Under the pieces are notes generated by a model that was not told where the DNA came from, made no database searches, and saw only the letters and a program-made list of their open reading frames with translations. 33,516 nt of DNA from IMG/VR virus record IMGVR_UViG_3300025300_000048, positions 1-33,516 of that record; one strand, 5' to 3'. Both the position numbers and the translations under genes were made by a program. This DNA is from a virus. Each line of letters begins with the position of its first letter. Positions within the stretch are counted from its first letter, which is position 1. Below, one piece after another: positions 1 through 33,516 of the stretch.

Positions 1-497
1 GCCAAAGGGAGATCGCCGAGGGCAATGCCTTACGCGCCGACCGCAACGCCATCGTGCGAGGCAACCTTGGCGCCGTCAACGTGTCGCGTATTGGGAGACA
101 GTTCCAAGTATCGAGCGGCAAGATGAGGGCGAACATAGCAAAGGCTGGCGTCGAGATAAGCGGTAGTCCGCTGGCCGCGCTGGTCGCCGAAACCGTGACC
201 GGCGCCGTCGCCGAAATGACCGAGGCATTCAAGACCGACCGCGAGGTCGAGGGATTTGAGTTCCAGGCGTATAATTTCCGCGCCAATGCAGCCGCCTACG
301 AGGCGCAGGGCAAGAACGCCATGACCGCCGGCTTCCTGAATGCGGCCACGGCCATCGCCGGCGGTGCGTACATCGGATCGCAAGCTGGGTTGTTCAGTTC
401 GCTTGGGGCAACGTCGGTGGCGCCTATTCCCGCCGCTGGGACCACATGGCAGACCGCAACGCCGGCAACCCCAGCCGGAACACCATTACTTTATTAG
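1..497 (+). CDS. Internal virion protein, T7 gp14-like (5'-truncated)
   Basis: The reading frame is open from the left edge (first full codon at base 3), so the N-terminus lies outside the window. The visible part reads QREIAEGNALRADRNA, then GVEISGSPLAALVAE, then EVEGFEFQAYNFRANAAAYEAQG, and a hydrophobic Gly/Ala stretch (GFLNAATAIAGGAYIG) before a Pro/Thr-rich tail. This helical layout with a GV-x-SGSPL segment and a terminal hydrophobic stretch is typical of gp14-like internal core proteins of podoviruses, which are ejected to form part of the channel across the cell envelope. It is followed after 9 bp by another internal virion protein, as in T7-like genomes. The GTG at 54 is not the true start. 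The family assignment is from recalled sequence pattern. Confidence 0.75.
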   Translation, partial: QREIAEGNALRADRNAIVRGNLGAVNVSRIGRQFQVSSGKMRANIAKAGVEISGSPLAALVAETVTGAVAEMTEAFKTDREVEGFEFQAYNFRANAAAYEAQGKNAMTAGFLNAATAIAGGAYIGSQAGLFSSLGATSVAPIPAAGTTWQTATPATPAGTPLLY

Positions 498-506
498 GGA
501 TGCGGC

Positions 507-2219
507 ATGCCCAAATTTGAAATCACGCAACTTAGATCGCCGGCGGCGGGCCAGCCACTCGGCTATCAGAGCAACCTGCCCGATGTGGGTGGCGCCGCGA
601 TAGCAAATGCTATCGGGAATGCAGGAAACACATTGTTCAAGATCGCCGAGAAGGCCATCGCCGCCGAAACGGCCGAGAGCGTAAGCACGGCGGTGGGTCA
701 GGCGACAACGGAACTCGCCGCACTGGGTGCCGCCAAAGACCTCAAGACAATGGGCATCACCGAGGCGGTGCCGGAATACCAGCGCCGCGCCAAGGAAGTA
801 TACGGCCGACTGTCCGGCGCACTTTCGCCAGGCGCCAGGAACGCATTTAACCGGCAATGGTCGCAGATGGCGGCGCAAGCCGGCGTCACCTTCACCGGCA
901 ATGTTATCAACCGGTCGATACAGGTGACCGACGGGCAGAATATTAAAAACCTCGATAAGCGCATCATCGCCGCTTCAAACGGGAAATTCACACTACGCGA
1001 ATTGAGCGATGGCGTAGAGAGTGTCCTGCAATTGATGCATGCCGGCACCCTGTTGGCGCCGGTCGCCGAGAAGCGCATCATCGCGTTCCGCACCCGCTTC
1101 GCCAAACAGGCGATTGTAGGCGTGATCAATCGCAGCACCACCACCGACAGTTTGAATGGCATCAAGAACCTGTTGAAAGATGACGGCAAGGAACTAAAGG
1201 GAGACCTTTCCACGCATTGGAAGTCTCTCGATGCCGAGGACCGGCGCACCATATACTCCAAGGCGCTGACTGATCTGGGTCATTTGCAGACCGCCCAGAA
1301 CAAGGCGCGCATCGCGAGCGATAAACTTGCCGCCGATAACCGGGACAAGAAAGGCACGATTGCCATTATAGATATACTGGCGGTCGATGCCGGCATTGCC
1401 ACTGAAGAACAAAAGAACCGGTTTGCTCTGTATTCTCCGCACTGGATACAGTCCCAAATCCAGATTGGCGCAATTAAGCCGGCCCATGGTATCGCCATCC
1501 AGAAGTTGATGGATGGCATGGGTGACGCCCAGACAGACTTGCCGGCGGTCAACGCCCTGACGCAAAGCATCTACGCCATTGCCGACATGCCGCAACCCCA
1601 GCAGAAGGCGCAACTAGAGGTGGCGCGTTCCGAGATCACAAGAATGCTCGGCGGCAGGGACGAGCGCAGCCGCCTTGAGGTTGCTGATGTTACAAGGCTT
1701 AATGCGCTGATTACGAAGGTGGGCAAGGAGGGGTTCAAGGAATCGCCGCAATACAAGGCGCGGGCATCCCTGGAACATTCGCTGGGCGTTAGTACGGCGG
1801 CGCGGCCCCGGAGGTTGATAGGTGATCCCGACCCACAGCAGGTCATTCGTATCGAACGCGCCATGCGCGAGTACGATAGCCGGGTTGCAGATGGTGATGC
1901 TCCATGGGATGTCCACCAAGACTTACTGGAAAGGGCTGTCGATGGCATGCCAGACCAAAGCAGTTACCCATCGCTACGCTTTGGGCCACGCAAACTCATC
2001 ATTGAATATACCAATGAAGACTTCGAAGAAGTAACGAGACGCGCCACCCTACATTTCAAGGATGGTCGCATCACGGACCGGGCGCGGCGTGATATAATGA
2101 AACAAATTGCCGAAATCAAAATGATCAGGCTTCGACTTAAATTGATAAAACCAGCCCAGGATGTTGGCGCCGCCGCCAAAAAGCAAGCTTTCGAAGATGC
2201 CAAGAAAGGTCGTAAATAA
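507..2219 (+). CDS. Internal virion protein (gp15-position), 570 aa
   Basis: A 570-residue, mostly helical, soluble-looking protein with no signal peptide or clear membrane segment. The ATG at 507 follows AGGGA at 496-500. It lies directly after the gp14-like gene and before two proteins of about 990 residues, the position of T7 gene 15 (internal core/ejection protein). I recognise no catalytic motif. The N-terminal 60 residues are Ala/Gly-rich, and the C-terminus is rich in Lys (KKQAFEDAKKGRK). The role as an internal virion or DNA-ejection component is inferred from position and size, not from a domain match. Confidence 0.6.
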   Translation: MPKFEITQLRSPAAGQPLGYQSNLPDVGGAAIANAIGNAGNTLFKIAEKAIAAETAESVSTAVGQATTELAALGAAKDLKTMGITEAVPEYQRRAKEVYGRLSGALSPGARNAFNRQWSQMAAQAGVTFTGNVINRSIQVTDGQNIKNLDKRIIAASNGKFTLRELSDGVESVLQLMHAGTLLAPVAEKRIIAFRTRFAKQAIVGVINRSTTTDSLNGIKNLLKDDGKELKGDLSTHWKSLDAEDRRTIYSKALTDLGHLQTAQNKARIASDKLAADNRDKKGTIAIIDILAVDAGIATEEQKNRFALYSPHWIQSQIQIGAIKPAHGIAIQKLMDGMGDAQTDLPAVNALTQSIYAIADMPQPQQKAQLEVARSEITRMLGGRDERSRLEVADVTRLNALITKVGKEGFKESPQYKARASLEHSLGVSTAARPRRLIGDPDPQQVIRIERAMREYDSRVADGDAPWDVHQDLLERAVDGMPDQSSYPSLRFGPRKLIIEYTNEDFEEVTRRATLHFKDGRITDRARRDIMKQIAEIKMIRLRLKLIKPAQDVGAAAKKQAFEDAKKGRK

Positions 2220-2220
2220 C

Positions 2221-5193
2221 ATGGATGTAGCAGACCTGTACTTGGAAACCCGCCGCCACGCCAACGCTGTCAACACCGACGAGTGGATCGCCCTTGAAGA
2301 TGCCGGCATGGACCCCGGCGATGTCCTGTTCGATACTCCGGTCTACGACAAAATTGAAAAGCGTATCGTCGGCAACCGGCTACAGCATGTCGGCATCGGC
2401 AACGATGACGCCGAGGGCGAGGCGATCCTTATGGAAGGGGATGCGCCGGCGGATACCGTTCCCGCGCCTACAGATGCCGTACATACATCTACCATCGACC
2501 CACAAACCGGTAAGCCAGTAGTCTCGCTACCTATACCTATGGGGGCTGGTGCCGAGGCCGATGCGGAAATAGAACAGCCGGGTATAATTTCTGAATTTGG
2601 TGACTTCGCGAATACCGTTTTCACCACCATCGGCGACCTACCTGATGCGCTAATCAGGGGTTTTTTCAAGGGTGGCGCTGAAGCGGTACATGCTTTCGGG
2701 TTGCTTGATGATGACCAGATCGCCAAGGTCAGAGAAGCTGCCAAGTTCTCCAGAGGTCTTGTTGAGAAAGAGGGCGTTAATCCTATCGTTTCCGGTCTTG
2801 TTGAGGACATCTCCGCTATCGCTGCGCCAGCGATACCTATCTTTAGGGGTCTGCAAGCCGTGGGGTTGGCGAGGGGGGCAGCAATTATCATCGCCGAGGG
2901 ACTGGGCGATGCTCTAGGCACTAATCCTGACGATCCGGCTTTAGCAAATATGCTGCAAGATATGATTGGCGAAGATGGTGAAGGGGTATTAACCGAAACC
3001 TTGAAGATACTGGCAACTGACCCTAACGATCCAGAGATCATAAACCGGGCGAGAAGGTTTGCTGAAGGCGCCGGTATCGGACTCGCATTTGAGGGCATCA
3101 TCAAGGCGATACAGAAATCGCCGGGAACCATCGCAGCCATGAAGCAACGCTGGGCCGAGGGGAGGTCGCCTATCCCGGTCGGCGGATCGATTGAGGATGT
3201 TAGCGGCGGGCCGGTACTGCCGCCGCCTCAAAAGCTGGCGGCTGGTGGGGTGACGCCGACGCCGGGGCCGCTCCCTAGCCCGCGTAGAGTTGGTACAACA
3301 GGTCAATATATCGGTGCGCCAGGTGGAGTGGATACTCCCCAGAAATTATCTGGGTTGCGGCGGAAGATTGCGGCTCTTGCCAGGGAAGGTGAACCAGGGC
3401 GGTTTTGGTATGAGCGCAGTGGTCGGCAATTATTGGAAGCGGTCGGCGGTGACATAGATGAGGCCGATAAATTAATCCAGGCAATTGCCGTAACGTCACC
3501 AGGGACAAGAGTGAAAGGTAATTTTAATTTCGCGCTTCAAGCCTATTCGCAATGGAAGGCCGGTAAGCCGATTAAAACAGGCCGATTCCCAACGTCAATG
3601 AGCAAGAAGTTGGAAGAAATTTTCGCCGGCAAAGATTGGGCCGGTAGGAAAACTGACGATTTCTACAACAATTTAATGATTCATATAGCCCCGGAGAGGG
3701 CTGGACCTGTGACCGGTGATATCTGGATGTTAAGAGCATTTGGTTTTACTAAAGCCAACGAGATGCCTTCTCCCCAACAGTATGCATTTATGACCAGGGA
3801 AACCCAAAAGATTGCCAAGCAGCTTGGTTGGGAACCGCACCAAGTCCAGGCTTCTATTTGGGTAAATATGAAAGCAAGATCAGAAAACCCCGACGTTAAA
3901 GCGATTACGGAAAAAACATCAGAAGCGGCGGGTTGGATTACTTATAAGACAAACAAGAAAGGCAAAAAAGAACGGGTGATTCTTGACAAAGAAAAACATA
4001 TGGGCAATTGGCTTAAACATTCTATGAAATATACGCCAACGGCGGAAGACATTGGCAGAGCGAAATTTGATTACGCTGATTCTTTGCGAGAAAATTTAGC
4101 CCAGGTTTCATGGGAAAGCATCCCAGGCCGTACCGGCAATCACATGCCAGAGATGTTCAATGCTCCGTATGAACAGCAAGCGGAATACCATGTAGCAATT
4201 TCCAAGGCGTTTCTGGATGACGGTGGCGGCGATATAGCAGCCAAAAAACTGGGTATTTTAACCCCTGGTGATTTTGAGGCTCCGGGGTATTTTGGAGGTA
4301 AGGTAAGTCCTGGCACTCAAACAGAGGTAGTCGCGCCTCCAAGGTTTAAGGGTTCGCCTACAAAACAACTGGAGCCAGCCTCCGTTGATCTTATTCGGGC
4401 CTATGTCGCTGTCCGTGGCATTCTGATGAAACAAGACGGCATGGGGTGGCATCGTCCTTTTTTTAATGCAAAGGTTGCCGAGAGCAACGGCATTGAAGTA
4501 CGCATTGGCCGTAGTTTCAGCGAAGATGAAACAGCAAGGTTGGCTGACTTGATTGCGGAGGTTGCCGAGCATCGGGAGTATGTGCCGATAAGTTCCAGGG
4601 GGGGCGTCAGACTTATCAACTTTGATTATCTGGGTGTGGACAATGAAGCGTTTCACGGTATAATAAGTCGTGCGCTTGAGCGCATGGAATTTGATGACGG
4701 GGCCGATGCTGTGGCAAAACGATTTGCCTCACAAAATGGCTACGAAATGAACGATTGGGGAGCAAGTAAAAATGGCGAAGGTTACTTGGAGTCAAGCCTC
4801 AAAGGACGATCCGATATTCAACGGAAGGTTCGTGATATCGTCACCGAAATCCAACCAAGGATCGATGATGTCGAAACCGACTTCGCAGAACGATACGGCT
4901 GGACAAGAAATGATGGACTCAACAGCGGATACAGAAGCCAGCCAGGGCCCAGCAAAGCAACTCGGAAAACCCGCGAGGAAATAGAAAACCAGGGTGGGGC
5001 TTTGAACACCAATGTCGGCGATAAGGTCGGCCGAATCCTAGACGAGCATGGCATTAAATGGGAACACCATGAAAATGGTGGCATCACTGCTATTGAAGAG
5101 TGGACTTCCAAAACTGGCAAGCCAGGAAGTAGCAAAAAATACTTTGGGCCAAACACCAAACTTGGAACCATTCGGAATTGGTTAGGATACTAA
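2221..5193 (+). CDS. Large internal virion/ejection protein, ~990 aa
   Basis: The best start is ATG 2221, one base after the upstream stop (TAAC ATG) with AAAGGTCG upstream. Earlier in-frame starts from 2161 lie inside the previous gene. Residues about 120-310 contain several amphipathic or hydrophobic helices (for example IAAPAIPIFRGLQAVGLARGA), which suits a protein that contacts membrane during ejection. Residues about 330-370 form a Pro/Gly-rich linker. Residues about 375-570 (from SGLRRKIAALAREGEPGRFW to LGWEPHQVQASIWVNMKAR) look like a conserved domain that recurs in large phage polyproteins, possibly the one catalogued as DUF7178. The coding sequence from about 3300 to 4870 is visibly richer in AT codons than its surroundings. 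The next gene starts immediately after the stop. Confidence 0.65.
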   Translation: MDVADLYLETRRHANAVNTDEWIALEDAGMDPGDVLFDTPVYDKIEKRIVGNRLQHVGIGNDDAEGEAILMEGDAPADTVPAPTDAVHTSTIDPQTGKPVVSLPIPMGAGAEADAEIEQPGIISEFGDFANTVFTTIGDLPDALIRGFFKGGAEAVHAFGLLDDDQIAKVREAAKFSRGLVEKEGVNPIVSGLVEDISAIAAPAIPIFRGLQAVGLARGAAIIIAEGLGDALGTNPDDPALANMLQDMIGEDGEGVLTETLKILATDPNDPEIINRARRFAEGAGIGLAFEGIIKAIQKSPGTIAAMKQRWAEGRSPIPVGGSIEDVSGGPVLPPPQKLAAGGVTPTPGPLPSPRRVGTTGQYIGAPGGVDTPQKLSGLRRKIAALAREGEPGRFWYERSGRQLLEAVGGDIDEADKLIQAIAVTSPGTRVKGNFNFALQAYSQWKAGKPIKTGRFPTSMSKKLEEIFAGKDWAGRKTDDFYNNLMIHIAPERAGPVTGDIWMLRAFGFTKANEMPSPQQYAFMTRETQKIAKQLGWEPHQVQASIWVNMKARSENPDVKAITEKTSEAAGWITYKTNKKGKKERVILDKEKHMGNWLKHSMKYTPTAEDIGRAKFDYADSLRENLAQVSWESIPGRTGNHMPEMFNAPYEQQAEYHVAISKAFLDDGGGDIAAKKLGILTPGDFEAPGYFGGKVSPGTQTEVVAPPRFKGSPTKQLEPASVDLIRAYVAVRGILMKQDGMGWHRPFFNAKVAESNGIEVRIGRSFSEDETARLADLIAEVAEHREYVPISSRGGVRLINFDYLGVDNEAFHGIISRALERMEFDDGADAVAKRFASQNGYEMNDWGASKNGEGYLESSLKGRSDIQRKVRDIVTEIQPRIDDVETDFAERYGWTRNDGLNSGYRSQPGPSKATRKTREEIENQGGALNTNVGDKVGRILDEHGIKWEHHENGGITAIEEWTSKTGKPGSSKKYFGPNTKLGTIRNWLGY

Positions 5194-8157
5194 ATGGCAC
5201 TTGACCCAACCGCCTTAAACCCAGAGCAAACCCCGGCTGAATTATCACCGGGGTTTTTTGATGGCGCCGGTGACGATGTCCTCATCGGTAGCACCGGCGT
5301 CGATACCGTGTCCGATGCGCCTGACGGCGCCACCATTCCGCCGGAAGGCACCGAGGTCGCACTTGGGCTTGGCAATATAATCAAGGCTGTCGGCGAGGCC
5401 GCGAAGAAGGTGAAGGGAGCCGAAAAGAAAGGCGAGACTTTTAGGCGAACGGGCCGGCCGGAAGATGAACCCGTACCCGATTTGAAAGGCGGCGAAGAGC
5501 CAACCGGCGTGGCGCCGGATGCAGACCAGATGCCGGGACCGGAGACTTCAGCATCCGATGCAGAGGAATATTTCCGCAAGCAAGATGGGCGGCCACCGCA
5601 AGAGGTTCCGAAAGGACGGGTCGAGATACAGGTCAGCGGCCCCAAGATTACCGAGGTCATGGAGGAATACAAGCGGTTCACCACCGATACACCATTTTCT
5701 GCCCTGGATGATTTCAACGCCGCGAATCTGGATACAGATCAGGATGTGATGGCAGTCATTGCCGCGCATTCCAAGGTCTACGCCAAGGAAATGACAGACG
5801 CCACCGGCGGCGTGATACAGCACAAGGTCTCCCGCCACATGGCCGACCTGATCGGTGCCTCAAAGGGCCGATTGATGCAGAAACTTCTCGGTGGCGAAAT
5901 TCTTCACGGCAAACAGCCGGGTGAAATAGCCGCCAACATGCTTGCCGCCCGTGACCTGCTGGTCTGGTCGGCGCAGAAGGTCGATGAACTGGCGAAGCTT
6001 GTTCACACCGGCAATGCCGATGATCTGATAAAGGTCGGCTTCGACACGGTTGAGGAAGCGGCGGTTGCCATGAACCGACAGGCGGCGCTCCATGTCGCCA
6101 TCCAGGCCAAGGTCAAGGGCGCCAAGACCGAGATCGCCAGGACGCAATCAGCGCAGAGAATTGCCGCCCGTGGTGATCCTTTACGCGACCAGAATATTGC
6201 CGCCATGTTGGAGGGCGGCGGTGGCTTGGCCTTCGCCAAGAAAAAGGCAGCGATGCTTTTATCATATGAAGACCCCGTACAAAGAGCAAACTTTTTACGC
6301 CGGTCGAAGACCGCCAAGACCTTCGATGCACTTTACGAAGCGTGGGTCAACGGTCTGTTGTCGAACCCCGTCACACATATGGTTAACCTACTCGGCAATT
6401 TCTTCCACATGACCGGACAGATTGTGGTGCGCGGCACCGCTGCCGCATTTGCCAGAGCGCGTCGAGCCAGGACCGGGGAGAACAACGGTGTTCAGAGTGG
6501 CGAAGGCACGGCGATGACATTCGCCATTTGGATGGCAATGCGGGATGCAAGTAAAATGGCCGGCAAGGTCTTCAAAGACCCGTCCGGTGAGATCATGGCG
6601 AAGGTTGAGCCGGGTGTAAAACTTCGGCAAAACTCATTCTCGGCGGAAGGCTTTGAGGCCAGCGGCATAGCCGGCAAGGCGTTTGACCTCGGCGGAACCC
6701 TGCTGACGATGGGGCGGGTAGGGACCAGGGGGCTTGCCGCCGGCGATGTGTTCTTCAAGGTGCTTTCACAGCGGATGGAAATATATGCGCGGGCTTATCG
6801 GGAGACTGCGCTGGAATTTGGCGACACTGCCGCCAGCCGGATGGATGAGTTCTCCGAGGCGCTGGCCGACCGCATGGCGAACCCGACAGCAGCGACACAA
6901 GAGGCGGCGTTCGACTTCGGCCGCTATGTTACCTTCACCGGTCAATTGGGTTCATTCGGCTCGGCCGCACAAACCATCGCAGCGAACGGATTCATCCGCT
7001 GGTTCGTTCCTTTTTTGAGGACGCCCGCGAACATTATTAAGACTTCCTGGGAATACACGCCCATGCACATGGCGACCGAGAGGTACAGGACTGCCATCGC
7101 CCAAGGCGGCGAGGCGGCTGACCTGGCGAAGGCGCGGGTTGCGCTCGGGACAGCGACCATGGTTAGCGTGGCCGGGTTGGCGAGGGCCGGCTTCATTACC
7201 GGCGGTGGCCCGTCCGACGCCGTCCTCCGCGAAAATTTGACGCGGCAGGGGTGGCAACCGTACAGCATCAAGATCGGCGACAGATATTATTCGTACAAGC
7301 GGATTGAGCCGTTCGCTACGGTCATTGGCATTGCCGCCGACCTCACCGCGATTGCGGGTCAGGTATACGACACCGGCAAGTATGACAAGATCGTCACGTC
7401 CCTTGCCGTGGCGCTGGCGAAGAACGTCACCAGCAAGACCTATATGGAAGGCTTTAGCAAATTGATCGACGTGATCCAGAACCCGGAACGCTACGGGCAA
7501 GCTGCCATTGAGAATTTCATGCGGACTATAATGCCGCGGATTGGCGCCAACATCGAGAGGCAATTCGACCCAGAACTTAGATACACGCGGGGTTTGCTTG
7601 ATGCTCTGATACAAGATGTTCCCGGTTTCTCTTCTATTCTGCAACCGGATGTTGATCTGTGGGGCCGGCACGTTGTCTATGAAACCGGGCCCTACGGCAC
7701 CGGCATGATCAATCCTTTTTATACGTCTACCGAGAAACCCAACCCGGTGGACGCCGAAATGGACCGCTTACAATTTGGAATGGATGTTCCCGGCGAAGTG
7801 ATACCCACCGTACAGACCGACGTAAAATTACAGGCGAAAGAACTTTATGACTACCGGGTCAAGGCCGGCCAATTCAGCTTGGCCCGTGCCAAGGCCGAAT
7901 TGCTGACCGAGGAATACAGAACGAGCAAGTCCGACGAACACAAGAAGATACTACTTCACCAAGCCATCATGGATGGTCGCAAGGACGCCCAGGATTGGCT
8001 GCTGGACGAAGGATGGAGAAAACGCCGCCGCCGCCACCAGCGATATCTTTTTAAATACTCGTCAGAAATCATGGGAAAGCCCAGTGAACATGCGGATACG
8101 ATAACCAAAATGATCAACATGATTCTTGATGACCGTGAACAGAGGTTAGAACAATGA
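5194..8157 (+). CDS. Large internal virion protein with LPD38-like region, 987 aa
   Basis: ATG 5194 directly abuts the previous stop, with AGGATAC upstream. The first 150 residues are acidic and low in complexity. From about residue 150 the protein is helical (LMQKLLGGEILHGKQPGEIA, VHTGNADDLIKVGFDTVEEA). A central block, residues about 385-760, carries NGLLSNPVTHMVNLLGN, FVPFLRTPANIIKTSWEYTP and DRYYSYKRIEPFATVIGIAA. This pattern is familiar from the large polyvalent protein associated domain LPD38, found in gp16-like ejection proteins. Hydrophobic helices at about 655-675 and 705-730 could insert in membrane. No lysozyme or transglycosylase motif was seen. The stop overlaps the tail fibre start by four bases (ATGA). 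Confidence 0.7.
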   Translation: MALDPTALNPEQTPAELSPGFFDGAGDDVLIGSTGVDTVSDAPDGATIPPEGTEVALGLGNIIKAVGEAAKKVKGAEKKGETFRRTGRPEDEPVPDLKGGEEPTGVAPDADQMPGPETSASDAEEYFRKQDGRPPQEVPKGRVEIQVSGPKITEVMEEYKRFTTDTPFSALDDFNAANLDTDQDVMAVIAAHSKVYAKEMTDATGGVIQHKVSRHMADLIGASKGRLMQKLLGGEILHGKQPGEIAANMLAARDLLVWSAQKVDELAKLVHTGNADDLIKVGFDTVEEAAVAMNRQAALHVAIQAKVKGAKTEIARTQSAQRIAARGDPLRDQNIAAMLEGGGGLAFAKKKAAMLLSYEDPVQRANFLRRSKTAKTFDALYEAWVNGLLSNPVTHMVNLLGNFFHMTGQIVVRGTAAAFARARRARTGENNGVQSGEGTAMTFAIWMAMRDASKMAGKVFKDPSGEIMAKVEPGVKLRQNSFSAEGFEASGIAGKAFDLGGTLLTMGRVGTRGLAAGDVFFKVLSQRMEIYARAYRETALEFGDTAASRMDEFSEALADRMANPTAATQEAAFDFGRYVTFTGQLGSFGSAAQTIAANGFIRWFVPFLRTPANIIKTSWEYTPMHMATERYRTAIAQGGEAADLAKARVALGTATMVSVAGLARAGFITGGGPSDAVLRENLTRQGWQPYSIKIGDRYYSYKRIEPFATVIGIAADLTAIAGQVYDTGKYDKIVTSLAVALAKNVTSKTYMEGFSKLIDVIQNPERYGQAAIENFMRTIMPRIGANIERQFDPELRYTRGLLDALIQDVPGFSSILQPDVDLWGRHVVYETGPYGTGMINPFYTSTEKPNPVDAEMDRLQFGMDVPGEVIPTVQTDVKLQAKELYDYRVKAGQFSLARAKAELLTEEYRTSKSDEHKKILLHQAIMDGRKDAQDWLLDEGWRKRRRRHQRYLFKYSSEIMGKPSEHADTITKMINMILDDREQRLEQ

Positions 8158-9836
8158 CCGTAACAGCAACCACCACCACATCCAGCGTCACCGGCGACGG
8201 TTCCGCGACCGAGTTCGCGACCGGCTTCGCGTTCCAGGGTACAGGTTCTACATCGGAACTGGTCGTGGTCGAGCGCGTCATCGCAACAGGTGCCGAGACA
8301 ACCAAAAGTTATACCAGTCACTACACCGTGACCGGCGGCGACGGCTCGACCGGCACGGTCATTGCCGTGACGGCGCCGGCGTCCACGGTCGAGTGGCACA
8401 TCCGGCGGAATACCACCCAAACACAAACCACCGACTATGTCGAGAATGACCCCTTCCCGGCCAACACTCATGAGACGGCGTTAGATCGGGCGATAATGAT
8501 CCTGCAAGAGCATGAAACCGACATTGCCCTGACGTTCGCATTTCCCGACACCTACACGGGTGGTGCCTCGACGGCTATGCCGGAACCGGCCGCGTCGAAA
8601 CTGCTGGCCTGGAACAGTTCAGCCAACGCCTTGGAAAATATTACCGTTGCCAGCATCGGCGCCATAGCGGCATCAGATGCCACGCCGATTATCGAAGGCA
8701 CCGGCGCTGCCGGCACGGCGACCACATACGCCCGCGGCGACCACGTTCACCCATCTGGTGCCACTTCCGTTGTGGCGGACACGACCCCGCAACTCGGCGG
8801 ACAGCTTGACGTGAACGGACAGGCAATCGGTGACGGCACCCGCGAATTGCTGACGTTCACGGAAGATGGCAGTGCGGTCAATCATTGGAATATCGAGAAC
8901 CAAGCAAGCGGGGGGGGGCCAATACTGCGACCGGCAGGGGATGATGCCGCTATCGATGCCGTGATCGAGTCCAAAGGCACCGGCCTGATCCAGCTAAAGG
9001 ATTTGGTTCGCTTCAACGTCGGCGCCGATGTCGCCAGCGCAACGTCATTGCCATTGGTTAAAGATGGGACATTCGTCGATGTAACTGGCACCACGACCGT
9101 GACCTCGCTGGCCTCGACCGGCATCGGTTCGATGATTGTGGTGCAGTTCGACGCCGCATTAATTTTGACACATCATAGCACCGACCTAATTCTGCCCGGC
9201 GCTGCGAATATCACGACAGCCGCTGGTGATGTTGCCGTATTTTATGAATATGCCAGTGGCGATTATCGCTGCATATCGTACCAAGTTGCGGCCAGCGCGC
9301 CCGGTGGCGGTGGCGCCTGGACGGTGATTGAGGAGCAAACCGCTTCTGCATCCGCCAATCTTAATTTCGACTTGGATAATACCACTTATAAGAATTTCCG
9401 GTTCTGGGGAGCGAATTTACTACCTGCGACGGATGCCGTTTCACTGGAGATGACCTACTCAGTTGACGGTGGTTCCGCTTGGCTGAGTGGCGGGTATTAT
9501 TGGGGTGCGCAGGGGCTTGTTGTCGGCGTCGCCGCCGATACTCATGGAGAAAATAACGCGGATACCTTCATCTTGACAGGGCGGTCTGCCGCCACCTGGG
9601 GCAACGCCGCCACCGAGGGAGGCAATTTCGTCATTAACATTATTCGTCCTGTTAACACTGACAATGTGGGTTGGACCGGCAACGGAATGTTTCTCTCCGC
9701 TAGCACTCAAGCCTCTCATTGGGTTGGCGCAGGGCATAACGTCACCGGCGGGAACGATATCGACAATATCAAATTTGCATTTTCCTCAGGCAACATCGCC
9801 AGTGGTAAAATTTTGTTGGAAGGGCAAGCGATATGA
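8154..9836 (+). CDS. Tail fibre protein with T7 gp17-like N-terminal domain
   Basis: A 560-residue protein. The first ~125 residues are a Thr/Val-rich beta domain with TGDGSATEFATGFAFQGTG, VIAVTAPASTVEWHIRR and TQTTDYVENDPFPANTHETA, followed by an ALDRAIMILQEHE helix. This is the classic layout of the gp17 N-terminal domain that fixes podovirus tail fibres to the tail. The remainder is repetitive beta-rich sequence with low charge, ending in a probable receptor-binding tip (residues about 390-560). It starts with ATGA overlapping the ejection protein stop, so it is translationally coupled to it. Host range would depend on the C-terminal half. No chaperone autoprotease motif or reverse-transcriptase diversification cassette was seen. 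Confidence 0.85.
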   Translation: MTVTATTTTSSVTGDGSATEFATGFAFQGTGSTSELVVVERVIATGAETTKSYTSHYTVTGGDGSTGTVIAVTAPASTVEWHIRRNTTQTQTTDYVENDPFPANTHETALDRAIMILQEHETDIALTFAFPDTYTGGASTAMPEPAASKLLAWNSSANALENITVASIGAIAASDATPIIEGTGAAGTATTYARGDHVHPSGATSVVADTTPQLGGQLDVNGQAIGDGTRELLTFTEDGSAVNHWNIENQASGGGPILRPAGDDAAIDAVIESKGTGLIQLKDLVRFNVGADVASATSLPLVKDGTFVDVTGTTTVTSLASTGIGSMIVVQFDAALILTHHSTDLILPGAANITTAAGDVAVFYEYASGDYRCISYQVAASAPGGGGAWTVIEEQTASASANLNFDLDNTTYKNFRFWGANLLPATDAVSLEMTYSVDGGSAWLSGGYYWGAQGLVVGVAADTHGENNADTFILTGRSAATWGNAATEGGNFVINIIRPVNTDNVGWTGNGMFLSASTQASHWVGAGHNVTGGNDIDNIKFAFSSGNIASGKILLEGQAI

Positions 9837-10174
9837 CGCGAGAAGAAAAGCTACTGGCCATCGCCGCCGAAGGGCGCGAGGTTGTCGATATGGATAACGT
9901 CGATGCCAACCGCCGCCATTCGCCGCGCCACGGGATCATGTGCTATATGCTCCCCGCTGAGAACGCTGTTAGAGACGCCGAGGAAGCCACTGCCGAGGCT
10001 GATATGGCTGATTATATCGCCAACCACAAATATAAAGATGATCGTCGCGCTGAATATCCTGATCTGGGCGACTTTGCCGACGCCGTTTATTGGGCGCAGA
10101 AGGGCGACGATAGCAAGATGGTGGACTGGATTGCTTGTTGCGATGCAGTCAAGGTTAATAACCCCAAGTTGTAG
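9833..10174 (+). CDS. Conserved small phage protein downstream of tail fibre
   Basis: 113 residues, starting with an ATGA overlap with the tail fibre stop, so probably co-translated. The most recognisable part is residues about 60-88 (YKDDRRAEYPDLGDFADAVYW). This motif recurs in small proteins or domains encoded near tail fibre genes in many phages, where a role in fibre assembly or as a virion accessory protein is usually presumed. No membrane segment or enzyme motif. Function unproven. Confidence 0.6.
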   Translation: MTREEKLLAIAAEGREVVDMDNVDANRRHSPRHGIMCYMLPAENAVRDAEEATAEADMADYIANHKYKDDRRAEYPDLGDFADAVYWAQKGDDSKMVDWIACCDAVKVNNPKL

Positions 10175-10182
10175 CCTACAGT

Positions 10183-10497
10183 ATGTTGGAACAATTGCTT
10201 CAAGACTGGCGCTTTTTGCTGGCGGTCGCCGCCGCCGCCGTCGCCATCGGTGAGGGCCGCTATAAGCTAAGTCGCCATGAGAGGGCGATTGATTCGCTGC
10301 TGGCTGATAAGCTTGCCGCCGCCACCATCGCTGCCGAGATCAAAGGCATGGCCCAGGATTTGCGCGAACTGAAATCCGGCATTCAAGCGTTTAGCCTGAA
10401 GTATGACAATGGCACGGCGCGTCTGTGGGCCCAGCTTGAAGAATTAAGCATCGATACGAAAGAGAGGCTTGCCAAGATCGAGGGCCAGATCGGTTAG
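10183..10497 (+). CDS. Small N-terminally anchored coiled-coil protein
   Basis: 104 residues. The N-terminus has one hydrophobic helix (FLLAVAAAAVAIG, residues about 11-23), and the rest is a charged helical or coiled-coil region (AAEIKGMAQDLRELKSGIQA, ARLWAQLEELSIDTKERLAK). This architecture fits an inner-membrane accessory lysis protein such as an i-spanin or holin-associated factor, but the sequence alone does not decide. The Shine-Dalgarno sequence before ATG 10183 is weak. The TAG stop at 10495-10497 is followed directly by the next ATG. Confidence 0.5.
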   Translation: MLEQLLQDWRFLLAVAAAAVAIGEGRYKLSRHERAIDSLLADKLAAATIAAEIKGMAQDLRELKSGIQAFSLKYDNGTARLWAQLEELSIDTKERLAKIEGQIG

Positions 10498-11517
10498 ATG
10501 GCTCGAATTTTCACGTCCGATCATGTAGATGTGGTGACGGCGAAGCATTTGTATGAGACGATGACGATGGATGCCATCGCCGAAAAGATGGGCATGAACA
10601 GATCAAAAGTTCAGCGCCTATTGCGGGTGCCTGATGCGGCGCCAACCACCCCTACCCTGCCGATATTTCCAGACGAAGATATCGAGGCCGAGGAAATCCT
10701 CGACCACATGGAGCATCGGTTTGAGAAGCGGCTGGAACATGATGCCGCGCTCAAATGGTTCAGCATCAGGATGCCGACCAACGAGCCGATGGGTCTCACC
10801 TTTGTTGGTGACCCGCACATCGGCGACACGGGTTGCAACATCAAACTGCTGCGCGAGGATTGCCAGACCATGGCGCTCACGCCGGGGATGCATGCCGTAA
10901 ATTTGGGCGACACGACCAACGGGTGGGGCGGGTATCTCATAAGACTTTACGCGGAGATGGACAGCTCACGCGAGACAGAGCATCGCCTGGCTCGGTGGTT
11001 CCTACAAGAGAGTGGTGTGCCTTGGCTGATCTGGTTGATGGGCAACCACGATCTGATGGATGGCGAGTTCGCTGCGTACATCAAGACACTGAACGCCCAC
11101 CAGATACCTATGTTGGATTGGCGGGCGCAATTTAAGCTGGTGTTCCCCAACGGCAAAGAAGCGCGTATCGACGCGGCGCACAACCACAAAGGCACCAGCA
11201 TATACAACAAGCTACACGGTCAGAAACGTGCGGCGCTTTGGGAAGAAAACGCCGATGTATATGTCGCCGGCCACCATCACAACTGTGCCATCACCCAGGA
11301 AGAACTTGATGATGGGCGCTGGGTAACCATGATGCGGGCGCGTGGCTACAAGTGGATCGATGCGTGGGCGGCAATCCACCAGTTTCGCGACAATCGGCAC
11401 GGCGCATCCGTCATGCTGGTCATCGATCCCAAGGCCGAAAGCGCAACCGAATTTATCCACCCATTCGCCGACATCAAGACCGGCGCCAGGTATCTAACAT
11501 ATCTTAGGAGTAAATGA
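10498..11517 (+). CDS. HTH-metallophosphoesterase (calcineurin-like)
   Basis: 339 residues. Residues about 18-43 (YETMTMDAIAEKMGMNRSKV) form a helix-turn-helix of the resolvase/Hin type. The remainder is a calcineurin-like metallophosphoesterase: GDPHIGD at 104-110 (Asp105, His107), NLGDTTNGW at 135-143, GNHD at 182-185, AAHNHKG around 226-232 and AGHHHN at 257-262. All metal ligands of the family appear present. Substrate is unknown; candidates are nucleic acid ends, cyclic nucleotides or phosphoproteins. It lies unexpectedly between tail fibre and holin genes, tightly spaced on both sides, so it is probably made late. Confidence 0.85.
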   Translation: MARIFTSDHVDVVTAKHLYETMTMDAIAEKMGMNRSKVQRLLRVPDAAPTTPTLPIFPDEDIEAEEILDHMEHRFEKRLEHDAALKWFSIRMPTNEPMGLTFVGDPHIGDTGCNIKLLREDCQTMALTPGMHAVNLGDTTNGWGGYLIRLYAEMDSSRETEHRLARWFLQESGVPWLIWLMGNHDLMDGEFAAYIKTLNAHQIPMLDWRAQFKLVFPNGKEARIDAAHNHKGTSIYNKLHGQKRAALWEENADVYVAGHHHNCAITQEELDDGRWVTMMRARGYKWIDAWAAIHQFRDNRHGASVMLVIDPKAESATEFIHPFADIKTGARYLTYLRSK

Positions 11518-11518
11518 A

Positions 11519-11959
11519 TTGTTGACACTTCTCGGATCACTGCTGGGTTTTGGAACATCGTTCCTGCCCAAGGTCATGGATTATTTTCAAGATAAATCTG
11601 ATAAAATCCATGAGCTTCAGATTATGCGGGCGCAAGCCGAGATCGAACTGGACAAGACCGCCATCGAAGCCAACATCCGCGAGATCGAGGCGGTTCATAA
11701 AGAGCATGCCAGCGTGGTACGCAAGGCATCTCAGTTCTTCATAAACCTCAGTTCCTCAGTGAGGCCGATAGTCACTTACTTGTTCGTCATAGAGTGGTGC
11801 ATCATCACATACGCCATCGCGTTCCTGTTGATACGCCAGGACGGCGTCACCATCGACGCCCTGCGCCAGATACTCGATGAGGATTTCATGGCAATTTTCG
11901 CCGCCATAATTTCGTTCTGGTTTGGCGACCGTAGGTTCGGTCGAAATGCAAACAAATGA
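11519..11959 (+). CDS. Holin, three-TM (GTA_holin_3TM type)
   Basis: The start is TTG 11519 with AGGAG at 11506-11510; the nearby ATG at 11514 opens only three codons. The protein has 146 residues. It begins with LTLLGSLLGFGTSFLPK and a charged helix (DKSDKIHELQIMRAQAEIE). Then comes SVRPIVTYLFVIEWCIITYA with a long hydrophobic segment (about 80-102), and a terminal helix FMAIFAAIISFWFGDRRFG. This matches the three-TM holin family first noted in gene transfer agents of alphaproteobacteria. It would form the membrane lesion that releases the downstream lysozyme, whose start overlaps its 3' end by 14 bp. Confidence 0.85.
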   Translation: MLTLLGSLLGFGTSFLPKVMDYFQDKSDKIHELQIMRAQAEIELDKTAIEANIREIEAVHKEHASVVRKASQFFINLSSSVRPIVTYLFVIEWCIITYAIAFLLIRQDGVTIDALRQILDEDFMAIFAAIISFWFGDRRFGRNANK

Positions 11960-12398
11960 TGCTGGACTTCACATCATCAAAATATGCGAAGGTTTCCGCC
12001 GCCGACCGTATTTGGATGTGGGCGGCGTTGTTACTGTGGGCCATGGCACTACCCGTGGCTGGGATAATCGACCTCTCACGATGGACCTGGCGCCGATTAC
12101 GCGGGCCGATGCAGAGGCTTTTCTCAAACGCGATGTCGTGGCTACGGAAGGGTTTGTCTCGCGTCTGGTCAAAGTGGATTTGAACGCGAACGAGTTCAGC
12201 AGTCTGGTCTCTTTTACCTACAATGTCGGCGCCGGGAACCTGCAAAGATCAAAACTCCGCATGGCTCTGAACCGTGGACACAGGCTCGATGCGGCCGATG
12301 AATTTCAATGGTGGCGCCGCGCCGCTGGGCGTATTTACCGCGGGCTTGTTCGTCGCCGATCCATGGAGCGGGAGTTGTTTCTGGATGAAAATTTTTAG
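11946..12398 (+). CDS. Endolysin, T4-type lysozyme (GH24)
   Basis: 150 residues from ATG 11946, overlapping the holin stop. The catalytic triad of phage lysozymes is in place with T4 spacing: Glu15 (CEGFRRRPYLD), Asp24 (YLDVGG) and Thr30 (VVTVGHGT). The downstream SLVSFTYNVGAG segment and WRRAAGRIYRGLVRRR-xxER are typical of lambdoid/T4 muramidases. There is no signal or SAR segment, so export depends on the holin. It cleaves the MurNAc-GlcNAc bond of peptidoglycan. Longer in-frame starts (TTG 11922) lie inside the holin gene and are less likely. Confidence 0.93.
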   Translation: MQTNDAGLHIIKICEGFRRRPYLDVGGVVTVGHGTTRGWDNRPLTMDLAPITRADAEAFLKRDVVATEGFVSRLVKVDLNANEFSSLVSFTYNVGAGNLQRSKLRMALNRGHRLDAADEFQWWRRAAGRIYRGLVRRRSMERELFLDENF

Positions 12399-12408
12399 CA
12401 GTTGACCG

Positions 12409-12795
12409 ATGCCGCGGATATTCCATGCTGCAATGTTCACGGCAATTTTGGGTGCATGCGTGGCCAACGTCACGTCGGTGCCGGTGGCGGTGCCAGTGCC
12501 GGTGGAGGTGTGTGCCACGTCTACCATGGCAACGGTGCGCGCAGAAGCGCGTAAGCAGACGGGCGTCGATCCGACGATATTGACCGGCGATGATGCAGAG
12601 GTATTTATCGCGGCCTTCAACAAGTCACCGCCGTTGTCCACGGTTGTCGCCGACGAAATCGTTCTGGTTGCGGCTGGCCCAGGAACCGCGTTCATCATGA
12701 TGGGGTTGCGTGGGTGTCTGGTCCAAACCGCGAGGTCATTGTGGTACTACATTTCCCAGTGGCGAGGCGGTAAAATTCCCGGTATCGATAGCTAA
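12409..12795 (+). CDS. Putative lipoprotein, spanin candidate
   Basis: Up to 128 residues from ATG 12409; ATG 12433 would give a shorter signal. A short hydrophobic N-terminus ends in ILGAC, an acceptable lipobox, then a Val/Pro-rich stretch (SVPVAVPVPVEVC), a soluble middle, and a second hydrophobic run (EIVLVAAGPGTAFIMMG, about 84-100). A lipobox at one end and a membrane-like helix near the other, directly after holin and endolysin, is the plan of a unimolecular spanin, which fuses outer and inner membranes at lysis. The second hydrophobic run is not strictly C-terminal, so the assignment is tentative. It converges with the leftward operon. Confidence 0.5.
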   Translation: MPRIFHAAMFTAILGACVANVTSVPVAVPVPVEVCATSTMATVRAEARKQTGVDPTILTGDDAEVFIAAFNKSPPLSTVVADEIVLVAAGPGTAFIMMGLRGCLVQTARSLWYYISQWRGGKIPGIDS

Positions 12796-12801
12796 GAAAA
12801 A

Positions 12802-12823
12802 CGCCCGGTATTGAAACCGGGCG
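12802..12823 (-). terminator. Rho-independent terminator of the leftward operon
   Basis: A perfect 8-bp stem (CGCCCGGT at 12802-12809 with ACCGGGCG at 12816-12823, loop of six). On the minus strand it is followed by TTTTTCTT. The plus strand lacks a T tract after the stem, so it works for leftward transcripts. It sits 8 bp after the last leftward micro-ORF and 7 bp from the end of the convergent lysis operon. Confidence 0.8.
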
Positions 12824-12830
12824 CTGGAAT

Positions 12831-12884
12831 TTACAAAGACACTAGCATGATCAATATGGCGATGATGCCGATGACGATATCCAT
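12831..12884 (-). CDS. 17-aa hydrophobic micropeptide
   Basis: On the minus strand, ATG at 12884-12882 is preceded by GAAAGGGA at about 8 bp and encodes MDIVIGIIAILIMLVSL before TAA. Almost every residue is hydrophobic, so it could span a membrane once. It follows the LexA-like gene by 13 bp and ends just before the operon terminator, so it would be the last gene of the leftward transcript. The strong ribosome-binding site and the position argue for expression. The length leaves open that it is chance. Possible roles: toxin-like or membrane-modulating peptide. Confidence 0.45.
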   Translation of the reverse strand: MDIVIGIIAILIMLVSL

Positions 12885-12897
12885 TTTGCTTTCCCTT

Positions 12898-13290
12898 TCA
12901 TTGCACCAGTTCCTTTAGCCTATTGAACCGTTCCGATACCAGCGGCGCGTGGTACTCTGAGTTGTCGGCGTGATGTGGATGGCGTTGGCGAAACACTTGC
13001 CAGGCATCGTGGGCCTGAAAATATATCTTCGCCGCCGCGGCGATCTGGCGCAGCTTTGGCACCTCTGTGTCAACATCTGCGACGATGGCGATGGTCCTGG
13101 CTCGGTGAGGCAACCGCGTAATATAGCCGCGCATTTCCAATGCGGTTACCAGCCGAGAGGCGCCACTCTTCGACGCCAACCCCATACCATTGAGAATATC
13201 CTCATAGCTTGGCGCGTTGCCATTGGCATCGATGTATCCATCGATAAACTCCAGGCACCGCCGCTGCTGCTTGGTCAGGCCCGCCCTCAT
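12898..13290 (-). CDS. LexA-like DNA-binding protein lacking the protease domain
   Basis: 130 residues. Residues 4-65 (LTKQQRRCLEFIDGYIDANG, SYEDILNGMGLASKSGASRL, MRGYITRLPHRARTI) match the winged helix of LexA repressors (LexA_DNA_bind). After it there is only a helical tail rich in His and Arg. The S24 autoprotease domain with its Ala-Gly cleavage site and Ser/Lys dyad is absent. It could be a repressor or co-regulator that is not cleaved in the SOS response. The start overlaps the recT stop by four bases, so it is coupled to the recombination genes. Confidence 0.85.
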   Translation of the reverse strand: MRAGLTKQQRRCLEFIDGYIDANGNAPSYEDILNGMGLASKSGASRLVTALEMRGYITRLPHRARTIAIVADVDTEVPKLRQIAAAAKIYFQAHDAWQVFRQRHPHHADNSEYHAPLVSERFNRLKELVQ

Positions 13291-14303
13291 TCCCCTGCCT
13301 CCTTCGCCTTGGCACTCAATTCTCCCGCCTCCTTCGCCTTCGCCGACAGCATGCGGATCAGCCGCCTGTAGTCCTTGGCAAGCTGTTCCGCCATCGCTGG
13401 AGCCTCATCCTTAATACGGGCGATGGTGTCGTTGTTTTTCTTTTTGAACGCGGCGATATCGTGCCGGCGAACAGTGAAAATGCATTCGCCATCGTCGGCG
13501 ATGCGATTGACCACGTCGGTGAACGTGGCGATCCACTCGGATACGGACCCACAGGCGTCGATCTCGCCGTCATTGGGCATAACCAACTCCCACGCCGGGG
13601 CATCGGGGTCCATTTCCTCGACAGGCGTCTCAGAGGACGCCTCAAGCGTTTGCGTATCTTCCGGCACCCCAGGGCCATCGGCCACCTCTGAAGCCTCTGT
13701 GGCCTCAACCTCGCTGGCCTTTTTTCCCGGTTTCGGCGCCGCAATGGCGTCGAGCGGGTTCACCGGCGGCGTGACATCCTTGATCGGATAGTCTTCTGCC
13801 TCATCTACACTGATGACGCCTTTGAGGGCGTCGGGGAACGCATCGCGCACCGCAAATCCCCTCGCCCGCATCGCCAGCATCCTTTTTGGATACTGCTTCC
13901 AGGGACCGCCCTTCCCCCACAGGTTGGCGCGTTTGGCATCACCGACAGAAAATGTCCGCGTGGTGACAACGTCTCGGTTTTTTACCACCCGCACAATCGT
14001 GCAAGTAGCCTCTTCCCCTTCGATGTTTTCTTGATGCCCGCCATATTCTGGGTGGCTGGTCACCAGCGCCATCATGGCATCGCCATATATGGCCGGCTTT
14101 CCATTGATGACGGCAATTCCCTGCAAGGCTTGCATCGGCGGCAAACCTATTTCGCTGCCCCATTGGATGGCGACAAGGATATCGCCGGGCTTTCCCTTAA
14201 AGTTTGCCGGCACCATCGATGACGACGCCAGTGTCTCGCTGAACTTGACGGCGCCTTCGAACGTGGTCGGCGTCAGCATGCCGGTGGTTGCTGGGATACC
14301 CAT
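13287..14303 (-). CDS. recT: RecT-family single-strand annealing protein
   Basis: 338 residues from ATG 14303, which shares its A with the stop of the exonuclease gene (TGATG) and has GGAGG 8 bp upstream; longer starts to 14426 lie inside that gene. The RecT signature is clear in residues 13-75: TFEGAVKFSETLASSSMVPA, PGDILVAIQWGSEIGLPPMQ, ALQGIAVINGKPAIYGDAMM, followed by WKQYPKRMLAMRARGFAVRD. The C-terminal third is acidic and low in complexity, then basic, and ends in a tandem ten-residue repeat (SAKAKEAGEL SAKAKEAGE). It would anneal ssDNA produced by the adjacent exonuclease, a Red/RecET-like pair for phage recombination. Confidence 0.9.
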   Translation of the reverse strand: MGIPATTGMLTPTTFEGAVKFSETLASSSMVPANFKGKPGDILVAIQWGSEIGLPPMQALQGIAVINGKPAIYGDAMMALVTSHPEYGGHQENIEGEEATCTIVRVVKNRDVVTTRTFSVGDAKRANLWGKGGPWKQYPKRMLAMRARGFAVRDAFPDALKGVISVDEAEDYPIKDVTPPVNPLDAIAAPKPGKKASEVEATEASEVADGPGVPEDTQTLEASSETPVEEMDPDAPAWELVMPNDGEIDACGSVSEWIATFTDVVNRIADDGECIFTVRRHDIAAFKKKNNDTIARIKDEAPAMAEQLAKDYRRLIRMLSAKAKEAGELSAKAKEAGE

Positions 14304-15250
14304 CACGCCACCTCCTTCACGGTTACCGTCTTGGAACGGACAGTCTTCGCCGCCTTGGCCGGCGTGGTCTTTTCCGGCTGCGCCTTCATGTTTCGCATCC
14401 CCCACTTGATCTCGTAGGCGCCGCACTTGGCGAGGCCGTGGTTGCCCATATAACTCTGGATCGCGAGGTTTGCGTCACCTATCACCTGTTCACACGTTTT
14501 GATCGCTTCCTTAGAAGTTACTATGGCCTTGGCGAAGGTCGCGCATTCTGCTTCAAGGATGATCGGCACCTCCTCATCTGCTTCCGGGTACAGCAGTAGC
14601 GCATCGCCGGGGTGGGCCCGTTCCAGATCGTACCATTCGCCCGTCGTGAGGCGCTGGTCGAAATCCAGCACCGCTTCCGAGATGGCGGCGACGGTGCCAG
14701 GGTGCGGCGCGAACAGGAATATCCGCATTTCGATGCCTTGATACAGGACGCATACCGCGGCCCACTTGAATCCAGAACACATCATCTGACCCTGCGCCTG
14801 GATCGGGCCGCGATGCAGCGCCGGCACGTCTTCCGGCCGCACCGAGGTGACCTTGTTTTCGATGCAACCGCAGCCGTCCAGGGTAATGATGTCGGCGCCG
14901 ACCACATAGATGCCGGCGTCGGGATCGGTGACGAACGTCACCGGTTTCTCGAACTCACCGACAGCGTCGAGCGATGCCTGGAGGGGGAGTTCCGGGTGGA
15001 TGTACGGCTCGGTGATCTCGGTCACCAGCCGGTCCACGCCGAGGCGTTCGCCGGCGATCTTGATGCAGACCGGCTCTAGTGTATTCCCCCAGCCTGTTGC
15101 CTCGTTGCCGGCCCAAGGTTCAAGGGTGCCGGCGATGGCATCCCTCGAATATTGAAGTTCCTCATTGCGGCTACTGTAGGGCGAATGCCCCAATAGAGCG
15201 GGCAGTCGTGAAACACTCATCTGTTTATCGTCCGTTACTTTTCCAACCAT
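14303..15250 (-). CDS. YqaJ-type viral exonuclease
   Basis: 315 residues, ATG 15250 with AGGAG 7 bp upstream. It has the lambda-exonuclease/YqaJ core: RLPALLGHSPYSSRNEEL at the N-terminus, GWGNTLEP (Glu59), PLQASLDAV (Asp95), CIENKV (Glu131, Lys133) and GPIQAQGQMMCSGFKWAAV with the usual glutamines. These give the metal-dependent 5'-3' dsDNA exonuclease that feeds RecT. The C-terminal 40 residues are basic. An out-of-frame ATG at 15258 would give only six codons (MKWLEK) overlapping the real start. Confidence 0.9.
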   Translation of the reverse strand: MVGKVTDDKQMSVSRLPALLGHSPYSSRNEELQYSRDAIAGTLEPWAGNEATGWGNTLEPVCIKIAGERLGVDRLVTEITEPYIHPELPLQASLDAVGEFEKPVTFVTDPDAGIYVVGADIITLDGCGCIENKVTSVRPEDVPALHRGPIQAQGQMMCSGFKWAAVCVLYQGIEMRIFLFAPHPGTVAAISEAVLDFDQRLTTGEWYDLERAHPGDALLLYPEADEEVPIILEAECATFAKAIVTSKEAIKTCEQVIGDANLAIQSYMGNHGLAKCGAYEIKWGMRNMKAQPEKTTPAKAAKTVRSKTVTVKEVA

Positions 15251-15285
15251 TTCATGGCTCCTGTTGTGTATGTTTTAGGGTTGTT

Positions 15286-15306
15286 GTCAGCGGGCTTGAC
15301 AGCCCA
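15286..15306. promoter_or_regulatory. Small dyad upstream of the exonuclease gene
   Basis: TGTCA-N7-TGACA at 15286-15302, partly overlapping a GGGCT-TGAC-AGCCC hairpin, lies in the 63-bp gap between the winged-helix gene and the exonuclease start. It could be an operator or an RNA structure near the exonuclease leader. No promoter was recognised here. Arms are only five bases, so chance is possible. Confidence 0.25.
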
Positions 15307-15313
15307 ATATTGC

Positions 15314-15652
15314 TCAACCGGCATGACACCAGACGATGGCTTTACCGTTACTTTTCCAACCATCGGCATGACACCAGACGATGGCTTTGCGGCCCGACGA
15401 ATTGGGCCGGCGGGCGCCAGTGTCCTTTATCATTCCAAGTTTGTTGAGTTCCGTGACACGGGGGCGAATGGTGAGGATGCTTTCCCCCAGCCGGTCGGCG
15501 ATTTCGTCCGCGGTAAAGCCACCACGCGACAGCACCGTCAGGCACTTTTCGCGCAGCGTGCTGACCCGCGGCCGCACTTGTTCAGCGGCGTCGATTGATG
15601 TATCAACGGTCGCCACTCCCGGTCCTGCCGGGTATCGGTCAAAGAGGTCCAT
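15314..15652 (-). CDS. Winged-helix protein with duplicated C-terminus
   Basis: 112 residues. Residues about 30-85 (STLREKCLTVLSRGGFTADE, IADRLGESILTIRPRVTELN, KLGMIKDTGARRP) form a winged helix-turn-helix typical of small phage proteins, ending in the usual GRKAIVWCHA strand. That strand is then repeated after a DGWKSNG linker. The extra copy comes from a 45-bp duplication at DNA level (15320-15343 repeated at 15365-15388). It probably binds DNA; the target is unknown. The start follows the stop of the 49-aa membrane protein by 2 bp. Confidence 0.7.
   Translation of the reverse strand: MDLFDRYPAGPGVATVDTSIDAAEQVRPRVSTLREKCLTVLSRGGFTADEIADRLGESILTIRPRVTELNKLGMIKDTGARRPNSSGRKAIVWCHADGWKSNGKAIVWCHAG
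15320..15388. repeat. Direct repeat (24 bp, period 45) with embedded copy of the exonuclease start
   Basis: The 24 bases at 15320-15343 recur exactly at 15365-15388. Between them, 15345-15363 is an exact 19-base copy of 15232-15250, the first codons of the exonuclease gene. The arrangement duplicates the end of the winged-helix gene and splices in a piece of the neighbouring gene start. Confidence 0.9.
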
Positions 15653-15654
15653 GA

Positions 15655-15804
15655 TCAGACCTCAAAAACCGATAGCAGCACCAGCGCCGCCGTCAAGGCG
15701 ATAAAAATCAACGCTGCTGCTAGGATTGAACCCCAGACCCAATTCACAAATTGTATGATTGGCTCCGTTCTATCCTCACTATAAATTATGCGACAACATC
15801 TCAT
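15655..15804 (-). CDS. 49-aa single-pass membrane protein
   Basis: On the minus strand, ATG at 15804-15802 has a strong ribosome-binding site (GGAAGGAGTGGAAGC before ATG) and encodes 49 residues. A polar N-terminus starts MRCCRIIYSEDRTEPI. A membrane helix spans about residues 22-46 (WVWGSILAAALIFIALTAAL), then FEV. The stop lies 2 bp before the winged-helix gene start, and the gene follows the 105-aa protein by 36 bp, so it belongs to the leftward operon. Topology is probably N-out or N-in single span; function unknown. A superinfection-exclusion or host-membrane role is conceivable but unsupported. Confidence 0.7.
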   Translation of the reverse strand: MRCCRIIYSEDRTEPIIQFVNWVWGSILAAALIFIALTAALVLLSVFEV

Positions 15805-15840
15805 GCTTCCACTCCTTCCAGTTAGGTTGAATGTGGCCCT

Positions 15841-16158
15841 TCACCACTTGTCTAGCCGGCTGTCGGTTTCTCCCGCCAGCCACTTCATATCGCCGTCCGC
15901 GTAAGATTTAAGCACCTGATTGGCGCCATATACGGTAACGCGGGCGTCGAACATTTTGTTCACGTTGGTCTGCCTCTTCCGGCCGGCGATCTCGTCCAAT
16001 ACTTGCGCCAGTTCCATCAGGACATTGGCGGCATTTCTAACATGATCGGTGTGTAATAGCGGTATCGCCAGCCGTGCGCCAGATGTTCCCATCAGTCGCA
16101 GGGCGCGGAGTTGTTCCTGTTGCGAATTAAGCAAGAACCGATTTTCTTTTTTGGGCAT
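15841..16158 (-). CDS. Hypothetical 105-aa helical protein
   Basis: ATG 16158 is preceded by the operon's shared ACGGAGAA motif at 6 bp. The sequence is helical and basic at the N-terminus (MPKKENRFLLNSQQEQLRAL) with no membrane segment or known motif; LLHTDHVRNAANVLMELAQV looks amphipathic. It lies between the recombinase and the 49-aa membrane protein in the leftward operon. I do not recognise the family. Confidence 0.6.
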   Translation of the reverse strand: MPKKENRFLLNSQQEQLRALRLMGTSGARLAIPLLHTDHVRNAANVLMELAQVLDEIAGRKRQTNVNKMFDARVTVYGANQVLKSYADGDMKWLAGETDSRLDKW

Positions 16159-16161
16159 TCC

Positions 16162-16289
16162 CTATTCTCCGTTTTTATATGGTGGCGCTCGTTTGCGCGG
16201 CGCCGCCCTCATATGCCGTTTGGAACATTATCAGAACATACGGCCCGTGTAAATGCCGCAATGCACTGTTTTGGTTGTTCCCTAATCAT
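16162..16289 (-). other. 141-bp gap holding two chained micro-ORFs
   Basis: Between the recombinase stop (16301) and the 105-aa gene, the minus strand can read a 26-codon ORF (16289-16209, start after GACAGGA). It overlaps by ATGA a 16-codon basic ORF (16212-16162, MRAAPRKRAPPYKNGE), which ends 4 bp before the next ATG. The overlap pattern resembles translational coupling, but both are very short and could be leader sequence only. Confidence 0.25.
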
Positions 16290-16300
16290 TCCTGTCACCC

Positions 16301-17023
16301 CTACCCCTTCCGGTCTAAAATTGACTTGACCTGTTGCGGGTGCCAGTTGGCGCGGCCGGTCGAGGTCTTGATGCCGCGGGCCTTGAGGGCGGTGGCGATC
16401 TCGCGCAGGGTTTTCAAGCCAGCCGCTTGAATCTGTTCGATGATGGGCAAGGTATTTTCAGCGAACTGCTGGGCGATAGCCGATTGCGTGGCGCGTCCAT
16501 TGTGTCCCATATTGCGCAGCACGGCGCTGTCCTGCTGCCCGAGGCGGTCGATTTTCTTGCCGGCCTTGGTGACGCCCTTTTTCTTGAGCGCCGCCAGCGC
16601 CGCCTTGGTGCGCTCGGAAATTTGATCCCTCTCATATTCGGCCATCGCCGCCAGGATGTGCAGGGTCAGCCGGTTGGCATGCGGGTTGTCGGCTGCGACG
16701 AAGTCCACCTTGCTATCCATCATGTTGGTGATGAAGGCGAGGTTGCGTGAGAGCCGGTCCAGCTTGGCGACCACCAGCGTTGCCTTGGTCTTCTTGCAAA
16801 GCTCTATGGCGGCGTCGAGTTGCGGCCGGTCATTCTTCTTGCCGCTCTCGGTTTCAACGAACTCGCCGACCAGCTTCCAGTCGCCGCCGTTGAGGAACCG
16901 CTGCACGGTCTCCCGTTGGGCGTCGATGCCGAGGCCGGTGGCGCCCTGCCGCAAGGTGCTGACACGGTAATAGGCAACGTACTTGCCTGTGTGTTCGATG
17001 CCGCTGGCGTACTGTTCTGACAT
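16301..17023 (-). CDS. Serine recombinase (resolvase/invertase family)
   Basis: 240 residues. The N-terminal catalytic domain has YRVSTLRQ (nucleophile Ser22, Arg20), TLVVAKLDRLSRN (87-94) and AAMAEYERDQISERTKAALA, all hallmarks of small serine recombinases. The C-terminal part (LPIIEQIQAAGLKTLREIAT, ARGIKTSTGRANWHPQQVKS) is a helix-turn-helix DNA-binding region. It is far smaller than the large serine integrases, so it is more like a resolvase or invertase, though such proteins sometimes serve as phage integrases. ATG 17023 overlaps the upstream stop (TAATG) and has the shared ACGGAGAA motif. No paired attachment or inversion sites were recognised. Confidence 0.9.
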   Translation of the reverse strand: MSEQYASGIEHTGKYVAYYRVSTLRQGATGLGIDAQRETVQRFLNGGDWKLVGEFVETESGKKNDRPQLDAAIELCKKTKATLVVAKLDRLSRNLAFITNMMDSKVDFVAADNPHANRLTLHILAAMAEYERDQISERTKAALAALKKKGVTKAGKKIDRLGQQDSAVLRNMGHNGRATQSAIAQQFAENTLPIIEQIQAAGLKTLREIATALKARGIKTSTGRANWHPQQVKSILDRKG

Positions 17024-17415
17024 TAGGCTTCTCCGTTTATTTGTGCAGTTGCGAGGGGATCGCCGGCCTTGGCATAAGCGTACTGCATGAGGCCGATGTA
17101 TTCATATTGCCAGACCTTCGACCATTCGCCCTTGTTGGTTACATACTGAACTTTGTATTTGGGGCGGAACTCGCCGGAATAATCACTGTATTCCGAGAAA
17201 ATACTCACTATGCGCCCGACGCCATTGGACGCATGCACGATATCGCCCTCTCTGAAATATCCGTTTTTGAAGTAGGTGGACGGGCCGGGCTGATTGTCAT
17301 AATCATTTCGCCAAGCCATTTCCAGTTTCCACCAATCAGGGTCATCGCCCCAAGGCTTGGGTGTGATATCGCCAACGGGGCCGAGTAGTTCTGGGGTTCT
17401 GATTATTCTCGTCAT
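17023..17415 (-). CDS. Hypothetical 130-aa protein with SH3-like segment
   Basis: ATG 17415 with the shared ACGGAGAA motif 5 bp upstream. Aromatic-rich N-terminal half (PKPWGDDPDWWKLEMAW), then GDIVHASNGVGRIVSIFSEY followed by KYKVQYVTNKGEWSKVW. This beta-rich segment resembles small SH3/Tudor-like barrels such as those of CarD- or KOW-type proteins. No catalytic motif. It is coupled by one-base overlap to the recombinase. Function unknown; the barrel suggestion is only a visual impression. Confidence 0.55.
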   Translation of the reverse strand: MTRIIRTPELLGPVGDITPKPWGDDPDWWKLEMAWRNDYDNQPGPSTYFKNGYFREGDIVHASNGVGRIVSIFSEYSDYSGEFRPKYKVQYVTNKGEWSKVWQYEYIGLMQYAYAKAGDPLATAQINGEA

Positions 17416-17447
17416 TGCTTTTCTCCGTTCTGTTTACCTACCCCGAA

Positions 17448-17476
17448 AGCCCCCGCTAATTTAATAGCCGGGGGCT
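17448..17476 (-). terminator. Strong hairpin, possible attenuator
   Basis: AGCCCCCG (17448-17455) pairs perfectly with CGGGGGCT (17469-17476) around a 13-base AT-rich loop. It lies in the 73-bp gap between the first and second genes of the leftward operon. On the minus strand it is followed only by TTTC, so it is more likely an attenuator, partial terminator or mRNA-processing site than a full terminator. Confidence 0.5.
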
Positions 17477-17488
17477 GGGGGCATATAA

Positions 17489-17695
17489 TTATGATGCTTG
17501 GTAACGATATTCGCCGGTTGAAACACGTTTTCCCCCTTGGAGTGCCTTGGTAATTTCCCAAGCCCGTAACACGACCAAGTGCTGACTAGCGATATGAGTT
17601 GCCAGTTCATCTGTAAGCGGCAAAGTGTCCAAGACTTGCCCTTTTAGTTCTTTATATTGGGGATGTTGTCTGCCGGCGGTTTTGATAATTGCCAT
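17489..17695 (-). CDS. First gene of leftward operon, 68 aa, unknown
   Basis: The reading frame extends to 17884, but the likely start is ATG 17695. It has ACGGAGAA 5 bp upstream and lies just downstream of the leftward promoter, whose predicted start site is near 17745; the longer version would begin upstream of that promoter. The 68-residue product begins MAIIKTAGRQHPQYKELKGQ and is a mixed-charge helical protein. No family recognised. Being the first gene under the early leftward promoter suggests an early regulatory or host-takeover role. Confidence 0.6.
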   Translation of the reverse strand: MAIIKTAGRQHPQYKELKGQVLDTLPLTDELATHIASQHLVVLRAWEITKALQGGKRVSTGEYRYQAS

Positions 17696-17724
17696 CTGTT
17701 TTCTCCGTTGTTTCTGCTTTAGTG

Positions 17725-17743
17725 ACCGGTTCGTTCCCGGTTG
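17725..17743. promoter_or_regulatory. Operator candidate (LexA-like half-sites / dyad) at the leftward start site
   Basis: Two overlapping patterns are visible: an inverted repeat ACCGG-N7-CCGGT (17725-17741) and a direct repeat GTTC-N7-GTTG (17729-17743). The latter is one base away from the GTTC-N7-GTTC box bound by LexA in several alphaproteobacteria. The site lies just downstream of the leftward -10 box and touches the rightward -35 box (17741-17746), so a bound protein would affect both promoters. The operon encodes a LexA-like DNA-binding protein at its far end. Confidence 0.4.
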
Positions 17744-17770
17744 ACGGTGTATATATAGCCGATGTATATC
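17741..17770 (+). promoter_or_regulatory. Rightward early promoter (sigma70-like)
   Basis: TTGACG at 17741-17746, 18-bp spacer, TATATC at 17765-17770, predicting a start near 17777 and a leader of about 23-41 bases before the ribbon-helix-helix gene. It occupies the same 30 bp as the leftward promoter in opposite orientation, so the two cannot be bound by RNA polymerase at once. Confidence 0.6.
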
Positions 17771-17781
17771 TTGCATGTCAA
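17752..17781 (-). promoter_or_regulatory. Leftward early promoter (sigma70-like)
   Basis: On the minus strand a perfect -35 TTGACA (17781-17776), 18-bp spacer and TATATA -10 (17757-17752), predicting a start near 17745. It drives the operon from 17695 down to the terminator at 12802. This is the best sigma70 match I noticed in the window. Confidence 0.75.
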
Positions 17782-17785
17782 CATG
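17774..17785. promoter_or_regulatory. Palindromic operator candidate
   Basis: CATGT-CA-ACATG, a perfect 12-bp dyad, covers the -35 box of the leftward promoter and the predicted start of the rightward transcript. It is a suitable site for the ribbon-helix-helix protein encoded immediately downstream, which would give autoregulation. Confidence 0.4.
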
Positions 17786-17799
17786 GCAGAGCAAGTTTT

Positions 17800-17997
17800 T
17801 TGAAAAAAAATACCACATTGAATAAAACCCCATATTTTCTGCGCCTTGAGCCGTCGTTAATTGAAGGCGCGCAGATGATTTCAAAGCGTGAAGGCGTGAC
17901 GGTGACCAGCATTGTCGAGGATGCGTTGACGGCGCACCTCAAGCATCGGGTCAAGGCGGTCATCAATCTGCCGCGGGATTGGCGGGGCGAAGAATGA
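17800..17997 (+). CDS. Ribbon-helix-helix regulator
   Basis: About 65 residues from TTG 17800, or 59 from TTG 17818; no good ATG precedes the domain, and the longer frame back to 17689 would cross the promoter. TPYFLRLEPSLIEGAQMISK followed by REGVTVTSIVEDALTAHL is a complete Arc/CopG-type ribbon-helix-helix, with a short basic C-terminal tail. Such proteins bind short palindromes as dimers or tetramers. It is the first gene of the rightward early operon, directly downstream of the divergent promoters, so it probably controls them in the manner of a Cro or Arc protein. The stop overlaps the rusA start. Confidence 0.7.
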   Translation: MKKNTTLNKTPYFLRLEPSLIEGAQMISKREGVTVTSIVEDALTAHLKHRVKAVINLPRDWRGEE

Positions 17998-18410
17998 AAC
18001 GCCATCCCCTCGCCGATTTCACCATCGACGGCCCGCCCGTTGCCAAGGGCCGGCCACGCTTTAGCCGCGGCCGCACCTACACGCCGGCGAAGACCGCCGC
18101 CGCCGAGGAACGCATCCGAAATTTGGTGGCGCTGGAGTTCCACCAAGACCCGACCACCAAGCCAATCAACATCATGCTGTCTTTCGGGATGGAAATTCCA
18201 AAGTCGTGGACGAAGGCAAAGAAAGAGGACGCCCGTCAGGGATGGTTGCCGCACGTCTCGACCCCGGATTTAGATAATCTTGTCAAATTGGTCACCGACG
18301 CGCTGAACGGCGTGGTCTACAAAGATGATGCCCAGATCGTGCGCCTCGACGCGGCCAAGCTGTACCTGCCGGTGCCGGCGACAATCATAACGGTCTTTCC
18401 ATATGACTAG
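17994..18410 (+). CDS. rusA: RusA-family Holliday junction resolvase
   Basis: 138 residues from ATG 17994 (ATGA overlap with the regulator stop). The RusA pattern is complete: PPVAKGRPRFSRGRTYTP at 14-31, then STPDLDNLVKLVTDALNG with Asp92 and Asp94, and VVYKDDAQIV with Asp111/Asp112, corresponding to the three essential aspartates of E. coli RusA. It cuts Holliday junctions or branched replication intermediates so that phage DNA can be resolved and packaged. It cooperates in principle with the RecT/exonuclease pair of the opposite operon. Confidence 0.95.
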   Translation: MKRHPLADFTIDGPPVAKGRPRFSRGRTYTPAKTAAAEERIRNLVALEFHQDPTTKPINIMLSFGMEIPKSWTKAKKEDARQGWLPHVSTPDLDNLVKLVTDALNGVVYKDDAQIVRLDAAKLYLPVPATIITVFPYD

Positions 18411-18816
18411 TGTCAAAGGTGTCAAATACGACACGGCCAAGCCGCGTGTCGGCGCCATGATGGCGGACTTTGCGGGCGCCCTGACGGCCGTCGCCGCGGT
18501 CTGGACCCACGGTGCCGAAAAGTATGAGGACGGCGGCTGGCGCACCGTAGAGGGCAAGCTGGAGCGGTATACCGACGCCATGCAGCGGCATCTGCTGTCC
18601 GAATTAGGCGGCGAGGCCGACGATCCCGGCAGCGCCCTGCCCCACGCGGCGCACACTGCCTGGAACGCCTTGTGCCGGCTGCAAATCATCCTAGAGGCAG
18701 CGCCGGCGGAACCAACACCGGGGGTAACGGTTCCGCCAGGCGAGGCGGGCGGGTTGGCGGTTTTCTGTCCTCCGTCAACCCGCGCCCGCTCGGGCCGCGA
18801 TAATAATGACACGTGA
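18403..18816 (+). CDS. dATP/dGTP diphosphohydrolase-like protein (DUF5664 type)
   Basis: 137 residues. GVKYDTAKPRVGAMMADFAG, HGAEKYEDGGWRTVEGKLER, YTDAMQRHLLSELGGEADDP and SALPHAAHTAWNALCRLQII match the all-alpha domain annotated as N-terminal dATP/dGTP diphosphohydrolase. It is common in phages, with conserved KYD, GA-x-KY and H-x-AH elements. It would adjust nucleotide pools or remove particular dNTPs. No PurZ homologue was seen, so there is no evidence for a 2-aminoadenine genome. The C-terminal 35 residues are Pro/Gly-rich and unrelated to the domain. The start overlaps the rusA stop. Confidence 0.8.
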   Translation: MTSVKGVKYDTAKPRVGAMMADFAGALTAVAAVWTHGAEKYEDGGWRTVEGKLERYTDAMQRHLLSELGGEADDPGSALPHAAHTAWNALCRLQIILEAAPAEPTPGVTVPPGEAGGLAVFCPPSTRARSGRDNNDT

Positions 18817-19030
18817 AGAGGCGAACCGCTATGCAAACGAAGTTGCGGCCCAAGGCATCGGCAAATACTGGCGCACCAGCCCAGCGGTGCCGCCTGGAAG
18901 ACGAGCCGCGGAACAGGCTTGCCTTCATGGCCGGGAAAAACAGCGCACGGGCCCGTATGCCGCGGGGACGATTGAGCATTATTTCTGGATGGATGGCAGG
19001 GTAGCGGAAATGGAGTGGCAGGGTGAGTGA
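18806..19030 (+). CDS. Hypothetical 74-aa protein
   Basis: ATG 18806 overlaps the previous stop by 11 bp, and the stop overlaps the methylase start by 8 bp, which fits the tightly packed operon. The sequence (MTREEANRYANEVAAQGIGK, then TIEHYFWMDGRVAEMEWQGE) has no recognised domain. The Shine-Dalgarno sequence is weak. Confidence 0.5.
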   Translation: MTREEANRYANEVAAQGIGKYWRTSPAVPPGRRAAEQACLHGREKQRTGPYAAGTIEHYFWMDGRVAEMEWQGE

Positions 19031-19919
19031 AATAACCACCGTAAATTCATCGAAAGATGTAGCGAATTACGATCCTGACAAGGGTTTGAAGGCCATCGCC
19101 GTCGCCGAGGCAGCGGAGAAGTACTACGCACGCGCCAAGGACAGCACGGCGCTTGAAGCGGCTATTGTCGCCAAGCTGACGGGGCAGAGAGACTTTGTTA
19201 TTTGGTGGGATGGGCAGGAAAAAGACAAGGGTGGGGGTGATGTAAGAAACACCGATAACAGACCGGTTATTGGTGTTAAGGCCGAAAAATTTGGCCTGGA
19301 CCTTATGACGGTTTCGCGGTGGCGTTCCCGCCTCAAAAGCGAAACCAAATTTGCCGAACAACTTGAAAAAGCCCATGCACGCTGCATCAAGGTTTGCGAG
19401 ACGCCGAGCGTTCTCTATCCCCGCGCCGTCAACAGCGGCAATAACGAGTGGTACACGCCAGAGAAATATATTAAGGCCGCACGCGATGTGATGGGCGCCA
19501 TCGATCTCGATCCGGCCAGTAGCGATGTTGCGCAGGAAACGGTTCAAGCCGCCGAGCATTTCACCCCGGCGGATGATGGTTTAGCTCTGCCATGGCATGG
19601 CCGCGTTTGGCTGAACCCGCCATATGCTCAACCGCTGATAACTCATTTCGTTGAAAAGCTCACCAAGGAATGGGGTTCCGGGCATCTCACGGCGGCAATA
19701 CTTCTCACCCATAATTATACCGATACGAAATGGTTTCACCTTGCGGCAAACTCCTGTTCCGCCATTTGTTTTACGCGTGGCCGAATCACGTTTCCCGATG
19801 CGAATGGCAATGTTTGTTCGCCGACACAAGGGCAAGCGTTCTTTTATTTTGGCAAGAACCCCGCGGCGTTCGCCGATAGATTTTCGTCAATCGGCGTTGT
19901 ACTCGGCAGGATGCCGTGA
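19023..19919 (+). CDS. Phage DNA N6-adenine methyltransferase (Dam family)
   Basis: 298 residues with GTG start at 19023. An N-terminal helical region (1-130) precedes the methylase: NEWYTPEKYIKAARDVMGAI, DLDPASSDVAQETVQAAEHF, GRVWLNPPYAQPLITHFVEK (catalytic NPPY at 198-201), AAILLTHNYTDTKWFHLAAN and AICFTRGRITFPDANG, ending with QGQAFFYFGKNPAAFADRFS. This is the classic phage Dam family that methylates adenine, usually to escape restriction or to time replication and packaging. No partner restriction gene is nearby, so it is an orphan methylase, although a nuclease gene follows directly. Confidence 0.95.
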   Translation: MSEITTVNSSKDVANYDPDKGLKAIAVAEAAEKYYARAKDSTALEAAIVAKLTGQRDFVIWWDGQEKDKGGGDVRNTDNRPVIGVKAEKFGLDLMTVSRWRSRLKSETKFAEQLEKAHARCIKVCETPSVLYPRAVNSGNNEWYTPEKYIKAARDVMGAIDLDPASSDVAQETVQAAEHFTPADDGLALPWHGRVWLNPPYAQPLITHFVEKLTKEWGSGHLTAAILLTHNYTDTKWFHLAANSCSAICFTRGRITFPDANGNVCSPTQGQAFFYFGKNPAAFADRFSSIGVVLGRMP

Positions 19920-20461
19920 ACTTCGAGCAATCATTGAAATACGGGCAAATCGGCGAGGGTAAAATCGCCGCGTGGCTCAAGTCTTTGGGTAAATCGGTAA
20001 TGCCCGTCTACGAAAAAGAGATTAACACCGGCAAAGGGCCGCAATTCTTTACTCCCATCCATAATTTTGCGGCGCCGGATATGCTTATTTTCCCCGACAT
20101 AACTTGGGTGGAAGCGAAGCGAAAATCGGCCTTCACTTGGTTTCGCAACGGCAATCCTCCGAATTGGGAAACAGGCATCGACATAAACCATTACCGCGAT
20201 TACCAAGACGTTATGGAAATATCCTCCGTCCCTGTTTGGCTCTTGTTTCTACATGAAAACAACAGGCCATCGGACAGTGACCTGGGTTGGGGATCCCCGC
20301 CGCATTGTCCCACGGGATTGTTCGGCCAGAGCCTTGAATATTTAACTAACAACGAAAGCCATATTTCAGATAATTGGGGCCGACACGGCATGGTTTATTG
20401 GAGTGTAGACAAGTTAAAAAAGCTGGCTGAAATAGAAGAACTTGAGAAAATTAATGGCTAA
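19916..20461 (+). CDS. PD-(D/E)XK-like nuclease
   Basis: 181 residues from GTG 19916, which overlaps the methylase stop (GTGA). QIGEGKIAAWLKSLGKSVMP at the start, then AAPDMLIFPDITWVEAKRKS with Asp and Glu-x-Lys in nuclease spacing, followed by HYRDYQDVMEISSVPVWLLF. This is the core of a PD-(D/E)XK (Holliday-junction-resolvase-like or restriction-like) fold. The gene is more AT-rich than its neighbours. Coupling to an adenine methylase is suggestive of a restriction-modification origin or a modification-sensitive endonuclease, but the biological substrate is unknown. Confidence 0.65.
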   Translation: MNFEQSLKYGQIGEGKIAAWLKSLGKSVMPVYEKEINTGKGPQFFTPIHNFAAPDMLIFPDITWVEAKRKSAFTWFRNGNPPNWETGIDINHYRDYQDVMEISSVPVWLLFLHENNRPSDSDLGWGSPPHCPTGLFGQSLEYLTNNESHISDNWGRHGMVYWSVDKLKKLAEIEELEKING

Positions 20462-21440
20462 GTCATATCTCCGCTATCCCGACAACTGGATCGTCGGCAC
20501 CCGCGAACTATCCTTGGATGAGCGCGGTGCCTACTGCGATCTTCTTGATCTGTACATTTCCAGGGACGGCATTCTGCCTGATGACAAGCGCAAACGGTCC
20601 TACGATCTGGCGTGCGACCCCAGGACATGGCGCCGCGTCAGGCAGTCCCTGATCGACGCCGGCAAGATCGAAATAGTCGATGGAAACATCGTCCCGACCA
20701 GCGCCCAAGCTACCCTTCAACAGTGCCACGACCGGAGCGAAAAGGCCCGCGTTGCAGCAGAGAACAGGTGGCGCAAAGCACGACTTAACCCCCCAGCTAA
20801 GGCCTTAGCTAAGGGGTTAAAGTTGAAGTTGGAACAGGAGAGTGACCAAGACAACCCATTGATATCTATAGAAACCACCGATGCTATCGCTATGCCTATT
20901 AAGACAAGACATAAGAATAAGAAAACCCCCCCTTCGGGGGGCCAAAAGAAAAGAGGAACGAGACTGCCGGAAGAATGGCAACCATCCGATACAGAATATC
21001 AGTTCGCATGTAATCTCATAGGAGCAACGAAAACCCATGACCAGATCAACAGGTTCAAAGACTACTGGGCTGGCAGTGTCGGGCGCGGTGGAACCAAACT
21101 CGACTGGCCGGCAACGTGGAGAAACTGGGTTCGGCGGTCAATCGAGTTTGACAACGCCGCCGGCAATAATGGACGAAAAAGTGCAAGCATCACTACCTCG
21201 ATCCGTGACGCAATCGCTGGCGGAACAGACGGACAAGGACTACATGCTGACCGGATACATTTTGATGACAGCAATCCCAACCCAGGACCGCCAGGATGCG
21301 ATAACGATCCTGGCCGCATCATTGATGCCGTTGCCTCGCGCCGAAGCGGTGAAGGAATTGACCCGCCTCAAGGTGATGACCAAGTCGAGGAACATGGAAC
21401 AGGCGGAACTGTCGATGATGATGTCAGTCTATGCGGATGA
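20454..21440 (+). CDS. DUF1376 replication initiator/organiser-like protein
   Basis: 328 residues from ATG 20454. Residues 4-75 (YPDNWIVGTRELSLDERGAY, CDLLDLYISRDGILPDDKRK, RTWRRVRQSLIDAGKIEIVD) are a clear DUF1376 domain. A basic linker follows, then LPEEWQPSDTEYQFACNLIG with KDYWAGSVGRGGTKLDWPAT, the C-terminal domain seen in replisome organisers. Such proteins recognise the origin and hand over helicase, like lambda O. The linker DNA contains a 36-nt near-palindrome and an AT-rich stretch. The last ~90 residues are low in complexity and overlap the next gene in another frame. Confidence 0.8.
   Translation: MAKSYLRYPDNWIVGTRELSLDERGAYCDLLDLYISRDGILPDDKRKRSYDLACDPRTWRRVRQSLIDAGKIEIVDGNIVPTSAQATLQQCHDRSEKARVAAENRWRKARLNPPAKALAKGLKLKLEQESDQDNPLISIETTDAIAMPIKTRHKNKKTPPSGGQKKRGTRLPEEWQPSDTEYQFACNLIGATKTHDQINRFKDYWAGSVGRGGTKLDWPATWRNWVRRSIEFDNAAGNNGRKSASITTSIRDAIAGGTDGQGLHADRIHFDDSNPNPGPPGCDNDPGRIIDAVASRRSGEGIDPPQGDDQVEEHGTGGTVDDDVSLCG
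20785..20945. other. Candidate replication origin inside the initiator gene
   Basis: A 36-nt near-palindrome at 20785-20820: outer arms TTAACCCC and GGGGTTAA, inner perfect 16-mer AGCTAAGGCCTTAGCT, with only two mismatched positions per side. It is followed by about 100 bp of AT-rich sequence and then a C7-TTC-G6 hairpin (20926-20941). It sits in the linker between the two domains of the initiator, as the lambda origin sits in gene O. No tandem iterons were found. Confidence 0.5.
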
Positions 21441-21663
21441 GTTGTCACGCTTCCCTGCCGACATCGTGACCTATGTCTTGCGGTCCTACGCTGACACCAA
21501 TATCTGGTTCCCGGCTTGGGCCGACCTGGCGACAGAACTGCGATGGCGAACGGACAAGCGGCAGTTCAAGCTGGATGCGCTGATGGCAGGGCCAGACCAA
21601 GTTGCCGGCAGCATCGCTGGTCACTTCAATGGTGTGATCTCAAATGCACTTAGAAAGGACTGA
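21169..21663 (+). CDS. Helicase-loader-like phage protein (overlaps upstream gene)
   Basis: 164 residues from ATG 21169, or 139 from ATG 21244; the frame is open back to 21037. ELTRLKVMTKSRNMEQAELS, SVYADELSRFPADIVTYVLR and DTNIWFPAWADLATELRWRT resemble the conserved protein that follows DUF1376 genes in many alphaproteobacterial prophages. There it is presumed to act with the initiator as loader or adaptor for host helicase. The assignment as loader is by position and family habit. It overlaps the end of the initiator gene by up to 272 bp in a different frame. Confidence 0.65.
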   Translation: MDEKVQASLPRSVTQSLAEQTDKDYMLTGYILMTAIPTQDRQDAITILAASLMPLPRAEAVKELTRLKVMTKSRNMEQAELSMMMSVYADELSRFPADIVTYVLRSYADTNIWFPAWADLATELRWRTDKRQFKLDALMAGPDQVAGSIAGHFNGVISNALRKD

Positions 21664-21666
21664 ACG

Positions 21667-21813
21667 ATGGGAAAGGCAAAAGATGCTGGCAAAGTGAAGG
21701 CGCCCTGCCCGCGCTGCGACGATACCGGCAAGGTGCCAGACTTTAGGACTAACGCGATGTTTCCAACGATGGTCACATGCAAATGCAAGAAGGAACAGGA
21801 CGATGGCAGATAG
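21667..21813 (+). CDS. 48-aa zinc-ribbon protein
   Basis: ATG 21667 with AAAGGA 8 bp upstream, three bases after the previous stop. The 48 residues contain CPRCDDTGKV and, near the end, CKCKKE: CxxC plus CxC, a likely single zinc site as in DnaJ-type or small phage zinc ribbons. The flanks are basic. It overlaps the next start by 11 bp. It would bind nucleic acid or a protein partner of the replication operon; exact role unknown. Confidence 0.7.
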   Translation: MGKAKDAGKVKAPCPRCDDTGKVPDFRTNAMFPTMVTCKCKKEQDDGR

Positions 21814-22093
21814 ATACAGACTAGCAGTGCCGCGGAAGGGCAAGGACGGCAAGACGTGGTGGACGAAAGTCGGCGTCATGTGGCCGATGAAAGGCAAGGA
21901 CGGCTTCAGCATCACCATGGATGCATTGCCGTTGATGACCATGAATGATAGCGGCGAACTGGAATGCCGGATCGTGGTGTTCGATGACACCCAGGACTAC
22001 CAGCCGGCCGACCATGTCCAGGCCAAGGGCAATGGTAATGGTAATGGCGCCAACGATCGGGCTGACGATCTTGGCGACGATATACCGTTCTGA
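21803..22093 (+). CDS. Small SSB-like protein with acidic SSB tail
   Basis: 96 residues, ATG 21803 after AGGACG. The body (YRLAVPRKGKDGKTWWTKVG, GFSITMDALPLMTMNDSGEL) is a compact beta-rich, basic and aromatic segment. The C-terminus is a Gly/Asn-rich linker followed by DDLGDDIPF, the acidic tip by which single-strand DNA-binding proteins recruit partners. I do not see a standard OB-fold motif, so it is either a diverged small SSB or a protein that mimics the SSB tail to recruit or titrate host SSB-binding enzymes. The stop overlaps the next micro-ORF (TGATG). Confidence 0.65.
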   Translation: MADRYRLAVPRKGKDGKTWWTKVGVMWPMKGKDGFSITMDALPLMTMNDSGELECRIVVFDDTQDYQPADHVQAKGNGNGNGANDRADDLGDDIPF

Positions 22094-22170
22094 TGGAAAC
22101 GTACATCTACATCATCGCCGCTGGCGTCGGACTGGTACTGATGCTGTGGGTGATCGAAGGGGGAAGGTGA
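22093..22170 (+). CDS. 25-aa membrane micropeptide
   Basis: ATG 22093 shares its A with the stop of the SSB-like gene (TGATG) and reads 25 codons: METYIYIIAAGVGLV, then LMLWVIEGGR. Nearly the whole length is one hydrophobic helix. Coupling by overlap to a well-supported gene makes translation likely. The stop overlaps the next possible ORF in the same way. Function unknown. Confidence 0.5.
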   Translation: METYIYIIAAGVGLVLMLWVIEGGR

Positions 22171-22478
22171 TGGTGGTGATGTGTGATGTAGATGTGTCGC
22201 CGCCATCGCCCGCGCAACCCCGGCACCGCGCCTTAGTTAGAAGCCTATGGTATCCTTCGAACTGTGGCCTAAATCCCTTGGTGACAGCCATTCTCTATGC
22301 ATGGGTTGGCCTGTACCCATGCTCCTACCCACATCTGTCACGTTGGCTAACGTTCGACTGGCTGTTTGACAGGCTGGCATCGATCGGCTGTTTTCCCCAG
22401 GAATCTGGGGTTTTTTGTGGGGGGGGGGTCATATCGGACGGGTACCCCGCCGGCCGCGGCCCTTACTGGTATCGATAG
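22170..22478 (+). CDS. Dubious ORF, 102 aa, spanning a terminator
   Basis: ATG 22170 overlaps the previous stop (TGATG) and the frame stays open to 22478. However, the DNA contains an 8-bp hairpin (22299-22322) and a good intrinsic terminator (22395-22416) in the middle of the frame. The product is rich in Trp, Tyr, Pro and Cys with no recognisable domain, and its end is encoded by a run of about ten G. A shorter or noncoding interpretation is as likely as a real protein. Confidence 0.25.
   Translation: MVVMCDVDVSPPSPAQPRHRALVRSLWYPSNCGLNPLVTAILYAWVGLYPCSYPHLSRWLTFDWLFDRLASIGCFPQESGVFCGGGVISDGYPAGRGPYWYR
22299..22322 (+). promoter_or_regulatory. Perfect 8-bp hairpin upstream of terminator
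   Basis: GCATGGGT (22299-22306) and ACCCATGC (22315-22322) with an 8-base loop. It lies 73 bp before the terminator stem, in the segment where coding is doubtful, and may be part of a structured 3' untranslated region or small RNA. Confidence 0.45.
22395..22416 (+). terminator. Rho-independent terminator of the rightward early operon
   Basis: CCCCAG-GAAT-CTGGGG followed by TTTTTT (22411-22416), then a run of about ten G. It ends the rightward early operon that starts near 17777 and separates it from the accessory segment. Confidence 0.8.
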
Positions 22479-22552
22479 GGAGCCTCATCCAATTGCGAGG
22501 CCAATTTTCAGAACCCGCCTTTGGGCCAACCTAATTGCAGGACCAATCTGAC

Positions 22553-23344
22553 ATGCAAGTGATGAACATCATTTCACTAGGCGCGGGCGTGCAATCGTCA
22601 ACGATGGCACTGATGGCGGCGAAGGGGGAAATTACGCCTATGCCGGATGCGGCGATATTCGCGGATACGAAATGGGAGCCGACAGCGATTTACAGTCATT
22701 TAGATTGGTTGGAAACGCAACTGCCCTTTCCGGTTTACCGCGTTTCCAAGGGTGATATCCGCGCCGATTTATTGGCGGCAGTAAGCGGCGGCAGTAAGCG
22801 GTTCGCGAGCATCCCGTATTTTACGGAAAACGGCGGCATGGGGAGACGTCAATGCACAAAGGAATACAAAATTTACCCGATCCGCGACAAGGTTAAAGAA
22901 CTGCTGAACCATCCAGCCGGGAAGCGCATTCCCAAAGGTGCCGCGCAAATGTGGATCGGGATTTCAACCGATGAAGCACAGCGAATGAAACCGTCGAATA
23001 TTGGTTACATCGAAAATATATGGCCGCTAATTGACGCCGGTATATCGCGCCGGGACTGCGTCAAATGGTTCTCGGAGAACTACCCCGGCCGCGCGCTGGC
23101 TAAGAGCGCGTGTATTGGTTGCCCATACCATAATGACGCCATGTGGCGTGACATGAAAATGAACGACCCCGACAGCTTTGCTGACGCGGTGGACGCGGAC
23201 AACGGGATGCGGAACGGGATGCGGAACAAGGAATTTATGCATCGTAGCCTAAAGCCTCTCGGCGAAGTGGATTTCCGCAACCTAGAGGACAAAGGGCAGA
23301 TCAACCTATTCGGCAACGAATGCGCTGGGATTTGCGGCGTATGA
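22553..23344 (+). CDS. PAPS-reductase-like adenine nucleotide alpha hydrolase
   Basis: 263 residues from ATG 22553 (ATG 22562 also possible). The PP-loop is ISLGAGVQSSTMALMAA near the N-terminus, then IFADTKWEP. Five cysteines stand in telling contexts: QCTKEYKIYPI (Cys101), SACIGCPYHND (Cys187, Cys190) and NECAGICGV at the C-terminus (Cys257, Cys261). This family of phosphoadenosine phosphosulfate reductase-like proteins is common in phages and related to enzymes that activate substrates with ATP for sulfur or amide transfer. The cysteines could hold an iron-sulfur cluster. The substrate, perhaps a nucleotide or DNA base, is unknown. The stop overlaps the next start by ATGA. Confidence 0.75.
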   Translation: MQVMNIISLGAGVQSSTMALMAAKGEITPMPDAAIFADTKWEPTAIYSHLDWLETQLPFPVYRVSKGDIRADLLAAVSGGSKRFASIPYFTENGGMGRRQCTKEYKIYPIRDKVKELLNHPAGKRIPKGAAQMWIGISTDEAQRMKPSNIGYIENIWPLIDAGISRRDCVKWFSENYPGRALAKSACIGCPYHNDAMWRDMKMNDPDSFADAVDADNGMRNGMRNKEFMHRSLKPLGEVDFRNLEDKGQINLFGNECAGICGV

Positions 23345-23679
23345 CAGACATGCGCCTTGTAATCCTAGAAAGCCCATATGCGGGCGATGTTGATGCGAAC
23401 GCGGCCTATGCCCGTGCTTGTGTCAGGGACGCCTTGCAGCGTGGCGAGGCGCCCCTTGCCAGCCATTTGCTTTACACCCAGCCGGGGATATTGGATGACG
23501 CCGTTCCTGCCGATAGGCGCCTTGGCATCGACGCCGGCTTGGCATGGCTGGGCGTTGCTGAAGCGGCGGTTGTTTACACTGACCGGGGGGTATCGAATGG
23601 GATGGTTTTCGGCATCGCCGCTGCTGACCAGGCTGGAGTCCCTGTGGAATACAGGAGCATTGCTTGGCCTATTTTTTGA
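23341..23679 (+). CDS. DUF7768-like (nucleoside deoxyribosyltransferase-like) protein
   Basis: 112 residues from ATG 23341, overlapping the previous stop (ATGA). MRLVILESPYAGDVDANAAY, CVRDALQRGEAPLASHLLYT and ADRRLGIDAGLAWLGVAEAA are typical of a phage family with a Rossmann-like fold related to nucleoside 2-deoxyribosyltransferases (DUF4406/DUF7768). It may act on nucleotides or sense them. Coupling to the PAPS-reductase-like gene suggests a common nucleotide or modification pathway, but this is inference. Confidence 0.7.
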   Translation: MTDMRLVILESPYAGDVDANAAYARACVRDALQRGEAPLASHLLYTQPGILDDAVPADRRLGIDAGLAWLGVAEAAVVYTDRGVSNGMVFGIAAADQAGVPVEYRSIAWPIF

Positions 23680-23771
23680 TCCTCACTGTCGGCAATATCA
23701 TCATCACCGCTGCGCTGGTTGGCGTGTTGGTGGCGTGGTTCTTGGCGGTGCGGCGGGAGTTGCTGGGGTGA
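23664..23771 (+). CDS. 35-aa membrane micropeptide (TTG start)
   Basis: TTG 23664 is preceded by AGGAG (23653-23657, 6-bp spacing) and encodes 35 residues: AYFLILTVGNIIITAALVG, then VLVAWFLAVRRELLG, a single hydrophobic helix with a positive C-terminal end. It overlaps the DUF7768 stop by 16 bp. The non-ATG start lowers certainty, but the ribosome-binding site is good. The stop overlaps another short frame (GTG 23768). Confidence 0.5.
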   Translation: MAYFLILTVGNIIITAALVGVLVAWFLAVRRELLG

Positions 23772-23875
23772 TTAAACCCGTCACCGTCGGCGATGCGGGC
23801 TGGGATCGTATTTTTGGCAACAAGGAAAAACAGGATGGCGAAGCCACGCAAGAAGAAATCTGCACAGACGTTTGA
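23768..23875 (+). CDS. 35-aa ORF coupled to the micropeptide
   Basis: GTG 23768 overlaps the previous stop (GTGA) and reads MIKPVTVGDAGWDRIFGNKE and onward to a TGA at 23873. It overlaps the next gene by 41 bp in another frame. Short, soluble and acidic; no family recognised. It may be only an open frame by chance. Confidence 0.3.
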   Translation: MIKPVTVGDAGWDRIFGNKEKQDGEATQEEICTDV

Positions 23876-24338
23876 CCACGGTACCGCTGAGGCGCGGGGG
23901 CATGGTGATTACGTTGAGGATCAGACGGCCGTTGCCGGCGCAACGCGGGTACGGAATACGACGGCGGATGCGCTGATGATGTATTGGCGCCGGCACTCGA
24001 TTTCCGATCGGCAGTACCGTGCCGGCGATATGTTCCAGCAAGATTTTTGGCGGGCTGGAATCGGGCCGCGCTATGCGACGATGAACATGGACGCCGTGCG
24101 GGTTGACAAGTCTGCCGGCGATAATGAAGCGGTGCATGTTGCACGGTCACGGATATATGCGGCCGTACAGGAAGTCGGCAAGCCTCTCGGTGCGCTGCTG
24201 GTGCATGTGCTGGGGCATGGTCATACGGCGGGTTCCTGGACCGGCGTCGAGGGTGCCGGCCGGCCGGATCGTGACGGCATGGTGGCGTTGCGGCTGGCGC
24301 TGGAAAGTCTGGCGGATTATTACCGGATGGCGGAATAG
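23835..24338 (+). CDS. DUF6456-like protein
   Basis: 167 residues from ATG 23835 (AAGGA 8 bp upstream); earlier in-frame starts are less convincing. The N-terminus is basic (MAKPRKKKSAQTFDHGTAE). The core has RRHSISDRQYRAGDMFQQDF, WRAGIGPRYATMNMDAVRVD and GALLVHVLGHGHTAGSWTGV, ending in LRLALESLADYYRM. This resembles the DUF6456 C-terminal domain found in alphaproteobacterial phage and chromosomal regulators (YRAGERFRxDYxxAGL type). A DNA-binding or regulatory role ahead of the packaging genes is plausible; direct evidence is lacking. Confidence 0.6.
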   Translation: MAKPRKKKSAQTFDHGTAEARGHGDYVEDQTAVAGATRVRNTTADALMMYWRRHSISDRQYRAGDMFQQDFWRAGIGPRYATMNMDAVRVDKSAGDNEAVHVARSRIYAAVQEVGKPLGALLVHVLGHGHTAGSWTGVEGAGRPDRDGMVALRLALESLADYYRMAE

Positions 24339-24347
24339 TATTTTTTC

Positions 24348-24377
24348 TTGACCCCAACCATCATTATACTGTAAAGA
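24348..24377 (+). promoter_or_regulatory. Possible late promoter before the packaging genes
   Basis: In the 164-bp gap between the DUF6456-like gene and terS, TTGACC (24348-24353) lies 18 bp from TAAAGA (24372-24377), and TATACT is at 24365-24370. The match is fair only. The gap is the natural place for a promoter of the late operon. Confidence 0.3.
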
Positions 24378-24494
24378 GGGTTGAGGGTGGGTTTTGACGG
24401 CCCGCCTCTCTCCGTTAGACACCGCCAATTGGAACTTCTCCCTGGAAAGATTGGCACAAACTAAGGATCGCCGCCGCCGCGCCGGTCCATTTTT

Positions 24495-24509
24495 TTTGCA
24501 AGGTGCAAA
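24495..24509 (+). promoter_or_regulatory. Inverted repeat around the terS ribosome-binding site
   Basis: TTTGCA-AGG-TGCAAA, a perfect 6-bp dyad after a T run, encloses the Shine-Dalgarno AAGG and the GTG start candidate of terS. It could be a translational switch or a terminase recognition site. Confidence 0.4.
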
Positions 24510-25042
24510 CATTGGCGCGAAACGTCCCTGTCCTGGCGGAAGACGAAAACAAACGCCAGACGATTCTCGATACGCTGGCGAACGGCGGCACCCTACTCCA
24601 GGCATGCGCCGACATTGGTCTGAACCGGTCGGCCGTACTTCGCTTCCGGCAGAAGGATGAAGCCTTTGATGACCTATACCGCGCCGCGTGGGTCATGGGC
24701 ATCGAAATAAAAATGGAAGAAAGCGAAATCAAATTGCGGGCGGCGACTACCCGCGACGAAATTATGGCGGCTGATAAGCAGATGCGGCACGACGAATGGT
24801 CGGCCGAAAAACTTCTGCCGCATTATCAGCCGCGTCAAAAGCTCGAGGTATCACACGAAGGCCCGATGGTCATCGGCTGGGATACCGGGCCGAGTTCCTG
24901 CCCGAAATGCGGATGGAACATGGATGCGGTAAACGAAAACATACAGGTGATAGATCATGTTGATGCCGAAATCGACCAGCGGGCCCGCGCCCAAGAAGAA
25001 GGCGAAGGCAAAAAAGGAAACGGAGTTCACGGGCCGTCCTAA
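24503..25042 (+). CDS. terS: Terminase small subunit
   Basis: 179 residues from GTG 24503, or 176 from TTG 24512, which has the better-spaced AAGGTG. Residues about 15-62 (RQTILDTLANGGTLLQACAD, IGLNRSAVLRFRQKDEAFDD, LYRAAWVMGIEIKMEE) form the helix-turn-helix DNA-recognition domain usual in small terminases. The C-terminal part holds a CPKC pair and an acidic/basic tail. It recognises the packaging site and hands DNA to the large subunit. Two genes separate it from terL: a basic 57-aa protein and an oxygenase. Confidence 0.8.
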   Translation: MQTLARNVPVLAEDENKRQTILDTLANGGTLLQACADIGLNRSAVLRFRQKDEAFDDLYRAAWVMGIEIKMEESEIKLRAATTRDEIMAADKQMRHDEWSAEKLLPHYQPRQKLEVSHEGPMVIGWDTGPSSCPKCGWNMDAVNENIQVIDHVDAEIDQRARAQEEGEGKKGNGVHGPS

Positions 25043-25130
25043 AGACAAGGGCCGTTCGCCGGAAGAGATCGCCGCCCGCAAGGCGCAGGTTGACAGCTAT
25101 GAACGTGGTGCCAAACGCGCTAACGGTTGA
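24957..25130 (+). CDS. 57-aa very basic protein
   Basis: ATG 24957 (or ATG 24963) within the end of terS, in another frame. The product has a Lys/Ala/Pro-rich N-terminal half (KKKAKAKKETEFTGRPKDKG) and a helical end (SPEEIAARKAQVDSYERGAK). It overlaps both neighbours, which is common in this operon. Nucleic-acid binding by charge is likely, perhaps aiding packaging; no family recognised. Confidence 0.45.
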   Translation: MLMPKSTSGPAPKKKAKAKKETEFTGRPKDKGRSPEEIAARKAQVDSYERGAKRANG

Positions 25131-25536
25131 CGAAGCCGCCGACCTGGCGGCGACGGTCCAGTACAAGATATTCAGCCACAAGGTTATCGACCGGCTGGTC
25201 GGGCATATCCGCGAGGTATTCCCGGATGTATCCACAAGCGACCCGGCCTACTGCCGGGTGGAACAGAAATCCATCGGTCATCCCTGGCACATCGATACCG
25301 GCAACAAAGGCCACATGGCGTGGTGCCGGGTTTCGGCGCGGGTGCTGTTGACAGACCCGGCCAGGGACTTCACCGGTGGCGGCTTTTATTTTCGCGAAGA
25401 CCCCGACAACCCGATATTCGGATACCGGGATTTGCAGTTTTTTCGCGCTGATAGGGCGCATTCGGTTGCCAGCCACAAGGGCGACCGGCGGGTGCTTCTG
25501 ATGTTCCTGGGCGAGAGCGGGGAGAGCGATGGCTAG
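25099..25536 (+). CDS. 2OG-Fe(II) oxygenase (prolyl-4-hydroxylase-like fold)
   Basis: 145 residues from ATG 25099. The metal site is visible: HPWHIDTGNKG gives HxD (His64, Asp66), FTGGGFYFREDP is the usual strand turn, and FFRADRAHSVASHKGDRRVL supplies the distal His121 (or His126) and the 2-oxoglutarate-binding Arg130/131. Such enzymes hydroxylate proteins, nucleobases or small molecules with O2 and 2-oxoglutarate. It is encoded between terS and terL, with a stop overlapping terL by 8 bp, so it is expressed with the packaging genes. Substrate unknown: a DNA base or a virion/host protein residue. Confidence 0.85.
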   Translation: MNVVPNALTVDEAADLAATVQYKIFSHKVIDRLVGHIREVFPDVSTSDPAYCRVEQKSIGHPWHIDTGNKGHMAWCRVSARVLLTDPARDFTGGGFYFREDPDNPIFGYRDLQFFRADRAHSVASHKGDRRVLLMFLGESGESDG

Positions 25537-26866
25537 GAAAGCGGCGCCGCAAGCGATCATCATTCCGTACCGGCCGCGCCCGTTCCAGGCGGTGTTCCAT
25601 GAGAACGCCAAGCGGTTCAATGTGGCGGTTTGCCATCGCCGATTCGGCAAGACCGCGATGGCGGTCAACTGGCTGTTGCAAGGCATACTGACCTGCCCCA
25701 ACAAGAACGCGCAGGGCGCCTATATCGCGCCGACCTACAGCGCCGCCAAGAGAATTGCGTGGACGATGTTCCGCGAATACGCCGGCGTCATCCCCGGCGT
25801 GAATTTCAATGAGGCCGAACTCCGCATCGACCTGCCGGATGGAAAGCGCATCTGGTTGCTGGGCGCCGAGAACCCTGACGCCCTGCGCGGCATGCGCCTC
25901 GATGCTGCCGTACTCGATGAATTTGCCGACATGAATGCGCGGCTCTACCCCGAGATCATCCGGCCGGCCCTGTCGGACTTTGGAACAGGGGCGTGCCTCT
26001 GGATCGGAACGCCGAGGGGCGAAAACCAGTTCAAGGACATCTACGAACACGCCATTTTGCAGGTGGAAAAGGGCGCCCCCGATTGGTTCGCCATGCGGAT
26101 GCCGGCGTCGGAGACGAACGTCCTGCCAGCCGCGGAACTGGAAGATGCGCGGGCCACCATGGACCCCTCGCAATTCGCCCAGGAATACGAAGTAAGCTGG
26201 TCGGCCGCACTGGTCGGCGCATACTACGCCGACGCCCTGGACCGGGCCGACGCCAACGACCAGATCGGCAACGTGCCGTGGGAACCCAACCTTGAGGTGA
26301 ACACCGCCTGGGATTTGGGCGTCGCGGATTCGACAGTAATAATTTTTTTCCAGACTCACCGGAACGAGATACGGATCATCGACTCCTACGACAGCAGCGG
26401 CGAAGGGCTGCACCACTACGTCAAGACGCTACGGGAGCGCCCCTATACCTACGGTCGTCACTATTTCCCGCACGATGTTTTGGTGCGCGAATTGGGTTCC
26501 GGTTCGTCCCGATACGAAATGCTGCAAGCCATGAAGGTCAGGCCGACCGTCGTGGCAAAGCTGACGGTGATGGACGGCATCGAGGCGGTGCGGGGAACGA
26601 TACCGCGCTGCTACTTCGACCGTGGAAACGCGGCACCGCTGCTGAAGGCGCTGCGCCACTACCACCGCACCATGAATGACCGCACCGGCGAATGGAACAG
26701 CCGGCCCAACCATGACTGGTCGAGCCACTTCGCCGACGCATTTCGTTATCTTGCCGTGGGGTTGCGAGACGGCGACGAGAATGCCGACATCGCCCAGATG
26801 GCGAAGACCGGATTAATGATGGATGGACGCCCCGTAATCGACAGCGGCGATGGCGCGTTCGGTTGA
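25529..26866 (+). CDS. terL: Terminase large subunit
   Basis: 445 residues. ATPase domain: CHRRFGKT at 35-42 (Walker A), AAVLDE at 126-131 (Walker B), WIGTPRG (coupling motif region, 158-164). Nuclease domain: NTAWDLGVADST with Asp262, and near the C-terminus HDWSSHFADAFRYLAVG with the further acidic metal ligands. It is the motor that packs DNA into the prohead and cuts the concatemer. The lineage is of the short Terminase_6-type enzymes found with podovirus-like virions. The start overlaps the oxygenase stop. Confidence 0.95.
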   Translation: MARKAAPQAIIIPYRPRPFQAVFHENAKRFNVAVCHRRFGKTAMAVNWLLQGILTCPNKNAQGAYIAPTYSAAKRIAWTMFREYAGVIPGVNFNEAELRIDLPDGKRIWLLGAENPDALRGMRLDAAVLDEFADMNARLYPEIIRPALSDFGTGACLWIGTPRGENQFKDIYEHAILQVEKGAPDWFAMRMPASETNVLPAAELEDARATMDPSQFAQEYEVSWSAALVGAYYADALDRADANDQIGNVPWEPNLEVNTAWDLGVADSTVIIFFQTHRNEIRIIDSYDSSGEGLHHYVKTLRERPYTYGRHYFPHDVLVRELGSGSSRYEMLQAMKVRPTVVAKLTVMDGIEAVRGTIPRCYFDRGNAAPLLKALRHYHRTMNDRTGEWNSRPNHDWSSHFADAFRYLAVGLRDGDENADIAQMAKTGLMMDGRPVIDSGDGAFG

Positions 26867-27410
26867 GATAGTCCCGGCCGCATACGCCGACGTTGTCTAT
26901 GTGGCGCGGCGCATGCGGCAGCTGGACGCCGAGGAAATTTATCCGCACTGGTGGAACCCGACGCCGGAAAACCTGGCGGCGGCTAGTTGCCAGTCGAAAA
27001 TTAAATTTGTCGCCTTGCTCGCCGGCCAACCCGTTGTCGCCTTCGGTGGCACCGAGAGGTTCCCGAAAGTATGGTCGGTCTGGATGTTCGCCACTGACCA
27101 GTGGATCAAGGTGGCGCTATCGGTCACCAAATTCGTGCGCCGCCAAATGATGGTTGAGATCAACCGTTATGAGCCGGTGCGCCTGGATTGCTGGTCGATG
27201 GATGGTCACGACACGGCCCATCACTGGCTAGAAGCATTTGGTTTTAAGCGAGAGGCAACGGTCGAAGACTATTCGTCGGCCGGCAAGACTTACCATTGTT
27301 ATTCGATAACGAGTTCTAGATTGGAGCGTGAAGATGTGCTTTTTCTCGGCGCCGGCAATTCCCCCGCCCCCGCCCATGCCGCTGCCGCCGCCGCCGCCGT
27401 CAGCGTCTGA
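26850..27410 (+). CDS. GNAT-like / gp13-like virion-associated protein
   Basis: 186 residues from ATG 26850, overlapping terL by 17 bp. VEIVPAAYADVVYVARRMRQ at the start, IKFVALLAGQPVVAFGGTER, WSVWMFATDQWIKVALSVTK and then HHWLEAFGFKREATVEDYSS give the outline of an acetyltransferase fold. It matches the DUF2833/T7 gp13-like family found beside head genes in podoviruses. In T7, gp13 is needed for virion maturation. The final 25 residues (Pro/Ala-rich) overlap the next gene in a different frame and look like frame extension. Confidence 0.65.
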   Translation: MARSVEIVPAAYADVVYVARRMRQLDAEEIYPHWWNPTPENLAAASCQSKIKFVALLAGQPVVAFGGTERFPKVWSVWMFATDQWIKVALSVTKFVRRQMMVEINRYEPVRLDCWSMDGHDTAHHWLEAFGFKREATVEDYSSAGKTYHCYSITSSRLEREDVLFLGAGNSPAPAHAAAAAAAVSV

Positions 27411-27543
27411 TCCAGAGGCCGGCAAGCGTGGCGATGCCCGCCGTCGCCGTGCCGCTCTCGCCAAGGGCCGCGCCTCAACCATAATGACGGGCCCGCTCGG
27501 TGTCACCACCAAAGCCCGCGTCGGCAAGAGAGTGCTGGGATAA
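27334..27543 (+). CDS. Proline-rich small head-region protein
   Basis: 69 residues from ATG 27334 (GGAG 7 bp upstream). The pattern is MCFFSAPAIPPPPPMPLP, a polyproline run, then RRRRAALAKGRASTIMTG with a terminal KRVLG. Similar short proteins, with a polyproline stretch followed by a basic GRASTILTG-type segment, are typical next to portal genes of podoviruses. Function unknown, probably a minor structural protein. It ends in TAATG overlap with the next gene. Confidence 0.7.
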   Translation: MCFFSAPAIPPPPPMPLPPPPPSASDPEAGKRGDARRRRAALAKGRASTIMTGPLGVTTKARVGKRVLG

Positions 27544-28049
27544 TGTGCTGGGGTGGTGGTGGCGACGGCGACGGCGGTGCCGATCTCGGCGTCTACACGG
27601 AAGAGAATGTTCCATATAACGAGCCGCCGGACCCGCCATCAATCAATACGGCCGACTTTAGTTTGGACTTTAGTTTGCCAGAAGACCCACCAAGCGCCCC
27701 TCCGGGTTGGCAAGAGTCCTATGGCTACACCAAAGATACAGGTGGGCTACCCGGCCACGCGGGTTTCGCACCGGAATCGTTTGGCGAATTTGTTGGCGAT
27801 ATCGGCGCTGGAATAGCAAGCGGCCGCACGTCGGTTGGCATCAGTCCCGGCGGCTTGGGATCGGCCATTGTCGGCGCATTGCTCGGCTCTGGTATCGGAA
27901 CGCCGCTGGGCCTTGGCATTACCGCCGCTGGTTGGGCCGCAGATAAACTCACGGGAGCGCCCGACATCGCCAACATCAATGTGAAGGGTGATGTCGGCGG
28001 CGTTCTCGGCTCTAAGCTCGGCAGCGGCGGCACATTGGGCGGTCGGTGA
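27543..28049 (+). CDS. Gly-rich hypothetical virion-region protein
   Basis: 168 residues beginning in the overlap TAATG. The N-terminus is MCWGGGGDGDGGADLGV, followed by a Pro/Asp-rich middle. A hydrophobic Gly-rich segment (about 85-135: GDIGAGIASGRTSVGISPGG, IVGALLGSGIGTPLGLGITA) could enter a membrane. The end is again Gly-rich. Its place between terL and portal suggests a minor head or ejection protein; no family recognised. Confidence 0.55.
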   Translation: MCWGGGGDGDGGADLGVYTEENVPYNEPPDPPSINTADFSLDFSLPEDPPSAPPGWQESYGYTKDTGGLPGHAGFAPESFGEFVGDIGAGIASGRTSVGISPGGLGSAIVGALLGSGIGTPLGLGITAAGWAADKLTGAPDIANINVKGDVGGVLGSKLGSGGTLGGR

Positions 28050-28303
28050 TGTGCGTCCCGAATATTTTAAACCAGCATAAGGCAATCAGCAGAAACGCCG
28101 GCGCACTCGGCGCCCGTGTCGCCAAGGCCCAGCGGCTGGCGCAATCGACCGTGGGCGGCGGCACACCACCGCCCAGCATCCTTGACAGTCTGCTGCCCGC
28201 CGTCACGCATCCCGGCCTGTCAAATACCAAATTGATAAATTGGCCGAGTGACCATCGGCGCCACTTGGCACAGATAAAACAATTCACATCGCTCGGCGTT
28301 TAG
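28049..28303 (+). CDS. Hypothetical 84-aa protein before portal
   Basis: ATG 28049 shares its A with the preceding stop (TGATG). A basic helical N-terminus (HKAISRNAGALGARVAKAQR) is followed by a Pro-rich segment. No family recognised; the compact operon setting supports expression. The portal gene starts 9 bp after the stop. Confidence 0.5.
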   Translation: MCVPNILNQHKAISRNAGALGARVAKAQRLAQSTVGGGTPPPSILDSLLPAVTHPGLSNTKLINWPSDHRRHLAQIKQFTSLGV

Positions 28304-28312
28304 GAAACACAG

Positions 28313-29950
28313 ATGATCAACTCGACCGATACCGACGAAATCTTCCGCCGCTTCGAAGAAATGAAGCGCCTTCGGTCGAACTTTGAGTCACACTGGCAGG
28401 AGATCGCGGAACGAATCCTGACGCGCTCGGCCGAGTTTACCGGCGAACGGTCGGCCGGCGACAAGCGTACCGCATTGCAATATGACGCATCGGCGGCGCT
28501 GGCCCTGGAGAGGTTCGCCGCGGCCGTGGAAAGCTTGCTGACGCCACGCGGCGCCCGCTGGCATACGCTGCGCGCATCCAACCCCTACATCGATCAAGAC
28601 GATGATGCCCGCCTGTGGTTCGACGCCGTCGAGGACATCCTGTTCCGCTGGCGCGGCCGGCCCAAGGCAAACTTCGCCAGCCAGATGCACGAAGGCTATA
28701 TGTCTCTCGGCGCCTTCGGCAACGGCATCCTGTTCGTGGATGAAGATGCCGCCGCCGGCATGCGCTACCGCAACATCCATCTGATGAACTGTTTCCTCGC
28801 AGAAGATGAAATGGGAAACATCGACACGGTTTTCCGTATTCTCGACCTTGCCGCCCGCCAGGTCATGCGGATGTTCGAAGACGGCGACCTGTCCACCGCC
28901 ATGCGGGCCAAGATCGACAAGGAACCGGACGCCCGCGTCAAGCTGTTGCATGTGGTGATGCCGCGTACCGACCGCGACCCCGTCAGGAAAGACAAGCAAA
29001 ATCTGCCGTGGTTCTCGGCCTACTATGAGATCGATGCCCAGCACAAGATCGAAGAGGGCGGCTTCTCAGAACTGCCCTACATCCCCAGCCGATATGTCAC
29101 CGGCGCGTCGAGCGAGGTTTATGGACGGTCGCCGGCGATGACGGTTTTGCCCGACATCAAGATGCTCAACGAAATGAGTAAAACCGTAATCCGCGCCGGC
29201 CAGAAGGTGGTCGATCCCCCACTATTGATTGCCGACGATGGCGTCCTGCTCCCGGTCAATTCAAAACCGGGCGGGTCCACCTTTGCGCGGTTGGACGGCC
29301 GCTCCCAAGCTCCTGTGCAGCCGTTGTTTACCGGCGCGAGGGTGGACATCGGCTTGGACCTGATGGAACAGCGGCGCCGTGTAATCAACGATGCCTTCCT
29401 CGTAACCCTGTTCCAGATACTGGTCGAGACACCTTCGATGACCGCCACGGAAGTGTTGTCCCGCGCCCAGGAAAAGGGCGCCCTACTAGCCCCCACGGTC
29501 GGTCGCCAACAGGCAGAGACACTAGGACCGCTTGTCCAGCGCGAACTGGCGATCCTGCAACGGCAGCAACTCCTGCCGCCGATGCCCGACATCATGATCG
29601 AGGCGCAGGGCGAGTACGACATCGAATACACATCGCCGTTGTCCCGCGCCATGAAGGCGGAAGAGGGCGTGGCGATACTGCGAACCCTGGAAATGGTGCA
29701 GCCCATCGCCGCGATGGACCCCAGCGTCATGGACAATTTCGACAACGACCAGATCGTCCGCATCCTGGCCGACACCAACGGCACGCCGATGAAAATTATG
29801 AAGCGCAAGGACGAGATCGCGGCAGTCCGCCAAGCCCGCCAACAAAACGAACAGATGGCGGCGATGGTGCAGGGCGCACCGCAAGCGGCCGACGCCGCGC
29901 TCAAGGTATCGCAGATCGCATCGGCGGCGCAGGTGCCGCCACAGATATAG
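28313..29950 (+). CDS. Portal (head-tail connector) protein, T7 gp8-like
   Basis: 545 residues, ATG 28313 after AGGAAACACAG. DEIFRRFEEMKRLRSNFESH at the N-terminus, then DASAALALERFAAAVESLLT, ARWHTLRASNPYIDQDDDAR and MSLGAFGNGILFVDED match the head-tail connector family of T7-like phages. So do SSEVYGRSPAMTVLPDIKML and ETPSMTATEVLSRAQEKGAL further on. The dodecameric ring forms the portal through which DNA enters and leaves and to which the tail attaches. Full-length for the family. Confidence 0.95.
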   Translation: MINSTDTDEIFRRFEEMKRLRSNFESHWQEIAERILTRSAEFTGERSAGDKRTALQYDASAALALERFAAAVESLLTPRGARWHTLRASNPYIDQDDDARLWFDAVEDILFRWRGRPKANFASQMHEGYMSLGAFGNGILFVDEDAAAGMRYRNIHLMNCFLAEDEMGNIDTVFRILDLAARQVMRMFEDGDLSTAMRAKIDKEPDARVKLLHVVMPRTDRDPVRKDKQNLPWFSAYYEIDAQHKIEEGGFSELPYIPSRYVTGASSEVYGRSPAMTVLPDIKMLNEMSKTVIRAGQKVVDPPLLIADDGVLLPVNSKPGGSTFARLDGRSQAPVQPLFTGARVDIGLDLMEQRRRVINDAFLVTLFQILVETPSMTATEVLSRAQEKGALLAPTVGRQQAETLGPLVQRELAILQRQQLLPPMPDIMIEAQGEYDIEYTSPLSRAMKAEEGVAILRTLEMVQPIAAMDPSVMDNFDNDQIVRILADTNGTPMKIMKRKDEIAAVRQARQQNEQMAAMVQGAPQAADAALKVSQIASAAQVPPQI

Positions 29951-29959
29951 GAGTTTCCA

Positions 29960-30076
29960 ATGCCGGTGGTCTCCAAGAAACATTATCCCTATACGCCCAC
30001 CGGGAAGGCCAAGGCACGCGCCGCCGCCAAGCGTTCCGGCAAGAAAATGACTTATGGAAAGAAGAAAAAGAAATAA
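29960..30076 (+). CDS. 38-aa highly basic peptide
   Basis: ATG 29960 with TAGGAG about 6 bp upstream. MPVVSKKHYPYTPTGKAKAR, then AAAKRSGKKMTYGKKKKK. The (F/Y)PYTPxGKAKA motif with a poly-Lys tail is shared by tiny proteins encoded after portal genes in other podoviruses, probably minor virion or DNA-binding peptides. Confidence 0.75.
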   Translation: MPVVSKKHYPYTPTGKAKARAAAKRSGKKMTYGKKKKK

Positions 30077-30082
30077 CTCGGC

Positions 30083-30349
30083 ATGACGCAAGCCAAGGTT
30101 CAGCAGGAAATCTTGCAGTGCTACCGCAATGTTTTCCTCAACACGCCTGACGGGCGCGTCATTCTCAACGACCTGATGAAGGCCAGCGGTTTGTTCCAGA
30201 TCAATGGGGTGACCGATAGCGACGAACTGCAACATCGCACCGGCTCGATGGACATGGTGCGCCGCATCATTTCGATCCTGGCCCTGGACGAAGACAAAAT
30301 TATCAACATGACACTTAACTTGGACGAAGGAGACAATGACGATGGCTGA
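30083..30349 (+). CDS. Bbp19-like phage protein
   Basis: 88 residues, starting 6 bp after the preceding stop. YRNVFLNTPDGRVILNDLMK, ASGLFQINGVTDSDELQHRT and MDMVRRIISILALDEDK match the Bbp19 family of short helical proteins named from Bordetella phage BPP-1. They are encoded between portal and scaffold genes and presumed to be head-morphogenesis accessory proteins. It overlaps the next gene's start by a few bases. Confidence 0.75.
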   Translation: MTQAKVQQEILQCYRNVFLNTPDGRVILNDLMKASGLFQINGVTDSDELQHRTGSMDMVRRIISILALDEDKIINMTLNLDEGDNDDG

Positions 30350-31172
30350 CGAAGGGTCCGCATTGGCGGGTAACCCGGAAGACATACCGGGTGGGGATGG
30401 CGGCGACGGCGCAAGCTGGGCCGGCAACGAGTATCAGGATTTGATCACGGCAAAGGGCTGGGGCGGCGTCGATGACGCGCTCAAAAGCTATGTGAATTTG
30501 GAAAGCACCGTGGGCGGCGACAAGATCACGCTGCCCGTCGATGGCGCCGACATCGCGGAATGGGACGGCTGGGAAAAACTGGGCGTCCCGGCGGAAGCCA
30601 CCGACTACAAGATGGATGCACCGCAAGGATACAACGGCTACGACACAGGTCTGGCCGATGACATGCGCGTCATGTTTCACGATGCGAAGCTACAGCCGTG
30701 GCAGGTCGAAAAATTGCACGATGGTTTCGTCGAGCGGGCCATGGGGCAAACCCAGAATGCCATTAAGGACAGCGAAACCAAGCTGTCCGAATGGGATACC
30801 GAAATCAAGGCCAAGTATGGCACCGCCTACGATGAGCGCATCGCCGCCGGCAACCAGGCGGTCGCGCAGTTTGGCGGCGACGATCTGAAACAATGGCTGG
30901 TCGATACCGGCGCCGGCCGCAACCCGGTCGTGATCGATGCCTTTGTCCGCGCCGGCATGGCGCTCGGCCAATCGGGGCAATTCAAGGACGGCGCCCCGGC
31001 CGGATTCGGCACAACGCCGCAAGACGCCAAGGACCAGATCGCAACGCTCCGCGCCAACCCGGCGCTGATCGACAAGGCACATCCCGAATACGGTGTGCTA
31101 AATGAGAAATTAGAACAACTCCACAAAGCCGCCTTTGGCGAGGATGTGGTTCTGACAGTCGGACAACCCTAA
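30342..31172 (+). CDS. Scaffolding protein (head assembly)
   Basis: 276 residues from ATG 30342; ATG 30336 is only 4 bp from AAGGAG, so 30342 is better spaced. An acidic, Gly-rich N-terminus leads into ITAKGWGGVDDALKSYVNLE, GVPAEATDYKMDAPQGYNGY, MRVMFHDAKLQPWQVEKLHD and a helical body. The C-terminus has QIATLRANPALIDKAHPEYG, NEKLEQLHKAAFG, as in podovirus scaffold proteins. It directs capsid shell formation and leaves before DNA fills the head. It lies directly upstream of the capsid gene, as expected. Confidence 0.8.
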   Translation: MADEGSALAGNPEDIPGGDGGDGASWAGNEYQDLITAKGWGGVDDALKSYVNLESTVGGDKITLPVDGADIAEWDGWEKLGVPAEATDYKMDAPQGYNGYDTGLADDMRVMFHDAKLQPWQVEKLHDGFVERAMGQTQNAIKDSETKLSEWDTEIKAKYGTAYDERIAAGNQAVAQFGGDDLKQWLVDTGAGRNPVVIDAFVRAGMALGQSGQFKDGAPAGFGTTPQDAKDQIATLRANPALIDKAHPEYGVLNEKLEQLHKAAFGEDVVLTVGQP

Positions 31173-31239
31173 CCGGCCCGGCGAGACAGCGGGGATAGAC
31201 CCGCCGCCCACCCAGCGCATGGGCAGATGGGTCCGCATA

Positions 31240-31252
31240 GCGGGCAACCCGC
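31240..31252 (+). promoter_or_regulatory. Hairpin in the capsid gene leader
   Basis: GCGGG-CAA-CCCGC in the 123-bp gap between scaffold and capsid genes, without a T tract. It may stabilise the highly translated capsid mRNA or mark RNA processing. Otherwise I see no clear promoter in this gap; the capsid ribosome-binding site AAAGGA is 7 bp before ATG 31296. Confidence 0.35.
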
Positions 31253-31295
31253 CGACAACCTCAAAACTTAACCCTCTAGCTGAAAGGATAGACAC

Positions 31296-32378
31296 ATGTC
31301 TGTTCAAATTACCACAGCTATGGTCGAGCAGTATGCTGGCAATGTTGCCCATCTCTCTCAACAGAAAGGCTCCCGCTTGCGGAATGCCGTTCGCGTTGAA
31401 ACCGTGGTGGGCAAGAATGCCTTTTTTGAGCAAATCGGTAGATAACACTGCCTAGCCAGATGGCGACATCCGGCTGAAACCTTGTCAAATTCGGGGAAGG
31501 CTTTGAAATGCTAATCCCGAGCGAAGCCCCAGCAATGGGGAACGTGTAGAGACTTGACGGCAAGCATCTCTAGTAGATGAAGAGAAAGTCCAGCGCACAA
31601 AGCCCGAGAGGGTGGCGGCGAAAGCCGTAGTGTGATGAGTACCGCCGCTCGGAAACGTACTTCTCGCCATTCTGACACACCGAGAATGGATACGCCCCAT
31701 GCAAGACGGCGCGTTTCCATGGTCGATTATGATTGGGCAGACCTCATCGACGATGAGGATCGCGTCCGTTTATTGATCGACCCCACCGGACCCTATGCCC
31801 AGGCGGCAGCGTTCGCCATGGGTCGCGCCATCGATGATGCGATTATCGATGCCGCGGACGGCACTGCCTACACGGGCGTGGCCGGCGGAACGTCCACCAG
31901 CTATGACAGCAACATGACTGTCGATGTACAGGTTGGTATCAGCCCCGCGGCTGACACCGGTTTGAACATCGGCAAGCTTCGCGCTGCCAAGCAGAACCTT
32001 GACGCGAACGATGTCGATCCTGACATTGATCGTTTCATGGTGATAAACGCCAAGCAGCTTCAGAACTTGTTAGCCATAACCGAACTCACTAGCTCCGACT
32101 ACAACACGGTCAAAGCTTTGGTCCAAGGTGAGGTTGACACGTTTTTGGGATTCAAATTCATCCGCACAGAGCGGATCGAAGTTGATTCCAATTCGGATCA
32201 CAAAGTTCTCTACTTTGCGGCCGATGGAATGTTGCTCGGCCTCGCCGCCCAACCGACGATCAAGATTTCGGAACGGGCTGATAAGAACCACGCAACCCAG
32301 GTCTTTGCATCGATGTCAATTGGCTCTACTCGCATGGAGGAAGAGAAAGTTGGATACATCGAATGTGACCCGACCTAA
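31296..32378 (+). CDS. Major capsid protein, split by a group I intron
   Basis: Exon 1 is 31296-31439 (48 codons: MSVQITTAMVEQYAGNVAHL to NAFFEQIG), exon 2 is 31638-32378 (246 codons: STAARKRTSRHSDTPRMDTP, then VDYDWADLIDDEDRVRLLID to VGYIECDPT). Together they make a 294-residue capsid protein with the usual length and order of this podovirus capsid family: GSRLR, VGKxxFFEQIG, TSRHSDTPRMDTPHARRR, DYDWADLID, FMVINAKQLQNLL, TxKISERADKNHATQV. Without splicing, translation stops at 31443-31445 after 49 residues. ATG 31296 has AAAGGA 7 bp upstream. It is the main shell subunit, preceded by scaffold and followed by a probable decoration protein. Confidence 0.9.
31440..31637 (+). ncRNA. Group I self-splicing intron (198 nt, IC3-like)
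   Basis: The core helices can be drawn directly. P1: GGU(39)AG with CUGCC, with the U-G pair at the 5' splice site (U31439, G31450). P10: exon-2 AGU with ACU 31447-31449. P2: 31454-31475, capped by a GCGA loop. P3: CTTGTC 31481-31486 with GGCAAG 31559-31564. P4: TCGGG 31491-31495 with CCCGA 31516-31520. P6a: CCCC/GGGG. P7: GACTT 31551-31555 with AAGTC 31586-31590. P8: CATCT/AGATG 31565-31579. P9 hairpins: GAGA and GAAA loops at 31603-31627. The terminal G is 31637. GNRA loops at P2 and P9 and the short length recall bacterial tRNA introns such as that of Azoarcus. No ORF inside. Confidence 0.93.
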
Positions 32379-32392
32379 CGGAGGATTTTGAA

Positions 32393-32887
32393 ATGGCTGT
32401 TACCACAGAAAAATCCAACGAATACACCAACGCTACGGCAACGCCGGTCGTGAATAATGCGACCACGGAAGAGCATGGGCGGGTGCGGGTGATGTTTTTC
32501 ACCCACGCCAACTCTGGCGCCGGCGATGCGACTTCAAGCGTAGCATTGGGCAAGCTGCCACCTGGCCGCGTGCGTATTCTCGGGCATCTTTCCAGAGCCT
32601 ATGTGAACTGGACAACCTCGTCCGCCACATTGGACCTTGGTTGGGATGCATATACTGATCTCAGCGGGACGGCTGTCGCCGCTGATCCAGACGGGTTAAT
32701 CAACGGCTTGAGTGTCGATACCGTTGGCTTTTTCACCCTTGAGGGTGCCATCGCGGCAAACCTTCTGACGGGTGGAACGTATGTCTTCGAAAGCAAGGAT
32801 GGCGTTGTCATCCGCGCCACCTCGCAAGACACTGCGATTGGCAGCGGCGACGATATCGATGGCTGCATCTACTACGTTCTGGACTAA
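32393..32887 (+). CDS. Putative head decoration/minor capsid protein
   Basis: 164 residues, ATG 32393 after GGAGG. A Thr/Val/Ala-rich, beta-type protein with few charges: ATATPVVNNATTEEHGRVRV, then GKLPPGRVRILGHLSRAYVN and DIDGCIYYVLD at the end. It sits immediately after the capsid gene and before a strong terminator, so it would be made in large amounts. This fits a decoration or stabilising protein. No firm family match. Confidence 0.55.
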   Translation: MAVTTEKSNEYTNATATPVVNNATTEEHGRVRVMFFTHANSGAGDATSSVALGKLPPGRVRILGHLSRAYVNWTTSSATLDLGWDAYTDLSGTAVAADPDGLINGLSVDTVGFFTLEGAIAANLLTGGTYVFESKDGVVIRATSQDTAIGSGDDIDGCIYYVLD

Positions 32888-32898
32888 CCGACACCCAT

Positions 32899-32936
32899 GT
32901 GGGAGGGGGCAACATCCCTCTCCCACAACTTTTTTT
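32899..32936 (+). terminator. Rho-independent terminator after the capsid genes
   Basis: An 11-bp stem (GTGGGAGGGGG 32899-32909 with CCCTCTCCCAC 32916-32926, one G-U pair, loop CAACAT) followed by a T tract ending at 32936. It ends the capsid/decoration transcript or attenuates into the tail genes. Confidence 0.9.
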
Positions 32937-32946
32937 GTGAGGACGC

Positions 32947-33507
32947 ATGACCGATAGCTCTACATTCGTCTCAATTTCAAACCGCGCCCTGACGTGGCTC
33001 GGCGCAGAGCCAATCACTGACCTCACTGACAACACCAAAGAGGGCCGCGCCTGTAACCGAATTTATCAGCAGTCCCGCGACCAGGCGTTGCGTGACCATC
33101 CCTGGAATTTTGCGCTCAAGCGGGTGGCCGTCGCCGCCGACACCACGGCGCCGATATGGAAATATGCCAACGCCTATAGCTGGCCGAGTGGATGCCTACG
33201 CATCATCGAGGTGGACACATTGGAAGAATGGGTGGTCGAGGGCCGCAAAATTCTCACCGACCAAGCGGCGCCATTGAACATTTTATATATTGACACGGTG
33301 GAAGACCCGACGCTTTTCGATGCGATGTTTGTCGAAGCCTACGCCGCCCGCATCGCCGCCGACCTGGCGTTCGATCTTACGGCCAACGGTACGGTTGTCG
33401 CCAATGCCCAGCAGTTGTACACCACGCGGCTGGCGGCGGCGCGTCTGGTGGACGCCCAGGAAGCCTTGAGCGCCGATGAGACCGACTGGCTTGAGGCCCG
33501 CAACTAG
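32947..33507 (+). CDS. Tail tubular protein A (T7 gp11-like)
   Basis: 186 residues, ATG 32947 after GAGGA. FVSISNRALTWLGAEPITDL, EGRACNRIYQQSRDQALRDH, PWNFALKRVAVAADTTAP and YANAYSWPSGCLRIIEVD, with a helical C-terminus (EAYAARIAADLAFDLTANGT), match the gp11-like adaptor family. It binds below the portal ring as a dodecamer and carries the nozzle made by gp12. Start and length agree with the family. Confidence 0.92.
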   Translation: MTDSSTFVSISNRALTWLGAEPITDLTDNTKEGRACNRIYQQSRDQALRDHPWNFALKRVAVAADTTAPIWKYANAYSWPSGCLRIIEVDTLEEWVVEGRKILTDQAAPLNILYIDTVEDPTLFDAMFVEAYAARIAADLAFDLTANGTVVANAQQLYTTRLAAARLVDAQEALSADETDWLEARN

Positions 33508-33508
33508 C

Positions 33509-33516
33509 ATGGCCCG
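33509..33516 (+). CDS. Start of the next tail gene (cut off)
   Basis: ATGGCCCG begins 2 bp after the gp11-like stop and runs off the window. By position it would be the tail tubular protein B (gp12-like) gene. Only two codons are visible, so this rests on gene order alone. Confidence 0.35.

Follow-up and report, generated by a model that had tools for sequence, protein, structure and literature searches.

Overlapping divergent promoters as candidates for early control in a podovirus family

Two opposed sigma-70-type promoters, which are superimposed on one 41-bp footprint, almost certainly lie between the recombination and the replication genes of a podovirus-like virus, and the same geometry recurs in eight lineages including this one. 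The DNA analysed, hereafter termed the window, comprises 33,516 nt (positions 1-33,516 of the IMG/VR virus record IMGVR_UViG_3300025300_000048). Judged from its sequence, the best explanation, which we hold to be slightly better than evenly probable, is early control by polymerase competition combined with autoregulation by a ribbon-helix-helix (RHH) protein, which would time the transition between the two gene blocks or fix their ratio, while a LexA-like protein would act elsewhere.

Gene layout around the divergent gap

A family scan of the genes revealed a head-tail adaptor (phrog_332), an internal virion protein and a terminase, which characterise the window as podovirus-like. The divergent gap at 17696-17799 forms the boundary of a leftward recombination block and a rightward replication block. 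The leftward block is composed, in order, of a 68-aa gene (17489-17695, minus strand), a 130-aa gene, a small serine recombinase of the resolvase/invertase type (240 aa; 16301-17023, minus strand; family match), three small genes, a YqaJ/RecE-like exonuclease (14303-15250, minus strand; family match), a RecT-like annealing protein (13287-14309, minus strand, with the start used for alignment in a reading frame open to 14426) and a LexA-like gene (12898-13290, minus strand), 3' of which a terminator-like hairpin was located by sequence scan (12800-12825, minus strand). The leftward transcript had been described as ending with the LexA-like gene; the gene order does end there, and the longest gap of the block, 142 bp at 16159-16300, interrupts it. 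The 68-aa gene has no family match and is replaced by other genes in the relatives. Its slot is hypervariable in L008, L025, L132 and L158, where unrelated small genes, and in L158 the recombinase itself, are found; the L008 lineage retains the leader and ribosome-binding site of the first leftward gene despite the replaced gene.

The rightward block consists of the RHH gene (17800-17997, plus strand; 65 aa, TTG start at 17800), a RusA-like resolvase (17979-18410, plus strand; family match), a protein with nucleotide-metabolism and other phage matches, a methyltransferase and a primosomal protein. A PAPS-reductase-like gene was also noticed at 22535-23344. That the rightward transcript would begin with an RHH gene, as the preliminary description proposed, agrees with this order and with the RHH or RHH-like first gene of all eight lineages.

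The RHH protein of the window gave weak family matches only (DUF6364, E 1e-3; the Arc-like phrog_582, E 5e-3). Its monomer model contains helices at residues 18-31 and 35-46 and no strand, and Arc and CopG are its best folds, at weak E values of 0.2-0.4. Relatives match RHH families, that of L132 matching RHH_3 at 1.5e-9; among GenBank phages the protein had no match. The identity between the window and L008:3001-3183 breaks off sharply around residue 53. In L008 and L025, moreover, RusA is preceded by a DNA cytosine methyltransferase-like gene that is missing there from the window, and the two observations together make a recombination boundary likely.

The promoter pair in the window

The rightward promoter, TTGACG-18-TATATC, occupies 17741-17770 on the plus strand (-35 at 17741-17746, -10 at 17765-17770) and would initiate near 17777, while the leftward promoter, TTGACA-18-TATATA, occupies 17752-17781 on the minus strand (-35 at 17781-17776, -10 at 17757-17752) and would initiate near 17745. 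Both hexamer pairs can be read directly, opposed on the same 41 bp, just as originally described. The term face-to-face has to be given up: the predicted starts lie about 32 bp apart with the transcripts pointing outward, and the promoters are therefore divergent and overlapping, not convergent.

By the definition of a pair adopted here, the arrangement is unique in the window, with 0.01 expected per dinucleotide-shuffled window (200 shuffles); an equal pair arose in 1 of 5000 shuffled intergenic regions, and a plain mismatch score ranks the pair as the best site of the 33.5 kb. As this definition was chosen after the earlier claim had been seen, the relatives constitute the fairer test. Both -10 hexamers lack the final T, which is why the stock promoter scan lists neither promoter, and on these grounds it might be argued that one or both merely resemble promoters by chance; the shuffle tests, the whole-locus ranking and the GTCAA found in all eight lineages (see below) render such a coincidence scarcely credible. 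A 15-bp tandem repeat at 17745-17774 (CGGTGTATATATAGC / CGATGTATATCTTGC) spans both -10 boxes.

Conservation of the pair in relatives

Relatives were sought in viral contigs with the RHH, RusA, LexA-like, YqaJ-like and RecT-like proteins as queries, and seven further lineages with a control region were obtained, in which the RHH identity to the window falls to 36-45%. These are L008 (RHH 85%), L025 (RHH 57% over 47 residues, LexA-like protein 45%, recombinase 59%), L132 (RHH 41%), L158, L159 and L160 (RHH 36-45%), and L154, where it was the promoter scan itself that located the control region and where the first protein, RHH-like only, matched no Pfam family. An RHH or RHH-like gene directly follows the promoter pair in 8/8 lineages, most of which were themselves located through the RHH gene. 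Exact-pattern scans of the viral contigs returned six close relatives only, and MW202898, the reference phage with the nearest connector, encodes no detectable homologue of the control genes.

The eight-lineage counts leave out near-identical contigs (L005-L007 of the window, L009 and L010 of L008, L156 and L157 of L158), those that yielded no RHH gene or end before reaching one (L130, L131, L133, L134/L162, L155 and L135-L138), and L163-L174, which have no RHH match; L140, L141, L145 and L146 stand outside the control-region comparison. L011 and L012 were dropped, their RHH proteins lying in other gene contexts. Also left out were the more distant, AT-rich L139, L142, L143 and L144, in which an RHH-like first gene adjoins a longer and different divergent region, with loose promoter pairs nearby in L143 and L144 only; the RHH-first layout thus reaches beyond the overlapping promoters.

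The four hexamers were scored in the 110 nt upstream of each RHH start. For the window, L008, L025, L132, L154, L158, L159 and L160, in this order, the total mismatches amounted to 5, 5, 7, 5, 3, 6, 6 and 4, and the single-lineage shuffle p values to 0.002, 0.002, 0.10, 0.004, 0.001, 0.03, 0.07 and 0.001. Fisher combination over the six lineages that played no part in defining the pair (L025, L132, L154, L158, L159, L160) gave p 1.3e-7. When every position of the loci (9-33 kb) was scored, with longer stretches of the same contigs representing L008 (L111) and L132 (L161) and L110 representing L025, the stretch upstream of the RHH gene supplied the best overlapping divergent sigma-70 pair in all eight, uniquely in six and tied in two (four-way in L110, three-way in L158).

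The leftward promoter reads TTGAC[AG] with a -10 starting TAT in every lineage, and GTCAA of its -35 is invariant in 8/8. The rightward -35 varies from TTGACG (window and L008) through TTGACC (L154), TTGAAC (L132), TTCACC (L159) and TTCACA (L160) to the weak TTGTTG of L158 and L025 (in the latter TTGTTG or TTGTAT, depending on the scoring). TGn stands before the rightward -10 of L132, L154, L159 and L160, which we take as the mark of an extended -10. The arrangement is kept in distant relatives despite changed surroundings, so that RNA polymerase itself may have a share in the control.

Dyads, the TTCGTTC element and the question of lysogeny

The preliminary description had envisaged a genetic switch with two operators, set apart from lambda by the full overlap of its promoters; taken as a lambda-like switch, it would have the RHH and LexA-like proteins each bind one of two dyads. 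Both dyads are exact where they were placed, in the window as well as in its near-identical relatives: CATGT-CA-ACATG (17774-17785) covers the leftward -35, and ACCGG-N7-CCGGT (17725-17741, minus strand), which occurs once in the window in exact form, ends on the first T of the rightward -35. As a pair of operators they fared less well. The CATGT dyad is unremarkable alone (p 0.07 against shuffled flanks), is already broken by a single arm mismatch in the nearest sister lineage, L008, has one mismatch in L025 as well, and is lost in the other five lineages with three or four; dyads of any kind centred on the leftward -35 gave no signal over six lineages (p 0.96). It is thus probably not an operator.

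The ACCGG dyad is better read as a putative hairpin in the 5' leader of the leftward mRNA than as a protein operator. As RNA it would form a 5-bp hairpin starting at +5 of the predicted transcript, and in L008 the arms change compensatorily, from ACCGG/CCGGT to ACCCA/TGGGT, with two compensatory pair changes around the same TTCGTTC. Folding is modestly better than that of shuffles (z -1.3 and -1.9), and the hairpin occurs in two lineages only, L025, L154 and L158 having no such structure; an operator role was considered less likely, the arms compensating in L008 and vanishing further out. The spacer element TTCGTTC (17730-17736), which the leftward mRNA would carry as GAACGAA and which is separated from the rightward -35 by 2-4 nt, is exact in 4/8 lineages (window, L008, L154, L158) and not exact or absent in L025, L132, L159 and L160. 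As the hairpin is gone in L154 and L158, yet TTCGTTC is exact there, the spacer is more conserved than the arms. Elsewhere in the window, GATGTATAT has five matches with at most one mismatch.

Further evidence tells against lambda-like control. No CI-type repressor or large integrase was present among the window genes scanned, and scans of the genome collection revealed no identifiable prophage with the control module. A LexA-like relative was encoded in 0/84 candidate stretches of that collection; RecT relatives occurred in 17 genome contigs, and recombinase, YqaJ and RecT were combined only in L175 and L176, which are short MAG contigs. The recognition helix of the LexA-like protein, moreover, predicts a different target, GTTC-N7-GTTC. 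A lysogeny switch is neither needed nor supported here, and the two-dyad model is regarded as very unlikely.

The LexA-like protein and its candidate box

The 130-aa LexA-like protein (12898-13290) carries a LexA-type winged-helix DNA-binding domain in its N-terminal half (PF01726, E 2.9e-14, with a fold match to LexA) joined to a different C-terminal part: residues 77-129 model as two helices, and no peptidase family, including the self-cleaving S24 type, was matched. Its recognition helix, LASKSGASRLVTALE, is nearly alphaproteobacterial in comparison with LASKSGIHRLITALE of Sinorhizobium meliloti LexA, whose gene has GTTC-N7-GTTC upstream. This direct repeat is the one read by the alphaproteobacterial LexA class, according to PMC3323433 and PMC12907096.

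The only exact copy in the window, GTTCTGATAATGTTC at 16223-16237 (minus strand), falls within the 142-bp interruption of the leftward block. Approximately one exact copy would be expected by chance in 33 kb, so that the evidence resides in the placement of the box rather than in its presence. The L008 lineage keeps the box in the same position; it is missing from the L025 contig, where the recognition helix differs, and no exact copy was found near the corresponding place in L110, L132, L154 or L158. The stock promoter scan scored no leftward promoter at the box. We consider 16223-16237 a likely LexA-type box, which would be the target of the LexA-like protein and a separate leftward control point. 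A host-like recognition helix without a peptidase domain, together with a single exact GTTC box, was also noted as the possible mark of an uncleavable SOS repressor.

Alternatively, the LexA-like protein could act at the promoter pair itself through TTCGTTC. With its preceding G, this element contains GTTC and overlaps +5 to +15 of the leftward transcript, where the window reads GTTC-N7-GTTG; the four lineages with an exact copy have a LexA-like gene, whereas L159 and L160, in which no such gene was detected, lack the element in their control regions. However, CAGTTCGTTC is common to L154 and L158 despite different helices (ETKSAAHRLV and KSRAQVSNVV), and identical copies beside different helices argue against this protein as the reader; L132 and L025 possess the gene without an exact element, and GTTCGTTC exhibits no 11-bp period. 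We therefore hold action through TTCGTTC to be most improbable, and the probable route by which the LexA-like protein affects the distal recombination genes is the box at 16223-16237.

Possible polymerase exclusion and comparison with known systems

In the favoured explanation, the two promoters on one 41-bp footprint would constitute the early control element of the podovirus family. Because they share this footprint, a polymerase bound for one would exclude the other, and mutual exclusion at the pair is plausible. The rightward promoter would drive the RHH gene, RusA, the methyltransferase and the primosome genes, and the leftward one the small variable gene, the serine recombinase and the YqaJ/RecT genes. 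As regulator, the RHH protein is the likeliest candidate and would be made first, being encoded about 23 nt past the predicted start; on accumulating, it may bind within the core, shut its own promoter and release the leftward one, although the comparison of promoter regions found no RHH operator. Such a circuit would time the passage between replication and recombination genes, or hold the two at a constant ratio, and would not amount to a heritable lysogeny switch.

RHH regulators at divergent phage promoters are familiar from immI of phage P22, where Pmnt and Pant are served by Mnt and Arc; that system differs from the window in having two RHH proteins and in controlling an antirepressor. 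The design itself is known, and the favoured explanation would be a variant of it; plasmid pLS20 likewise has an overlapping divergent pair. In this plasmid, as described in PMC4207663, Pc and Pr lie on one footprint, as the window promoters do, and a regulator gene stands under one of them; they admit one polymerase at a time, as the window pair would. The plasmid demonstrates that overlapping promoters can act as a switch, provided that they are of unequal strength and are affected differentially by the regulator. Unlike the window, it has a known regulator, Rco, promoters that are far from equal and a DNA loop that joins two operators (PMC4207663); in the window no operator or second site was found and the regulator candidate is the RHH protein. 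Lambda PR/PRM, to which the same source draws a comparison, likewise combines divergent phage promoters with a regulator, but there the CI sites, which overlap PR, are situated upstream of the PRM core, and the footprint is not common to both; lambda also has a lysogenic state.

The bidirectional promoters of Escherichia coli share divergent starts on one polymerase site with the window, and their steric exclusion would have its counterpart there, but they use one symmetric -10, with starts mostly 10, 18 or 23 bp apart, and little promoter competition is reported unless activity is high (PMC12825309). They lend weight to a simpler account, in which the two promoters are both active early, compete little at basal levels and overlap to save space: in 5/5 tested E. 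coli cases basal transcription was too low for competition (PMC12825309), and the comparison here revealed no conserved operator apart from the promoter boxes and TTCGTTC. The window, by contrast, has two separate and complete promoters, each with its own -35 and -10 and not one shared -10, and their predicted starts are about 32 bp apart; the overlap persists though the intergenic sequence has diverged, and the neighbouring gene is RHH or RHH-like throughout. A compact bidirectional promoter with no dedicated switch is accordingly viewed as unlikely, though it deserves serious weight. The open-access literature, outside which most subscription papers lie, yielded no phage family that uses the design between RHH-led replication and recombination blocks.

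Significance

A more far-reaching picture, which we offer as a doubtful speculation, is that of a family without a lysogeny programme, in which polymerase exclusion tuned by an RHH autoregulator hands over between replication and recombination, and an uncleavable LexA-domain protein of host-like specificity keeps the recombination genes, perhaps together with SOS genes of the host, under its control by way of GTTC-N7-GTTC. The comparison of relatives separates the constrained parts of the region (the promoter boxes and TTCGTTC) from operator-looking dyads that are probably not operators. The eight diverged and naturally varied overlapping promoters provide a set for measuring polymerase exclusion, and the LexA-like protein, which has host-type recognition residues but lacks the cleavage domain, can be tested as a candidate SOS repressor made by the virus and insensitive to damage.
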